IMG/VR virus record: IMGVR_UViG_3300043787_000096
Location: 1-51,630 of that record
Length of the DNA stretch: 51,630 nucleotides
DNA from: a virus
Strand: one strand, 5' to 3'
Position numbers and translations under genes: made by a program. Position 1 is the first letter of the stretch. Every line of letters begins with the position of its first letter. This document shows, in pieces, positions 1-51,630 of the stretch. The notes below the pieces were generated by a model. It saw only the letters and a list, made by a program, of their open reading frames with translations, made no database searches and was not told the DNA's origin.

Positions 1-227
1 AGTACCGGCCTGCGGGCCGCGTTCCTCAGGTCCGCAGGCTCACCGTCCGGGTCATGGATGAGCCGCCACACCTCGGCGGTGACGTCCAGCGGGTGCCAGG
101 TGGCACCGACAGCGGCAGTGATCGCCTTGCGGAGGTCGTCAGGGTCCCAGTCGGCGCGCATCGCGCAGGCGAAGTCCACCAGGAGCCCGGGGGGAGGGGG
201 GCGGACCGGGTCCGGGGTACCGGTCAT
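1..227 (-). CDS. Hypothetical protein, C-terminal part outside window (paralogue of 4966-5307)
   Basis: The gene starts at an ATG at 227 that overlaps the stop of the upstream methylase gene (ATGA). About 75 codons are visible before the window ends. The readable part contains TWHPLDVTAEVWRLIHDPDG and matches the middle of the 113-residue protein at 4966-5307. Nucleotides 1-105 are identical to 5078-5182, whereas the N-terminal halves differ, so this is a recent duplication or gene conversion. Its position as last gene after a DNA methylase mirrors the 5-6.2 kb cluster. I do not recognise the family; function unknown. Confidence 0.75.
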   Translation of the reverse strand, partial: MTGTPDPVRPPPPGLLVDFACAMRADWDPDDLRKAITAAVGATWHPLDVTAEVWRLIHDPDGEPADLRNAARRPV

Positions 228-1702
228 GACGCCTCCAGGCCGAACAGGCCCGGCTGTACCGGCTTGGCCAGCCGGACGCGGGTGAGCGCCAGGGCGTCCG
301 GATCTTTGTCGATCAAGACTGCGTCGAAGCCCTCCAGGATCGCGGCCTCACCGGTCGTGCCGGTACCGCAGAAGGGATCGAGGACCGTGCCGCCGGGCGG
401 TGTCACCAGCCGGGCAAGCCAGCGCATCAGCTCGACGGGCTTGACGGTCGGCCAAGCAGTGCCGTCCTCGAGGCGGGGACGCTCGGATGCCGGGGCCTTC
501 GCCTGGTAGCGGAACACCGGGAAAAAGCGGGACGCGCCTCCGGTGTCGCCGAAGTGAAGGGTTTCCTGTCCGGTCGGCTGCCAGCCATCGTCGTTCATGA
601 CCCCGAGGGCGGTGCGACGCATCCGGCCGCCCTGGGAGGTGGACACCCCGCTCTGCCGGTCCAGCTCGGCTACCGGGCAGCCGTCTGCGCAGTCCCACGC
701 CTCGACGGTCTCCATGCCATCAGCGTCGGCATGGGAGCCTGGGGCGTCGTCACTGATCGTTCCGTAGACGTCGCTGGCGGCGCGGGGAGTTGTTCCGCGC
801 GATGGCCCATGTGCGGCAGGGCGCACCCGCCGCATCCCGGTCATCTCGCACCCCGGAGAGTGGCTCAGCAGGATGTTTCCCGGCCAGCGGCCCGCGTCGT
901 GTGCCTTTCCTGCGGTCATGGCGAAGTCCATCGCGCGGGTCCGGTTCTCGTCGTGTCCCCGGTCGCCGGATGCGTTGCGGGCGTAGTCGGGATCCGTGAC
1001 GGAGACGCGGCAGCCGTCGATGTTGAGCGCGCCGGTCCCGTGCTCCAGGACGTTGGCCGCGACGGTCTTCCCGGCGAGAGGCTTACGGGCCACGACGATC
1101 GGCTCGTGAGCCGGTTTGAGTGCGGTGCCCCATCCGTCCCAGCGGGCAGCGTCCTCGGTGGCGGGCGCGGTCTGCGCGGGAACGAACTCACGCCCGTCGT
1201 CCTTGGCCCACTGTCCGGTCCGGTTCTGGGTCGCGCCGGGGATCATCCGCTTGAGGGGTGTGCCCGTCGCGGTGATTTCGCGTTCCGCGCCGGCCATCCG
1301 GTCGATAGCCTTGGACACATCATGCGATTTCGGAAATCCTTGGCCAAATACCCATGAAATGCTGTCGCGGATCTCAAATCCGGCGATGCGGATCGAGAGC
1401 GTCATCAGGTCCACGGTGCGCGGGCCGGCGAACGCGAGCAGGTGGCCGCCAGGCTTGAGGACCCGCAGGCACTCGTCCCACACACCGGGTGGCGGGACGA
1501 ACTTGTCCCACTCGCGGCCCATGAAACCGCGCCCGTCCGGGACGTGGGTCCGGTCGCCCGCCATCCACGCCGCGATCGCCTTGAGCACCATGGCCGTGGG
1601 CAACTCGGCCAAGCCGTACGGAGGATCGCAGACGACAGAATCCACGCTTGCGTCCGCCATCGGCAGGTGCGCGGCGTCCCCGCGCAGGATGACCGCGCTC
1701 AC
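224..1702 (-). CDS. Beta-class SAM-dependent DNA methyltransferase (N4-cytosine or N6-adenine)
   Basis: Product of 492 residues, probably methylating an exocyclic amino group in DNA. The catalytic motif DPPYG is at residues 26-30 and the SAM-binding motif DPFCGTGTTGE near residues 442-452; this order (catalytic first, SAM site last) defines beta-class enzymes. The central part has the usual segments of this phage family (GGHLLAFAGPRT, WVFGQGFPKSHDVSKAID, HEPIVVARKPL). I chose the GTG at 1702 because it overlaps the stop of the Dam-like gene (GTGA); a longer frame to 1819 would overlap that gene deeply. Likely role: self-protection from host restriction. Target sequence unknown. Confidence 0.9.
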   Translation of the reverse strand: MSAVILRGDAAHLPMADASVDSVVCDPPYGLAELPTAMVLKAIAAWMAGDRTHVPDGRGFMGREWDKFVPPPGVWDECLRVLKPGGHLLAFAGPRTVDLMTLSIRIAGFEIRDSISWVFGQGFPKSHDVSKAIDRMAGAEREITATGTPLKRMIPGATQNRTGQWAKDDGREFVPAQTAPATEDAARWDGWGTALKPAHEPIVVARKPLAGKTVAANVLEHGTGALNIDGCRVSVTDPDYARNASGDRGHDENRTRAMDFAMTAGKAHDAGRWPGNILLSHSPGCEMTGMRRVRPAAHGPSRGTTPRAASDVYGTISDDAPGSHADADGMETVEAWDCADGCPVAELDRQSGVSTSQGGRMRRTALGVMNDDGWQPTGQETLHFGDTGGASRFFPVFRYQAKAPASERPRLEDGTAWPTVKPVELMRWLARLVTPPGGTVLDPFCGTGTTGEAAILEGFDAVLIDKDPDALALTRVRLAKPVQPGLFGLEAS

Positions 1703-2550
1703 GCTGACTCCAGGTCGAACAGGCTCCCCTGGGGGAACGGCCGGTTGGACCAGATGACCTCGGTACGCGCCGTGCTGGTCCCGTTGCCCGCCACGCCCGC
1801 CAGCTCGGCGCGGTGCCACCCGTCGTACAGCTCACCGTAAAGCGGGCTGTCGTAGCCGGGCACGACGACTGCCGCCCGGGCGTCGCGCAGCGACCGGGCC
1901 AGCTCGCGGTGCTCGTCATCAGTGCGCAGCTCATGGGCGTAGTCCGGTCCCCGGCACCGGCCCTTGTTCAGGGTTCGCACCGAGGCGAGGTACGGCGGGT
2001 CCGCGTAGATCAGGACACCGCCGTGGCGGCCGTAGCGTTCGATCAGCTCAGCAGCGGGACGGCATTCCAGCGAGACGGCCCGCAGCCGCTCGGCGGCGGC
2101 GCCCATGCGGCCGATGTACGAGCCGAGGTAGTCCGGCATCGATGACGAGCCTGACCCTCGCGGGTCCTGGTAGTGCCGCCATCCGCTGCTCACGGGCGGG
2201 AGGTGGCCGGCGCGGCCCTGCGTCAGCAGCACCCAGACCTTCCGCGCCCGCTCAAGATCATCTCCGTCGAGGGTGCGGGCGTTCTCATGCTCGGCCCGCG
2301 AGTGGGGGGTCAGCGCGCAGACCCGCTCCAGATCACCCGGGCGGTCGCGGAGTACCCGCCAGAAGCACATCAGGTTGCCGTCGAGATCGTTGACGGTTTC
2401 CATCGGTGACCGTTTCTTGGCCAGCAGCACCGCGAGGCTCCCGGCGAACGGCTCCACGTAGTGCTCATGCGGCGGGAGAAGCGCGGCGATCTTCTCCGCG
2501 ATGGCCAGCTTGCCGCCGAAATATGTAAAGGGGGGCTTGAGGCTGGTCAT
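1699..2550 (-). CDS. D12-class (Dam-type) DNA N6-adenine methyltransferase
   Basis: Product of 283 residues, the usual size of Dam/DpnM-type enzymes. The N-terminus has the family signature FTYFGGK (8-14), followed by the SAM motif YVEPFAGSLAVL (31-42) and catalytic DPPY (184-187). It transfers methyl from SAM to adenine N6, in many relatives within GATC, though the target here cannot be read from sequence. It overlaps the FtsK-gamma-like gene upstream by 4 nt and the beta-class methylase downstream, so the two methylases are co-transcribed. Confidence 0.92.
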   Translation of the reverse strand: MTSLKPPFTYFGGKLAIAEKIAALLPPHEHYVEPFAGSLAVLLAKKRSPMETVNDLDGNLMCFWRVLRDRPGDLERVCALTPHSRAEHENARTLDGDDLERARKVWVLLTQGRAGHLPPVSSGWRHYQDPRGSGSSSMPDYLGSYIGRMGAAAERLRAVSLECRPAAELIERYGRHGGVLIYADPPYLASVRTLNKGRCRGPDYAHELRTDDEHRELARSLRDARAAVVVPGYDSPLYGELYDGWHRAELAGVAGNGTSTARTEVIWSNRPFPQGSLFDLESA

Positions 2551-2837
2551 GACGGCATCTCCAGGACCATCTGGGAAAGGCGGCGGGCGGCGGCCTCGTC
2601 TCCGATCCCGGCGCGCTCAAGGATGCGCTGCGCCTCGTCCGCGGTGACGATCGCGTGACGCCACCCCTCCGGGTCGCGCTCGCCGACGATCCCCAGCGCG
2701 GCCAGCTGGTCCAGCAGCCCGGCGGCAGCCGCGAAACCTACACGGACCTTCCGCTGGATCATCGCAGCACCCGCCCGGCGTTCCGTGACGGCCACCTTGG
2801 CGGCGGCGCGGAGAAGGTCAGGGTTGCGGATCTCCAT
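2547..2837 (-). CDS. Stand-alone FtsK-gamma-like winged-helix DNA-binding protein
   Basis: Product of 96 residues. The core around residues 10-60 (VTERRAGAAMIQRKVRVGFAA, followed by AAGLLDQLAALGIVG) closely resembles the gamma domain of FtsK/SpoIIIE, the wHTH module that reads KOPS orienting sequences and activates XerD. No ATPase motor is attached. The ATG at 2837 is chosen because TGATG couples it to the preceding gene. It could be a sequence-specific DNA-binding protein, or borrow or block a translocase; a full FtsK-type ATPase is encoded at 42266-44359. The fold call is by motif only. Confidence 0.65.
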   Translation of the reverse strand: MEIRNPDLLRAAAKVAVTERRAGAAMIQRKVRVGFAAAAGLLDQLAALGIVGERDPEGWRHAIVTADEAQRILERAGIGDEAAARRLSQMVLEMPS

Positions 2838-3394
2838 CAGGCTTCCCCGATCCCGGCGCGCTGGCGCCACCCGGCGAAACGTGCGCGCATCGCGGGCGTC
2901 AGGTCATAGCGGACGGTGTGCTCAAAGTCCGCCAGGACCTCGGTGAGGAGGGAGCGGAGCTCGCGCGTCTCGGCCATCGCGGCGTCCAGTCCGGGGGCGG
3001 CCTCCACCGGATCGCCGGGGACGCCCGGCGGCCGGCCCGCGGACTGCGCCGTGACCCCGGCCTGCTCGGCGATATTGATGGCAGCCCACCGGGCGGCAGA
3101 GTCGTCCGTCCCCTCATACAGGGCGGCGAGCATCCCGGCCGCTGCCGATTCGGCGGCGTCGGGCGCGGGTCCGGTCAGGTGCTTATCCAGCCATCCTGAC
3201 CACAGGACCGTCCCGTCGTCCTCGGTGATGGTGACATGCTCTTCGGTGCCGACATCCCGCAGGTCGTCGGTGCTGGTCATGATCACGTCGCGGATGCCGG
3301 CCGCGCCGTTCGCGAGAGACTCGCGGATCGCCGCGCCCGCGTACTCGTCTAGGTCGTCGGTCGTGGCGCCCTTGACGCTGGTGCGCATTTTCAT
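2837..3394 (-). CDS. Hypothetical acidic protein
   Basis: Product of 185 residues starting MKMRTSVKGATTDDLDEYAG. The start at 3394 overlaps the stop of the membrane-protein gene (ATGA). No catalytic motif or membrane segment is seen. The middle (around 60-75, EEHVTITEDDGTVLWSGWLD) looks like a small beta-sheet region, and the C-terminal third is helical and charged. Not recognised; position suggests a phage/plasmid accessory protein of the methylase operon. Confidence 0.7.
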   Translation of the reverse strand: MKMRTSVKGATTDDLDEYAGAAIRESLANGAAGIRDVIMTSTDDLRDVGTEEHVTITEDDGTVLWSGWLDKHLTGPAPDAAESAAAGMLAALYEGTDDSAARWAAINIAEQAGVTAQSAGRPPGVPGDPVEAAPGLDAAMAETRELRSLLTEVLADFEHTVRYDLTPAMRARFAGWRQRAGIGEA

Positions 3395-3603
3395 CGCTTC
3401 ACCACCGCGACGATCGCGGCGAAGCCGAGCACCAGCAGGACGATGACGACGGCCAGTGCCGCGCCGATCCACAGCGGCGACAGGACCCACCACCACGACC
3501 AGCGGATCTCATGGATCAGCTTGAGGACGATGAATGCGATCGTCAGCAGTCCGGCGAAGCCGATGCCGCTAGACGATGAGGATGAACTGGAGTTTCTGCT
3601 CAC
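3391..3603 (-). CDS. Small membrane protein with two transmembrane segments
   Basis: Product of 70 residues. A polar serine-rich N-terminus (eight serines in a row after SRN) precedes two hydrophobic helices, about residues 14-29 and 45-67, separated by the tryptophan-rich segment HEIRWSWWWVLSPLW. A short basic tail (VVKR) ends it. It is tightly coupled to the following gene. No family recognised; probably a small inner-membrane protein of the element. Confidence 0.65.
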   Translation of the reverse strand: MSRNSSSSSSSSGIGFAGLLTIAFIVLKLIHEIRWSWWWVLSPLWIGAALAVVIVLLVLGFAAIVAVVKR

Positions 3604-3672
3604 TCTGGTGATCTCCTTGCGGTTGCCCGTGTCCCTGGCCGCTACCTCCGGCCAGGGGCGCGGGACGGGTGG

Positions 3673-3801
3673 TTACGGGCGCCTGGCGGCCGGGCGGGCG
3701 TCGTCGGCTGCCAGGGCGAGGTCGTAGAGGCGCGTCCACTCGGCGGGGTTCAGGGCCTCCGCGTCGTCCTCCAGGGATGCAGTGGCCGGGCGCGGGGATG
3801 G
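3673..3801 (-). other. In-frame coding-like extension after the lipoprotein stop codon
   Basis: Directly after the TAA of the lipoprotein gene (3802-3804) the same frame stays open for 42 codons to a second TAA at 3673-3675. It reads like protein, with SLEDDAEALNPAEWTRLYD in the middle, but has no ATG or GTG start; only CTG codons follow GGAGG-like sequences. It may be a 3' gene remnant, a very short gene with a rare CTG start, or a read-through tail. The rest of 3604-3801 shows nothing else. Confidence 0.25.
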
Positions 3802-4455
3802 TTACTTGGTGCAGACTTCCTCGGCCTGCTGCTTCGCGGCGTTGAGAATCTTGACCTTGCATACCGGCATGACGGGCGTCCCGTTGATGTGAATGCCACC
3901 CCGGCCGCCGTTCATGGTCTGGTCCCAGTAGGCGGGGGCGGTCACCGAGATGTCGTACGCCTCGTCGTCGTTGAGGTACTGGCCGCCAGTGCTGTTGACG
4001 CGCAGGCCGCTGGTACCCGTCGTGTCCCCGGTGAAGACGCCCTCCGGTTCCTCCTGGCCGACGCCGACGCCAGCCTCGCCGTTGGTGCCGCCGTTGTTCC
4101 ACTGGGCGACGACCGGATTGGACAGGTTGTCAGTGTCCGGGATCGGCACCCCGATCGACGGGCACGACAGAACGGGGGCACCGATGCCGGGCACGAAGTC
4201 GAACGTGGTCGAGGCGATACCGAGGGCGTTGATGGCCTCGATCTCGATGAGGTCTTGCCGGATCTGGCTGAACGGAAAGTACGGCAGCGGCTGAACGTAG
4301 GCGAACTGCGTGTCGTCGTTCTGCTGCTGCTGGTTAGTGAGCGCGTTGCCGTTCGGCGCGCTACTCCCGCTGTTGCATGCGGTGACCGCGACCGCGAGGG
4401 ACACGGCGGCGGCGATGGCGGTGATGGCGGTGATGGTTCTCGTGATCGTCTTCAT
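3802..4455 (-). CDS. Secreted lipoprotein
   Basis: Product of 217 residues. The signal peptide has lysine/arginine at the N-terminus, a hydrophobic core and a lipobox AVTAC with the lipidated cysteine at residue 27, so the mature protein should sit outside the membrane as a lipoprotein. The mature part begins with a low-complexity Asn/Gln stretch (NQQQQNDD) and ends with a paired-cysteine region (PVCKVK, EEVCTK). Its ATG overlaps the stop of the membrane protein upstream by one base (TGATG). Function unknown; surface exclusion or host-surface change are possibilities only. Confidence 0.8.
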   Translation of the reverse strand: MKTITRTITAITAIAAAVSLAVAVTACNSGSSAPNGNALTNQQQQNDDTQFAYVQPLPYFPFSQIRQDLIEIEAINALGIASTTFDFVPGIGAPVLSCPSIGVPIPDTDNLSNPVVAQWNNGGTNGEAGVGVGQEEPEGVFTGDTTGTSGLRVNSTGGQYLNDDEAYDISVTAPAYWDQTMNGGRGGIHINGTPVMPVCKVKILNAAKQQAEEVCTK

Positions 4456-4910
4456 CAGTTTCCCCCGGTGCGTATCGGTGACGCGAGGCTGACCGCTCCC
4501 GCTGAGCAGTTAGCGGCGATCCATGACCTCACCGACGGGACAAGCGGGACGCTGCCCGTCAGGTAGCTGGCCTCCAGGGACGCCTGGTTGCCGATGCCGA
4601 TGGCCTGGGCGCGGAGCGCGGCGGCGTCCGGCGATCCGGACTCCTCCGCGATCACGCCGTCGAGCGAGGCCACATCATTAGTGATGGCGGTGATGTAACC
4701 CTCTTGCGTCGCGTAGTTGTTCTGTACGACGTGCGCCTGCCGGGTGGCGTCGTGGCTGGCGAACCACCAGCCGGCCTGCCACATGACCAGCGTGAGCACG
4801 CCGATCACGGCGAGGCACGCGCCGCCGATCAGCAGGGCGGTCGGGAGCCAGCGGAAAAAGCCCTGCCGGGCTTCTCTCGGGTACATGAACGGGTCGTCGT
4901 CGCGCCCCAT
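4455..4910 (-). CDS. Single-pass membrane protein with extracytoplasmic domain
   Basis: Product of 151 residues. A basic cytoplasmic N-terminus (about 20 residues) precedes one hydrophobic segment (about 24-48, TALLIGGACLAVIGVLTLVM). The remaining 100 residues are soluble and should be outside. A GAGAGGAAAC-type ribosome site lies before the ATG at 4910. Coupled to the downstream lipoprotein, so the two probably act together at the cell surface. Not recognised. Confidence 0.75.
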   Translation of the reverse strand: MGRDDDPFMYPREARQGFFRWLPTALLIGGACLAVIGVLTLVMWQAGWWFASHDATRQAHVVQNNYATQEGYITAITNDVASLDGVIAEESGSPDAAALRAQAIGIGNQASLEASYLTGSVPLVPSVRSWIAANCSAGAVSLASPIRTGGN

Positions 4911-4965
4911 GAGTATGTTTCCTCTCGTTGACTGGTTCTTCCGTCAGCGGCGCTTCCCGCGCCGC

Positions 4966-5307
4966 TCAGGGACCCTCCCGGAGGACGGGCATCTCCCCGG
5001 AGTGCCGGGCCTCCTCGATCGCGGCGAGCACCGCGGCTTTCCCCCGCGCGGCGACTTCCGCCCCCGTCGCGGGCCGCAGTACCGGCCTGCGGGCCGCGTT
5101 CCTCAGGTCCGCAGGCTCACCGTCCGGGTCATGGATGAGCCGCCACACCTCGGCGGTGACGTCCAGCGGGTGCCAGGTGGCATTGGTCGCAGCGATGATG
5201 GCCCGCTCCAGTTCGTCCCGGTCCCAGCAGGGGCGCATGCAGCACGCCACGTCCAGGAGGACATGGACAGGAGGGGCGTGGATCTCGCCCGGGTCGGCGT
5301 CGGTCAC
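4966..5307 (-). CDS. Hypothetical protein, intact paralogue of the gene at window start
   Basis: Product of 113 residues with GTG start at 5307 (GTGA overlap with the zinc-ribbon gene). The core VTAEVWRLIHDPDGEPADLR is shared with the partial gene at 1-227, with 105 identical bases. The C-terminus is helical (EVAARGKAAVLAAIEEARHS). Both copies end a cluster containing a DNA methylase, suggesting duplication of the cluster end. No known domain seen. Confidence 0.75.
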   Translation of the reverse strand: MTDADPGEIHAPPVHVLLDVACCMRPCWDRDELERAIIAATNATWHPLDVTAEVWRLIHDPDGEPADLRNAARRPVLRPATGAEVAARGKAAVLAAIEEARHSGEMPVLREGP

Positions 5308-5597
5308 AGCGGGCACTTCTCCTTCGGATGGCCCCGGTGGCCGCACCGCCCGCAGATCTGCCCGCGCTTCGGGATCGGACCTCCGGGCCTGCGCCGCGGT
5401 GCCCGGTTGTCAGTGATCGCCAGGTGCTTGAGGTAGATCACCGCCGCGTCCGACACGACGAACGCCGAGCACGGGCCCCCGAGGACGGACATGGTCTCGA
5501 TGTCCTCCGGGTCGGTGCCCGTCTTGTGCTTGTGGGCGTCCTCGGGCTGGCCGCAGCGGCCACAGGAGGTGATGGCGTTCTGCCGGGAGGTATCCAT
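5304..5597 (-). CDS. Small zinc-binding protein
   Basis: Product of 97 residues. Two cysteine motifs, CGRCG near the N-terminus and CGRCGHRGHPKEKC at the C-terminus (a zinc-knuckle-like CxxCxxxxHxxxxC arrangement), suggest one or two bound zinc ions and nucleic-acid contact. The start at 5597 is coupled to the methylase-like gene by TGATG. Small zinc-knuckle proteins next to methylases are frequent in actinophage genomes; specific role unknown. Confidence 0.7.
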   Translation of the reverse strand: MDTSRQNAITSCGRCGQPEDAHKHKTGTDPEDIETMSVLGGPCSAFVVSDAAVIYLKHLAITDNRAPRRRPGGPIPKRGQICGRCGHRGHPKEKCPL

Positions 5598-6247
5598 CAG
5601 GCGCACCTCCGGTTGCCGGTGCCGTGCCTCGCGGTCAGCGCGGGCGGCTCGTCGCCGTCAAGCGTGTTGCCGGTGATGACGTTGCGGTCCATGAACGTGA
5701 CCGGCTCCGCGCCACCGACGGCGAGCCAGAGGACCGCCCTGGCGATCTCGACGGCGACGGGATCGCGGTCGACGCCGTAGACGCACTCGCGCATCACGTC
5801 GGGCAGCAGCATGGCGATACCGCGCTCACGGTCCCGGCCGCTGAGGTCCGCGCCGATCAGGCCGAGCCAGCGAGAGGCGATATGCCGGGCGGCGGCGACC
5901 AGGTAGATGCCGCATCCGCACGCCGGGTCATAGGCGGTCACCCGCAGTACCTCGTGCGGCTCCCGCGGCTTGATGATCTTGTCGATGGCCAGGTCGATGC
6001 TCATCCGGCTCAACGGCAAGGCAACCCCGTCCGGGGTGTACCAGGAGCCTTGTGCCGCGCGCCTGCCCGATTCGGCGTCGAGGAGCCGCTCGCGCATCGC
6101 GCCGAGTTCCTCCGCGCCCCAGCCGCCCATGTCCTCGCAGGCGAGCCAGTCCGGCAGCGTCACCTGAGGGTCGGGCCAGGGCGGCTTGAGCCCGCGCTGG
6201 GTGGCGATCCGGCAGATGACCGACCGGGCGGTGTCCATGTCGCTCAC
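5597..6247 (-). CDS. Truncated N6-adenine DNA methylase-like protein (SAM domain without catalytic motif)
   Basis: Product of 216 residues with GTG start at 6247 (GTGA overlap). It has WYTPDGVA (69-76) and the SAM-binding motif DPACGCGIYLVAAAR (107-121) of gamma-class N6-adenine methylases, followed by VYGVDRDPVAVEIAR. After the usual next landmark (VITGNTLDG) it stops, with no NPPY/F catalytic motif and no target-recognition domain; complete enzymes are normally over 400 residues. Either inactive, or half of a split enzyme. I found no NPPY-bearing partner next to it. Confidence 0.75.
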   Translation of the reverse strand: MSDMDTARSVICRIATQRGLKPPWPDPQVTLPDWLACEDMGGWGAEELGAMRERLLDAESGRRAAQGSWYTPDGVALPLSRMSIDLAIDKIIKPREPHEVLRVTAYDPACGCGIYLVAAARHIASRWLGLIGADLSGRDRERGIAMLLPDVMRECVYGVDRDPVAVEIARAVLWLAVGGAEPVTFMDRNVITGNTLDGDEPPALTARHGTGNRRCA

Positions 6248-6546
6248 GCGTACCTCTTCGACGTCTCGTCTCGCCGGGTCCGTCCGCGCTGGATAGGGAT
6301 CACCTCGGCTAGCGCCGGGGAGCATGACGCCGAGTGGGCGGCGAACAGGAACTCCCCGATGCAGAGGCGCCCGTCAGCGGGAGCGGGGCGGCAGCGGGCG
6401 GTGCCGTGCTCGTCCTCGCGGCCGGCGAACGTCCCGGACTCGTCGGGGGTCAGGGCGATTGCCGCGCCGGACGGCATGAGCGCGTACAGCACGTCATGCC
6501 CGCAGTCCGGGCAGGCGATGACGCCGGTTCCTGGCTGGGCGGTCAT
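6244..6546 (-). CDS. Small zinc-ribbon-like protein
   Basis: Product of 100 residues with ATG at 6546 (ATGA overlap). The N-terminal CPDCGHDVLYALMPSG resembles half of a zinc ribbon; a second pair of cysteines (ARCRPAP, RLCIG) may complete the site. The tail is basic. Not recognised beyond the probable zinc site. Confidence 0.65.
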   Translation of the reverse strand: MTAQPGTGVIACPDCGHDVLYALMPSGAAIALTPDESGTFAGREDEHGTARCRPAPADGRLCIGEFLFAAHSASCSPALAEVIPIQRGRTRRDETSKRYA

Positions 6547-7526
6547 GCCGACCTCGCTTCCGGGTGACGCCAGTTGGCCTTGAGCGTGTTGCAGTCCCGG
6601 CAGTACGCGGGATCCGGGCCTGCCCGGAACTCGTGGACGCCTTCCGGCGCGAGGCGCGCTCTGGCGGCGCGCGTCTTGCGCTCGGCTTCGGGCCACCAGG
6701 GGCCGTCGTGCGGGAGCCGTCCGGGGTGTTTCGTCGCCGGGTCGGCGGCGAGGATCCGGATGGCCTCGCAGGCAATGGCCCAGTCCCGGTCGGCCACGGA
6801 GGGGTTTTCCAGGGCGCGGGCGACGGACCTCGCGGACCAGTCGGGCCGCGTGGCGCAGATCTCGGCAGCGATGGAATGCGTGTTTCGTCCGTTTGCGGGT
6901 TTTTCGCCATCGGGATGTTCCCCCTCGGGGACGTCAGGCAGCGCGGACGGGTCCGGGTGTTGCGGCGCGAGGGGGTAGGGGGTTCCCCCTCCGGTTTTAA
7001 AATCCCTAAATCCCCTAAGGACAGTGTCCGGCTCTGAAGCGTCCCTGAAACCGGGACCCTTGAGTCCCGGAACAAGGGACGCTTCGTTTTCAGAACCGGG
7101 ACCCTTCACGGGCTCTGAAGGGTCCCGGTTCAAGGGACGCTTCACGGGGTTATCCACAGGCGAAGAGTCTGGATCTCCGGGCCTCTTCGCCCCGTTTTGC
7201 CCGGCTGTGAGGTCTGGGTCTCCAGGCCCTCCCAGTCCGGGGATCTTGACGAAGGGGGCGATGGCGTAGGACGCCTTCACCCCGTTCCTGCCGCGCTCCA
7301 TGCGCAGCAGGACGCCCTTGTCGCACAAAGCCGCGATGACCGCGTAGCGCTGCGTCCTGGACAGGCGCAGGCGCGTGACGATCTCTGGCTTGTCCTCGAT
7401 GCCTGCGGGGCACTCACGCGAGTCATCGATGGCGGACGCTGCGAGGACGAGCAGTACGTACCGCTCCCGCCAGGTCAGTTCGGCGGGGGCGCGGCCGGCG
7501 GCTTCCATTACGAGCCGGATGCCCAT
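6543..7526 (-). CDS. Replication-initiator-like winged-helix protein with embedded origin
   Basis: Product of 327 residues. I chose the ATG at 7526 because GGGAGG sits 6 nt upstream. The N-terminal 100 residues look like the wHTH of phage replication initiators (ELTWRERYVLLVLA, then SRTQRYAVIAALCDKGVLLR). A long disordered linker is encoded by inverted and direct DNA repeats and includes VDN, whose codons form a perfect DnaA box. A C-terminal helical region ends with CRDCNTLKANWRHPE. It heads the 7.5-to-1 kb operon. The lambda O analogy is inference; it could instead be a regulator. Confidence 0.6.
   Translation of the reverse strand: MGIRLVMEAAGRAPAELTWRERYVLLVLAASAIDDSRECPAGIEDKPEIVTRLRLSRTQRYAVIAALCDKGVLLRMERGRNGVKASYAIAPFVKIPGLGGPGDPDLTAGQNGAKRPGDPDSSPVDNPVKRPLNRDPSEPVKGPGSENEASLVPGLKGPGFRDASEPDTVLRGFRDFKTGGGTPYPLAPQHPDPSALPDVPEGEHPDGEKPANGRNTHSIAAEICATRPDWSARSVARALENPSVADRDWAIACEAIRILAADPATKHPGRLPHDGPWWPEAERKTRAARARLAPEGVHEFRAGPDPAYCRDCNTLKANWRHPEARSA
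6985..7158. other. Putative replication origin 1 inside the initiator-like gene
   Basis: Seen directly: a perfect DnaA box TTATCCACA at 7150-7158; repeats CAAGGGACGCTTC at 7073-7085 and 7131-7143; CCGGGACCCTT at 7051-7061 and 7096-7106 with an inverted partner at 7118-7128; GGCTCTGAAG at 7030-7039 and 7111-7120; and an AT-rich tract at about 6993-7020 (GGTTTTAAAATCCCTAAATC), unusual in this GC-rich DNA. DnaA box, iterons and an AT-rich unwinding region together are the arrangement of lambda-type origins. No experiment supports it. Confidence 0.55.
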
Positions 7527-7783
7527 GTCAGCCTCCCGCCACGGCGGGACGAGGCGGAGCCGGGCGCGTGGTTCCTGAGCGGGTCGCCATGCGCTAACCG
7601 GGTTCCTGCGCCTTGCGCGATGAGCACTAGTCACCTTTGGTTCGGGCCTTCGTGTGGGTCGGTCAATCTAAGCATGACGCTAGCGCATGTTAATGACTCG
7701 TGTCCAGCCGTCATGCTAACCTGTCTAAGGTGATAGCCCGGCATGACTTGGCAACGTGATGCCAGGTCACCGAAGATGGGAGC
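7527..7783. promoter_or_regulatory. Divergent control region with AGCATGACG inverted repeats
   Basis: This gap separates the initiator operon (minus) from the plus-strand gene at 7784. AGCATGACG at 7671-7679 faces its exact reverse complement CGTCATGCT at 7709-7717, and a related GCATGAC lies at 7741-7747. The region is AT-richer than its surroundings. These are likely operators for one of the nearby Xre/MerR regulators; individual promoter boxes are not clear. Confidence 0.5.
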
Positions 7784-8152
7784 ATGGGTGACGTAACCGA
7801 AGAACTGCTGGCCGCCGTGGCGGCAGCGCGTGCAAGCCGCGCGCAGGCCGACGCCGACCATGAGCACGTCATCGACCTGCTCATCCAGCACCGCCGCGAA
7901 CGGCCCGAATTCGGCGTCGGCGACCTTGAGACGCTGATCGGCAAGTACCTCGACCGGGGAACGATCAGCCGCCGCACATCCCCCGCGTTCGGCGGCAAGC
8001 CGCCGCGCAAGCCGACACGCACGCGGCCCGCCGCCGTCGAGGCGACCTTGCAGCAGATGGCGACCAAGACCCGCGACCGGATCGCGCAGGGCTGCCAGGG
8101 TCCGGCCGCGCCGGAGCCGTCCGGCGGCACCCGGCCCCCGGACGGCTCCTGA
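7784..8152 (+). CDS. Hypothetical basic protein
   Basis: Product of 122 residues. The first 60 residues are helical (VTEELLAAVAAARASRAQAD) with a possible small DNA-binding region (GVGDLETLIGKYLDRGTISR); the rest is basic and proline-rich. It is divergent from the initiator-like gene and convergent with the MerR-like gene, and lies behind the AGCATGACG operators, so a regulatory role is possible. Not recognised. Confidence 0.6.
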   Translation: MGDVTEELLAAVAAARASRAQADADHEHVIDLLIQHRRERPEFGVGDLETLIGKYLDRGTISRRTSPAFGGKPPRKPTRTRPAAVEATLQQMATKTRDRIAQGCQGPAAPEPSGGTRPPDGS

Positions 8153-8163
8153 CCCTCCCCGCC

Positions 8164-8463
8164 TCACCCCGCTGCCCCCGTGACCTCGACCGTGACACCG
8201 GGCGCTATCTCGCACCGTTCCTGCCCGCACCGGGCCACCCGCGCGGCGATCGCGGGGGGCAGCCCCGCAGCAGTCAACCTGCCCATCAGGCACGCCACGG
8301 CAAGCTCCCCCCGCGTCCACTCGCGGGCATACCCGGAGCCTTTCCCCGTCCCGCCCGCAGGCACCAGGTACCCCTGTACCGTCCAGTGGTGAAGCTGGCG
8401 GTAGGTGATGCCCGCGGCCCCTATCACGTCCGCGTTGGCGAGCAGCTCTCCCGTCTCGCTCAC
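8164..8463 (-). CDS. MerR-type HTH regulator (DNA-binding domain only)
   Basis: Product of 99 residues. GAAGITYRQLHHWTVQGYLV is the first wing-helix of a MerR domain, and the next 40 residues (ARCGQ region included) complete it. There is no C-terminal effector domain. The ATG at 8463 overlaps the stop of the Xre gene (ATGA). Such short MerR proteins often act as excisionases or control proteins in actinobacterial mobile elements. Confidence 0.75.
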   Translation of the reverse strand: MSETGELLANADVIGAAGITYRQLHHWTVQGYLVPAGGTGKGSGYAREWTRGELAVACLMGRLTAAGLPPAIAARVARCGQERCEIAPGVTVEVTGAAG

Positions 8464-8699
8464 GCGCGGTCACCGGGCCTCAGCAGCTCGTGCGGCTCGG
8501 TGCCGAGCGCCCGCGCGATCTCCGCCAGCACGGGCAGCGTGAGATTCCGCTGCCCCGTCTCGATGAGGCACAAGGCGGCCTGCGAGATCCCCGCGTCCAG
8601 GGCGACCGTGAGCTGACCCAGGCCCCGCTGCGACCGCAGCCGCCGCATGTTCTCCGCCGCGGTGAGGGAGAGCGGGCACGCGCCGTCCAGGGGCCTCAC
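8460..8699 (-). CDS. Xre-family HTH regulator
   Basis: Product of 79 residues with GTG start at 8699. A complete Cro/C1-type HTH is visible: ENMRRLRSQRGLGQLTVALD, then ISQAALCLIETGQRNL. It is almost only the DNA-binding domain. Coupled upstream to 8696-9067 and downstream to the MerR-like gene, so two regulators are made from the end of the long minus operon. Confidence 0.8.
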   Translation of the reverse strand: MRPLDGACPLSLTAAENMRRLRSQRGLGQLTVALDAGISQAALCLIETGQRNLTLPVLAEIARALGTEPHELLRPGDRA

Positions 8700-9067
8700 G
8701 AGGCAGCCTCCGCGCCGAACAGGGCATCACCCTCAGCCGCCCTGACGGGCCTGCGCCGTTCCCGCTGCGCCCGGACCACCGCACCGAGCGCCGAGAACCA
8801 GCACAGGTGCGGCGGACGGTCCCAGCAGCCGGACGCGCACACGTCGGCGGCCCTCCAGCCCTCCGGACGCTGGAGCGACACGGCGAACCGCGCCGGGTCG
8901 AACCCGCTCGTGGCGCCCCCGGCTTCGCGCCACAGGGCGGTGACGAGGGGCCGCTCATCTCCCCGGCCCTGCGGTGCACTCGGGTCCGGCGCACCGCAGG
9001 GGGCTCGGAGGGTGCCCCGGACGCGGGGAGGTGATCCCGCGTCCGGGACTGCACGGGCGCGCGTCAT
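8696..9067 (-). CDS. Hypothetical protein
   Basis: Product of 123 residues, ATG at 9067. The centre (FDPARFAVSLQRPEGWRAAD, then CWDRPPHLCWFSALG) has two Trp-rich segments and three cysteines. No known motif recognised. Position within an unbroken chain of overlapping genes supports it being real. Confidence 0.6.
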   Translation of the reverse strand: MTRARAVPDAGSPPRVRGTLRAPCGAPDPSAPQGRGDERPLVTALWREAGGATSGFDPARFAVSLQRPEGWRAADVCASGCWDRPPHLCWFSALGAVVRAQRERRRPVRAAEGDALFGAEAAS

Positions 9068-9213
9068 GCGAGCACACCCGAAATCCAGAAGCAGCCCAGC
9101 CCGATAGCGGCGATGACCACGCAGGCACCGGCCAGGGCCAGCACCGCGAGGACGGTGACCGCCGCCGCGTCACGGGACGCGGGAGGCTCAGGCATCAAGT
9201 CCCAGCGGATCAC
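9064..9213 (-). CDS. Tiny single-pass membrane protein
   Basis: Product of 49 residues with GTG start at 9213 (GTGA overlap). After about 14 soluble residues there is one long hydrophobic segment (AAAVTVLAVLALAGACVVIA, continuing to the C-terminus). Function unknown. Confidence 0.6.
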   Translation of the reverse strand: MIRWDLMPEPPASRDAAAVTVLAVLALAGACVVIAAIGLGCFWISGVLA

Positions 9214-9692
9214 GGGCACACCGCCTTCGCCGCGACATGGCGGTGATGGAGCAGCACCGTCCCGGCGCAAGCCACGTTCATGGACTCCGGGCGTGCCGTC
9301 TCGATCTGCACCAGCCGGTGGCAGCGGTCCAGTACCGCTCGCGGCAGCCCGTGATCCTCGGCACCGAGAAGGTAGGCGGCGCGCTCCGGGTGGGTGAACC
9401 GTGACAGCTCCGATGCCCCCGGGTCCAGTTCGGCGCCGACCAGCGGGCAGCTATGCGGCAGGTGCTCCACGAGGTCGTCCAGGTCCGCGAAATGCAGCAG
9501 CGGGGTATGGGACGGCGTGCCGGGCGTGTCGCTGGCCTGGCGCTTGTAGCGGCGCCCGACCGTGAAGACGAAAGCGGCACCGAACAGGGAGGCGGAGCGC
9601 CACAGCGACCCGGTGTTGACCTCGGACTTGGGGTGGTAGATGCCGATGGCGAAGAAGCCTCGGCCTTCGCGGGCGAACTGGCGGCGCGTCAC
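9210..9692 (-). CDS. TrmH/SpoU-family RNA 2'-O-methyltransferase
   Basis: Product of 160 residues with GTG start at 9692 (GTGA). The three SPOUT motifs are in order: NTGSLWRSA (motif 1), YLLGAEDHGLP (motif 2) and SMNVACAGTVLLHH (motif 3), which form the knotted SAM site. Relatives methylate ribose 2'-OH in tRNA or rRNA. The length equals a bare SPOUT domain. It is unusual cargo in a mobile element and could work with the RNA-repair genes at 30-33 kb (inference). Confidence 0.85.
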   Translation of the reverse strand: MTRRQFAREGRGFFAIGIYHPKSEVNTGSLWRSASLFGAAFVFTVGRRYKRQASDTPGTPSHTPLLHFADLDDLVEHLPHSCPLVGAELDPGASELSRFTHPERAAYLLGAEDHGLPRAVLDRCHRLVQIETARPESMNVACAGTVLLHHRHVAAKAVCP

Positions 9693-10573
9693 GGCGTCTC
9701 CCCTTCGGCACTGTCCAGCAGCGACGCCCGCCGTGCCTCCAGTTCCGCGATGGCGCGCCGGAGTTCCGTTGCCGTCTGCGGCTCCCGCCGCTTGCGGGGC
9801 GCGACAGCCGGGGCGCGTGCCGGCGACGCCGCCAGCACGGCGGCGGTCCCCGCGGGCGCACCCCACAACGGCGACCGTTCGGCAACCCTCACGCCTGCCG
9901 AAGTGATCGCGGCAGCAGCATGCTCCAGTGCCTCAGCGGGGGCCAGCGTCCGCCGTTCCGCCGCCTTCCCCGGCTCGGACATGAGCTGGACTTTCGCCGG
10001 AAGCCGGGTCAGCTCCGCCCCGTTGATCAGCGTCCGCTGGTGCTCGCAGTCCAGATCGGAGCACCGGACGGTCGCGATGTGGGCGGTGAGCACGTAATCG
10101 CGGGGCCTGATCCAGCATGCGTACCAGGGAAGGTTCGGCTGGCCGCCCATGTCCGCGCTGTTCCCTGGGTCGGTCGCGGTCCATCCGCCGCACCCGCACG
10201 ACGGGTCGGGGCACTTCTCTCCCCGGTGCCCCTCGGTGATCCTCAGGCGGTCCGGGTAGGTGACGGAGCGGCCCGACACGAACGGGCACGCCTGTCCGGC
10301 GTAGGCGGCGCACGGCGGGCAGGCGGGAGGCTCGTCGAAGTGAAGGGTGAGGAGCTGCCGGGGGCCGCAGACGAGGACCGCGCGGGGCGCGGCCGGGTTC
10401 CCGCAGGACTGGCAGAGGCATTCCTTCCATGCCCGCTCGTACCGCGCGGTGTGCGGTGACCGGAAGTCGACGCCGCCGCCTGCCAGCTCGGCGTTCACCC
10501 ACGGCAGCGCGAGTCCCCCGGCGACCGGGCGGTGCGCGAGGCTCAGCGGGATCGGGGGGCGGATGTCCGTCAC
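9689..10573 (-). CDS. Cysteine-rich hypothetical protein
   Basis: Product of 294 residues with GTG start at 10573. The first half has several cysteine pairs (CLCQSCGN, PACPPCAAYAGQACP, CPDPSCGCGGW, CSDLDCEHQ) that could bind two or more zinc ions; the C-terminal 100 residues are Ala-rich and end in a probable coiled coil (ELRRAIAELEARRASLLDSA). The many cysteines argue for a structured nucleic-acid-binding role, but I recognise no family. Confidence 0.65.
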   Translation of the reverse strand: MTDIRPPIPLSLAHRPVAGGLALPWVNAELAGGGVDFRSPHTARYERAWKECLCQSCGNPAAPRAVLVCGPRQLLTLHFDEPPACPPCAAYAGQACPFVSGRSVTYPDRLRITEGHRGEKCPDPSCGCGGWTATDPGNSADMGGQPNLPWYACWIRPRDYVLTAHIATVRCSDLDCEHQRTLINGAELTRLPAKVQLMSEPGKAAERRTLAPAEALEHAAAAITSAGVRVAERSPLWGAPAGTAAVLAASPARAPAVAPRKRREPQTATELRRAIAELEARRASLLDSAEGETP

Positions 10574-10878
10574 GGTATCTCCCCGTCGGTGCCGCATGCC
10601 GTGCACCGGAAACCGGCGGGCGGTGCTCCGTCGCACCGGGCGCACTCCACCGGCCCGGTCATCTCGGCCAGCGGCACGCCGAGGGTCTCGCAGATCACTA
10701 CGGCGTAGCCGAGGGGGGTACCGTTCCCCGCCTCGATGCGGGGGATGGTGTTCGCCGACATCCCGGCTCGCAGGGCAAGCTCGCGGGCGCTCCACCCGTG
10801 CCGTTCCCGGTGCCGGCGGACGCGCGCGCCGAACGCCTGGTGCACCCTGGCGGCCTGCGGGAGGTGGTCGTAGCTCAC
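10570..10878 (-). CDS. Xre-family HTH regulator with C-terminal zinc ribbon
   Basis: Product of 102 residues, GTG start at 10878. The Cro/C1 HTH (RHRERHGWSARELALRAGMS, then IPRIEAGNGTPL) covers residues 20-70. The tail has CARC and CTAC, spaced to form a zinc ribbon. It lies in tandem with a second Xre protein that also carries a Cys pair. Confidence 0.8.
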   Translation of the reverse strand: MSYDHLPQAARVHQAFGARVRRHRERHGWSARELALRAGMSANTIPRIEAGNGTPLGYAVVICETLGVPLAEMTGPVECARCDGAPPAGFRCTACGTDGEIP

Positions 10879-11258
10879 GATCCCCCCTGCTGCATGCGCT
10901 CGATGTGGTCATGCCGGGCCTGGTTCGCGGCGCCGCGCTTCTCCGTCACGTCGATGACGGTGTCTCCGCACGTCGTGCAGGTCACCTCATAGACCTGCTT
11001 GATCACGACGCTGTGCGGTACCGGGGGCGCGCTCGGCAGGTCTCCCGGCTCGATCAGCGCGGCGAGGTTGACGTTCAGCACCGACATGAGCGCCAGAAGC
11101 CTGGCCATCGAAATGCTCTGGCGCCCGGCCTCGATGTTCGCGATGGAGGTGCGGGTCACGCCGATCCTGGACGCGAGGTCTCCCTGACTCAGCCCGAGCG
11201 CCTTCCTGGCTTCGCGGACCTTGGCGCCGACGCGCCGCCGGATATCAGGGTCGTTCAC
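10875..11258 (-). CDS. Xre-family HTH regulator with CxxC tail
   Basis: Product of 127 residues with GTG start at 11258. A canonical HTH (LGLSQGDLASRIGVTRTSIA, then NIEAGRQSI) spans residues 16-60. The tail holds CTTCGDTVIDV, half of a zinc ribbon. It is translated just after the small gene at 11245-11430, with 14 nt overlap, and before the second Xre gene. Confidence 0.8.
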   Translation of the reverse strand: MNDPDIRRRVGAKVREARKALGLSQGDLASRIGVTRTSIANIEAGRQSISMARLLALMSVLNVNLAALIEPGDLPSAPPVPHSVVIKQVYEVTCTTCGDTVIDVTEKRGAANQARHDHIERMQQGGS

Positions 11259-11430
11259 GTGACGCCCCGGTCCTGCGTGCCGTGGCAGCGTCAAGCCGCG
11301 CCTGGTCGTAACGGCAGCACTCCGGGCACGGGCTCCGGTCGCAGCCGGACGGCTCGGGTACTGACTGCTCGATCGCGGTCGCGATCTCCTCGGCGACCGC
11401 CGCGCGGATCTGGGCTACGGTCATCTTCAC
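11245..11430 (-). CDS. Small hypothetical protein
   Basis: Product of 61 residues. I take the GTG at 11430 because it overlaps the preceding stop (GTGA); an ATG two codons later is also possible. It has a helix (VAQIRAAVAEEIATAIEQS) and a CDRSPCPECCRYD cluster that may bind zinc. Its 3' end overlaps the next gene by 14 nt. Confidence 0.55.
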   Translation of the reverse strand: MKMTVAQIRAAVAEEIATAIEQSVPEPSGCDRSPCPECCRYDQARLDAATARRTGASRERP

Positions 11431-11828
11431 GACCGGGCCTCCCGTTCCTCGTCCATCGCGATCATCTCGGCGACGAGGCGCGCGTATTCGTCCCCGGCGT
11501 CGCCCCCCGGCACGGTCCTGCGCCTCTCCCATGACAGGACCTCCGCTGCCCCGGTCCCGCAGGCCGCAGCGATCGCGGCGACGGAGATGCGGCACCGCTT
11601 GCGGAGCGCCCCGAGGTCTGCGTCGCACGGCAGCGGAGGGGGAGGTCCCGGTATGGCGGCGGCCAGTTCCGGGTGACGGGCCAGTACCTGCGCGGTGACC
11701 CTGGCGACGACCGCCTCGGGTTCCTCCATGTGATCGGCGTGCTGGTAGTACCGGGGGACGGGAGCGCCGTTGACGGGCTGTCCCACCTCGGCCAGGAACG
11801 AGACGGGGCGACGGCGGGTGACGGTCAC
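11427..11828 (-). CDS. HTH-like hypothetical protein
   Basis: Product of 133 residues, GTG start at 11828. Residues 80-110 (LRKRCRISVAAIAAACGTGA, then EVLSWERRRTVPG) look like an Xre-type HTH placed in the C-terminal half, where the WERRR follows the recognition helix. The N-terminal half is unknown. Confidence 0.6.
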   Translation of the reverse strand: MTVTRRRPVSFLAEVGQPVNGAPVPRYYQHADHMEEPEAVVARVTAQVLARHPELAAAIPGPPPPLPCDADLGALRKRCRISVAAIAAACGTGAAEVLSWERRRTVPGGDAGDEYARLVAEMIAMDEEREARS

Positions 11829-12340
11829 GACCCGGCCTCCCGCGTGTACCCGGCGGCGAGGATCCGGCGGGCCAGCGGCCTCGCGCCATCCAGGCCCATC
11901 ACGCCGGGCTCCATGAGCACGGCCGCCAGGTCGTCAACCTCGGCAGGATCCGGCTCGTCCTCCGCCTCATCGCAGAGGACCGCCAGCCGTGCCGCCAGGT
12001 CACGGATCCCGGCAACGGGGAACGCCTGCCCGGACACGCCCCCTCCGGTCTTGTTCCGGACCTCGATGCGGCCGCCCTCGGCGAAGAACCTCAGGTCAGC
12101 ACCTGCCGCGAAGAAGCAGATCTCGGCGGCGGGATCACCGGGGCGGTCCAGGATCACCGGGGGGCGCTGCCCCGACGCCTTGTACAGCTCGGTGACGAGT
12201 TCCGCCGGCCGTCCCGGTCCTACGCAGACCCCGGCAGCCAGGGTGTCGGTGCTGACGCGCAGCTCGGCGTGCCGCTCCCCGCACGGGATCAGCGCCAGCG
12301 TCACGCCGTCCTCGTCGGTGTAGCTCCACGGCTCCGTCAT
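11825..12340 (-). CDS. Hypothetical protein
   Basis: Product of 171 residues starting MTEPWSYTDEDGVTLALIP. It looks like an alpha/beta protein with a predicted beta-rich N-terminal 100 residues and helical tail. No catalytic or metal motif seen. Overlapping starts and stops on both sides make it part of the same operon. Confidence 0.65.
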   Translation of the reverse strand: MTEPWSYTDEDGVTLALIPCGERHAELRVSTDTLAAGVCVGPGRPAELVTELYKASGQRPPVILDRPGDPAAEICFFAAGADLRFFAEGGRIEVRNKTGGGVSGQAFPVAGIRDLAARLAVLCDEAEDEPDPAEVDDLAAVLMEPGVMGLDGARPLARRILAAGYTREAGS

Positions 12341-12675
12341 GACGGCTCCCCGAGGTAAGCGCGTGCGGCGGCCAGCGGGTACCGCTCCGCCGCCGCTCCG
12401 CCCGGTGCGTCTATAAGCGCGGCTTCACGCTCAAGCCAGCCCGCAATGTCCCGCGCTGCGTTGTGCATCGCGGCGACGTGCTGCGCCTCGTCCTGACGAC
12501 GGCACACGGCGACGTTGAACGCGCAATCCCAGTCCGGCTCGTCACCCTCGTAATCCTGGGTGGCGGTGACGTCGCGGCCTTCCGCGCGCCACAGACCAGG
12601 AGGCATCGCCTCGGCGCGCTCCCGCATGAGTTGCGCGGCGCGGCGGATCGTCTCCGCTGGTGATTCGTCGTTCAC
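12337..12675 (-). CDS. Hypothetical protein of the actinophage small-protein type
   Basis: Product of 112 residues, GTG start at 12675. The pattern AQHVAAMHNAARDIAGWL, preceded by FNVAVCRRQDE, is a helical arrangement I associate with small conserved actinophage/Streptomyces proteins of unknown function. Its GTG overlaps the stop of the preceding gene only if that gene is read with the frameshift described there. Confidence 0.65.
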   Translation of the reverse strand: MNDESPAETIRRAAQLMRERAEAMPPGLWRAEGRDVTATQDYEGDEPDWDCAFNVAVCRRQDEAQHVAAMHNAARDIAGWLEREAALIDAPGGAAAERYPLAAARAYLGEPS

Positions 12676-12960
12676 AGCTCATCCCCCAGTTCCGCGTACG
12701 GCGACGCGAGGATCACGTCCCGCGTAGTCGAGGCCAGTGAGCCGTCTGACTCTGCTAGCCCGAGTCCGGCCAGGACCCCCCCCCGTGTTCCCGAACAGCT
12801 CGTGACACGGGTCCTTCGCGAGCCGGACAAGTTCGTACAGCGCGGTCGGGTTGACCCGCTCCAGCAGTTCCAGGGTCAACCCGGTGGTCCGCACGACGGA
12901 CTCCGGGACCGTGGCGCCCGTGTGCAGGGTGACCACGGGGAAGTTCTCCTCGGTGCTCAC
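12672..12960 (-). CDS. Hypothetical protein with a frameshift at a nine-guanine run
   Basis: From GTG 12960 the frame reads MSTEENFPVVTLHTGATVPE to a run of nine G (minus strand) at 12776-12784. In the same frame the rest becomes Arg-rich and stops at 12679. Dropping one G gives a smooth continuation (VLAGLGLAESDGSLASTTRD) ending in DEL and a TGA at 12672-12674 that overlaps the next GTG start, like every neighbouring junction. So either one base too many in the assembly, or a real or programmed slip. The intact product would be about 95 residues; function unknown. Confidence 0.6.
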
Positions 12961-13136
12961 GTTCTCTCCTCCTGGTGCATCCCGCAGTGCGGGTTACGTG
13001 CCGCCAGCACCCACCCGGCGGCCTTCCCGTCCTCGAATCTCAGCTCCCAGTCACAGGGGCACAGCCGGGGGATCTGGCGGACACCGGACGCAGAGACCAG
13101 GACTCGCGGCGGGGGCGGGGCGGTCTTCGCGGTCAC
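12957..13136 (-). CDS. Small hypothetical protein with Cys pairs
   Basis: Product of 59 residues, GTG start at 13136 and TGA at 12957-12959, with GTGA overlaps at both ends. Sequence includes QIPRLCPCDWELRFEDGKAA and ends RNPHCGMHQEERT; the three cysteines and histidine could bind one zinc. Third-codon positions are strongly G/C as in neighbours, which supports it being coding. Confidence 0.7.
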   Translation of the reverse strand: MTAKTAPPPPRVLVSASGVRQIPRLCPCDWELRFEDGKAAGWVLAARNPHCGMHQEERT

Positions 13137-13435
13137 CGCGCGCCTCCGTCCCTGCGGAGGTCTGCCATGAGCCGGTTCTCCGCCTCGGGCTGCGCGAGCC
13201 GGTGACGGCCGGGGCCGAACACAAGCTCATCCCCGAAGTTCGTGAACCCGTCAGCGGCGAGCGGCGGAACCGGGTCGAGCGTGGCGTACGACGCCACGGG
13301 CGGCGGAACGCGCCGGACGGGCCGGGGCGCAGGGACGGCCAGGAGCGTGACCTCCCGGTGCCGCGCGGCCGGCAGTTGCGGCACGGGGCGCACCCCGGCG
13401 AGCCGCAGAGCGAGGGCACGGAACCGGGCGCTCAC
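13133..13435 (-). CDS. Hypothetical protein
   Basis: Product of 100 residues, GTG start at 13435. The N-terminal half is basic and Val/Pro-rich; the C-terminal half (DGFTNFGDELVFGPGRHRLA) is more ordered. No motif recognised. Coupled on both sides. Confidence 0.55.
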   Translation of the reverse strand: MSARFRALALRLAGVRPVPQLPAARHREVTLLAVPAPRPVRRVPPPVASYATLDPVPPLAADGFTNFGDELVFGPGRHRLAQPEAENRLMADLRRDGGAR

Positions 13436-13605
13436 CCGAGCCTCCTGGCGGCAAGGACCAGCACTATGGCGCACACGGCGCACAGGACCGTGATTACTGT
13501 CGCCGCCCCGTGCGATGTGGGCTTGCGCTGCTTGCCGACAGACCCGATGGCCGTCACCGCGCCGAGCACGTTCCACCCGGCGATGATGTAAAGAGCGATA
13601 TTCAT
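13432..13605 (-). CDS. Tiny membrane protein with two hydrophobic segments
   Basis: Product of 57 residues, ATG at 13605 overlapping the upstream stop (ATGA) and TGA at 13432-13434 overlapping the next GTG. Hydrophobic segments MNIALYIIAGWNVLGAV and TVITVLCAVCAIVLVLAA flank a basic loop (GKQRKPTSHG). Function unknown. Confidence 0.65.
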   Translation of the reverse strand: MNIALYIIAGWNVLGAVTAIGSVGKQRKPTSHGAATVITVLCAVCAIVLVLAARRLG

Positions 13606-14156
13606 GCCGCTATCCCCTCAGGTCGCTCGTACAGGTACTCGCCGCCGTCCTCAGGCAGCCACACCGGGATCCCCGAGGACCCGTTCGCATAGAGCAGGAC
13701 CGGGACGAGCCGCGGGTCGAACTCGGGCGTGGACCCGTGCCCGATCCAGAACCCCTGCGCTCCCGTCCCCATCTCGCGGTCGCGCGTCTCGGCGCGGCGG
13801 TGGCAAGACGGGCAGAGCAGCACGCAGTTCGCCGCCCCGTTGATCACCGAGTCACGGGAACCCCCGGCACCTCGCGCGGCCCTGCGCTGGAACTCACCGC
13901 CGCCGATCCCGAGGAACACCCCGCACGACTCGCACACGGCCTCACAGGGATCCCCGCGACCCGCCCTGGCGCGCACCAGGAGCTTCACGCGGGGCGTGAA
14001 CTCGCCGGGGGGCCTGCGGGACCTCCCCGCGGGCCTGCGTGCCCTCAGCGGCGTCCTGCGCGCCGGGAGGGCGTTCCCCGCCAGCGGCCCGCCCGGGGCC
14101 ATCGGCGCCCGGCGTGCCGGCGGGGTCACGCGGGAAGGCTCGCCTGACCGCTTCAC
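13602..14156 (-). CDS. HNH-nuclease-like protein lacking the catalytic histidine
   Basis: Product of 184 residues, GTG start at 14156. Zinc-binding pairs CESC (75-78) and CPSCH (115-119) frame the core GGEFQRRAARGAGGSRD and NGAANCVLLC, clearly the phage HNH fold. Active relatives have E-x-HHR at the position where this protein has EFQRR, so the metal-binding/catalytic histidine appears lost. It may now only bind DNA, or use another residue. Lies between a DEDDh exonuclease and small membrane genes. Confidence 0.75.
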   Translation of the reverse strand: MKRSGEPSRVTPPARRAPMAPGGPLAGNALPARRTPLRARRPAGRSRRPPGEFTPRVKLLVRARAGRGDPCEAVCESCGVFLGIGGGEFQRRAARGAGGSRDSVINGAANCVLLCPSCHRRAETRDREMGTGAQGFWIGHGSTPEFDPRLVPVLLYANGSSGIPVWLPEDGGEYLYERPEGIAA

Positions 14157-14767
14157 GCCGCACGCCCCGTCACCGCGTCATAGAGCGCCATCGCCCACTT
14201 CGCGTCACCGAGCGCGGTATGACGGTCCTCGTCGCTGACCGTCACGCCGAGAGCGGCTGACAGCTCGTCCGAACTCCACGGCGGCGTAGCCAGGTGCCGC
14301 TGCCAGCTCCCCTCTTCAAGGGTCGCCTGGCGGTTCTCCAGCACGGCGGCGTTGCGGTGCAGCCACCCGGCTGCCAGCGCCTCCACGTCGATCAGGTGGT
14401 AATGCCACGACGGGAGGATGCCGTGCGCCCGCATCCTCGTGCCGAGCACGCCGGCGTCGAAGCTCACGACCGCGCCGGCGAGGTGCGCGCCGCGGGTGAG
14501 CTGCTCGACCTGCGTGAGGACATACTCCTCGGGCACGCAGCCTTGCGACGCGGCGGCAGCGGAGTAGTCCGGGTGGCGCTCATAGAACCGGCCGACCTTC
14601 AGCGCGGACGGCTCCGCGTTGCCCAGGTCGAGGTCACCGGCGCGAACGAACCAGCGGTACTCCTCGCCGGCCCCGCGCCCGTCGCGGACGATGAGACCCA
14701 CTTCCCAGGCGCGGCGATCGGGACGGAGACTGGTCGTCTCGGTGTCGATGAAGCAGAGGCGCGTCAT
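14153..14767 (-). CDS. DEDDh (DnaQ-like) 3'-5' exonuclease
   Basis: Product of 204 residues. The four metal-binding positions are visible: FIDTET (D8, E10), SFDAGV (D104), and HTALGD with H183 and D188. This is the complete DEDDh set of DnaQ/RNase T-type exonucleases, so it is likely active on single-stranded DNA or RNA ends. Near the ERF recombinase genes it may process ends for recombination or edit replication. ATG at 14767 overlaps the preceding stop. Confidence 0.88.
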   Translation of the reverse strand: MTRLCFIDTETTSLRPDRRAWEVGLIVRDGRGAGEEYRWFVRAGDLDLGNAEPSALKVGRFYERHPDYSAAAASQGCVPEEYVLTQVEQLTRGAHLAGAVVSFDAGVLGTRMRAHGILPSWHYHLIDVEALAAGWLHRNAAVLENRQATLEEGSWQRHLATPPWSSDELSAALGVTVSDEDRHTALGDAKWAMALYDAVTGRAA

Positions 14768-15123
14768 GGCATGATCCCGCTCCCGGCCAGCGACACCTCA
14801 GCGCGCATCGCGGCGCTGAGGGACCGGCCTGTCTCGATCTGGACCTTGATGGTGGCGATACGCCCGCGGCAGGCCCGGAGCACCTGCTCGGCGATCTCCG
14901 CGTCGAGCTTCTCCGTCGCCGTCGCCAGGACCGCCTTGTGCTTGCGGACGTCCATCGCGCCTTCGGCGGACAGGAACGCCCGCGAGTAGGCGAGTTCGTA
15001 GGCGTGCCGCGTCGTGACCGCCTTGCGGTCGAGCACGTCGGCGCCGCTGGTGGCCTTGTCGAGTTGCCGGGACAGGTCGGAGAGCCGGGCGGCGATGTCG
15101 CCGAGACCGGGCGCGCTCATCAT
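14764..15123 (-). CDS. Hypothetical helical protein of the recombination cluster
   Basis: Product of 119 residues, starting with two consecutive ATG codons (15123, 15120). It is nearly all alpha-helical, with heptad-like stretches (ARLSDLSRQLDKATSGADVL, and EKLDAEIAEQVLRACRGRIA). It sits between the exonuclease and the gene following ERF, a place where phages often have short helical accessory proteins. Role unknown. Confidence 0.65.
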   Translation of the reverse strand: MMSAPGLGDIAARLSDLSRQLDKATSGADVLDRKAVTTRHAYELAYSRAFLSAEGAMDVRKHKAVLATATEKLDAEIAEQVLRACRGRIATIKVQIETGRSLSAAMRAEVSLAGSGIMP

Positions 15124-15761
15124 TCCCGCGCTCCCGTCTCCGGCTCCCGGTCGTCCGCCTCGTCACCGGCGGCCGGGAGGGCGAGCGCCCCCAGCTCGAT
15201 GCCCGCCAGCTCACCGGCCTGCCACGCGGCCATGATCTGCTCGCGGCGCTCCTTCGCCCCGCGCCCGTTGAAGGCGAACGACCCGGTCGGCCTGTGGTGC
15301 TCGATCTCGGCGAGCAGGGTGTCCCCGGTTTCCTCGTCGATGAGCTTGCCGCCGCTGTCGATCAGCTCTTTCAGCAGCGCCTCGCGGTTCGCCGGGCGGA
15401 TCCGCTCCCGGACGGTGCCAGGGAAGCATGCCTTGACCATGGCGATGATCTCCGCGTCCGACCACGCGGACGTGATCACGTACTCCTCGATCGCCTCCGG
15501 GTTGTGCTCCCGGAACCATGCCATCAGCGTGCTCTCGGCAACGGTCACGGACTCCGAGCCGTCCTTGATGGAGATCATGCCGATCTCCGATCCGTCCGGG
15601 AGGGTGACCGCCTGCTGCGGGTGGCCGTCCACGGTGCGGACCACCCGGAACACCGGCTCGGCGGCCTTGCGCGCCTTCGCGTACTCGGCTTCCACCGCCT
15701 TGCCGAGGGCCTCCAGGGCGGCGACCCTCAGCGCGTGCTGGCGGGGTGTCATCTCGGTCAC
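15120..15761 (-). CDS. Hypothetical protein downstream of ERF recombinase
   Basis: Product of 213 residues, GTG start at 15761 (GTGA). The centre has a beta-rich region (TLPDGSEIGMISIKDGSESV) and a helical region (SDAEIIAMVKACFPGTVRER). It ends with an acidic tail. Genes in this place in phages often encode an exonuclease partner of the annealing protein, but I see no nuclease motif here. Not recognised. Confidence 0.7.
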   Translation of the reverse strand: MTEMTPRQHALRVAALEALGKAVEAEYAKARKAAEPVFRVVRTVDGHPQQAVTLPDGSEIGMISIKDGSESVTVAESTLMAWFREHNPEAIEEYVITSAWSDAEIIAMVKACFPGTVRERIRPANREALLKELIDSGGKLIDEETGDTLLAEIEHHRPTGSFAFNGRGAKERREQIMAAWQAGELAGIELGALALPAAGDEADDREPETGARE

Positions 15762-16687
15762 GCCGCCTTCCTCGCCTCGTCTGCGGCCTGCGGGAAGCGG
15801 GCGCGGATCGCGGCGAAGATGCGGTCCGCGCGGGCGGCGTCCATCTGGCCGCCCTGGAACAGCTCCCTCAGTTCCGCGACTGCGGCTGCTGCTTCCTCGT
15901 CGCCTGCGAGTCCCTCGACCTTCGCCGACCACGGGTCCTCCGGATCCAGTACGGCGGCCCTCTGCTGCGCGGCGCGCCCGAGGTCCTCGATGCGCGCCCG
16001 GAGGATCTCCTGGACGCGCAGGGCGTCGTCCTTCGTGCACTGCCCCGCGTGGGCCTTCTCGGCGGATTCCTTCCAGAGCGCCCGGCAGCCTTGGGCGTCG
16101 GGGATGCTCGCGGCACGGGCGAGCGCGTCGTCAAGCCATCCCTGATCGGCGGCGGCCTGCGTCTCCTGTGGCGCCTCGGCGGAGGCGCGCCCTGAACGCG
16201 GGCCGCGGCCGTTCGCCGGGCGCTGTGCCGGGACCGCGTTATCGAACACGTCGCCCGCCGATCGCTGGTGCCGGTCCTCGGCGGCGGCCGCGTCGTCGTC
16301 GTCGCTGTCCGGCGCCACGCCGGTCACGGCGCACAGGCAGTACCGGCGCGCGTACGTGATCGCGGAGCCGATCTGCTGCGGCGAGCCGCCTGATGGCAGC
16401 GGGTACATGCCGTCCTCGCGCTCGCCCGCCACGTGCATCAGCGAGTAGGCGAGAACGAACTGCCCGTCGATCAGCGTCGGGCGGGACGTGAACGACAGCC
16501 CGAGCGCCCCCATGAGGGGCAGCACTTCCGCGCTCACGTCGGCCAGGTCGGCGTACTTGTAGGTGTAACCCTGCTTCCCGTCCTTGCCGGGAACCTTGGC
16601 CGTCTCGCCCTTGCCGATCTTCGGCAGCCGGGTCTGAAGGGCGGCCAGCGCCTCGAACAGGCTTCCCGGCACAGTCGTCTCGCTCAT
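15758..16687 (-). CDS. ERF-family single-strand annealing protein
   Basis: Product of 309 residues. The ERF signature is clear: YTYKYADLADVSAEVLPLM (about 41-59), then GGSPQQIGSAITYARRYCLC (about 99-118) and AVTGVAPDSDDDD. Such proteins form rings that anneal complementary single strands during phage recombination or circularisation. The C-terminal half is a variable linker and helical tail. Together with the DEDDh exonuclease it forms a RecA-independent recombination set. Confidence 0.9.
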   Translation of the reverse strand: MSETTVPGSLFEALAALQTRLPKIGKGETAKVPGKDGKQGYTYKYADLADVSAEVLPLMGALGLSFTSRPTLIDGQFVLAYSLMHVAGEREDGMYPLPSGGSPQQIGSAITYARRYCLCAVTGVAPDSDDDDAAAAEDRHQRSAGDVFDNAVPAQRPANGRGPRSGRASAEAPQETQAAADQGWLDDALARAASIPDAQGCRALWKESAEKAHAGQCTKDDALRVQEILRARIEDLGRAAQQRAAVLDPEDPWSAKVEGLAGDEEAAAAVAELRELFQGGQMDAARADRIFAAIRARFPQAADEARKAA

Positions 16688-16935
16688 TCCGTCCCCCCTG
16701 CCCGCAGCCCGAGGGCCGCGATGATCTCCCCGGCGTCCTGCGCGGCCTCGACCGCGCGGCGCATCTCCTGGTAGGCCGCCGTGTCGGCGGCGTCATTGCC
16801 GTGGCCCTCGCACCGGTCCCCGGCGGCGTCGCGGCAGCCGGCGCAGCCGTAGGTGTCCGGCTCGCGCCCGGCGATCGCGTCATCGATGAGGGCGAGCATC
16901 CTGGCCTTCAGCGGCAGCCCGGTCATGACGTTCAC
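16684..16935 (-). CDS. Small hypothetical protein with Cys/His cluster
   Basis: Product of 83 residues, GTG start at 16935. YGCAGCRDAAGDRCEGHGND suggests one zinc site in the middle; both ends are helical. It lies directly before the ERF gene with ATGA overlap, so it is made with it. Function unknown. Confidence 0.6.
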   Translation of the reverse strand: MNVMTGLPLKARMLALIDDAIAGREPDTYGCAGCRDAAGDRCEGHGNDAADTAAYQEMRRAVEAAQDAGEIIAALGLRAGGTE

Positions 16936-17444
16936 CCGTGCACCTCCCCGGCGTCGGCGAGGCCGTCAACCTCGACGGTGCGGCCCGTCGGCGTGAACTC
17001 CGCCGCCTCCGCACTCAGCGCCAGTTCGCCGGCGCGGGCATCCCTCGCCTGCATCAGCGCCGCGAGGGCCGCGTCAAGCTGCGCGTCCGTGCTGTACTCC
17101 ACGACGTAGCGCAGGTTCTTGTTCTGCCCGAGGATCACGCCGGCCACGACAGAGCCGTCCGGGCAGGTCCGGATCACGCCCTTCATGGCGCCGGCCAGCG
17201 GCATCCGCGCCCCCAGCGACCCGTCCGGGCCGATGGTCGACAGGTACACCGGGGTCACGCGGCGCGGCAGCTCCGGGGCACCGGGAAGGTCTGCCGTCAT
17301 CGCCGCGTTGAGCTGCCCGGACGGGGTTTCCTCTTCGGCAGGGGGGGCCGGGAGCGGCATCTCGTCCGCGGGGTGCTCCCGGTGCCCGTCAGGCTTGCCG
17401 GGGCCTGCGACGTGCCTGCCGCGCCTGCTGAACGGAGTGTTCAT
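16932..17444 (-). CDS. Hypothetical protein
   Basis: Product of 170 residues. The first 60 are Pro/Glu-rich and probably disordered; the rest (TPVYLSTIGPDGSLGARMPL, then VVAGVILGQNKNLRYVVEYS) looks like a small beta-rich domain with a helical tail. No family recognised. Part of the ERF operon. Confidence 0.6.
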   Translation of the reverse strand: MNTPFSRRGRHVAGPGKPDGHREHPADEMPLPAPPAEEETPSGQLNAAMTADLPGAPELPRRVTPVYLSTIGPDGSLGARMPLAGAMKGVIRTCPDGSVVAGVILGQNKNLRYVVEYSTDAQLDAALAALMQARDARAGELALSAEAAEFTPTGRTVEVDGLADAGEVHG

Positions 17445-17800
17445 GCCGCAGCCGCCTTCAGCGCCGCGATGCGCGCCCGCTCGTCAGCGATCTCCCGCTG
17501 TGCCTCCAGCGTCCCCGCGGCCCGCTCGGTGACGTACGGGTCGACGCAGGCGACGTAGCGGACGTGCCCGAACCGCCTCTCCGCGATCTGCACGCCGTTG
17601 CCGTCACGGCCGGTCCGCACGCCCCAGTCCTCGGCGATCAGCCGGAGCCGCTCCAGCCGCTCGGCGACCGTGGAGCCGGGTACCCGCTTCTGGATCACGA
17701 TGTCCTCGTCGTGATCGTGGGCGGCGACGAAATCGGCGAAGCGGCGCACGTCGTCGGCGAGGGTGTCAGCGCAAGCCGCTGACGTGGGAGTAGTCGTCAT
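17441..17800 (-). CDS. Hypothetical protein, first gene of the ERF operon
   Basis: Product of 119 residues. The ATG at 17800 has AAAGGA 9-10 nt upstream. It shows DDVRRFADFVAAHDHDEDIV, then PGSTVAERLERLRLIAEDWG, and a DPYVTERAAGTLEAQREIAD helix. No motif recognised. It follows a hairpin at 17855-17878, so a promoter or processing site lies just upstream. Confidence 0.65.
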   Translation of the reverse strand: MTTTPTSAACADTLADDVRRFADFVAAHDHDEDIVIQKRVPGSTVAERLERLRLIAEDWGVRTGRDGNGVQIAERRFGHVRYVACVDPYVTERAAGTLEAQREIADERARIAALKAAAA

Positions 17801-17854
17801 CCCGGTGTGTCCTTTCAATCAGTCAGTTATCGTGGGTTTGCCGGTGTGTCCGGT

Positions 17855-17878
17855 GCCGGGACGGTCACTCGTCCCGGC
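17855..17878 (-). terminator. GC-rich hairpin between two minus-strand operons
   Basis: GCCGGGACG at 17855-17863 pairs with CGTCCCGGC at 17870-17878 around a 6-nt loop (9-bp stem). It sits after the stop of 17888-18379 and before the start of 17441-17800. On the minus strand no T-run follows, so it would be a weak terminator or a processing hairpin; on the plus strand TTTAATTC follows it. Confidence 0.45.
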
Positions 17879-17887
17879 TTTAATTCG

Positions 17888-18379
17888 TTAGGCGGCGCTC
17901 TCCGCGCCGGCGTCCTTAGCGGCCAGCCCGGGGAGGACCTCGCCGACCGTCTTGCCGTCCGCGAGCAGCGGGCGGACCTTGTCATAGAAGGCCAGGAATG
18001 CAGCCCGCTCCCGCTCGGCTGCTTCCCGTGCCCCGTTCATCTGGTTCTCGGTGCGCGCCCAGAGGATGTTCCGGGCGCTGTCGAGGTCGTGCGCGGTCAT
18101 CGACGCGACCTCGGACGCCTTCTTCGGGGTGACCCGGAGGGTGGCGGGGAGGTCGGGGAACATCTGCGCCTGGAAGAGGTCGCCGCCGCTGGTGTGCTCG
18201 GCGACCCACCTGCTGAGCAGGCGGAGGGCCTCCGTGGCACCGAGGTCGGCGAGGTACCCGGGGTGGTCGTTCACCGTCTTGATCACGTCGGCGTCGGCCT
18301 CGGCGCGGGTCTTCTGGCCGCCGAGGACTGCGGCGCCGTTCCCGGCGATCGCGGTCGCGAGCCATGGCGGGGTCTTCAT
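17888..18379 (-). CDS. Hypothetical protein
   Basis: Product of 163 residues, ATG at 18379 overlapping the preceding stop (ATGA). Mostly helical (HDLDSARNILWARTENQMNG), with a TPKKASEVASM region. It is the last gene before the 17855-17878 hairpin. Not recognised. Confidence 0.65.
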   Translation of the reverse strand: MKTPPWLATAIAGNGAAVLGGQKTRAEADADVIKTVNDHPGYLADLGATEALRLLSRWVAEHTSGGDLFQAQMFPDLPATLRVTPKKASEVASMTAHDLDSARNILWARTENQMNGAREAAERERAAFLAFYDKVRPLLADGKTVGEVLPGLAAKDAGAESAA

Positions 18380-18858
18380 GCGGGCCTCCGGAGGGGGACG
18401 ACGTTCGTGTCAAAATCCGCCGTCAAATCCGTGGCGGATTTTGACGGGGAGTCTTGACGGGAGATGGTCGAGTCGACCGACATCAGCCATTCGCTGATGA
18501 GATTCGCGGCCGTCTGGTGGCTGATGCCCTTCGCCCGCCCGATCTCGCGGAGCGTCATGCCGCCGTCAGCGAGGGCGGCGCACTCCTGCGCGAGCCGCCT
18601 GCGCTCGCGGGCCTTCTTCTCCTGCTTCTCGGTCGCCGGCCTCTTCCCGGCGGCCGGGGCGGCGCGGACGAGGGAGCGGACGAAGCGGGCGACGAGGAGG
18701 CGGGCGAACTCGGGGTCGTCGGCGAGCACCTTGCCCGTGATGGCGGCGACGGCGTCCTCGGCCGTCTCGTCCAGCCCGGCCGCGACCGCGCGGGCGCGGT
18801 GCAGGCGGACCTCGAACTGGAGCCAGCCGGGCATGTCCTGCCAGGTGCGGTCGCTCAC
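18376..18858 (-). CDS. HTH protein, probable DNA-binding regulator
   Basis: Product of 160 residues. A helix-turn-helix is visible at about residues 98-120 (GMTLREIGRAKGISHQTAAN), after a basic Lys/Arg/Glu helix. The C-terminal 30 codons carry a perfect 13-bp inverted repeat in the DNA (18409-18445). It follows an Xre regulator with GTGA-type coupling, so it may be part of the lysogeny or maintenance control. Confidence 0.65.
   Translation of the reverse strand: MSDRTWQDMPGWLQFEVRLHRARAVAAGLDETAEDAVAAITGKVLADDPEFARLLVARFVRSLVRAAPAAGKRPATEKQEKKARERRRLAQECAALADGGMTLREIGRAKGISHQTAANLISEWLMSVDSTISRQDSPSKSATDLTADFDTNVVPLRRPA
18409..18445. repeat. 13-bp perfect inverted repeat in the 3' end of an HTH gene
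   Basis: GTCAAAATCCGCC (18409-18421) and GGCGGATTTTGAC (18433-18445) are exact complements around an 11-nt loop that itself contains GTCAAATCC. It is AT-richer than the surrounding DNA. It could be an operator or an RNA hairpin within the message. Confidence 0.6.
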
Positions 18859-19103
18859 GCGGCCACCGGCATCAGGTCGGCGACCTTGCAGCCGTACGTG
18901 CCGGCGAGGGTGACCAGTGTCGTGACGCGCGCCGAGTGGGTGCCGCGTTCGAGCTCAGAGAGGTGACTGTAGGAACATCCGGCCTTCGCCGCTGCCTGAC
19001 GGAGGGTCATTCCCGCTTCGAAGCGCCGGCGGATCAGCCGGGTGGGATCCTGGCTGAGTTCCCGGGGTGCCGCGGTCTTGACGCTCTCGGGGTGATCGCT
19101 CAT
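18855..19103 (-). CDS. Xre-family repressor-like protein
   Basis: Product of 82 residues if started at the ATG at 19103 (earlier ATG codons at 19121 and 19139 are possible). HTH: RRRFEAGMTLRQAAAKAGCS, then YSHLSELERGTHSARV. It is divergent from another HTH protein (19250) across a short region with three GTTCGGAC sites, the layout of a CI/Cro-type switch. Confidence 0.78.
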   Translation of the reverse strand: MSDHPESVKTAAPRELSQDPTRLIRRRFEAGMTLRQAAAKAGCSYSHLSELERGTHSARVTTLVTLAGTYGCKVADLMPVAA

Positions 19104-19249
19104 GCTGATCAAAGTAGCCATAACTGAGTCCGAACGCAAGATGTTTCGTTCAGTTTTCTCGTAACGCGCGGGTAACTGGATATCGGGGGGCGAAGGTAGT
19201 AGCGTTCGGACCTAGTTCGGACAGTTAGCGATGGGAAGTCAAGCAGGCC
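19104..19249. promoter_or_regulatory. Divergent switch region with three GTTCGGAC operators
   Basis: GTTCGGAC occurs at 19204-19211 and 19215-19222 (11 bp apart, one helical turn) and in reverse orientation at 19128-19135 next to the left gene's start. GTAAC is also repeated at 19162-19176. The region is relatively AT-rich. These sites are well placed to control both divergent regulators. Confidence 0.6.
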
Positions 19250-19840
19250 ATGGAAAAACCGCCGCCGCCGCCTGAGGCCGCGCTCATCCGCGTGGCACTG
19301 GACGCCGCAGGCTTCACGGCCAGAGAGGCCGCCGCGAGAGCGGGCATCAGCAAGGCGCGCCTGTCCCAGATCGCCGGCGGGTACGAGACACGCGGCGACG
19401 TCGCCAAGGTGGTCCACGCGAAACCGGGAACGCTGGCCCGCGTCGCCCGCCACCTCGGCATCACCCCCGAGCAGCTCGAAACCGAGGGCCAGCGCCGGGA
19501 CGCCGCGGAGGTGCTGCGGGAGATCCTGCGCCGCGAGCCCGCGGCCGAGCCGGAGCCGCCACCGAGACCGGACGATCCCTCCGACGTGCGTCTCTACCTC
19601 GTCGACGCCACCGATGCCGCGCTCCGCACCGACGCGGACATCATCGCCGCGGCAATCGACGCCGGGACGTTCACGCCCGCGGACTCCGTCGAATCCGTCA
19701 TCCTGCGCCAGCAGTGGGACTCCGGCAGGAAGGCGGCGGAGATCGCGAACTTCAGGGCGCGGGTCGCGGCTCACGACACCCGCGCGCGCCGCCGTGCCCA
19801 GTTAGCCGGCGGCAATGTAACGATGGGGCAAAACACGTGA
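19250..19840 (+). CDS. HTH regulator, divergent partner of the Xre repressor
   Basis: Product of 196 residues. The N-terminal HTH (ALDAAGFTAREAAARAGISK, then ARLSQIAGGYETRG, and GTLARVARHLGITPEQL) is of Xre type. The remainder is a helical region of unknown fold (DSVESVILRQQWDSGRKAAE). Its start follows the paired GTTCGGAC sites. Probably one arm of a lysogeny or copy-control switch. Confidence 0.75.
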   Translation: MEKPPPPPEAALIRVALDAAGFTAREAAARAGISKARLSQIAGGYETRGDVAKVVHAKPGTLARVARHLGITPEQLETEGQRRDAAEVLREILRREPAAEPEPPPRPDDPSDVRLYLVDATDAALRTDADIIAAAIDAGTFTPADSVESVILRQQWDSGRKAAEIANFRARVAAHDTRARRRAQLAGGNVTMGQNT

Positions 19841-19953
19841 ACAATCAGGCAATGATGCGCGACTGACAGGCAGGCAACTGCACAACCGCGCCGCACCAGC
19901 CGCCCCGGAGGGAGCGGCACCGCGGGGCGCGGGGGTACCTGAGGGGGGGACCT

Positions 19954-20829
19954 ATGACGGGACGATCGCGGCCTGCGGTGCCCGGACCCGAGGAAGAGAC
20001 CGGCCGTTACGCGCAGGAACGGCTCATGCGGCAGATCATGGCCGCGCTCGAGCGCAACCGCGCCGCGCTCGAGCGCGCCGAGACGGCGTTCGCGGCCTGC
20101 GAGGGCGGCCCCCGCCTGACCGCCGCCGGGCAGCTCGCCGACACGGCGGCGGCACTGGAGCGGCTCACCATGGGCATCCGGGCCTTCGGCGGGGTATCCG
20201 AGGTCGCCGCTGAGGCGTTCGACATGGGCGTCGACTACGCCGATCAGCGGGCCCGGCAGGCCCCCGCCGCGCCGGCCGGCAGGCGTCCCCGCCATGCCGC
20301 AGAACCGCAGCGCCCGGACCTGCGGCTGCTCTCCGCGGTCGTCATCCCCGCCGCGGCTCTCGCCGCGCGCCGCGCCGCGGTCCATGCCGCCCACGCGGGC
20401 CCGGCCGCGATGACCGGGGTCGCTGTCGGCGTCGCCGGGCTCGCCGTGCCCGGACTGGTGTGGCTGAGCGCTCCGGGCCACTCCCCGGAGCCTGCCCGCG
20501 CCGTCATCGTCGCGGCCGCGACGGCTCCCGCGCCGGGAGATCCCGCCGTGCTCACGCCGCGGCAGCACGAGGATGCTCACGCGGTCTCCGTGTGCGCGCC
20601 GGCGAAAGCAACGCCCGCGGCGGTCAAGGCCAAGGCCACCGTGGCGGCTCCCGTCGCGCCCCCGCTGCCGGTCCGGGCGTCCGCCAGTGTCCGCGTCAGC
20701 GCCTCCCCGGTCCCGTCCGCCGTCGTCACGGCGGCCGCATCCCCGTCGCCTGCGGCCAGCGCTTCGGCGACGGTCCCTGTCCGGGCCGTCCGCGGGGCGC
20801 ACCGCAGGCGCCCCCGCCACGCCGCCTAG
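19954..20829 (+). CDS. Membrane protein with Ala/Pro-rich extracellular tail
   Basis: Product of 291 residues. A GAGGGGGGG ribosome site precedes the ATG. Residues 20-100 are helical with several ALERAE/AALERL repeats (possible coiled coil). A single membrane segment (about 150-172, MTGVAVGVAGLAVPGLVWLS) is followed by a low-complexity Ala/Val/Pro/Ser tail ending in basic residues. The 19841-19953 gap before it shows no clear signal. Function unknown. Confidence 0.65.
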   Translation: MTGRSRPAVPGPEEETGRYAQERLMRQIMAALERNRAALERAETAFAACEGGPRLTAAGQLADTAAALERLTMGIRAFGGVSEVAAEAFDMGVDYADQRARQAPAAPAGRRPRHAAEPQRPDLRLLSAVVIPAAALAARRAAVHAAHAGPAAMTGVAVGVAGLAVPGLVWLSAPGHSPEPARAVIVAAATAPAPGDPAVLTPRQHEDAHAVSVCAPAKATPAAVKAKATVAAPVAPPLPVRASASVRVSASPVPSAVVTAAASPSPAASASATVPVRAVRGAHRRRPRHAA

Positions 20830-21629
20830 CGGCGCTTGACCGCCACCGCGGCCAGCACCTCCATCACGGCCGCGGGCGCGGGCGCTGACGGCCCCCAGTC
20901 GCCCCGCCAGCGGCGTGCCGGGACCACTCCGGGGGGAACGATGTCCAGGCCGGCCAGGAACGACGCCAGGGCCTGCGGCGAGTGGTTGTGCACCTGCGCC
21001 GCCTCGTAGGTTTCCCGGAGCCGGGGAATCCGCGCCGCGTCGCGGGCGTACCCGGCCGACAGCGCGATGCACGATCCGGGAGCCACGGCAGCGGCGTAGG
21101 CGCTGACGATCCGCCGTGCCTCCGCGGGGCTCATGAAGTGCAGGACGGACGCGATGAGCACGCACGCCGGCTCGCTGAAATCGAGGGTCTCCCCGGCCAG
21201 CGCGAGCACGGCCCCGGTGCCGGTCAGGTCCGCGTCGACGGCCGCGACCGCCGGCCCCTCCTCGGCGGCGAGGGCGGCCAGGTGCTCGGCGGCCACCGGG
21301 TCGTTGTCGACGTAGGCGGTCAGCGCCGACGGGATGACCTCGCGGGCGACCTGGTGCGGCATCGGGTCCAGCGGAAGTCCCGCGCCGAGGTCGAGGACCT
21401 GCGCGATCCCCTGGTGCGCTGCCCACCGGACCGCCCGTGCCGTCCACGCCTTGTTGTCCCTCGCGACGGCGGTCACGTCGGGGTTGGCCTCGCGGATCAG
21501 CTCGGCCGCGCGCCGGTCGGCCGCGAAGTGCGTGGACCCCCCGGCGAGGTAGTTGTATATGCGCGCCACGTTCGGTCTCGTCGTATCCGTCTCGCGGTGG
21601 TCGTGCCTCTCGGGGCGCGTGGCGGCCAT
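20826..21629 (-). CDS. SAM-dependent methyltransferase of the actinobacterial DUF574 type
   Basis: Product of 267 residues, the usual family size. Family marks are TTRPNVARIYNYLAGG near the start, QVLDLGAGLP (SAM site), YVDNDPVAA, and DFSEPACVLIASVLHFMS. These proteins are common in actinomycete chromosomes, often near Xre regulators, and act on unknown substrates. The ATG at 21629 fits the length; a GAGAGGA site lies about 10 nt upstream. Convergent with the membrane protein, with stop codons overlapping. Confidence 0.88.
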   Translation of the reverse strand: MAATRPERHDHRETDTTRPNVARIYNYLAGGSTHFAADRRAAELIREANPDVTAVARDNKAWTARAVRWAAHQGIAQVLDLGAGLPLDPMPHQVAREVIPSALTAYVDNDPVAAEHLAALAAEEGPAVAAVDADLTGTGAVLALAGETLDFSEPACVLIASVLHFMSPAEARRIVSAYAAAVAPGSCIALSAGYARDAARIPRLRETYEAAQVHNHSPQALASFLAGLDIVPPGVVPARRWRGDWGPSAPAPAAVMEVLAAVAVKRR

Positions 21630-21753
21630 GGCCCTGGCAGTCCTCTCGTGAGTGGTGCAGCGGGGATGCCGCGCGGGTCCGGGCGCGGCGCACGTCACTA
21701 TCCTGTCCCGCTCCGTCGCATTCTGTGAAGAGGCTGCGGGATCGCTGAAAAGG

Positions 21754-21792
21754 GGAACGCCCCCGGCGAGGTTGGGCACACGGGGGCGTTCC
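21754..21792 (-). terminator. Intrinsic terminator-like hairpin, minus strand
   Basis: GGAACGCCCCC (21754-21764) pairs with GGGGGCGTTCC (21782-21792), an 11-bp stem. On the minus strand the stem is followed by CCTTTTCAG, a short T-run. It would stop transcription coming from the small gene at 21903-22010 before the methyltransferase gene. The rest of 21630-21860 has no convincing gene; a GGATAGT -10-like element on the minus strand at about 21694-21700 may serve the methyltransferase. Confidence 0.6.
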
Positions 21793-21860
21793 GGGGAGGC
21801 ACCGCCCGGCCGCGTACCCGTCTGGGGACCTGGCACGCTTCGCGACGGTGCCCCGTCATG

Positions 21861-21900
21861 CCCGGCCCGGGGATTCGAGCGGGTGAATCCCCGGGCCGGG
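21861..21900 (-). terminator. Strong 16-bp hairpin just after the small peptide gene
   Basis: CCCGGCCCGGGGATTC (21861-21876) pairs perfectly with GAATCCCCGGGCCGGG (21885-21900) around an 8-nt loop. It begins 2 nt after the stop codon of the 35-residue gene at 21903-22010. Such a stem is among the strongest in the window and should end or protect that message. Confidence 0.7.
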
Positions 21901-21902
21901 GT

Positions 21903-22010
21903 CTACATGATGCCGATCAGGCCGTCGCCAGGCAAGTCGCGCTCGCACTCCGGCACCGCAGCTGGTTCCGGTTCGTCGTCCGTCTCGTCTGTCTCGTCGG
22001 GTCCTCGCAC
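21903..22010 (-). CDS. 35-residue acidic peptide gene between hairpins
   Basis: GTG at 22010 is preceded at optimal distance by AGAGGAGG, the best ribosome site in the region, and the frame ends TAG at 21903, 2 nt before a 16-bp hairpin. The product has an acidic leader-like part (DETDETDDEPEPAA), one cysteine and a Gly/hydrophobic end (LPGDGLIGIM). A precursor-peptide-like layout is possible, but no modifying enzyme other than the adjacent DUF574-type methyltransferase is seen. The frame is open further upstream without a start codon. Function unknown. Confidence 0.55.
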   Translation of the reverse strand: MRGPDETDETDDEPEPAAVPECERDLPGDGLIGIM

Positions 22011-22178
22011 GGATCCTCCTCTTCTCGGTGATTGTCCCGCTCCCGCTATCGAGGGGCCGCCGCCCGCTGGCACGGGGACCAGGGTGACCGGGCGGCGGCC
22101 GCACGGGCACGACCAGACGTCATCGCTGATCCGGGTCCACTGATGGATGTGGGGATGGCGGAGGCTCTGGCGTCGACA

Positions 22179-23060
22179 TCACGGCACCGGCCCGCCAGGA
22201 GTGGCGATGCCCATCGCTTCGAGGCTGAGGCTGATCATCAGCGCGAGATGATCACTGCCGCCGGTGTCGCGCTGCACGTATCCCGTCAGCGCCGGTGTCA
22301 GTTCCGGTGTGAGGTAGAACCGGTCGATCCGGCCCCGGCCGAGCACGCCCGTCGACGCGAGCACGGGAGGCTCGCGGTGTTCCGGCGGCAGCGCCGCGGC
22401 CGCGTCGGTGAGCCCCGTTACTGCCAGCGCGTGATGCACCGAGTAGTCCGGTTCCAGCAGGTACCCGTTGTCGCCGGGGATGACCAGGGTCCGGGCGTTG
22501 CGCAGGTGCAGAGGCAATTCGTTCTCCAGGCCCGCGAGGTTGCCGCCGGGCGCGAGCCCGTTCCAGTCTCCGCCGGCGACGGCCGCGCCGCCGCGCTGGG
22601 CGAGCATGCTGGCCAGGTGCTGCCCCTGCGCGAGCTGCGCCAGCGCCGACCGGGACGGCAGGTGCACGCTGACGCACGTGACGGGATACGGGATGCCAGG
22701 TATCTCGACCGTTGCCTGGCACCAGGCCGGGAACAGCCCCGGCAGTTCCGGGGGACCCGAGTCGATGATGCGCAGGCCGCCCGCGACGAGGATCGCGGGA
22801 TGATGCCCTCCGGCAGCGCCCGGCATCGGCGGCCCGAGTACAGGGGTCATGCCGAGCGCGTTCGCGGTCCGGTACAGGTGGGCGGCCAGCCGCCACGGCT
22901 CCCGGGCGCTCATCTCCTGGAGAAGCACGACGTGCGGGTCCCATTCGGCCAGCGCCGTCATGCTGGCTTCCCACCGGGACGCCCCGTCGTCGCCGAGGCC
23001 GCCGCGCTCGAGGTTCGCGGACGCTACCCGCAGTTCTGTCACTGGCGTTAACGATGGCAC
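22179..23060 (-). CDS. Endonuclease/exonuclease/phosphatase (EEP) superfamily protein
   Basis: Product of 293 residues. Motifs in order: SANLERGG (metal Asn), HVVLLQEMSA (catalytic Glu), VSVHLPS, VAGGDWNGLA (Asp/Asn pair), GRIDRFYLTPEL and TGGSDHLAL (catalytic Asp-His). All EEP active-site residues are present, so a phosphodiesterase or nuclease of the DNase I/exonuclease III fold is likely; the substrate cannot be told. The 22011-22178 stretch downstream holds only the small gene's leader. Confidence 0.88.
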   Translation of the reverse strand: MPSLTPVTELRVASANLERGGLGDDGASRWEASMTALAEWDPHVVLLQEMSAREPWRLAAHLYRTANALGMTPVLGPPMPGAAGGHHPAILVAGGLRIIDSGPPELPGLFPAWCQATVEIPGIPYPVTCVSVHLPSRSALAQLAQGQHLASMLAQRGGAAVAGGDWNGLAPGGNLAGLENELPLHLRNARTLVIPGDNGYLLEPDYSVHHALAVTGLTDAAAALPPEHREPPVLASTGVLGRGRIDRFYLTPELTPALTGYVQRDTGGSDHLALMISLSLEAMGIATPGGPVP

Positions 23061-23097
23061 TGTGCCTCCTCAGGCTGTCGCGTGTTCTCTTCGGTCT

Positions 23098-23277
23098 TCA
23101 GTCGCCGATGGCCCGCCGGGCGGCAGCAGCTTCCCGCATGTCGCCTCGGTTCGCGGCGCACTCGGCGACCGCCAGCAGCGTCCGGGCGTTCAGCAGTTCG
23201 AACGCCCGCCGCCGGGCGTCGTCAGCCTGACCGGCGGGACTGACCCGCTCCCGGTCGTCGGGGGCGACGGCTGTCAC
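23098..23277 (-). CDS. Small helical protein
   Basis: Product of 59 residues, GTG start at 23277 with GTGA overlap. Mostly one helical stretch (RRRAFELLNARTLLAVAECA). No motif. The coupling to the next gene is the main support. Confidence 0.5.
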   Translation of the reverse strand: MTAVAPDDRERVSPAGQADDARRRAFELLNARTLLAVAECAANRGDMREAAAARRAIGD

Positions 23278-23522
23278 CGGGCGTTCCGGTCCTGCCGCCA
23301 CCGCACCCAGGGGCCATCGGACCGCAACCGCCCCCGCCACTGGTTCCCGGTCGGCAGGAAGCCGCTCACCAAGGTCACGGTGCCCAGGTGGGCGCTCACC
23401 TCCGTCACCACCGCCTCGTCGGCCTTCCCGGCGCGCAGGACGCCCGCTGCCGCCCGCTGGGATCTCTGCCGGTCATAGGTCACGCCGCAGGCGGTGCCGG
23501 CGTCCCACGGGTAAGCAATCAC
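23274..23522 (-). CDS. Hypothetical protein
   Basis: Product of 82 residues, GTG start at 23522. It includes VVTEVSAHLGTVTLVSGFLP, a short beta-rich segment, and a basic end. It begins inside the 3' end of the preceding gene (about 50 nt overlap), unlike the 4-nt overlaps elsewhere, so either its start or the upstream gene's end may be misplaced. Confidence 0.5.
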   Translation of the reverse strand: MIAYPWDAGTACGVTYDRQRSQRAAAGVLRAGKADEAVVTEVSAHLGTVTLVSGFLPTGNQWRGRLRSDGPWVRWRQDRNAR

Positions 23523-23796
23523 CGCGCGGCCCGTCCTTGCGCACCGGCCGGAACTCGTAGTCGGCGATGATCATCCGGCGCAGCTCGTCAGGTGCGGCAG
23601 CCCTCTCCCGGCCGCCGATCCCGTCGCGCCGCCCGAACCACCACTCGCCGTCCTCGCAGCCGATCTCGTACGCATCCCCCCAGTTGAACTCCAGCGCCTC
23701 CAGCGCCGCGTCCCGCGCGGCGCCCGTCATCTCATGGTGCTCCAGATCGTCCTGTACTTCCGCAGAACCCCCCGCAGCGTTTCCCTCCGCTGCCAT
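23473..23796 (-). CDS. Hypothetical protein
   Basis: Product of 107 residues from ATG 23796, with GGGAGGGG upstream. The core (GCEDGEWWFGRRDGIGGRER, then PDELRRMIIADYEFRPV) resembles small actinobacterial proteins that end soon after a DYxxxPV segment; here about 20 basic residues follow and overlap the next gene. Function unknown. Confidence 0.6.
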   Translation of the reverse strand: MAAEGNAAGGSAEVQDDLEHHEMTGAARDAALEALEFNWGDAYEIGCEDGEWWFGRRDGIGGRERAAAPDELRRMIIADYEFRPVRKDGPRGDCLPVGRRHRLRRDL

Positions 23797-23825
23797 AATG
23801 CCGCCGCCCCTCCCGGTGTCGTCGC

Positions 23826-23840
23826 TGATGCATAGCATCA
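23826..23840. promoter_or_regulatory. Operator-like palindrome between divergent genes
   Basis: TGATGCATAGCATCA is a perfect inverted repeat (6-bp arms, 3-bp centre) in the 134-bp gap between the minus gene at 23796 and the Xre regulator at 23931. Likely binding site for that regulator. Confidence 0.5.
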
Positions 23841-23930
23841 CATCGCGCACGGGGCGTAAGCTGGCAGTGCTGTCGTGCTGTCGCCTCCGGGAGACAGCGG
23901 ACAGCACCACCTCGCGAAATGGGACGCGCG

Positions 23931-25115
23931 ATGACATTCAGCGACGAGCTATGCCGCCTTCTCCGCGAACGCGGCATGAGCCAGCGAGAGCTGGCGCGCC
24001 GCAGTCACTACGACTGCGGCCACATCAACAAGCTCTGCACAGGTGTCAAGCCGGCCACCCCCGGGGTAGCAGCCGTCCTCGACGACATCCTCGGTGCGGG
24101 AGGTACCCTCATGGCCGCCGTGAACCGGCGCTCTGTCCTGGCCGGCGCGGCGGCGCTGGCGAGCGCGCCCCTGCTCGGCGTCCTCGACGCCGGCCGCCTG
24201 GAATGGGCGCAGCGTCACCCCCTCCGCATCGACACCGCCGCAGTGGAATCCCTCGCCGGGGTGCTGGCCGCCCAGCGCCGCGCCGAGGACGCGGTCGGGG
24301 CAGCCGCCGTCATGAAACCGGTCCTCGCCCAGCTCGGCGAGATCGAGGATCTCGTCCGCCATGTGCGCGGCCCCGTGCGCCCCGCGCTGATCGGCGTCGC
24401 CCAGCAGTGGGCGCAGTTCGCCGCCTACCTGCGCCGGGACGCCGGGGACGGTCCCGGTGACCGGGCGCGCCTCGCGCAGGCCCTCGAATGGGCGCAGGAA
24501 GCAGGCGACGCCACGATGACCGCGACGGTCCTCGTCCAGCGCGGCTCGCTGGCCCTGGGTGCCGGGGAACTCGGCTCCGCGATCGGCCTCGCGCAGGCCG
24601 CCCAGCGGGACAGGCGCGCAGCGGCGGGGCAGCGGGCGGATGCCGCCGACCTGGAAGCCCGCGCGTACGCCGCAGCCGGGGACGGCCTGCGCGCCGAGCG
24701 CAAGCTAGCCGAGGCGGCGGAGCTGGCGGGGAACCTCGGCCGCCTGCCGCCGTGGCTGTACTGGATGAACCCGTGGTATTTCGAGTGCGCGCGCGGCGCG
24801 GCCTACGGCTACCTCGCACCGGACCCGCGCTACCGGGACCTGGCCGTCAGCGCGCTGGAGGGCGGGTATGCGCGGCTGCCGGGCGATCAGCCGTCGTCGG
24901 CGTGGGCGTCGACGCTGCTGGTGCGGCTGGCGGCCGTGCACGCGCGCGGCGGGGATCCGGGGCGGGCGTGCGAGGTGGCGATGCGGTGCGCGGGCATCGC
25001 GGAGGCGACCGGATCGGTGCGGCTGCGCGGGATGCTCGTCCAGCTTCACGCGGGGATGGCTTCCCGGTGGCCCGGCGATGCGGCTATTGCGGGGCTCGGG
25101 GAAGCGATACGATGA
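23931..25115 (+). CDS. Xre-family regulator with large C-terminal helical repeat domain
   Basis: Product of 394 residues from ATG 23931 (an ATG 12 nt upstream is also possible). The HTH (LLRERGMSQRELARRSHYDC, then GHINKLCTGVKPATP) is followed by NRRSVLAGAAALASAPLLG and a long TPR-like helical array, the layout of a large family of actinomycete regulators. Such proteins usually sit beside a small unknown gene and respond to unknown signals. A strong terminator follows at 25142. Confidence 0.85.
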   Translation: MTFSDELCRLLRERGMSQRELARRSHYDCGHINKLCTGVKPATPGVAAVLDDILGAGGTLMAAVNRRSVLAGAAALASAPLLGVLDAGRLEWAQRHPLRIDTAAVESLAGVLAAQRRAEDAVGAAAVMKPVLAQLGEIEDLVRHVRGPVRPALIGVAQQWAQFAAYLRRDAGDGPGDRARLAQALEWAQEAGDATMTATVLVQRGSLALGAGELGSAIGLAQAAQRDRRAAAGQRADAADLEARAYAAAGDGLRAERKLAEAAELAGNLGRLPPWLYWMNPWYFECARGAAYGYLAPDPRYRDLAVSALEGGYARLPGDQPSSAWASTLLVRLAAVHARGGDPGRACEVAMRCAGIAEATGSVRLRGMLVQLHAGMASRWPGDAAIAGLGEAIR

Positions 25116-25141
25116 GAGCCGCGTCCCAAAGCGCGCGATAA

Positions 25142-25172
25142 CGCCCCCGCCGGCTATCGAACGGCGGGGGCG
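25142..25172. terminator. Bidirectional terminator-like hairpin
   Basis: CGCCCCCGCCG (25142-25152) and CGGCGGGGGCG (25162-25172) form an 11-bp stem with a 9-nt loop between two convergent genes (ends 25115 and 25251). TGTCTTG follows on the plus strand. Confidence 0.7.
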
Positions 25173-25250
25173 CTGTCTTGATCCGGGCAATCCCCAGCGT
25201 AGCCCGCGAGGTCTAATCTTTGACAGAGCGTGCTGACACCCGCACGGGGG

Positions 25251-25571
25251 TCAGCTTTCACCCCCGGGCGGCTCCCATTCGGCAATGGCCCGGCGGTAAG
25301 CGGCCTCTGCCGCCATGAGCGCCCGGGATTCTTCGGCCCCGTCACGGCCTTTCGACCGCGCATCGAAGAACGCTGCCAGGCGGCGGGTGCACTCGCGGTC
25401 GAACGCTGCCAGCCCCGCCTCGCTGATGACGCGCTCCCGCTCCACGGCGTCCCTGACGACCGCGCGGACGGGCCGCCCTTCGCGGGCTGCGATGTCGTCG
25501 AGCCAGCCCCACGTATCGGCTGCCGGGCGGAAGGTGATCGGGTTCCGCGCGTGGCGGTCGCTTTCCGGCAT
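25251..25571 (-). CDS. Ribbon-helix-helix-like hypothetical protein
   Basis: Product of 106 residues. The N-terminus (NPITFRPAADTWGWLDDIAA, then REGRPVRAVVRDAVER) fits a ribbon-helix-helix DNA-binding fold; the rest is a long helix. It starts directly after the stop of the upstream gene. It could be the regulator acting at the GTGGTGACACCAC sites upstream of that gene (inference). Confidence 0.6.
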   Translation of the reverse strand: MPESDRHARNPITFRPAADTWGWLDDIAAREGRPVRAVVRDAVERERVISEAGLAAFDRECTRRLAAFFDARSKGRDGAEESRALMAAEAAYRRAIAEWEPPGGES

Positions 25572-26501
25572 TCAGTCCACGCTCCCGAACTCGGCACGCA
25601 GGTCCGCCGCGAGCGCTGCCAGTTCCGGGGTCAGCGGGATCCGGCGGGCGATGTAGGCCCCGTAGTTGCTGTAGGACCAGTTGTCGCCGTCAGCGCCGTT
25701 GTAGATGAGCAGCCACAGCGCGCCGGCCCCCTCGTCCGTGCGCAGCTGGATGTACGGCGCGCCGGCCTCGGTGCGCCGCGCGGGCCTGATCCGGGCGGAC
25801 GGAAGGGCATGCAGGTCGCCGGTAACCTCGGCGGGGATCTCGCCATCGGCGGTGCGGGACAGTTCCGCGGCGCGCTCCATGAGGCCCTCGCGCCGTGCCT
25901 GCCGCGCTTCGCGTCCCTCCAGTCCGGCGCGCTCCTCGGGGGTGGCCTCACGGCACTCAGAGAAGTACAGGTAGCCGGATTCGTCCATGACGCCGAATGT
26001 CCAGCCATCCTCGCCGTAGTACTTCTTCCAGGTCCGCAGTCCGGTGACGGCGCGGCCGTCGCCGAGCCGGGCGGTCTCGCCCGGTCCGGGAGGCGCGGCA
26101 CCGTCCGGGCCGGAGAGCGTGAATACGGGAGCGTCCGGCGCGGCTGCGCGGGCGCGGGCTTCCGCCTCTGCCATCTCCGCCTTGATACGGTCCTTCTGCC
26201 GCTGCGCCTGCCGCTCGTAGTGGGCCTTGAACGCGGCGGTTATCTTGTCCGCCTCGGCCGCGGTGAGGCCGACCGCCTTGCCGCCGTCACGCCCGTCATC
26301 GATGGGAAGCGCGTGGGTGATGCCGGGTGCGGGCGGCGCCGCCACTTCGCGAGGGTGGTTCCGGGTCCTGATCCATTCCCGGCCGTCGCGGGTCAGGACG
26401 AGTTCCCATGCGCTGCTGTCGGGGCTGCCGAACGGGGCGATGCTGATGTCCAGCCGGCCGCCGTCGCGGAGCGTCTTGGTGAGTACGTGCTGATCGTTCA
26501 T
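25572..26501 (-). CDS. Hypothetical protein controlled by twin palindromes
   Basis: Product of 309 residues; ATG at 26501 with GGAAGGGG upstream. N-terminal beta-rich region (WELVLTRDGREWIRTRNHPR), a central charged coiled coil (EADKITAAFKAHYERQAQRQ and following), and a C-terminal domain with YYGEDGWTFGVMDESGYLYF and WLLIYNGADGDNWSYSNYG. I do not recognise it. It is the only gene with two copies of a 13-bp palindrome immediately upstream. Confidence 0.7.
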   Translation of the reverse strand: MNDQHVLTKTLRDGGRLDISIAPFGSPDSSAWELVLTRDGREWIRTRNHPREVAAPPAPGITHALPIDDGRDGGKAVGLTAAEADKITAAFKAHYERQAQRQKDRIKAEMAEAEARARAAAPDAPVFTLSGPDGAAPPGPGETARLGDGRAVTGLRTWKKYYGEDGWTFGVMDESGYLYFSECREATPEERAGLEGREARQARREGLMERAAELSRTADGEIPAEVTGDLHALPSARIRPARRTEAGAPYIQLRTDEGAGALWLLIYNGADGDNWSYSNYGAYIARRIPLTPELAALAADLRAEFGSVD

Positions 26502-26517
26502 GGTTCCCCTTCCGTTT

Positions 26518-26559
26518 GTGGTGACACCACTGAATCTACGGCCTACGTGGTGACACCAC
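26518..26559. promoter_or_regulatory. Two identical 13-bp operator palindromes
   Basis: GTGGTGACACCAC occurs at 26518-26530 and 26547-26559, 29 bp apart start to start. Each is a perfect palindrome around one central base. They lie directly upstream of the gene starting at 26501, so cooperative repression is likely; the regulator is unknown. Confidence 0.7.
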
Positions 26560-26629
26560 AAGAGGTTCGCGGGAAGGTAAGCAAGATGTGGCGATGGGGT
26601 CAGCGGCAGCGTGCGTAACGCTCACGCGG

Positions 26630-27103
26630 TCATTCTCGCGTATCCGGGCAGTAGTCCGGCGCGGGCTCAGCGGACGGCCTGACCGACCTGCCGCCGCAGT
26701 AGTGCCGCCCGATCGGCTGGCTCTCGTACCCGGCGTGGACCCATCCCGTGCAGACCGACGGGATCAGGGAGCCGCCGCACGGGATGATCTCTTCGCCGCA
26801 GTGGCGGCAGAAGACCTGCTCCGCGTCGTGGCAGGTGAACGTGCACCGCTCCCCGCTGCACGACGGCGACCCGCTGCACCCGTGGATGCAATCCGGCACG
26901 TCGTACAGCGGCCCGAGGGTCGCGAGCCACTCCCGTTCATCCGCCTCCGGTGCCAGCTCTGCCGCCACCATCCTCGCCTCAGCGCGCTTCGCCGCCCTAG
27001 TGCCTGCCGGGCCTCCCCCGGAGCAGTCCGGTCCGGGATCGCGCCCGGCCCGCGTACCGGGGCAGCAGCCGGGGACCTTGCGCCTGCCGAGCATCGGTGC
27101 CAT
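26630..27103 (-). CDS. Cysteine-rich zinc-binding hypothetical protein
   Basis: Product of 157 residues. The central part has C-H-C-rich motifs (CIHGCSGSPSCSGERCTFTC, then VFCRHCGEEIIPCGG) and later VCTGWVHAG, suggesting at least two zinc sites. The start may be internal, at about 26971 (MVAAELAPEADEREW). Similar cysteine-rich proteins are common in actinophages; function unknown. Confidence 0.65.
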   Translation of the reverse strand: MAPMLGRRKVPGCCPGTRAGRDPGPDCSGGGPAGTRAAKRAEARMVAAELAPEADEREWLATLGPLYDVPDCIHGCSGSPSCSGERCTFTCHDAEQVFCRHCGEEIIPCGGSLIPSVCTGWVHAGYESQPIGRHYCGGRSVRPSAEPAPDYCPDTRE

Positions 27104-27107
27104 GAGC

Positions 27108-27524
27108 CTAGCCTGCCCGCTCCCGGCGGCGAGCCTCGCACGGCTCGCTCAGGTGCGCCGGCCCGAGCACCGGGTCTCCCGTCCACCAGTGGCACCGCCC
27201 GCAGTAACCCTCCCGGATATCGTTCGGGTTCGGCGACGTGGCACCGCAGCACGGGCAGGTGAATGCGGCGAGCCTAGCGGCCCCGTCCGTTTCCGCCGCC
27301 CAATCCCGGAAGAGGTCAAGGACTGCCTCAACGGCAGCTAGCGCGACCGCGTCCGAGGCGCGGGCGTCCCGCAGGCCGGCAGCGCGGGCACCGACCCAGC
27401 CGCCGTTTTTCGCGCGGGTCCCGATGATGCCCAGGTAGGTGAGGTTGTCGATCCGCTCCATGAATGCCTTCGCGGCCATCGCGGTCGGCGTGGGTCCCGT
27501 GGCCGCTTCGGCGTCGCCGGTCAT
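27108..27524 (-). CDS. Zinc-ribbon hypothetical protein
   Basis: Product of 138 residues. After a helical N-terminus, CPCCGATSPNPNDIREGYCG continues to RCHWW, a full CxxC...CxxC zinc ribbon that I associate with small Streptomyces phage proteins. It likely binds nucleic acid. It lies just upstream of the cysteine-rich gene with a 4-nt gap. Confidence 0.7.
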   Translation of the reverse strand: MTGDAEAATGPTPTAMAAKAFMERIDNLTYLGIIGTRAKNGGWVGARAAGLRDARASDAVALAAVEAVLDLFRDWAAETDGAARLAAFTCPCCGATSPNPNDIREGYCGRCHWWTGDPVLGPAHLSEPCEARRRERAG

Positions 27525-27555
27525 GCGGGCGAGCGTACCGGCCCCGGAGACGCTA

Positions 27556-27592
27556 AGAGCGGCCCACCCGCCGTCCGGAGGGCTGCCGCTCT
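27556..27592 (-). terminator. Hairpin after the 27636-27908 gene
   Basis: AGAGCGGC (27556-27563) pairs with GCCGCTCT (27585-27592) in the short gap between two minus-strand genes; extra pairing is possible inside the loop. It could end transcription of the gene at 27636-27908. Confidence 0.4.
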
Positions 27593-27635
27593 ATTCGGGA
27601 CCTGCGGGTCCCTCGCGTGCGATCAGGATAGCGCG

Positions 27636-27908
27636 CTACTCCGGCCCCCACCAGTGCCCCGGCTCCCCGAATCCCGGCGACGCGAAATGCGCGCCCCGGT
27701 CGTCCCCGTCGACCTGGACGGCCAGCCATCCGCGGTGGACGTGCATGACGCACCCGGACACGTCCCGCACCAGGGCGGTGTCGTCCTCCTGGCCGAGGAA
27801 CTGGTCCCCGGCGATCGTCTTGAACGGCTCCGGGTTCTCCGGGTCCCACAGGGCGATGTCGCCGTGCATGACCCTGGTCTTGCCTCGCATGATGCCTGCG
27901 CTCTCCAC
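27636..27908 (-). CDS. Hypothetical protein
   Basis: Product of 90 residues (GTG at 27908 or ATG at 27890). Sequence such as GDQFLGQEDDTALVRDVSGC, then VMHVHRGWLAVQVDGDDRGA suggests a small beta-barrel. No family recognised. Confidence 0.6.
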   Translation of the reverse strand: MESAGIMRGKTRVMHGDIALWDPENPEPFKTIAGDQFLGQEDDTALVRDVSGCVMHVHRGWLAVQVDGDDRGAHFASPGFGEPGHWWGPE

Positions 27909-27964
27909 GGCCCCTAGTGTGCCTCACCGGCGAGTACCCGCGACGCGGAGAGAGGGCGGGAGGT

Positions 27965-29215
27965 TCACGCGGTCACCAGTTCCCCGGCCAGCTCGGCAAC
28001 AGCGGACGCCGGGTCGTCGTGCCGCTTGCACGCCTCGATCACGTCCGCCGGCGACACCCCGGAGATTCCCCTCACGTCAGGCGCGGGGCACCCGTACCAG
28101 CGGGCGATGAGCCGCCCGGCCTGCTCTGCGTCCGCCAGCCCGAAATGCTCCACGAGGTCGATGCGCCCGGCCCGGACCACTGCGGAGTCGAGGACTTCCG
28201 GCGTGTTGGTGGTCATCACGGTGAGCAGCCCGTGCGGGGTGGCGATCCCGTCGAGCGTGTTCAGCAGCCCGGACAAGGTGACCTCGCCGGCGTCGTCGTC
28301 GCGCCGGGTGGTGGCATGGAACACGTCGGCGTCCTCAAGCAGCAGCATGCTACGCGGGCTGATGCGGGAGGCGACACGCAGCAGCTCGCCGTCCTTCTTC
28401 ACGTCAGCCAGCGGCAGGTACCACGTGTCCATCCCGAAATGGGTGGCGATGGCGCGGGCCACCGACGTCTTGCCGGTGCCCGGCGGCCCCTCGTACAGGT
28501 GGCCGCGGTGCCACGGGATGCAGCGGCGCGCGCAGTCCTGCTCGCTGGCCAGGAACCGGGCGACGTCACCGGTGAGCCGTTCGAGCTGTCCCGGTGCGAG
28601 GATCACGCTGTCCAGGTCACGGGCCGGGAGGTCGTCGAGCCGCTCCCAGTCATCCCACCTGCCGAGCATCCGGAACGCGGGCTTGCGCTTGCGGTCGTGG
28701 CTGCGGCGCAGCACCCCGCCGATCTCCTCCAGGAGCGCCTGGCGGCCGGCGAGGGAACGGGCGGTGAACACGATCTCGGGGGGCTTCCAGTAGCCGTCTT
28801 CCTTGCCGGACCGCTCGCCGTCCGCCACCACGACCTTGACCTTGTGCCCGGCGACGGTGATGACCTGCTCGCGGGTGCCGTCGTAGCGCAGCCGCAGCGA
28901 CGGCGGCGCGGGGCGCTCTCCCGGCACGGCAACCTCCGCGTACCGTTTCGACGACCATGCCACGAGCGCCCGTTGTTCTTTCGGCGCCAGGATGCCGAGC
29001 ACCCACTCGTGCAGCTCGTCGTACACGTCATCGCTGCCGGGGACTTTCACGGTGTACCGGGTCCGCTCGCTGGCCGTGTTCCGCAGCCAGCGGGCCGCCG
29101 GGAGCGCCGCCTGGCCGGCGGCCAGCGCCATCGCCAGCCGGGGTGCCTTCTCGCGGAGGGCGGCGATCAGGTCGGATACGGGAACGCGCGGTGACGGTGC
29201 CTCGATTTCGCTCAC
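27965..29215 (-). CDS. BCS1-like AAA ATPase
   Basis: Product of 416 residues. The AAA core has Walker A GPPGTGKT (243-250), Walker B MLLLEDADVF and the second-region-of-homology MTTNTPEVLD with RAGRIDLVEHF. The lead-in RPARDLDSVILAPGQ-type and IPWHRGHLYEGPPG match mitochondrial BCS1 better than FtsH or Cdc48. The N-terminal half lacks a membrane helix, but a tiny membrane protein gene overlaps its GTG start (29215). BCS1 rings transport folded protein across a membrane; the bacterial role is unknown and defence is only a guess. Confidence 0.85.
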   Translation of the reverse strand: MSEIEAPSPRVPVSDLIAALREKAPRLAMALAAGQAALPAARWLRNTASERTRYTVKVPGSDDVYDELHEWVLGILAPKEQRALVAWSSKRYAEVAVPGERPAPPSLRLRYDGTREQVITVAGHKVKVVVADGERSGKEDGYWKPPEIVFTARSLAGRQALLEEIGGVLRRSHDRKRKPAFRMLGRWDDWERLDDLPARDLDSVILAPGQLERLTGDVARFLASEQDCARRCIPWHRGHLYEGPPGTGKTSVARAIATHFGMDTWYLPLADVKKDGELLRVASRISPRSMLLLEDADVFHATTRRDDDAGEVTLSGLLNTLDGIATPHGLLTVMTTNTPEVLDSAVVRAGRIDLVEHFGLADAEQAGRLIARWYGCPAPDVRGISGVSPADVIEACKRHDDPASAVAELAGELVTA

Positions 29216-29349
29216 GTGCTCAATTCTTCCGTGCGCCCGGAGTGACCGGGACGGGGAAACGCCGCGCGGACGGCGAGCCTGCGGATGTACCGCGAGGCGG
29301 CGACGGCGCTGACGGCGGCAAGTACGCGCAGGATGCTCACCGCGCTCAT
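29212..29349 (-). CDS. Tiny membrane protein coupled to the BCS1-like ATPase
   Basis: Product of 45 residues, ATG 29349, stop TGA at 29212-29214 overlapping the ATPase start (GTGA). The N-terminal VSILRVLAAVSAVAASRYIR is hydrophobic with a basic end, followed by a polar tail. It may supply the membrane anchor that eukaryotic BCS1 carries in the same chain. The helix is short, so membrane insertion is not certain. Confidence 0.6.
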   Translation of the reverse strand: MSAVSILRVLAAVSAVAASRYIRRLAVRAAFPRPGHSGRTEELST

Positions 29350-29431
29350 CCTGCCGTATCGTGACCGTCCTGCCGGCGTGTCGTCACCGGGTCACGTGAA
29401 CTTTCCGCCGGCGTGCCGCGACGATAACGTC

Positions 29432-30037
29432 ATGAGACAACTCGCCGTCACCGCCGGGCTCCTCGCCGTCGCCGCCGCCGGATGCGCGACGCCGGGCGCC
29501 GTCCCGGCTCCCGCCAGCACCGTGCAGGATGCCCGGACCAGCCCCGCCGCGCTCCCGTTCGCCGCTCCCGCCGTCGTCGAGGGCGGCAGCGGGGCGATGC
29601 TGCGTGCCGCCCCGTCCGGTGCCTGGTGGCTCCCCTACGCCGGCACGCAGACCGATGAGATCGTGCCCCTGCACGGGCGGTGGCTCATCACGGAGATCCG
29701 CGTGGCCCCTGTCGGCGGGGCCGGCACCGTCCCGGACCCGGCGTCCGGTGACGGCCTGGAGGTGATCTCCGGCGGCCGGGTGTGGCCCGGCACGGGCGAC
29801 GGGACCAGTGCCAGCGTCGCCTGGGACGGGTGCCTGCCGGTCCTCGCCGGCGGGACCGTCATCAGGCCGGGCCGCGGCGTCACCGACGCTGCCGTGTGGG
29901 ACGTGGCCGCCGGGCCAGCCGAGCTGAGATGGCAGGACGCCGACGGGAAGAGCGTGACGTGGAAGCTGCCGGCGGCCAGTACCGGGCCGCTGCCGTCCGG
30001 GGTGCGGGAAGTGATGGATACCGGGAGCGGCTGCTGA
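29432..30037 (+). CDS. Secreted lipoprotein
   Basis: Product of 201 residues from ATG 29432. Signal MRQLAVTAGLLAVAAAGC ends in a lipobox with the modified cysteine at 18. The mature part has a beta-rich look (GAWWLPYAGTQTDEIVPLHG, ITEIRVAPVGGAG) and a C-terminal cysteine. It stands alone between two minus-strand operons. No clear Shine-Dalgarno sequence; it may be leaderless. Function unknown. Confidence 0.75.
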   Translation: MRQLAVTAGLLAVAAAGCATPGAVPAPASTVQDARTSPAALPFAAPAVVEGGSGAMLRAAPSGAWWLPYAGTQTDEIVPLHGRWLITEIRVAPVGGAGTVPDPASGDGLEVISGGRVWPGTGDGTSASVAWDGCLPVLAGGTVIRPGRGVTDAAVWDVAAGPAELRWQDADGKSVTWKLPAASTGPLPSGVREVMDTGSGC

Positions 30038-30058
30038 ACGGCGGCGGCCGGCACCGGA

Positions 30059-31264
30059 TCAGTCACCCTTGACGTTGACGATCTGCCGCAGCCGGTGCCG
30101 GATCTCCACGAGATCGCGGGCGTCGTTCATCACGACTTCGACGGGCTTGTATGCGCCCGGGATCTCGTCGAGGAACGCGTCCGTGTGCCGCCACTCGATG
30201 CCATCCATCGCCGCGTCGAGCTGCTCGCGGGTGAACGTCTTGCGGGCTGCCGACCGGCTGTACTCGCGCCCCGCCCCGTGCGGGGACGAGTTCAGCGACA
30301 GCGGGTTCCCCTTCCCTGTGACGACGTACGACGCGGTGCCCATCGATCCGGGGATCAGGCCCGGCTTGCCTTCGCTGGCGTCGATCGCGCCCTTGCGGGA
30401 CAGCCAGACGTGACCGGAGTGACCGGCATTCTTCGCACGCCAGTGCCGCGCGAGATCATCCGGCATCTGCTCGGTGTAGTTGTGATGACATTGGACCACC
30501 TCAAGGCCCTGCGCGGGTTCCCCGGCCCACTCGCCGAGGCAGCCGAGCACGCGGTGCATCATCTCCTGCCGGTTCAGCAGCGCGAAGTGCTGCGCCCAGC
30601 GGAGATCCCGGATGTAATCCCAGAACTCGCGGGTGTCCTCGACGAGGTAGGCGAGGTCGGGATCGGGCAGGCTGACCCACCACTTGTCGCACAGGTCGCG
30701 TGCGGCCTTGATGTGCTTGCCGGCGAGCTTGTTGCCGACGCCGCGTGATCCTGAGTGCAGGAACACCCACACGCGATCCAGCTCATCGAGGCTGATCTCG
30801 ATGAAGTGGTTGCCGCTGCCGAGCGAGCCGAGCTGCATGTTCCAGTTCGGCGCGACGGTCTCGGCGCTCTCCGACGCGTCCATCAGGACCAGCTCGCCGA
30901 TCCGGCCCTCGGTCTCCGCATCGTAGATGCCGGTGTTGTACTTGCCGGCTGATAGCGGGATGGCGTTCTCGATCGCGACGCGCAGGTCCGCCAGGTTCCC
31001 GCGGCTTCGCACGTCCTCTGCCGTGAGCTGGGTCCGTACGGCGTGCATCCCGCACCCGATGTCGACACCGACGGCGGCCGGGATGATCGCGCCGAGCGTC
31101 GGGATGACCGACCCGACCGTGGCGCCCTTGCCGAGATGCGCGTCCGGCATGAGCGCCAGATGCGGGTAGATGAACGGCATCGATGCGGTACGTTCCGCCT
31201 GCTCCCGGGTGTCCGGCTCCAGGATCGATGCCCAGTTGAGAAGCTTCTTGCTCAGTTGTTCCAT
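30059..31264 (-). CDS. rtcB: RtcB RNA ligase (3'-phosphate/5'-OH)
   Basis: Product of 401 residues, the normal bacterial RtcB size. Conserved motifs: DIGCGMHAVRT (metal-binding Cys), LGSGNHFIE, HSGSRGVGN, GSMGTASYVV and NSSPHGAGREYSR, whose His is the guanylated residue. It joins RNA 3'-phosphate (or cyclic phosphate) to 5'-OH ends with GTP and Mn, and repairs cut tRNA or rRNA. A GAGGGG site lies upstream of ATG 31264. It ends an operon with CCA-adding enzyme and RlaP-like genes, which supports tRNA repair. Confidence 0.95.
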   Translation of the reverse strand: MEQLSKKLLNWASILEPDTREQAERTASMPFIYPHLALMPDAHLGKGATVGSVIPTLGAIIPAAVGVDIGCGMHAVRTQLTAEDVRSRGNLADLRVAIENAIPLSAGKYNTGIYDAETEGRIGELVLMDASESAETVAPNWNMQLGSLGSGNHFIEISLDELDRVWVFLHSGSRGVGNKLAGKHIKAARDLCDKWWVSLPDPDLAYLVEDTREFWDYIRDLRWAQHFALLNRQEMMHRVLGCLGEWAGEPAQGLEVVQCHHNYTEQMPDDLARHWRAKNAGHSGHVWLSRKGAIDASEGKPGLIPGSMGTASYVVTGKGNPLSLNSSPHGAGREYSRSAARKTFTREQLDAAMDGIEWRHTDAFLDEIPGAYKPVEVVMNDARDLVEIRHRLRQIVNVKGD

Positions 31265-31297
31265 CGTGCAGTCACCCCTCGCGTGATGTTCACCGGT

Positions 31298-32668
31298 CTA
31301 TCCTGCCCGTGCCGTCAGCCACCGGACCGCCCCGGCCTCGTCGGCGAATTCCCCTGCGTCCTGCGCGGCCAGCGCCTCAGCGAGGACCGGCTTGAACGCC
31401 GGTCCCGGCCTCATTCCCGCCGCGATGAGGTGATCACCGGTCAGCAGCCCCCTGGCCGGGCGGTCGGTCACCTTGAGGTCCCGGCCGATCTCCATCCACG
31501 CCTCCGCCGGGTTCGGTGCGTCCGGGTCGCCCCGGCCTTTGCGGTCAGCGCCGACGGCGAGCGCCAGTTCGGCGAGGGTCGCCGGCACGAGCCGCCGCAC
31601 GAGCCGGCGGACTGCTGGTTTCGTCGGGCTGTCCGCGCAGCACATGTGCTCGCGGACGAGCGGGACGATGCGGGCCGTGATGCTCTCCGGGCAGCCGGCC
31701 GAGCGCAGGAACGCGGTCGCCGGCTCCACGCCCGCCGCAGCGTGGCCGCGGGAGGTGATCCGGCCTCCGTCCCGCTGCGTGTGCGTCACCTTCCCCGTGT
31801 CGTGCAGGAGGGCGGCGAAAACGATCACGAGGCGGTCCGTCCCGGTCAGCCCGGCCTCATCGGCGAGCCGGGCGGCCTGCGTCGCGGCGAGACCCGAATG
31901 GGCGTGCACGTCGCCTTCGGGATGCCAGCCCGGATCCTGCTCGATGCCGTGGAGCGCGGCGAGCTGCGGGAAGCACGCCTCCCATCCGGTGCCGGCCAGG
32001 GCAGTGAGCGCGGCCCGCAGATCGGTGCCCCTGGTGCCGAGTTTCGCCATCTCACCCCAGACGCGCTCGGTCGCCAGCTCCCGGTACGAGCCGCGCAGGC
32101 GGCGGCACGTGGCGGCGGTCTCCGGTGCGAGCGTGAACCCGAACCGGCCCGCGAACTGGACGGCTCGCAGGACACGCAGCGGATCCTCAGAGAACGCCGC
32201 CGACGTGTGCCGCAGCACGCCCGCTTCCAGGTCCGCTAGGCCGCCGTGGCAGTCGGTCACCTCCCCTGTTTCCGGGTCGGCCATGAGCGCGTTGATCGTG
32301 AAGTCCCGCCGGGCGCTGGCCTCCGCGAAACCGAGGTCACTGTCCGGGACGACGGCGAATCCGCGGTGACCCGCGCCCGTTTTGGATTCGCGGCGGGGAA
32401 GCGACACGTCGATCTCTGTCGCGCCGGAACGGACCTTGAGGACCCCGAACGACTTCCCGGCCTCCGTCACGTTGCCGACGCCGGACAGTGCGGCAGCGAG
32501 GATGTCAGGGCCGTCTACGCCGTACACCTCGATGTCGATGTCCTTGGAGGGCGCGCCGAGAAGCGCGTCACGGACCCAGCCGCCGACAAGCATCGGCCGG
32601 CCGCCCGCACGGCGGATAGCGGCCAGCACGCGCTCAGCGTCCGGCCCCGGTCCCGGGATCGTGGTCAC
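31298..32668 (-). CDS. cca: CCA tRNA nucleotidyltransferase with HD domain
   Basis: Product of 456 residues, GTG start at 32668 (GTGA overlap). Class II marks: LVGGWVRDALLG, DIDIEVYG (catalytic DxD), RRDFTINALM, and EDPLRVLRAVQFAGRFGF. A C-terminal HD domain shows AALLHDTGKVTHTQ and a later His. It adds or restores the CCA end of tRNA; HD domains in relatives act as 2',3'-cyclic phosphodiesterase or phosphatase. Location between RlaP-like and RtcB genes makes a tRNA-repair role likely. Confidence 0.92.
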   Translation of the reverse strand: MTTIPGPGPDAERVLAAIRRAGGRPMLVGGWVRDALLGAPSKDIDIEVYGVDGPDILAAALSGVGNVTEAGKSFGVLKVRSGATEIDVSLPRRESKTGAGHRGFAVVPDSDLGFAEASARRDFTINALMADPETGEVTDCHGGLADLEAGVLRHTSAAFSEDPLRVLRAVQFAGRFGFTLAPETAATCRRLRGSYRELATERVWGEMAKLGTRGTDLRAALTALAGTGWEACFPQLAALHGIEQDPGWHPEGDVHAHSGLAATQAARLADEAGLTGTDRLVIVFAALLHDTGKVTHTQRDGGRITSRGHAAAGVEPATAFLRSAGCPESITARIVPLVREHMCCADSPTKPAVRRLVRRLVPATLAELALAVGADRKGRGDPDAPNPAEAWMEIGRDLKVTDRPARGLLTGDHLIAAGMRPGPAFKPVLAEALAAQDAGEFADEAGAVRWLTARAG

Positions 32669-33390
32669 CGGTCCTCCCAGTAGGCTCGCCGCACGTCCTG
32701 GAGCCACGCTTCGGCTGCCGCCTCGTCGGGGCGGGCGGGAAGCTCGCCGGGAGTGAGATAGACGTTCTCCGCGTCGCTCAGCGCCTTCCGCGCCAGATCC
32801 AGGTCCCCGGCGGCTACGCGCTCGCCGAACTCCCGGCAGGTGGCCGCATCGTCAGGCAGGAGCCGCACCGGGAGATAGCCGGTCCGGTGCAGTTCCGCTC
32901 CCTGATGCAGCAGCCTCCAGAGATGGCGCGCGTGTTTCTCTGTGCGTTTGCGCGTGTCGGCGCTGAACGATCCGTCGCCACGGTTCTCCAGCTTCCCGAA
33001 CTGGCTGGTCGCGTACCCGCAGTAGGCGTTGCGGGCCATGCCTGCCGAGAGGAACTTGCTGCGGATAGCGGTCAGTGCCTCGCCTGCGGGCGTCGTCACT
33101 TCGTAACGGGGCAGCCACAGCAGTTCCGTGACCGTCGGGTTCGATTTCAGCAGCAGGGCAACCAGCTTGCCCGCCTCATGGAATGTCGCGTCAGGCTTCG
33201 AGCTGACCCACGTCGCGGCCTTCCCGACCGGCAGGTGCAGTCCGTGGAACTCCGATGTCGGGGCGGCATAGGTGCCGATCCGGTCGATGTCGGAGCCCTC
33301 GTGCGCCAGGCCGTAGGCGGTTGAGCCGGCGATGCCTGCAAGCAGGACGTTCGGCGGGGGCTTGATCTCGGGGCCGGTCACGTCGTTCAT
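32665..33390 (-). CDS. RlaP-like nucleotidyltransferase (RNA-repair-associated pol-beta family)
   Basis: Product of 241 residues from ATG 33390; the GTG at 33381 has better spacing to GGAAGG and may be the true start. The minimal nucleotidyltransferase motif GSTAYGLAHEGSDIDRIG (about 20-37) gives the two metal-binding aspartates. Further family-like parts are ATFHEAGKLVALLLKSNPTV and ELLWLP. Such proteins lie beside RNA ligases and are thought to act on RNA ends in repair. The overlap with cca makes one operon. Confidence 0.82.
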   Translation of the reverse strand: MNDVTGPEIKPPPNVLLAGIAGSTAYGLAHEGSDIDRIGTYAAPTSEFHGLHLPVGKAATWVSSKPDATFHEAGKLVALLLKSNPTVTELLWLPRYEVTTPAGEALTAIRSKFLSAGMARNAYCGYATSQFGKLENRGDGSFSADTRKRTEKHARHLWRLLHQGAELHRTGYLPVRLLPDDAATCREFGERVAAGDLDLARKALSDAENVYLTPGELPARPDEAAAEAWLQDVRRAYWEDR

Positions 33391-33412
33391 CCTTCCGTAT
33401 CCGGTGTCAGGC

Positions 33413-33934
33413 TTATCCGCGACGGACTTCCGTCTCGTCATCGAACGGCTCCAGGAGATCCCACGCATCGTCCATCCGGTTTTCCGCGCACGCGACCGTA
33501 TACGCGGCGAGGTTGCGGCGCGGCAGGTGGCCGCGCTGCTCGGCGATCAGCCCCGAATCATCCCACCGGCAGCCGGGGGCTTCCGGATAGTAGGACGACC
33601 CGGTTTCGTCGGCGCGGCGCAGCCGGGACTCCGGGCAGTCCTCCGCGAGCATCTCCGCGCGCGTCCCGGCTATCACGGGAGCCTCGACGCCGTGCGACCA
33701 TCCGACGTAGAAGTCGGAGTCCCGGTCAGGCTTGATGACCTCGCAGCGGGGGAACTGGCCGCGGGCAGTGCTCGCGGATTCCTCCAGGCGCTCGAGCTCC
33801 ACGGTGCGGACGACGGACCATCCCGTGGAGGGCAGCGCGTTCACGATCACGGCGGCGATGGCGCCAGGCTCCCTGATGCCCAGCGTGTGCGCCTGCGCGA
33901 TCGCGGTGGCGAGTACATGCAGCGGGTCGTTCAC
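33413..33934 (-). CDS. Hypothetical protein of the RNA-repair operon
   Basis: Product of 173 residues, GTG start at 33934, 2 nt before the preceding stop. Features: IVNALPSTGWSVVRTVELER, then YVGWSHGVEAPVIAGTRAEM and RNLAAYTVACAENRMDDAWD. No enzyme motif recognised. It might be an accessory of the initiator or of the repair genes. Confidence 0.65.
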   Translation of the reverse strand: MNDPLHVLATAIAQAHTLGIREPGAIAAVIVNALPSTGWSVVRTVELERLEESASTARGQFPRCEVIKPDRDSDFYVGWSHGVEAPVIAGTRAEMLAEDCPESRLRRADETGSSYYPEAPGCRWDDSGLIAEQRGHLPRRNLAAYTVACAENRMDDAWDLLEPFDDETEVRRG

Positions 33935-33936
33935 GG

Positions 33937-34602
33937 TCAGTTCCTCTCCTGGCGGCGGTTGCCGCCGTCTTGTTCACGGATCAGTGCCTGGAGCGCGTCC
34001 ATCTGCCGTTTCCGCTCCGCCTCGAACTCGTCCGGGCTCACCTCGCGCACGCGCGCACCTTTCACGGACGTTGTCAGACGGGGAACCGCAGAAGTCTGGT
34101 CGGGGATAAAAGCTTGTGGGGTTCCAGGGGTATGGGCGCTGCCCTCGTTGCGCCTTTCGCAACCAGCGTTGCGCCTTTCCGGCAAAGGTGCGCTCACGGT
34201 TGCGCCTTTCGGCGGCTCCGGAGACAGGTTATCCACAGCCTCGTCATCGAAAGACGAGATGAGGATTGCGTCTTTAGCCTCGCGCGGCACCAGGATCGGG
34301 CACTCGTAAGTAACCGCCCGTCCGCCGCGACAGCGACCGCTCGTCGCGTACACGGGACGCCCGTCCTTGCCGGTAGACAGCGGAACCCGCAACTCGAAGC
34401 CGTGCCTCCCGAGCCGCGCCAGGATCGAGCGCAGGCTGCCCGGCTCCAGCCCGGATTCCTCGCAGAGCTGCTCGTTGGAGATGTAGCCGCGCCGCGTCCG
34501 GTCGTTGCAGACATCGGCAAGGATCATCGCGACGACGCGTTCCCCGGCCGTCCAGTCGGGCGGCATCCCGGCGCGGAGCATCCGGGTCAGGTCATGACCC
34601 AC
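33937..34602 (-). CDS. Second replication-initiator-like winged-helix protein with embedded origin
   Basis: Product of 221 residues, GTG start at 34602. The N-terminal wHTH (DWTAGERVVAMILADVCNDR, then GYISNEQLCEESGLEPGSLR, SILARLGRHGFELRV) matches phage initiator helix-turn-helix domains. The linker includes VDN encoded by a perfect DnaA box and is built over three 12-bp iterons. The C-terminus is a charged helix. It leads the operon that includes the RNA-repair genes. Initiator role is inferred from the layout shared with 6543-7526. Confidence 0.65.
   Translation of the reverse strand: MGHDLTRMLRAGMPPDWTAGERVVAMILADVCNDRTRRGYISNEQLCEESGLEPGSLRSILARLGRHGFELRVPLSTGKDGRPVYATSGRCRGGRAVTYECPILVPREAKDAILISSFDDEAVDNLSPEPPKGATVSAPLPERRNAGCERRNEGSAHTPGTPQAFIPDQTSAVPRLTTSVKGARVREVSPDEFEAERKRQMDALQALIREQDGGNRRQERN
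34095..34237. other. Putative replication origin 2: iterons and DnaA box
   Basis: GTTGCGCCTTTC is present three times in direct orientation at 34147-34158, 34168-34179 and 34199-34210. Spacings are 21 and 31 bp, close to two and three DNA turns. A perfect DnaA box TTATCCACA lies at 34229-34237, and AT-rich GGGGATAAAAGCTTGTGG at about 34103-34120. All lie inside the initiator-like gene. Confidence 0.65.
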
Positions 34603-34645
34603 GCGCGTCAGGCCCGGAGGCGTGCTCGGGGCGCGTAACTAGTAC

Positions 34646-34656
34646 GATCACTGATC
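34646..34656. promoter_or_regulatory. GATC-containing operator palindrome upstream of the repair/initiator operon
   Basis: GATCACTGATC is a perfect palindrome with two GATC sites, located 44 bp upstream of the GTG start at 34602. TACTAG on the minus strand (about 34638-34643) could be a -10 element. Because the element encodes a Dam-type methylase, methylation-sensitive control is possible. Confidence 0.4.
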
Positions 34657-34689
34657 ATGGTTCCCGACCTCCATGGGGTCTGGTTCCTA

Positions 34690-34724
34690 GGCCCCGTCTC
34701 GGTGTTGACGCACCGGTCGGGGCC
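34690..34724 (+). terminator. Two-part hairpin upstream of the toxin-antitoxin genes
   Basis: GGCCCCG (34690-34696) pairs with CGGGGCC (34718-34724) and CGGTG with CACCG pairs inside, giving a long interrupted stem, followed by GCTTCGTTT. It may block read-through into the toxin-antitoxin genes. The remaining part of 34603-34794 holds the operator above and nothing else clear. Confidence 0.4.
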
Positions 34725-34794
34725 GCTTCGTTTAAGTTGTCGAACGCGCTCAGCGTATCCGCTTGGCATCGTACCCCGCGACCCGCCGCCGCGT

Positions 34795-34800
34795 TACGAT
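34795..34800 (+). promoter_or_regulatory. -10 element for a leaderless antitoxin message
   Basis: TACGAT fits the actinobacterial -10 pattern TANNNT and lies 6 nt before the antitoxin ATG (34807), so transcription would begin at or next to the start codon. No Shine-Dalgarno sequence is seen, which agrees with a leaderless message. Confidence 0.5.
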
Positions 34801-34806
34801 GCCCTC

Positions 34807-35061
34807 ATGAGCGCCGAACCAGCAGAGAGCGCGGGACTCCCCAACGTGATACAGGTCGGCGGCGAGAAAGCCGTCGTCGTCCCCTACGACGAGTACATCG
34901 TCCTCGCCGCCCTCAAAAGGCGCGCCGCGCCGGAAGAGATCGACGAGGCGTGGACAGACGCGTGGATCACCGAGCACGAGGCATGGAAGGCCGCAGGGCG
35001 TCCCGGGGGCACCATCCCCCACGAGGAAGTCAGGGCGGAACTGCTCGGCGGCAGCCGGTGA
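34807..35061 (+). CDS. Phd/YefM-like antitoxin
   Basis: Product of 84 residues. The N-terminal AGLPNVIQVGGEKAVVVPYD continues as EYIVLAALKRRAA, the typical beta-beta-helix DNA-binding part of Phd/YefM-like antitoxins; the acidic C-terminal half would wrap the toxin. Its stop overlaps the GTG of a RelE/ParE-like gene (GTGA), the classic antitoxin-toxin order. Confidence 0.75.
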   Translation: MSAEPAESAGLPNVIQVGGEKAVVVPYDEYIVLAALKRRAAPEEIDEAWTDAWITEHEAWKAAGRPGGTIPHEEVRAELLGGSR

Positions 35062-35291
35062 GGATCCGCTGGGAAGAGCCGGCGAAGCTCGCGGTACGCG
35101 AGAAGTTCATGAAGGACCAGGCCGCGATGGCGGCAATCAACGCCGCCGTCGACTCATTAGCCGAAGATCCCGGACCGGCCGCCGCGTTCGTGCGCGGCGG
35201 CTACCGGCGGCTGCGCGCGGGCGATTTCCGCATCCTGTACGAGATCGAGGACGGCACCATCGTCATCGTGCGCGTTGACCGGAGGGCCTAG
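35058..35291 (+). CDS. RelE/ParE-superfamily toxin
   Basis: Product of 77 residues, GTG start at 35058. It shows MRIRWEEPAKLAVREKF, a helix DSLAEDPGPAAAFV, and the end YRRLRAGDFRILYEIEDGTI followed by VIVRVDRR, the RelE/ParE fold with strands GDFRILYEI and IVIVRV. It likely cuts ribosome-bound mRNA (RelE) or inhibits gyrase (ParE). Stabilises the element by post-segregational killing. Confidence 0.85.
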   Translation: MRIRWEEPAKLAVREKFMKDQAAMAAINAAVDSLAEDPGPAAAFVRGGYRRLRAGDFRILYEIEDGTIVIVRVDRRA

Positions 35292-35309
35292 GGTCCGCAG
35301 CCAGCGCCC

Positions 35310-36077
35310 CTACTCTCCGCCGTTGCCGTTCCCGAGCATGTGCCGCAAGTGCTGCCGTACCGGCTCGAAGATCGTCCCGCCCGTGAGGCTGTCCGCTTCC
35401 TCGAAGCTCACCCACCGCACCTCGGCCAGCTCCTCCGGATCGCCCACGGTCACCTCGGTCCCGTGAGTGGGGCGTGCCGCCATGTAGACCATGGTGCGCC
35501 CCGTCCGGGGATGTACCCGCCGGCCTATGACGCCGCCGGCGCGGATGCGCAGCCCGGTCTCTTCCTTGACCTCGCGGACGGCGGCGTCGGCCGGCGACTC
35601 GCCGGGCTCGATCTTCCCGGCGATGAACGTCCACGGCGGTTTCCCGTCGTTGCGCCGCGCGATCAGGACCCCGAGGTCGCTGATCACGATGGCCGCGACC
35701 ACGGGCTCAGGCTCGGGCGCTGTCGATGGTCCGGTCATGTAATCCTCTTCCCCGGCGGCACCGGCTGCCGCCAGTGCCCTGATGACGTCCTGGCCCTTCT
35801 TGGCCAGCTCCCCGGCGCGCTGTTTCGAGATGTTGCCCAGGACCCCGCCGATCTCCGCCAGGGACAACCCGGCGTCCTGGAGACGCGCGGCGGCGACCGC
35901 GCGGCGGATGGCCGCCTCACCGCTCATGGATCTCAGCTCCTCCGCAAGCGACGTTGCCTCGTTGAACTGGCGCAGCGGGCTAGTGAGCGCGTCCAGCTGC
36001 TCCCGTGTCAGCTGCCATGCCTCGCGCATGGCGGCGAGAGTCGCCATGAAGCGGTCCTCGTCGCCCTGCTCGCTCAT
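35310..36077 (-). CDS. HTH-Nudix hydrolase fusion
   Basis: Product of 255 residues. The N-terminal 100 residues include an HTH (ARLQDAGLSLAEIGGVLGNI, then SKQRAGELAKKGQ). The C-terminal domain carries a perfect Nudix box GKIEPGESPADAAVREVKEE followed by TGL (154-176). Nudix enzymes cleave nucleoside diphosphates linked to another group. Fusions of HTH and Nudix suggest a nucleotide-responsive regulator (as in NrtR, although that has the domains in reverse order). Convergent with the toxin gene. Confidence 0.85.
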   Translation of the reverse strand: MSEQGDEDRFMATLAAMREAWQLTREQLDALTSPLRQFNEATSLAEELRSMSGEAAIRRAVAAARLQDAGLSLAEIGGVLGNISKQRAGELAKKGQDVIRALAAAGAAGEEDYMTGPSTAPEPEPVVAAIVISDLGVLIARRNDGKPPWTFIAGKIEPGESPADAAVREVKEETGLRIRAGGVIGRRVHPRTGRTMVYMAARPTHGTEVTVGDPEELAEVRWVSFEEADSLTGGTIFEPVRQHLRHMLGNGNGGE

Positions 36078-36108
36078 ATACCGAGCATAGACGCCGGGAT
36101 CAACGGGT

Positions 36109-36162
36109 CCCTTGACGGCTCCGTAAAGAGTGCCCTTGACAGGCCGTCAACCCTGGTATTTA
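36109..36162 (+). promoter_or_regulatory. Promoter with overlapping operator for the transfer block
   Basis: TTGACA (36136-36141) and TATTTA (36157-36162) form -35 and -10 boxes with a 15-bp spacer for the gene at 36175. The -35 lies inside the palindrome TTGACAGGCCGTCAA (36136-36150), and CCCTTGAC is repeated at 36109-36116 and 36133-36140. A regulator bound here would block the promoter. Confidence 0.55.
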
Positions 36163-36174
36163 CTGATCGCGTAG

Positions 36175-36495
36175 ATGGCAGGCAGGCCACCGACCATGAG
36201 GACGGCGCAAGTGACTGAGACTGCGGAGACGACGGCAAAGCCGGATGGTGACTGGCTCACCATCGGCGCGTTCGCCGACCTGCTGCCCTTCTCCTCGTCG
36301 CTGATCAACCAGCTCTGCAACGAGGGCGTCATGCCGTCCATGCGGATCGCCGGGGCCAAGCGGAACACTCACTGGCTGCCGCGCCGCCTAGCCGACGACC
36401 TCCGCGCGGCGGTCATGTCCGGCGGTCAGGTGGAGCTCCGTGACTTCTGCCGCACATGGGCGGCCAGCAACACCATCACCGAAGGGGTGGCGTGA
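36175..36495 (+). CDS. Excisionase/AlpA-like HTH protein
   Basis: Product of 106 residues (ATG 36175, or 36196 which has AGGCAGG upstream). LTIGAFADLLPFSSSLINQL, then CNEGVMPSMRIAGAKRNTHW and LPRRLADDL, is the winged-helix pattern of helix-turn-helix 17/AlpA-like excisionases and control proteins. First gene of the plus-strand block, behind a regulated promoter. Confidence 0.7.
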   Translation: MAGRPPTMRTAQVTETAETTAKPDGDWLTIGAFADLLPFSSSLINQLCNEGVMPSMRIAGAKRNTHWLPRRLADDLRAAVMSGGQVELRDFCRTWAASNTITEGVA

Positions 36496-36496
36496 G

Positions 36497-36703
36497 ATGG
36501 GTCTCCTCGATTTCGACGGCCCGGCGTACGCCGTAAAGGTGAAAGAGCCCGGCGCGAAGCGCTGGCTGTTCCTCGGCGGCGACGGGTACCTGACCTCGCG
36601 GCGCATCCACGCCGCGCTCGCCTCAAAGCAGAAGGCCGAGCGGTACGCCGCAGCCATCCCCGCCGACAACCCCGGATGCCAGGCCAAGGCGGTGCGGTTC
36701 TGA
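36497..36703 (+). CDS. Small hypothetical protein
   Basis: Product of 68 residues. AYAVKVKEPGAKRWLFLGGD, then GYLTSRRIHAALASKQKAER, resembles short phage proteins that begin with a beta hairpin and finish with a helix. One nucleotide separates it from the preceding stop. A similar pattern (WRWGVFDYQEGCYVATYSGE) occurs in 39323-39529. Function unknown. Confidence 0.65.
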   Translation: MGLLDFDGPAYAVKVKEPGAKRWLFLGGDGYLTSRRIHAALASKQKAERYAAAIPADNPGCQAKAVRF

Positions 36704-36800
36704 TGCGACCCCAGAACACCCGCGTCTCGCGCCGCGATCAGCGCAACGCCTGGAAAGGCATGCCGCGCCGCCGCGCCACCATCACGAACGGAGCGCCCCC

Positions 36801-36854
36801 ATGTGCGCCAACCCGTTCGTGGGCTGCCCCTATCACGGGTCCGGCTCGAAGTAA
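36801..36854 (+). CDS. Possible 17-residue ORF in a 230-bp gap
   Basis: ATG 36801 with GGAG 8 nt upstream encodes MCANPFVGCPYHGSGSK. The frame from 36703 (an ATG overlapping the preceding stop) is coding-like for about 31 codons up to this point and then loses that look, so the two parts might be one small gene with a frame change, or both chance. Nothing else is seen in 36704-36868. Confidence 0.25.
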   Translation: MCANPFVGCPYHGSGSK

Positions 36855-36868
36855 CCCCGTAAACGAGA

Positions 36869-36899
36869 GCAAGCCCGGCGATCGAACCGCCGGGCTTGC
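36869..36899 (+). terminator. 12-bp hairpin terminator
   Basis: GCAAGCCCGGCG (36869-36880) pairs exactly with CGCCGGGCTTGC (36888-36899) around a 7-nt loop. No T-run follows, as is common in GC-rich actinobacteria. It would end the short excisionase transcript before the next genes. Confidence 0.6.
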
Positions 36900-36934
36900 C
36901 GAGGATCACTTCCACTCACAGGAAGGACATGACG

Positions 36935-37075
36935 ATGACCCTAACACATGCCCCGGACACGGACGAGCTGCGCGAGGATCTCGAAGCCGTCCTCGAAGCC
37001 CACGGGCTCAACACCCCCGGCCGCCTCGGCGCGATCATGCACGTCGCGACCGTCACGCCCGCCCCGTCGTCATGA
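36935..37075 (+). CDS. Small acidic helical protein
   Basis: Product of 46 residues. The ATG at 36935 is 8 nt after GGAAGG; another ATG two codons earlier is too close to it. It reads MTLTHAPDTDELREDLEAVL and continues EAHGLNTPGRLGAIM. The stop overlaps the next ATG (ATGA). Unknown function. Confidence 0.6.
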   Translation: MTLTHAPDTDELREDLEAVLEAHGLNTPGRLGAIMHVATVTPAPSS

Positions 37076-37254
37076 GCCTCTTTGGGAAGCTCACCGGACC
37101 CGAGCTGGCAGACCTGTCCCTGCGGATGCGCAGCGCCGCCTACGGGCTCTCCCAGGCACCCCGCGACGCCGGCGTCACCCGCGACATCCGCGACATAGAA
37201 GCCGACGCCGACCGCGAGGCCCGCGACCGGGCACGGGACAGGAGCCGGTCATGA
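37072..37254 (+). CDS. Small charged protein
   Basis: Product of 60 residues starting MSLFGKLTGPELADLSLRMR and ending with an Arg/Asp-rich helix. ATGA overlaps at both ends place it in the WhiB operon. Not recognised. Confidence 0.6.
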   Translation: MSLFGKLTGPELADLSLRMRSAAYGLSQAPRDAGVTRDIRDIEADADREARDRARDRSRS

Positions 37255-37667
37255 CCAGCGCCCCCGACCTCTACGACACCCTCAACTGCGCCGCCACCGC
37301 CATCGACGAGGCAGGATCGGGACGCCCCGCCCTCGCGCGGGACGCCCGCCGCGAAGCCGGCATCGCCGCCGCCCGCGCAGCCGCCCGCCACACCAGGCTC
37401 GCCACGGCGCTCACGAACATCCTCCTCGCCGTCGAACTGGACAGCACGCGAGCCTCCACCCCGCGACGGTCCGCACTGTGGACCGCCCTCGACGGCGCGT
37501 CCCTCGCCGTCCTGAAAGCCGGAGACGGCCTCGACGGCGCGGTCGGCCCGCTGCTCGACGCGACCTTCGCCGCGAACACGCTGCCGTCAGCCGAGCGGAG
37601 GGCGTTCCGGGTCATCCTCGACGCCATCGCCGTCATCGCCGCCGGCGAGAACGCGGTGACGTCATGA
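37251..37667 (+). CDS. Hypothetical helical protein
   Basis: Product of 138 residues, ATG at 37251. Almost entirely Ala-rich helices (RHTRLATALTNILLAVELDS, then DATFAANTLPSAERRAFRVI). No motif seen. Overlaps the WhiB gene by 4 nt. Confidence 0.6.
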   Translation: MTSAPDLYDTLNCAATAIDEAGSGRPALARDARREAGIAAARAAARHTRLATALTNILLAVELDSTRASTPRRSALWTALDGASLAVLKAGDGLDGAVGPLLDATFAANTLPSAERRAFRVILDAIAVIAAGENAVTS

Positions 37668-38017
37668 GCGCCGCGACCCTGGACCAGGTGACCGACTGGC
37701 GCGCCGCAGGGGCGTGCGCCGGCGAAGACCCTGACATGTTCTACACCTCCGACTGGCGCGTAGCCGCCGAAGCCAAAGCCGTCTGCGCCGGATGCCCCGT
37801 CCAGGGTGCCTGCCTCGCGTTCGCGCTCGCCGCACGCGTCCCCGCCGGGATCTGGGGCGGCACCTCCGGCACCGAACGCCGGCAGATGCGGCGCCCCGCG
37901 CCTGCCCCCCTGTGCCGGAAGAAACTGCACGCGCTCACCGCGGCCAGCCGCCGCGCTGACGGCAGGTGCGCTCAGTGCGCCCGCGACGGCGAGCACCGGC
38001 GGAAGGCCGCGTCATGA
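37664..38017 (+). CDS. WhiB-family iron-sulfur transcription factor (copy 1)
   Basis: Product of 117 residues. The four cluster cysteines are C18, C41, C44 and C50 (AVCAGCPVQGAC), and the turn GIWGG is at 62-66, the full WhiB signature. A basic region (ERRQMRRP) follows. An extra C-terminal part has three more cysteines (LCRKK, RCAQC), not normal for WhiB. Phage WhiB proteins can repress host whiB genes. Overlaps copy 2. Confidence 0.92.
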   Translation: MSAATLDQVTDWRAAGACAGEDPDMFYTSDWRVAAEAKAVCAGCPVQGACLAFALAARVPAGIWGGTSGTERRQMRRPAPAPLCRKKLHALTAASRRADGRCAQCARDGEHRRKAAS

Positions 38018-38421
38018 CCGGCCGCCTCTGGCCGCCGCGCCCCGGCGACGCGTCCCCGGGCGCCCCGCCGTGGATGGCGCTGGCCGCCTGCCAGTACACC
38101 GACCCGGACGCGTTCTACCCGGAGGTCGGCGAGCCAGCCGACCGGCAGAAGGCGGTATGCCGGTCATGCCAGGTGCGCCCTGACTGCCTCCTGTACGCCG
38201 CTGCCGGCCGCGAGCAGTGGGGCATCTGGGGCGGCTTCAGCGAGCGGCAGCGGCGCCGGCCCGGCATCGGGCAGATCGCGACCCGGACGGACGCCGAGAC
38301 CGTCATCGCCGCCGACGACGCCCGGTTCTACGCGAGGCAGGACGCGGCGGAAGCCGCACATGAACACCGCCGGCTCCGTGCCAGCGCCCAGCAACCTGCC
38401 GCGACGCCAGTCGCCGCGTAA
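38014..38421 (+). CDS. WhiB-family iron-sulfur transcription factor (copy 2)
   Basis: Product of 135 residues. Cysteines C26, C49, C52 and C58 (AVCRSCQVRPDC) and GIWGG (70-74) followed by ERQRRR are all present. The DPDAFYPE segment is shared with the WhiB family. It overlaps copy 1 by 4 nt but is clearly diverged from it, so they probably have different targets or form a pair. Confidence 0.92.
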   Translation: MTGRLWPPRPGDASPGAPPWMALAACQYTDPDAFYPEVGEPADRQKAVCRSCQVRPDCLLYAAAGREQWGIWGGFSERQRRRPGIGQIATRTDAETVIAADDARFYARQDAAEAAHEHRRLRASAQQPAATPVAA

Positions 38422-38439
38422 CCACCGGAAGGAACCACC

Positions 38440-38688
38440 GTGAAGTTCATCATCGGCGGCGTCATCGTCGCCGCCAACGCCGGGATCGTGATCCCGTCCC
38501 TCGTGCACAGCTGGCCGAAGATCATGCCCGCTCACGGCTCGCCGCACACGGCGGCGCTGGCCGTGTACGCGGTCATCCTGCTCGCCAGCCTCGGCGTGCT
38601 CGCGTGGCTGGCGCGCCCGAAGAAGGCGGAGCCGGGGCCGGGAACGGCGCGCCCCCGTTACGGCAGCAGCATCGGCGGGGGGCGGTGA
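38440..38688 (+). CDS. Small membrane protein
   Basis: Product of 82 residues, GTG start at 38440 with GGAAGGA upstream. Two hydrophobic segments: MKFIIGGVIVAANAGIVIPS and AALAVYAVILLASLGVLAWL, then a basic Pro/Gly-rich tail. First of a run of small membrane proteins. Confidence 0.65.
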   Translation: MKFIIGGVIVAANAGIVIPSLVHSWPKIMPAHGSPHTAALAVYAVILLASLGVLAWLARPKKAEPGPGTARPRYGSSIGGGR

Positions 38689-38691
38689 GCC

Positions 38692-39066
38692 ATGGCACGG
38701 AACGAAATTGCTGCGTGGACGGCATTCCTGTTCATTGCCGCCCCTCCGGCGTGGTTCATCCACGACCATCCCCGCGGGCTGGACTCCGCCGCGACGTACG
38801 TCATCAGCGTCGCCTACGTCGCGGCGGCGTCCGCCGTCGTGGTGCTCGCCGGGCGCGCCAGACGGGTCTGGGGATGGCGCAGGGCGATGCGCGGCATCCC
38901 GAAGAGCGACCGGATGCGCAGGCGCTACACGGTCCAGGGTGCCGGAGGCGGCTCCTGGGGTGTCTATGACTCGGCACTGTCGAAGTGGACCCGCGTCTAC
39001 CGGGGTGACGCCGCATGGCAGCACGCCACGGACAGGCACCGCTCGCTGACGGGAGGCGCGCGGTGA
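38692..39066 (+). CDS. Membrane protein with cytoplasmic tail
   Basis: Product of 124 residues. Two hydrophobic helices (WTAFLFIAAPPAWFI and AATYVISVAYVAAASAVVVL) and a basic soluble domain (RRRYTVQGAGGGSWGVYDSA, then LSKWTRVYRGDAAW) that looks like a small beta module related in style to 39323-39529. Unknown. Confidence 0.65.
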   Translation: MARNEIAAWTAFLFIAAPPAWFIHDHPRGLDSAATYVISVAYVAAASAVVVLAGRARRVWGWRRAMRGIPKSDRMRRRYTVQGAGGGSWGVYDSALSKWTRVYRGDAAWQHATDRHRSLTGGAR

Positions 39067-39197
39067 ACATGATCCTCGCCGCGCAGGCCGCGCACCAGTC
39101 CAGTACGAGCGGCTGGCTGCTGCTGGCCGTCATCGCCTTCGCCGTCTACGCCGCCTGGAGGCTGCGCAAGTGGCTCAGGAACAGGAAGAAGGGCTGA
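39063..39197 (+). CDS. Tiny single-pass membrane protein
   Basis: Product of 44 residues, GTG start at 39063 (GTGA overlap). One hydrophobic helix (SGWLLLAVIAFAVYAAWRLR) and a strongly basic end (KWLRNRKKG). Confidence 0.6.
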   Translation: MNMILAAQAAHQSSTSGWLLLAVIAFAVYAAWRLRKWLRNRKKG

Positions 39198-39200
39198 CCG

Positions 39201-39323
39201 GTGCACCTGCTGGTAGCTGCCGTCATCATCGCCGCCGTCGTCGCCGGGGCCTGCGCACTCCGCTGGCAGAACGAGCACCAGAACCGGGTCTACCGGTCAG
39301 ATGACCGCGACGGGAGGCACTGA
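39201..39323 (+). CDS. Tiny single-pass membrane protein
   Basis: Product of 40 residues, GTG 39201, stop overlapping the next ATG (TGATG). Hydrophobic MHLLVAAVIIAAVVAGACAL, then a charged tail. The GC-rich third codon positions and the tight junctions support it as a real gene. Confidence 0.6.
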   Translation: MHLLVAAVIIAAVVAGACALRWQNEHQNRVYRSDDRDGRH

Positions 39324-39529
39324 TGGCCACGCGGTACAAGGCGGTCAAGCCGGATCTCAGGCGCCGGGGCCGCTACTGGCGCTGGGGCGTCTTCGACTAC
39401 CAGGAAGGGTGCTACGTCGCCACGTACTCCGGTGAGTTCGCCCGGTCCCGCGCCCGCGACCACGCGAAGACCCTCAACAGCGGAGGCATCGCCGCGGGGT
39501 TCACGGAGATCTTCCGGGTGCGGCCGTGA
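39323..39529 (+). CDS. Small soluble hypothetical protein
   Basis: Product of 68 residues. RRGRYWRWGVFDYQEGCYVA, then TYSGEFARSRARDHAKTLNS shows strand-strand-helix character. Related in pattern to 36497-36703. Role unknown. Confidence 0.6.
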   Translation: MATRYKAVKPDLRRRGRYWRWGVFDYQEGCYVATYSGEFARSRARDHAKTLNSGGIAAGFTEIFRVRP

Positions 39530-39795
39530 TCACCGGCGACCCGTGCCGGCCGATGCCCGGCCCCCCCGGCGCGTACTGGCCTACGGCCAAGCCCGGTACC
39601 GACTACTGCGGTCCGTACCCGTCGTGCTGCCCGCACGCCGTCACGTCGCACTCCTGGGGTCCGCTGTACTGGCCGTCGTGGTTCCCGTCGCACACCACGG
39701 CACTGATCATCCTCGCGGCATGGTGCGCGTCCGGCGCGCTGTGGATCCTGTTCGGCCCGCGACGGTGGCGCAAGCGACGGGAGGCGATGCACTGA
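39526..39795 (+). CDS. Small membrane protein with Cys/Pro/Trp-rich N-terminus
   Basis: Product of 89 residues, GTG 39526. The N-terminal half has four cysteines (DPCRPM, YCGPYPSCCPHAV) and many Trp/Pro; one hydrophobic helix follows (HTTALIILAAWCASGALWIL) and a basic tail. Unknown. Confidence 0.6.
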   Translation: MITGDPCRPMPGPPGAYWPTAKPGTDYCGPYPSCCPHAVTSHSWGPLYWPSWFPSHTTALIILAAWCASGALWILFGPRRWRKRREAMH

Positions 39796-40367
39796 TGGGC
39801 GCCCGTCCGTACCGGTACCGCCCCCCGCGCCGGTTCCGCCGCGGATCCGGCAAGCGGGGCGGCAGCCGGGAGATGATCGCGGGCATCGCCATCGCTGCTG
39901 TCGCCATCGCGGGGGCCGGGGCGAAGACCGTCACGGTCGTCCGCCACCACGCCGCCGCGCCCCGCACGACGGCGACCCAGGCCGCGCCGGTGACCTCCGG
40001 CAGCGAGACAGCGTTCTGGCGGGCGCTCCTGGCCGACCTCGGCGCGCCCGCCACCCAGGCCAACCTGGCCAGCCTGGACGCATGGCTCCCGCACGAGGAA
40101 CCCTGGCCGTCTCTCGCGCAGTGGAACCCCCTCGACTCGATCCTGCGGGAACCGGGGTCGTGGGACTTCAACAGCTTCGGCGACGGGCTGCACGTCCAGA
40201 GCTACCCCGACGCCAGCGAAGGGGCCGAGGCCGACGCCGCGACCCTCGCCAACGGGAACTACCCGCTGATCGCCGCCGCGCTCCGGGCCGGGACCGGCCT
40301 GTGCGGCTACGGGTTCGCCGCCGAGTTCTCCACCTGGTCCGACGGCGGATACGAGGAGGTCTGCTGA
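39795..40367 (+). CDS. Membrane-anchored muralytic-like protein
   Basis: Product of 190 residues. A basic N-terminus and one membrane helix (MIAGIAIAAVAIAGAGA) precede a secreted domain: FWRALLADLGAPATQANLAS, WLPHEEPWPSLAQWNPLDSI, FNSFGDGLHVQSYPDASEGA and LANGNYPLIAAALRAG. This pattern (W..E....WNPL, FNS.G...Y, G...TL.NG.Y) recurs in actinophage and plasmid peptidoglycan-hydrolase-like domains. Near transfer genes it may open the cell wall locally. Activity not proven. Confidence 0.65.
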   Translation: MGARPYRYRPPRRFRRGSGKRGGSREMIAGIAIAAVAIAGAGAKTVTVVRHHAAAPRTTATQAAPVTSGSETAFWRALLADLGAPATQANLASLDAWLPHEEPWPSLAQWNPLDSILREPGSWDFNSFGDGLHVQSYPDASEGAEADAATLANGNYPLIAAALRAGTGLCGYGFAAEFSTWSDGGYEEVC

Positions 40368-40543
40368 TGAACATCCTCTCGCGGCCGTGCGCGGACTGCG
40401 CCTCGCGCCGCCACCAAGCCTGGAACCCGGGGTGCCGCGGACGCTTGCGCCGCACCCGGCGCAAGACCTGGTCAACCCTCAAGAAGAAGACCGTGCGGCT
40501 CTGGCGCTGCCGGTGCTGCGGACGCCGGGAAGAAGGCAGCTAG
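40367..40543 (+). CDS. Small basic zinc-finger-like protein
   Basis: Product of 58 residues, ATG 40367 overlapping the preceding stop (TGATG). CADC near the start and CRCCGRRE at the end may bind one zinc around a very basic middle (RRTRRKTWSTLKKKTVR). Probable nucleic-acid-binding protein. Confidence 0.6.
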   Translation: MNILSRPCADCASRRHQAWNPGCRGRLRRTRRKTWSTLKKKTVRLWRCRCCGRREEGS

Positions 40544-40547
40544 CCCG

Positions 40548-41414
40548 ATGATCATCACCCTGATCGCGTGGGCGGTCACCCTGTACTGCGCAGCGGTGTT
40601 CGTCTCCCAGGCTGTGCACATGACCCGGATCCCCGCCGCCTGGAAGTCCTCCGGGTGGTGGGGGCATGTCACCGGGTGGCTCACCCTCACCCTGATCGGG
40701 CTGACCGTCACCGGGCTGCCCGGGATCGCGCAGGGAGCGATGCTCGCGGCCTTCGCCGGCATCCCGACAGTGATCCTGATCGTCCGCGACACGCGCAGGG
40801 AGCGCGCCGTCCGCCGCGATGACAGAAGCGCGGGCCGGCTCATCCTCCGGGCATTCCTCATCGAGGACGCCCGCGGGCTCGCGCTCCACGTCCGCGGCCT
40901 GACCAGCCGGCGCCGCGACGGCAGCGCCGCCCCCGCCCAGGCGCAGCCGCAGCCAGCCGCAGGCACGGCACCGCCGCCCCGTGACGTTCCCTCGTTCCGC
41001 AACGACCCTGAGCTCGGCCCCGTACCGGGGGCTGACGAGACCGCGCAGATCATCGACGGCGTCCCGGTACCCCCCGAGTGGATCGCCGTCTGCCAGCGCG
41101 CCGCCGACTTCGAGCCCGAGGACGCCGGTGACCTCCGGCAGCACATGGCCGAGGAAGCCTCCGGGATCCTCGCGTGGGCCGAGGCGATCCGCGCCCGCAC
41201 CGACACCCTCGTCAACACTGTCGGCCTCGACCCGTCCTACGGGACGGGCCATGCCGAGTTCGCCGACGAGGTGGCCGAGCTGACCGGGGCCGTGATCCAG
41301 GTGGAGAAGCGGTTCGAGGCGATCTACGGCGACGTGATGAGGGCCGTCGAGAACGGCACCGTCCTGCCGTTCGACGCCCGCAAGTTCTTTGCGGCGGGAG
41401 GCGAGGCGGCGTGA
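40548..41414 (+). CDS. Membrane protein of the transfer block
   Basis: Product of 288 residues. Two N-terminal hydrophobic segments (MIITLIAWAVTLYCAAVFVS, and WLTLTLIGLTVTGLPGIAQG onward), a Pro/Ala-rich linker, and a C-terminal soluble helical domain (EEASGILAWAEAIRARTDTL). Located upstream of the FtsK-type ATPase like the accessory Spd genes of actinobacterial plasmids. Not recognised at family level. Confidence 0.65.
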   Translation: MIITLIAWAVTLYCAAVFVSQAVHMTRIPAAWKSSGWWGHVTGWLTLTLIGLTVTGLPGIAQGAMLAAFAGIPTVILIVRDTRRERAVRRDDRSAGRLILRAFLIEDARGLALHVRGLTSRRRDGSAAPAQAQPQPAAGTAPPPRDVPSFRNDPELGPVPGADETAQIIDGVPVPPEWIAVCQRAADFEPEDAGDLRQHMAEEASGILAWAEAIRARTDTLVNTVGLDPSYGTGHAEFADEVAELTGAVIQVEKRFEAIYGDVMRAVENGTVLPFDARKFFAAGGEAA

Positions 41415-41749
41415 TCACCGCGGGAACGGCATGCGCCTGCGTGCTGCTGCTCGCCGCGGGGATAGACCCCGCGGTCACCGCGCTGTCGGCCCTGGGCCTC
41501 GTGATCACGGTCCCCGTGCTGATCGTCCGCGGCGGCCGGCGGGTGCGCCGCGGCGGCTTCCCGTGGCGCGGCATCGCCGGGACCGGCGCGGGCCTCGGCG
41601 GAACCGCCTGCCTGGCGCTGCTGTGCACCGATGAGACATTCGGCTCGGCACTGGTCACCTCGGCGGCCCTCGCGTCCGCGATGGGCGCGCTCGCCATCCT
41701 CGCCGTGCTGGACAAGATCCGCGCTAACGCATCGGAAAGGAACCCATGA
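41411..41749 (+). CDS. Membrane protein with several hydrophobic segments
   Basis: Product of 112 residues, GTG 41411. Hydrophobic parts around 3-20, 24-38, 52-72 and 78-100 suggest four helices (SALGLVITVPVLIV; GALAILAVLDKI). Could be part of a mating-pore-like complex with neighbours. Unknown. Confidence 0.6.
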   Translation: MITAGTACACVLLLAAGIDPAVTALSALGLVITVPVLIVRGGRRVRRGGFPWRGIAGTGAGLGGTACLALLCTDETFGSALVTSAALASAMGALAILAVLDKIRANASERNP

Positions 41750-41943
41750 GCAAGCGAGCAGAGCCGTTTCCCCGCGGCACCCGGGTGCAGACGCTTCCCA
41801 CGTACGGCGGCACGGTCCCGGGCCGCGTCGGCATCGTCGTCAGCCGCGGCCGCCGCAACGACGGGAGCGTGAGGGTCCGGTTCCGGGGTCGGCTGCGCGC
41901 CGAATCGTACCCGGCATGGAACCTCCGGCACCGCCACGACTGA
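41746..41943 (+). CDS. Small SH3-like hypothetical protein
   Basis: Product of 65 residues. FPRGTRVQTLPTYGGTVPGR, then VGIVVSRGRRNDGSVRVRFR has the strand and Gly pattern of an SH3-like barrel. Basic; may bind nucleic acid. Confidence 0.55.
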   Translation: MSKRAEPFPRGTRVQTLPTYGGTVPGRVGIVVSRGRRNDGSVRVRFRGRLRAESYPAWNLRHRHD

Positions 41944-41966
41944 GCATCGCGAAACGGAGAGCAATC

Positions 41967-42269
41967 ATGAACCAGGCCACTGCACCCGTAACCGTCAGCC
42001 CCGGCCAGCGGGCCGACATACTGAGGTTCGCCAGCTGGCTGCTCACGCACGCGGACCGGGCCGATACCCGGCAGGTCCTGGACAGCTCGGCACCGCTGCT
42101 CGAGTGGGCATCCTCGGCTGCGGACAGTACAGACCTGCGGTGCCGCATGGCCGCCATGCAGCGGGCGCACGACAACACCGCAGCACGGCCCGGCACCCTG
42201 TCGCCTGCCCAGTTCCTCGTCCGGGCCGACGGGTACTACCGCTTCATCACCGGGGGTGGCACCGGGTGA
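41967..42269 (+). CDS. Hypothetical helical protein
   Basis: Product of 100 residues with ACGGAGAG before ATG 41967. ILRFASWLLTHADRADTRQV and CRMAAMQRAHDNTA are helical, and the end LVRADGYYRFITGGG is distinctive. Stop overlaps the GTG of the transfer ATPase. Confidence 0.6.
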   Translation: MNQATAPVTVSPGQRADILRFASWLLTHADRADTRQVLDSSAPLLEWASSAADSTDLRCRMAAMQRAHDNTAARPGTLSPAQFLVRADGYYRFITGGGTG

Positions 42270-44359
42270 CCGAGCCCGAGATCACCCCGGCGAACCTGCG
42301 CCGCGCCCCCGCCGAGCGGGCGGCGCGTGCCGTGCTGCCCGTCTCCGGCCTGGTGTGGGGCGCGGCGGAGATCATGCACGCCTGCGCGTGGCCCGGCTCG
42401 CTCGACATCACCCTGGTCGCGGCCACGGGGACCGCTGTCGCCTACGGCGTCGCGGCGAAGAAGGGCTGGACGTGGCGGCTCCCGTCGTGGACCGCTTTCG
42501 GCGGGGCGTGGATGGCGTTCGCGGTAAATGCCGGGCCGCTCGCAGGATGGCCGTACGCCCCCCTCACCTGGGGGTGGGGCGTGACGGCGATCACCGCGTG
42601 GAAGCTCGCCCACCGGCACGAGGCGGTCGTGGAGGCACGGGACAAGCGGCTGGCCCGCGCCGGATGGCTGGAGAAGTCCCGGAGCTGGGGGCTGCACGGC
42701 ACGCACCTGAAGGACTACGGGAGAACCAGGGTCGGCGAGCGGTACCTCGTCTGGACGAAAGGCAGCGGCAGGCGCGCCAGCGCGGTCGCCGGGAACCGGA
42801 ACCTCAGGGAGGACATTGCCGAACACGAGGGACTCGACATGGAGCGCGTCCAGATCCGGTCCGTGCGCCCCGGTCTCGTTGAGATCAGCATCGAGTACGA
42901 CGATCCGTGGAAGCACCCGGTCCCGCACCCGCTGTTCGATGACGCCCCGGAGATCGACCTGTCGGGCCCGTACAGCATCATGGAGCCCGCGGTCGTCGGC
43001 CAGGACCCGGCGAGCGGGGAGCTGCTGTCGATCACGCTGTACGACGAGATCGGCGGCAAGAGCGTCAGCTTCACGGCCCGGCGCGGCATGGGCAAAACGG
43101 TCCTGCTGAACTGCCTCAGCGAGCGCATCACCAAAGCTGGCGACGCGATCCAGTTCCGGATCAACCTGTCCGACGTGGGGCTGTCGGAAGCGGAGCGGTG
43201 GGGACCCGCGTGCCACCTGACGGCGTTCGGCCCGCACCAGGCGGCCAGGGCCGCCCGGGTGCTGGAGATCGCCAAGGGCATCATCGCGTGGCGTGCCGCC
43301 CGGTACGCGGGCCGCAAGTACGTCCCCTCCCCGCAGGACCCCGCGGTCTTCATCATCTTCGACGAGGCAGACTCGGCAAAGTCGGCCCCGAATCTCGCCA
43401 GGCAGATGGACGACGTGGCGACGAAGGGGCGCCAGTTCGGCGTGAACCCGGTCCGTGCCGGGCAGCGCGGGACGCAGGACTACGGCTCGGCGAAGATGCG
43501 CTCCCAGGATGACGTGGTGTGCGTCGGGGCGGTCGGCCGGGACAGCGAGATCTACCATGCGGCGGGGAGTGCCGGCTACCAGCTCCCGGACATCGCGGCG
43601 TACACAGGTGGCCGCCCCGGCGGGTGGGCGATCACGTCGCCTGGCGCGGGATACACCAAGGGCCGGTCGTTCGACTTGGACGAGGTGCGGGATATCCAGG
43701 CGATCGTCGCGGAGCGGGCGCACTGGCAGCCGGACCTCCACCCCGATTGCCGGGAATTCCTAGGGGAAAAGTATGAAATTCTCCTGAGCACCGACGTGTA
43801 CGCGAAATGGGCACTCACCCACCGCCGCGACGGCACCTCCGCCCCCGTCACCGTCCGTGCCGCGGCGCCCCCTCCCCCCGGCAGCCCCGGCACCGCGGTA
43901 CAGCCGGGCGCGCTCCTGACCGACGACGACTACCTGAGGCACCTGGACAAGACCATGACGATGGACCCCGCCGACAACGCGGCATTCTCCGCCCTCGACG
44001 CGAAGCTCGCGGGCCTGCGCAAGACCCATGAGGAGACCGCGGCCATGAGGGCGGCTGCCCCGGACGGCAACCCCGGGAAGGAAGCCGAGATGGCAGAGGC
44101 CCGGTGGGAACAGGCCGCACGGCAAACGGAGATCCCTCCGCTTATCCGTGAACAACTGTTCACCTACCTTGCCGGGGAAGGGATGAGCGGACGCCGCATC
44201 GTCGACGCCCTCGCCGAAGACTTCCCCGCCGACAAGCCGACGCGCAATGCGGTCATGCTCTACCTGAACCGCCTCCGCTACGAGAAGAAGGCATACGTCC
44301 ACGGGAAAGCAGCGCTCGCCCGGTGGCGTCTCGTCACGGATGGCGGTGACGGATCGTGA
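42266..44359 (+). CDS. FtsK/TraB-like DNA translocase, membrane-anchored
   Basis: Product of 697 residues, GTG 42266. The N-terminal 115 residues hold hydrophobic segments (probable membrane anchor). The motor has Walker A ARRGMGKT (271-278, where the first Gly is replaced by Ala) and Walker B FIIFDEAD (D366, E367). MDDVATKGRQFGVNPV fits FtsK/TraB motors. The C-terminal part (RDGT linker, then IREQLFTYLAGEGMSGRRIV) ends in a wHTH-like domain that may read DNA sites. In actinobacterial plasmids such a protein alone moves double-stranded DNA between cells. Confidence 0.85.
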   Translation: MTEPEITPANLRRAPAERAARAVLPVSGLVWGAAEIMHACAWPGSLDITLVAATGTAVAYGVAAKKGWTWRLPSWTAFGGAWMAFAVNAGPLAGWPYAPLTWGWGVTAITAWKLAHRHEAVVEARDKRLARAGWLEKSRSWGLHGTHLKDYGRTRVGERYLVWTKGSGRRASAVAGNRNLREDIAEHEGLDMERVQIRSVRPGLVEISIEYDDPWKHPVPHPLFDDAPEIDLSGPYSIMEPAVVGQDPASGELLSITLYDEIGGKSVSFTARRGMGKTVLLNCLSERITKAGDAIQFRINLSDVGLSEAERWGPACHLTAFGPHQAARAARVLEIAKGIIAWRAARYAGRKYVPSPQDPAVFIIFDEADSAKSAPNLARQMDDVATKGRQFGVNPVRAGQRGTQDYGSAKMRSQDDVVCVGAVGRDSEIYHAAGSAGYQLPDIAAYTGGRPGGWAITSPGAGYTKGRSFDLDEVRDIQAIVAERAHWQPDLHPDCREFLGEKYEILLSTDVYAKWALTHRRDGTSAPVTVRAAAPPPPGSPGTAVQPGALLTDDDYLRHLDKTMTMDPADNAAFSALDAKLAGLRKTHEETAAMRAAAPDGNPGKEAEMAEARWEQAARQTEIPPLIREQLFTYLAGEGMSGRRIVDALAEDFPADKPTRNAVMLYLNRLRYEKKAYVHGKAALARWRLVTDGGDGS

Positions 44360-44375
44360 ACGCCAGCCAAGAGGC

Positions 44376-44452
44376 TTGGCCGGCCGGCCAACATGTTTCG
44401 TCGCCCCTATGCGCGCGCGCGGGAGCGCCGGCCAACTTGGCCGGCCGGCCAA
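44376..44452. repeat. Two identical 16-bp palindromes after the transfer ATPase
   Basis: TTGGCCGGCCGGCCAA stands at 44376-44391 and 44437-44452, with a half-like copy GCCGGCCAAC at 44427-44436. The 127-bp gap 44360-44486 holds no convincing gene. Possible binding site for the ATPase's C-terminal domain or a regulator; hairpins in RNA are also possible. Confidence 0.65.
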
Positions 44453-44486
44453 TGGCGGTCACTCACCGTAGCCGGGGGAGGGGGGC

Positions 44487-45128
44487 GTGACCGCCACATG
44501 GACCGCCGCCGCAGAGGCGTTCGCCGAGGACATCCGCGAGCCCGGTTTCCGTGCCGCCGGGATGGACACCGCCGCCTGGCGTGCCCGCGTCGACCCCGCC
44601 GCCACCCGCAGCATCGTGCAGGCCGCCGTCACCCTCACCGACGGCGACGCCCGCAGGCAGCTATGGGGACGCGACGGCCCCGTGCCGGACGGCCCGACGC
44701 TCCTGGCCCGGTGCGAGGAACTCGAAGCCGAACTCGCCGGGATGCTCAGGCACGCCCAGGACATGGCCGTGACCTGCGCCGAGACCGGGGAACGCGCCGA
44801 GAGCGACTACGCGGAGGCGCGGGAAGCCGCGCGCCGCGCCGAAGCCGGGCTCGGATCCGGGGAGCAGGCCGTACGGGACGCCGCAGCAGCCGAGATCGAG
44901 ACCGCGGAGCAGCGGATGAAGGACGCCGCGGACGCCATGAGCGACTGCGAGGCCGCACTGGAGATCCTCGCCGCCGCCGGCCGCAAGCTCGCCGCGGCGG
45001 CCAACTGCATGCGGCAGGTGCCCGACGACATCGCCGAGACGTACAAGGAGGTCGCCGACCTGATCCGGCGGCGCGGGATCCGTGCCGTGCCGTACTCCGG
45101 CGACTTCCTGACCAGGGATGTTGCGTGA
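44487..45128 (+). CDS. Coiled-coil protein
   Basis: Product of 213 residues, GTG 44487 after a GGGGGAGGGGGG site. Residues 70-175 are long helices with Ala/Glu/Arg heptads (RAESDYAEAREAARRAEAGL, then AAAEIETAEQRMKDAADAMS). No enzyme motif. It lies between the transfer ATPase and the DUF2637 protein, so it may scaffold the transfer machine. Confidence 0.65.
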   Translation: MTATWTAAAEAFAEDIREPGFRAAGMDTAAWRARVDPAATRSIVQAAVTLTDGDARRQLWGRDGPVPDGPTLLARCEELEAELAGMLRHAQDMAVTCAETGERAESDYAEAREAARRAEAGLGSGEQAVRDAAAAEIETAEQRMKDAADAMSDCEAALEILAAAGRKLAAAANCMRQVPDDIAETYKEVADLIRRRGIRAVPYSGDFLTRDVA

Positions 45129-46078
45129 TGAGCCGAAATGATCATGAAGGGAACGCGACGATGAACCGTATGGGTGTTCACTCCGCAGGGAAGGGCGGCC
45201 CGCTGCGCCGCGCGTGGATCGCCGCATGGATCGTCACGTTCGCCATGGGCGGCACCACCATGGCGTTCCAGGTCTTCCACTCCGTTACCCGCGGCCACAT
45301 GCCATGGCCGCTGGCCATCCTCTACGGCATCATGCCGCTGCTCATCGCGATGCTCATCCTGGAGATCGTCGCCGAGTGGCACGCATCCTCGTGGGTGGCG
45401 AAGGGCGTCGCGTACACGATCATGCTCGGCTCGATGTACATGTCGGCGAGCGGCACCGGGGCTGTCGTCATGTACGCCGCGCCGCCCCACTTCTCGCTGC
45501 TGTTCGGCGCGCTGCTGGACGCCGCCGAACTGCTCGCCGCGTTCTTCATCATGAACGGGCCGCGCGCCGCGGACGAAGCCGCGGAAGCCGCCGCGCAAGC
45601 CCAGCGTGACGCCGCGCTGCGAGCCGCGTTCAGTGCCGAGATGGACGCCGAACGGGAGGCGCGGATCACAGCCGAAGCCGCCGCCGGGAAGCTCGCGGAC
45701 GACCTCTCGGCGGCCCGCGCGGAAGCCGCCAGGGCGGTCGCGGACGCGGAAGTTCTCGCCCGGAAACTCGACGCCGCCAAGGGCGGTCCTCGCGGACGCA
45801 AGACCGGTCCCAGGTCGTCAGCCAGGACCGGTCCTAAGGCCGGTTCCGAGACCGGTCCTGAGGCCATGACGATCGAGGCGAAGATCCTGGAGATCCTCGA
45901 CGAAGCAGCCAAGTCGGGGCGTGAGGTGCGTGCCCCGGAACTCGTCGAGAGGACCGGTTGCAGCGACGGCTACGCCCGCAAGACCCTGCGCAAGCTGAAC
46001 GCACGGGACCGCCCCCGTGACATCGTTGATGACCGGTCCTCGGATCCGGTCCAGGACCGCGGGGAGGACCGGTCATGA
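45128..46078 (+). CDS. DUF2637/SpdB-like spread protein with C-terminal HTH
   Basis: Product of 316 residues. Four hydrophobic segments in the N-terminal 145 residues (AWIAAWIVTFAMGGTTMAFQ; LAILYGIMPLLIAMLILEIV; GVAYTIMLGSMYMSASGTGA; LLFGALLDAAELLAAFFIMN) match the DUF2637 family of Streptomyces plasmid spread (Spd) proteins. A coiled coil (AEMDAEREARITAEAAAGKL) and a C-terminal HTH (EILDEAAKSGREVRAPELVE, then RTGCSDGYARKTLRKL) follow. The C-terminal codons overlap an array of ACCGGT palindromes. Confidence 0.8.
   Translation: MSRNDHEGNATMNRMGVHSAGKGGPLRRAWIAAWIVTFAMGGTTMAFQVFHSVTRGHMPWPLAILYGIMPLLIAMLILEIVAEWHASSWVAKGVAYTIMLGSMYMSASGTGAVVMYAAPPHFSLLFGALLDAAELLAAFFIMNGPRAADEAAEAAAQAQRDAALRAAFSAEMDAEREARITAEAAAGKLADDLSAARAEAARAVADAEVLARKLDAAKGGPRGRKTGPRSSARTGPKAGSETGPEAMTIEAKILEILDEAAKSGREVRAPELVERTGCSDGYARKTLRKLNARDRPRDIVDDRSSDPVQDRGEDRS
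45801..46075. repeat. Array of ACCGGT palindromes in the 3' part of the spd-like gene
   Basis: Core GACCGGT(C) or ACCGGTT appears around 45802, 45826, 45850, 45953, 46031 and 46068, the best being AGGACCGGTCCT at 45824-45835. Related GGCCGGTT (45838) and ATCCGGTC (46044) lie between. The first three are about 24-26 bp apart. Repeated encoded TGP and DRS residues follow from this. A cis-acting binding locus is plausible. Confidence 0.6.
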
Positions 46079-46108
46079 GCTACCTGGAAGAGGACGGGGA
46101 GTCCTGAC

Positions 46109-46819
46109 GTGTGCGTCGGGCATACCCATGCGCTCTCGGGCGCGGTCACGGGACTCGCCGCCGGGATCTGGCTCCGCTACGGCGCCCCGGAGGCGGCGGC
46201 GCTCGCCGGGTTCACCGCGGGCATGGCGCTTCTGCCGGACCTGGACAAGTGCGGTTCGTCAGCGGCCCGCAGTCTCGGTTTCATATCCGAGGCGGTGGCG
46301 CGGGTATGCGGCAAGATCAGCGGCGGCCACCGGCACGCGACGCACTCGTTTCCCGGAGTCGTGATCTTCACCGCGCTGGCCTGGGTCTCGTGTCACTACC
46401 GTGCCGATATCGCGGGGAGGGCCGGGCTGGCGCTGCTCATGACGCTGCCGGTCGCGGGCGCGCTCGAGGCACTGCGGATCGCCCGCGGTCACGTGGCCGA
46501 CCTGATCGGCATCGCGGTCGCGGCGGCCGAGATCAAGTACGGCTACGGGCTGAATCTGATCCCGCTCGCGGTGGCGCTCGGCTGCTGCACGCACATCGCC
46601 GGGGACATGCTGACCGAGTCCGGCTGCATGGTCTTCTACCCGCTGAGCAGGCGCCGGTTCCGCCTGCTGCCCCGCCCGCTCGCCTTCACGACCGGGACGT
46701 GGCCCGAGCATGTCATCGTCACCCCGCTGCTGGCTGTCGCTCTCGGGTGGCTGGCGTGGCGGGATGTCCAGGGCCTCGCTGTCGTTCACGTCCATCTCGC
46801 CGCGCGCCTGGCGCGGTGA
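46109..46819 (+). CDS. YdjM-like membrane metal-dependent hydrolase
   Basis: Product of 236 residues, GTG 46109 with GGGGAG upstream. GHTHALSGAVTG at the N-terminus, MALLPDLDK, HRHATHSFPG and HIAGDMLTESG carry the His/Asp residues of the LexA-binding, inner-membrane hydrolase (YdjM) family; five or so hydrophobic helices lie between. Substrate unknown (phospholipase-like fold). A 10-codon ORF (46075-46107) precedes it. The family is a frequent neighbour in actinobacterial plasmids. Confidence 0.85.
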   Translation: MCVGHTHALSGAVTGLAAGIWLRYGAPEAAALAGFTAGMALLPDLDKCGSSAARSLGFISEAVARVCGKISGGHRHATHSFPGVVIFTALAWVSCHYRADIAGRAGLALLMTLPVAGALEALRIARGHVADLIGIAVAAAEIKYGYGLNLIPLAVALGCCTHIAGDMLTESGCMVFYPLSRRRFRLLPRPLAFTTGTWPEHVIVTPLLAVALGWLAWRDVQGLAVVHVHLAARLAR

Positions 46820-46840
46820 AGGCATCGCGAGGAGGAGATC

Positions 46841-47134
46841 TTGGCAGCTAAGTTCCGGCTGGCGTCCATCGCCCTGGACGACGACGAGAAAGTCGCCGCC
46901 ATCACCGTCGTGACCAGCACGGCGACCCTCGCCGTGATCCACGGCATCATCCCCGTCGCCGACTGGACGGTGCGCAGCGAGACCGAGTCCGGGATCACGC
47001 TGCCTGTTCAGGACATGCTCACGCTGTTCCGCGAGGCCGGGAAGACCAGCGGCACGGATCCGCGCTACGAGCACCTCTGCGAGATCTGGGAGCGCCTGTC
47101 CCGTGTTGTGTACCGGCTGATGGAAGATGACTGA
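46841..47134 (+). CDS. Hypothetical protein with TTG start
   Basis: Product of 97 residues. TTG 46841 is 3-5 nt after GGAGGAGATC, the only good ribosome site, so a TTG start is likely. FRLASIALDDDEKVAAITVV, then TSTATLAVIHGIIPVADW and RLSRVVYRLMEDD. Alpha/beta; unknown function. Confidence 0.6.
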   Translation: MAAKFRLASIALDDDEKVAAITVVTSTATLAVIHGIIPVADWTVRSETESGITLPVQDMLTLFREAGKTSGTDPRYEHLCEIWERLSRVVYRLMEDD

Positions 47135-47278
47135 CCTGCCTGGCGTGATGAGCGTGCCGCATCCCGTTCCCGCCGCGCCTTCCTGTAGCGTCTAGACGTC
47201 GGAGAAAGCGCGGCCTCCGGTCAACCCCCTGACCTGGGGGCCGCGTCCCCCGCGTGGCGTTTTGCGCAGGTCAGTGCC

Positions 47279-48256
47279 GTGCGTGATCATGGGCGCATGG
47301 CGGCGCGGCGGCAGTACCGGTACCCGGTCACGTCAGATGACGGGCAGCGCCCGTGCGCGAGAGGGGACTGGTGCTCGTCGCAGACCCGCGACGACGACGG
47401 CACCTGGCATCCCGCGTCCGGCCCGCGCGCGTTCTGCCTCGCCGACGAAGCGAAGATCCTCGCCGACGCCCGCGCCCTTCCTGATGCCTACCGGCGGCTC
47501 GCGGCCCGTATCGGCGACCCGGTCCGCTCGGGCCGCGCCGTCCGCGTCCCTCCCGGATCCCGTGTCCTGGTCAACGGCGACTACGACGCCCTGCTGCGGC
47601 TCATGGCCGCGATCCTCGGCGGATGGGCCGCGAGAGTCCGCGCCGTCCCCGGCCTCAGGCTCGTACCCAACAGGCACCCGCACGGCACCCTTGAAGCGGT
47701 CGGAGCCGACTGCGGCGTCCTCGTCACCCACCCCGTCCCGCTGCTGGCTCTCGCGGACGGGTGGATGAGCCGGACGTGGACGTGGCGGGCAGGCTCCCCG
47801 ATGCCCGCCGAGCTCGAAGCGGAGATAGCGGACCTGGAGATCATCTTCATCGGCGATGGCTGGGTGAGCGCGCAGACGCGCCTCGGGGGGACCGCCGCCG
47901 GCCTGGACATCCTCGACCTGCACCGCAGCGCCTCCCGGCTGCTCGGCGAGACGCCCGCGCCCCCGGAGATCCTCGAAGGCGTCCCGTGCCGGTCATGCGA
48001 GGAGATGTCGTCGCTGGCGAGGCTGGAGCAGCCGCCGCCGGATCCGGAGAAGCCCGAGCCGCCTTTCTGTGCCTGCCTGTCCGCGTCTTGCAAGGCTGTG
48101 ATGACCCGTACCGAGTACGACGCGTGGACCGCCATGTATGTCGCGTGGACGCGCGGGTCGGGGGTGCTGACCTGCCGCCGCTGCGATCGCGGTGACTGCG
48201 GTAACTGCTGCTGGCCGTCGTGCTCGTGCAAACTCGCAGGCCACCGCGCGGCGTGA
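47279..48256 (+). CDS. Hypothetical protein with C-terminal cysteine cluster
   Basis: Product of 325 residues (GTG 47279; ATG 47297 also possible). N-terminal CARGDWCSSQTRDDDGTWHP and FCLADE; a long central helical part; C-terminal cysteine-rich region with CRSCEEM, CACLSASCK and CRRCDRGDCGNCCWPSCSC, likely two or three zinc sites. This type is common beside phage and plasmid modules of actinomycetes. The gap 47135-47278 contains GTCTAGAC at about 47190 but no clear gene. Confidence 0.65.
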   Translation: MRDHGRMAARRQYRYPVTSDDGQRPCARGDWCSSQTRDDDGTWHPASGPRAFCLADEAKILADARALPDAYRRLAARIGDPVRSGRAVRVPPGSRVLVNGDYDALLRLMAAILGGWAARVRAVPGLRLVPNRHPHGTLEAVGADCGVLVTHPVPLLALADGWMSRTWTWRAGSPMPAELEAEIADLEIIFIGDGWVSAQTRLGGTAAGLDILDLHRSASRLLGETPAPPEILEGVPCRSCEEMSSLARLEQPPPDPEKPEPPFCACLSASCKAVMTRTEYDAWTAMYVAWTRGSGVLTCRRCDRGDCGNCCWPSCSCKLAGHRAA

Positions 48257-48257
48257 C

Positions 48258-48286
48258 TTGAACATCAGCCGTCCAGCCCATAACAT
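48258..48286 (+). promoter_or_regulatory. Sigma-A-type promoter of the tail-fibre region
   Basis: TTGAAC (48258-48263) and TAACAT (48281-48286) are separated by exactly 17 bp. It lies just after the stop of the preceding gene and directs transcription into the structural region. Confidence 0.65.
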
Positions 48287-48309
48287 CTCTCTCAGGTAAG
48301 CAGAAGTGT

Positions 48310-48333
48310 CCCCGGAGCCGTGTGCGTCCGGGG
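48310..48333 (+). terminator. Leader hairpin with T-run (attenuator candidate)
   Basis: CCCCGGA (48310-48316) pairs with TCCGGGG (48327-48333), followed by ATTTCTT. A second TCCGGGG at 48344-48350 could pair with the same arm instead, giving two alternative structures between promoter and gene. Confidence 0.55.
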
Positions 48334-48353
48334 ATTTCTTGCGTCCGGGGCAG

Positions 48354-48608
48354 GTGACAGTGATCGCCGCCCATCCCTCGGGACTGCTGTCCACCGCCGA
48401 ATCGGCCCTCCTGGCGGGCGTCAGGGCGCCTACGATCCGCCAGTGGCGGCGGCTCGGCTACCTCGCCGCTCAGGGCCTGGACGAGCACGGCTACCCGATG
48501 CACAGCGCCGAGGCGGTGCGCGACGCCGAGCGGCGGGTGCGGGAGAACGCGATCGCCAAGGGGCACTTCGACCCGCGCCGGACACGCAAGACCGTCCGCG
48601 CCGCCTGA
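48354..48608 (+). CDS. Small HTH protein at the head of the structural region
   Basis: Product of 84 residues; GTG 48354 with GGGGCAG upstream (GTG 48360 also possible). LLSTAESALLAGVRAPTIRQ, then WRRLGYLAAQGLDEHGYPMH is a MerR/terminase-small-subunit-like winged HTH that contacts DNA or controls the operon. C-terminus basic (RRTRKTVRAA). Confidence 0.65.
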   Translation: MTVIAAHPSGLLSTAESALLAGVRAPTIRQWRRLGYLAAQGLDEHGYPMHSAEAVRDAERRVRENAIAKGHFDPRRTRKTVRAA

Positions 48609-48734
48609 TCACGTCTGCGTCACGTCTCGCCGGGACGCGCCCGGCATGAGGCGCCCCGCCGCGCCGGGGCGGTAGGCTGGAGACGGCCATTCGGCCCTCT
48701 CACCTGCTGAAATCCTCCTGATCGGCCCCCCCTT

Positions 48735-48887
48735 GTGCTGCATGCCATCGTGATCGCCGCCTGCTTCGCGTCCTTGTTCGGCTGGCTGGGTCTCGTCTGG
48801 TGGATCCAGCGTCCCCGCGACGCCGGCGAGGACCGTGATGCCGCCGCCGCGAACCGTGACACGGCGGACATGAGGCTCGCGGCCTGA
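48735..48887 (+). CDS. Small membrane protein next to the tail fibre
   Basis: Product of 50 residues, GTG 48735. One hydrophobic helix (AIVIAACFASLFGWLGLVWW) and a charged Ala/Asp-rich tail. Small membrane proteins are common near tail and lysis genes. The 48609-48734 gap shows no other gene. Confidence 0.55.
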   Translation: MLHAIVIAACFASLFGWLGLVWWIQRPRDAGEDRDAAAANRDTADMRLAA

Positions 48888-48924
48888 CCCTGGGCGACCG
48901 CCCGGTGACGTGGGGGGTGGCCGG

Positions 48925-51630
48925 ATGCCTGCCCTCAGCTACGTCACCATCACCGGCACGTTCGATGACGGCAGCGGTTCCCCGCTGTCCGGTGCCGTCA
49001 CGTTTACGCCGAATACCACGGTCTACGCCGCCGGGATTCCCGTCTTGCAGCCCGGTGTCCCCGTTGAGGCGCAGATCGTCGCCGGGGAACTGTTCGGGCC
49101 GTCCGGCGGGCCGCTCACCCTCCTGGCGACGGACAACAGCGGCCTGTCGTACGAGGGCAACACGGGTTTTTTCTTCTGGTCGGTGCAGGTTGTCATCTCC
49201 GGTCAGACGCTCGGCCCGTGGGAGTTCTTCCTCCCGCATGAGCCGTCCACGGTGGATCTCTGGAGCCTGGCGAACACGGTTCCCGGCGCGGCAGGAATCC
49301 TCCCTCCGGCGGGTGACATCGGCGGGACGACGACGGACCCGGTCGTGGCGCGGATCCAGGGCACCGTGATCGAGGCCCCGCCGGGCGGCACGACGGAGTA
49401 CTTGCGGGGTGACGGCACGTGGGATGTCCCGCCGGGCGCGGTCTCGTCGGTGTTCGGCCGGGCCGGCGCGGTGGCCGCGGAGTCCGGTGATTACACGGCG
49501 GCTGAGGTGGGGGCGGACCCGTCAGGGTCGGCGGCATCAGCGCAAGCGGCGGCGGAGTCGTACGCGGCGTCGCAGGCATCGGCCGCGCTGTCGTCGGCGG
49601 AGACGTTCACTACGAGTGTCGTCGCTGCCGAGACGGCCCGCGCGGAGACGGCTGAGGCGCTCCTGGCGCCCAAGGCATCCCCGGCCTTCACGGGCTCGCC
49701 GACGGCCCCGACCGCGAGCCCGCTGACCGATAGCACGCAGGTCGCTACCACGGCGTACACGGACGCGGCTGTCGCAGCGGAGACGAGCCGGGCGGAAACA
49801 GCGGAAGCCCTCAAGGCCCCGCTGGCGTCACCCGTCCTCACGGGCTCCCCGACCGCGCCCACGGCGACTACCGGGGACACGTCGGCACGGATCGCCACAG
49901 ACCAGTTCGTCGCGACCGCCGTGGCCACTGAGACAAGCCGAGCCGAAGCGGCGGAAGCACTGCTCGCCCCGCTCGCCTCACCCGCGTTCACCGGATCGCC
50001 GACCGCACCGACCAAGCCCGCACTGACCGATAACACCGACGTGGCGACGACGGCCTACACGGACTCCGCCGTGGCGGCGGAGACTTCCAGGGCCGAGGCT
50101 GCCGAGGCACTGAAAGCCCCGCTCGCGTCCCCGGCGCTGACCGGAGCACCGACCGCGCCGACGCAGACCAGCGGTGACAGCTCCGCGAAGATCGCTACCG
50201 ACGCGTTCGTGGCGACTGCCGTTGCTGCCGAGACGACCCGCGCCGAGACTGCCGAGGCTGCCGCGCAGGCCAACGCCGAGGCGGCTTCCCTCCCGCTTCC
50301 CTCCGGGACCGCCGCGAACGGGTCCGTCCCTGTCGCGACAGGGACCGGCGAAGCGTCCAGGTGGGGCGCGGGCGGCGGCGTGACCGTTCTCGTCCCGGCA
50401 CCGACCGGGGCGACCGCGACCGACACGCCGAACGTGACGGCCGCCATCAGCAGCCTGGTGACGGCACTAGCTTCCGCGCCCGCGACGCTGCTGTTCCAGG
50501 ACGGCGTTTACCAGGTCGATTCCAACAGCCTGGTCATCCGGTCCCCGAACACGACGACGGTCGCCAGCGGAAGCAACGGCGCGGAGCCGGCTACCTGGGT
50601 GGCCGGCGCGACGGGCACGCTCACGGTCACCTCGTCCACGTCGGCGTTCCCGTCCTCGGGGCAACTGTGGCTGGCGTGCAGCGGTAACACCGTGGCCCTG
50701 GTCGCCTACACGGGCACCAGCGGCTCGACGTTCACCGGCTGCACGTACCTGTCCGGGTCGCCGTCCGGCACCCTGTCGGCCGGGAACGCCGTCACCGGCT
50801 GCCTGTCGAATTTCACTGTCAGGGGCAGCGGCGGCACGGTGATCGCGCAGGCCCCGAACCGGAGCGCCCTCCCGAACAACGTGACGGGAAACATCTTCAC
50901 CGTCGCCGACTGCACCGACTTCCGTGTCGAGACGCTCACGCTAGACGGCAAGCGCGACACGGTGTCCCCGATGACCCCGCTCACAGCGAGCGCCGCGTCC
51001 GGGCAGCCGTCCGTCACCGTGGCGGCAGGGGCCGGCGCGAACTACCAGGCCGGGCAGTACCTCTGCGTCAGCGGCGGCCTCGGGACGAGCGATCAGCTAC
51101 TGGCCGAGGGAACATCGGTGGGCGCGGGCACGCCGAAGGTCATCGCGTCGATTACCCCCGGCGGAGGGTCCGGCGGCGGCGACCTGATCACCTTCACGGC
51201 CAACCTGGCCAACACGTACACGGTCACCGGGACGACCCCGTACACGGACGGTTTCGGCCCGTACGCCTACAACGGGGCGTTCGTCACCTGCTACCAGACC
51301 GGCTATGACAACAGCGTCGCCGGCCGCACGCTGAGCGGCGAGGACCAGCAGTGCGGCATCCATATCATCAACTGCCAGCGGTTCGTCCTGTCCCGGCTGA
51401 CCGGCCGGAACCTCTGGGAGTCGCCGGTCAAGATCGGCACCGGCGAGTCCCCGGCGTCGCTGATCACGGACAGCTGCAGCCACGGCCTCGTCGACGGCTG
51501 CACGGGCACGCACTGCTACGACCAGGGCGTCAGCGTCTGGAACTCCACGCAGATCACCGTCACGGGCTGCCTGGAGAACGCGACCGGCTGGACGGGCATC
51601 TCCCTCACCGGGTCGGACAACTGCACGGTC
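48925..51630 (+). CDS. Phage tail fibre / minor tail protein, C-terminus outside window
   Basis: At least 902 codons from ATG 48925 (CCGG before it; no strong ribosome site) to the window end. N-terminal domain of about 160 residues (SYVTITGTFDDGSGSPLSGA), a linker TTEYLRGDGTWDVPPGAV, an Ala-rich stretch, then four 50-residue repeats with SPAFTGSPTAPT and ATTAYTDAAVAAETSRAETA, typical tail-fibre shaft repeats. From about residue 480 the sequence is Gly/Thr/Ser/Asn-rich, and near the end it shows beta-helix-like rungs (GIHIINCQRFVLSRLTGRNL). Probably binds host cell-wall glycan. Confidence 0.85.
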   Translation, partial: MPALSYVTITGTFDDGSGSPLSGAVTFTPNTTVYAAGIPVLQPGVPVEAQIVAGELFGPSGGPLTLLATDNSGLSYEGNTGFFFWSVQVVISGQTLGPWEFFLPHEPSTVDLWSLANTVPGAAGILPPAGDIGGTTTDPVVARIQGTVIEAPPGGTTEYLRGDGTWDVPPGAVSSVFGRAGAVAAESGDYTAAEVGADPSGSAASAQAAAESYAASQASAALSSAETFTTSVVAAETARAETAEALLAPKASPAFTGSPTAPTASPLTDSTQVATTAYTDAAVAAETSRAETAEALKAPLASPVLTGSPTAPTATTGDTSARIATDQFVATAVATETSRAEAAEALLAPLASPAFTGSPTAPTKPALTDNTDVATTAYTDSAVAAETSRAEAAEALKAPLASPALTGAPTAPTQTSGDSSAKIATDAFVATAVAAETTRAETAEAAAQANAEAASLPLPSGTAANGSVPVATGTGEASRWGAGGGVTVLVPAPTGATATDTPNVTAAISSLVTALASAPATLLFQDGVYQVDSNSLVIRSPNTTTVASGSNGAEPATWVAGATGTLTVTSSTSAFPSSGQLWLACSGNTVALVAYTGTSGSTFTGCTYLSGSPSGTLSAGNAVTGCLSNFTVRGSGGTVIAQAPNRSALPNNVTGNIFTVADCTDFRVETLTLDGKRDTVSPMTPLTASAASGQPSVTVAAGAGANYQAGQYLCVSGGLGTSDQLLAEGTSVGAGTPKVIASITPGGGSGGGDLITFTANLANTYTVTGTTPYTDGFGPYAYNGAFVTCYQTGYDNSVAGRTLSGEDQQCGIHIINCQRFVLSRLTGRNLWESPVKIGTGESPASLITDSCSHGLVDGCTGTHCYDQGVSVWNSTQITVTGCLENATGWTGISLTGSDNCTV
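49675..50274 (+). repeat. Four tandem 150-bp repeats in the tail-fibre gene
   Basis: Units begin at 49675, 49825, 49975 and 50125, exactly 150 bp apart. They alternate between two types (odd units with LTD.T.VATTAYTD, even units with GD.SA.IATD.FVATA). The even spacing suggests recent unequal crossing-over and a shaft whose length can change. Confidence 0.8.

Follow-up and report, generated by a model that had tools for sequence, protein, structure and literature searches.

The minus-strand open reading frame at positions 33937..34602 of the window, which is the whole 51,630-base linear IMG/VR record (71% G+C), is intact, encodes a 221-aa winged helix-turn-helix (wHTH) initiator-like protein, and is probably a second theta-type initiator gene with a candidate, DnaA-assisted origin inside its own coding sequence. 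An earlier note on this DNA had described this gene, here called unit 2, as a second initiator that has phased iterons and a DnaA box of its own, and the description held: four related loci and a second unit in a related contig, G001, show the same build.

Three exact copies of GTTGCGCCTTTC lie on the plus strand within the gene, at 34199..34210, 34168..34179, and 34147..34158 (copies 1 to 3 in gene order; GAAAGGCGCAAC on the coding strand), with copy 2 placed 31 bp from copy 1 and copy 3 placed 21 bp from copy 2. The DnaA box TTATCCACA at 34229..34237 (plus strand; TGTGGATAA on the coding strand) starts 19 bp past the end of the last plus-strand iteron and is read A-V-D-N. The repeats, their 21/31 spacing, the box 19 bp on, and the VDN that it encodes are thus exactly as the earlier note had given them. 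Along the coding strand, the order is wHTH, TGTGGATAA, GAAAGGCGCAAC, 31 bp, GAAAGGCGCAAC, 21 bp, and GAAAGGCGCAAC (start to start), which is the long-then-short spacing also found in relatives, and the three iterons and the box all sit in the part of the gene that encodes a disordered linker. The iterons begin at offsets 392, 423, and 444, placing them in frames 2, 0, and 0, so that the first is translated as PKGAT and the other two as ERRN. Since the copies lie in two frames, the repetition is at the DNA level, and a reading of the iterons as a peptide repeat was ruled out. Two degenerate iteron-like AAAGGTGCG sequences were also found, one at 34184..34192 (plus strand, orientation opposite to the iterons) and one at 34054..34062 (minus strand, oriented as the iterons). 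A weak candidate melting region, the low-stability 30-mer at 34105..34134 (minus strand), begins 12 bp past the last iteron and is the second lowest of the gene at 1.37 kcal/step (gene mean, 1.62). Judged by the general features of iteron-type theta origins, helically phased direct repeats and an adjoining DnaA box are both present, while the A+T-rich unwinding element that stands out in unit 1 and the orthologs of that gene (1.15 to 1.22 kcal/step in unit 1 and relatives) is weak in unit 2 (about 1.37). G+C content by codon position is 0.68/0.53/0.77 across the gene, and the third-position value, 0.84 over the wHTH part, falls to 0.62 over the linker, as would be expected if the linker DNA has another duty.

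We asked how readily such an arrangement could arise by chance. Across the whole window, GTTGCGCCTTTC is the sole nontrivial 12-mer with three copies inside 150 bp, and an exact 12-mer triple appeared in 2 of 20,000 codon permutations of the unit 2 gene and in none of 20,000 synonymous shuffles. With up to two mismatches allowed, the motif by itself is no rarer than expected by chance; what is significant is the clustering of three exact copies. A scan of five records (454 kb) for clusters of at least three near-identical 12-mers returned exactly four whose spacing is not codon phased: unit 2 of the window, the second unit of G001, and the unit 1 loci of contigs G002 and G003. All other clusters are ordinary coding repeats, spaced by multiples of 3; the unit 1 iterons of the window and G001, too degenerate for a 12-mer scan, emerged with a less strict pattern. 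Five CGTGCCCGGACG repeats in G003 (L027:9108-9227), spaced 27 bp apart, are codon phased and hence probably a peptide repeat. DnaA boxes show a similar concentration. The sequence TTATCCACA occurs twice in the 51.6-kb window (0.02 expected), at 7150 and 34229, each time inside an initiator-like unit. With the pattern TTRTCCACA, both boxes of the window (0.14 expected) and both boxes of G001 (0.38 expected) fall inside units, that is, 4/4 together, with about 0.5 expected over 184 kb. The single TTRTCCACA box of G002 is located in unit 1, and the box of G004 has no iterons near it. Scans of viral contigs with paired-iteron and box-plus-iteron DNA patterns gave no matches.

Pfam scans of the unit 2 protein returned weak HTH_36 and HTH_24 matches only, with HTH_36 (PF13730) at 18.1 to 20.9 bits against a cut-off of 25; they did not detect the RepA_N domain (PF06970), and neither phrog_391 nor any other PHROG matched at an E value of ≤1. 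The AlphaFold model, built from a thin alignment with a mean pLDDT of 50 (about 60 to 77 in the helical core), predicts a helix-helix-helix-wing arrangement (helices at residues 2-11, 19-33, 43-50, and 54-66; wing strands at 72-77, 83-86, and 98-100), followed by the disordered linker and a C-terminal helix. The wHTH-coding part, about residues 1 to 100, corresponds to 34303..34602, and the predicted C-terminal helix (residues 190-213), which contains DEFEAERK, to 33964..34035 (both minus strand). The model thus bears out the placement of repeats and box inside a wHTH gene, although HTH_36 scored below its cut-off. A Foldseek search with this model found generic winged helices only (E ≥ 0.005), mainly regulators of the MarR/TFE type. 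In place of the C-terminal domain seen in unit 1, unit 2 has only the short predicted helix. No close homologs of the protein were found in plasmids, phages, or viral or genome contigs.

Unit 1 (6543..7634, minus strand) encodes a 363-aa protein composed of a wHTH, a linker, and a C-terminal domain and matches phrog_270, a replication initiation protein (E = 0.0026). Its orthologs (L004, L005, and L022), at 43 to 57% identity, lie on the IMG/VR contigs G001 (132 kb), G002 (125 kb), and G003 (92 kb), and much of the gene content of the window is common to G001 and G002. The gene contains a DnaA box (7150..7158, plus strand), four forward copies of the iteron sAAGsrTCCC (7053..7143, minus strand) spaced by 36, 22, and 23 bp, and an A+T-rich melting region (6995..7024, minus strand) that has the lowest stability in the gene and ranks at a fraction of 4e-5 among 30-mers of the window. 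Across the four contigs, the family layout is wHTH, DnaA box (absent in G003), frame-shifting iterons set about two and three helical turns apart, and a low-stability stretch; the iterons differ slightly in sequence, lie between the wHTH and the C-terminal domain, and are directly followed in all four contigs by the gene's least stable stretch. The distance from box to first iteron (start to start) is +15 in the window and in G001, followed in both by spacings of 36/22/23, and +16 in G002, followed by 35/22/23, while G003, having no box, shows 36/33/22/33/23; the corresponding values for unit 2 are +27 and 31/21. The iteron reading frame shifts in every member compared. The unit 1 protein of G001 has a weak match to phrog_391, and the DnaA box in its gene reads TTGTCCACA, which is the variant favored in Streptomyces. 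Propionibacterium phage G4 has the C-terminal domain of unit 1 as gp63, encoded downstream of gp62, a "replication initiation protein," and the gap between these genes (L036:1422-2336) holds short repeats of the GTCACG type and an A+T-rich stretch. Read by eye, gp62/gp63 resembles this module, except that the origin would lie between two genes rather than inside one. The earlier note had proposed structure prediction of both initiators and a homologue search with flanking genes. Prediction produced a winged helix for unit 2, while the model of unit 1 gave no significant match in the structure search; the homologue search recovered the orthologs of unit 1 but no close homolog of unit 2.

The second unit of G001 is a 254-aa wHTH gene (L009:8344-9108) that was found with the clustered-repeat scan and contains five iterons spaced by 48/34/22/22 bp, with TTGTCCACA within the array; its protein weakly matches phrog_391, "replication initiation O-like" (E = 0.0029). 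It lies at the end of a minus-strand arm, about 4 kb before a homolog of window gene 38014 and the transfer block, and the position of unit 2 corresponds, at the end of the minus-strand arm and ahead of the transfer block. A ParE-type toxin-antitoxin pair adjoins unit 2 (34846..35291, plus strand) and has a homolog near the second unit of G001. In six-frame translations of the 454 kb, the C-terminal pattern [DE]FEAxR[KR], picked after both proteins had been seen, occurs only in these two units. Their C-terminal similarity is modest (equaled in 26 of 3,000 shuffles), and whole-protein similarity is not significant (E = 0.25). Since the pattern is post hoc and the proteins are otherwise too diverged, orthology is argued mainly by position and layout. 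When a tblastn search did not find unit 2 in G001, a recent insertion or fusion was at first favored; this was dropped once the repeat scan had exposed the second unit there. With both units present in G001 at corresponding positions, the double layout was probably inherited within this element family, and the fusion of two replicons suggested in the earlier note is not supported as a one-off event. Repeat, box, and pattern scans did not reveal a second unit in G002 or G003, which suggests that it is dispensable.

Unit 2 has its closest relative in the 42-kb circular plasmid pPaSha2 of Pseudonocardia alni, at an unannotated wHTH locus (CP052773.1, 16519 onward) with 29% identity (pairwise E = 1e-9; 0 of 3,000 shuffles). 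This locus has the layout of the unit 1 family, with wHTH, box, frame-shifting iterons, and low-stability stretch. Related wHTHs, adjoining DnaA-type boxes, and the iteron core GAAAGGsGC are common to both loci; pPaSha2 differs in having more iterons (GAAAGGGGCCCA, with spacing ending in 34/22/22, that is, 22 bp among the last three), two boxes next to them, and a C-terminal part that, by eye, appears to continue in another reading frame. The locus (L020:4001-4773) is missing as a gene from the table of the plasmid collection, and our literature search found no published description of it. An HTH protein of pLS1-1, with HTH_36 above the cut-off, was considered as another relative and rejected, its gene having no iterons.

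Initiators with intragenic origins are known from other systems. In Rep of the staphylococcal plasmid pSK41, a RepA_N protein, the N-terminal wHTH binds Rep boxes central in the rep gene, and the linker is origin encoded (PMC5703833). Unit 2 likewise has repeats inside the gene between N- and C-terminal parts, and its setting in a transfer element is comparable to that of the large conjugative plasmid pSK41; it differs in having no detected RepA_N domain and only a short C-terminal helix and in being actinobacterial with 71% G+C. The C-terminal domain of RepA_N initiators (PF06970) contacts the host primase, whereas unit 2 has only the predicted short helix at this end. DnaA boxes were not detected in staphylococcal plasmids (PMC5703833), so the box in unit 2 sets it apart from those systems. 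The hybrid Rep of pPR9/pUSA03 has an N terminus of pfam13730 (HTH_36), and the pPR9 rep region replicates as a minireplicon and is compatible with pSK41 (PMC5703833). Unit 2 has a comparable N-terminal HTH_36 match, which scores below the cut-off, while the C-terminal domain and host phylum differ. Phage lambda O resembles unit 2, as proposed here, in that ori-lambda is an iteron origin inside the initiator gene; unit 2 differs in its adjoining DnaA box and in having no phrog_391 match, no P-like helicase loader identified, and no lytic genes seen. In alphaproteobacterial repABC plasmids, oriV lies inside repC, which encodes RepC (PMC3155836). The origin is thus within the initiator coding sequence, as proposed for unit 2, but is without iterons or DnaA boxes.

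By analogy with these systems, the N-terminal winged helix of unit 2 would bind the GAAAGGCGCAAC iterons, which would present themselves on one helix face at spacings of about three and two turns, and host DnaA would bind the adjoining TTATCCACA. Together, the two proteins may melt the low-stability stretch that follows the iterons, with the short helix of the C-terminal part perhaps helping to recruit components of the host replisome. DNA binding, melting, helicase loading, and origin firing are all predicted here from sequence. Under this proposal, the linker would exist because the origin must be encoded there, and unit 2 would work like pSK41/pPR9 Rep or lambda O with a DnaA box added.

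Among the points against an initiator are that there are only three iterons, that the melting candidate is weak, and that the C-terminal domain of unit 1 is missing. They make a decayed or auxiliary replicon a real rival, if an unlikely one. Unit 2 would then be a former, perhaps captured, initiator with a silent origin, kept for promoter self-repression or for iteron incompatibility and copy control. Its absence from G002 and G003 would agree with this, and staphylococcal plasmids offer examples of a second replicon that has been inactivated (PMC5703833). However, the ORF of unit 2 is intact, its iterons are letter-perfect, its DnaA box has the full consensus, and G001 has retained a five-iteron second unit at the corresponding place.

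Unit 2 stands first in a closely packed operon on the minus strand, in which it is followed by genes for a 173-aa protein, a nucleotidyltransferase, a CCA enzyme, and RtcB. The RtcB ligase, the CCA-type tRNA nucleotidyltransferase, and the second nucleotidyltransferase (30059-33441) form an apparent RNA-repair operon. With unit 2 at the head of these genes, a role as plain transcription regulator of the operon, with the repeats as operators, is conceivable, and the fold search yielded mainly MarR/TFE-type regulators; we nevertheless regard it as very improbable. The repeats lie within the gene beside a DnaA box and not at a promoter, the same anatomy is found in plasmid and phage initiator genes, and the three RNA-repair genes of G001 stand elsewhere, in a different order, with no unit 2 adjoining. 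Hardest to credit is a chance or low-complexity repeat in the disordered linker. Linkers do tolerate repeats, and matches to the relaxed motif are common, but the shuffling results (0 to 2 in 20,000), the frame change between copies, and the recurrence of the layout in relatives argue strongly against it.

If unit 2 is a second initiator, each unit should have a specificity of its own, since unit 1 is a distinct initiator whose iterons differ. A tentative and rather unlikely possibility is that the family keeps two compatible origins in two initiator genes, one by the recombination genes for maintenance and one by the transfer block for establishment or transfer, with rapid diversification of the winged helix and iterons of the second, which might serve to escape incompatibility. 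Two units in one element are less unusual than the earlier note had supposed, as 11% of Staphylococcus aureus theta plasmids have two initiators (PMC5703833). A conserved pair of candidate origins with unrelated iterons in one element would open the old question of why a plasmid maintains two replicons to direct testing. Known initiators with intragenic origins are few, and unit 2 would also add to them a branch from actinobacteria that has DnaA boxes. Furthermore, frame-shifting repeats plus a DnaA box in a wHTH gene offer a sequence-only test that finds such candidate origins in unannotated elements, as in G001.

The record is filed as a virus, yet it looks like a soil actinobacterial transfer element, since no virion gene was recognized among the proteins scanned (a subset of the window's ORFs) and a gene scan found an FtsK-like gene, ERF, the ParE-type pair, and methyltransferases. 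The FtsK-like putative transfer ATPase (42266..44359, plus strand), in the block downstream of unit 2, is similar to FtsK-like proteins of Streptomyces plasmids and has homologs in G001 and G002; a weak terminase-like match (E = 0.0089) falls on this same ATPase. With a transfer gene present and no virion gene recognized among the scanned proteins, the separate lytic origin raised in the earlier note is without support. The replication types of AICEs are RepSA, RepAM, and Prim-Pol (PMC3218068). No RepAM (DUF3631) or Prim-Pol Pfam domain was found in the proteins scanned, a subset of ORFs searched without a RepSA model. Cumulative GC skew over the window has its maximum at 7832, just upstream of unit 1, at an amplitude too small to interpret, and is uninformative, giving the origin hypothesis no support. 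A further repeat, CAAGACCGGTCC... in three copies (45799-45858), is a codon-phased 24-bp tandem within the predicted gene 45161-46078.
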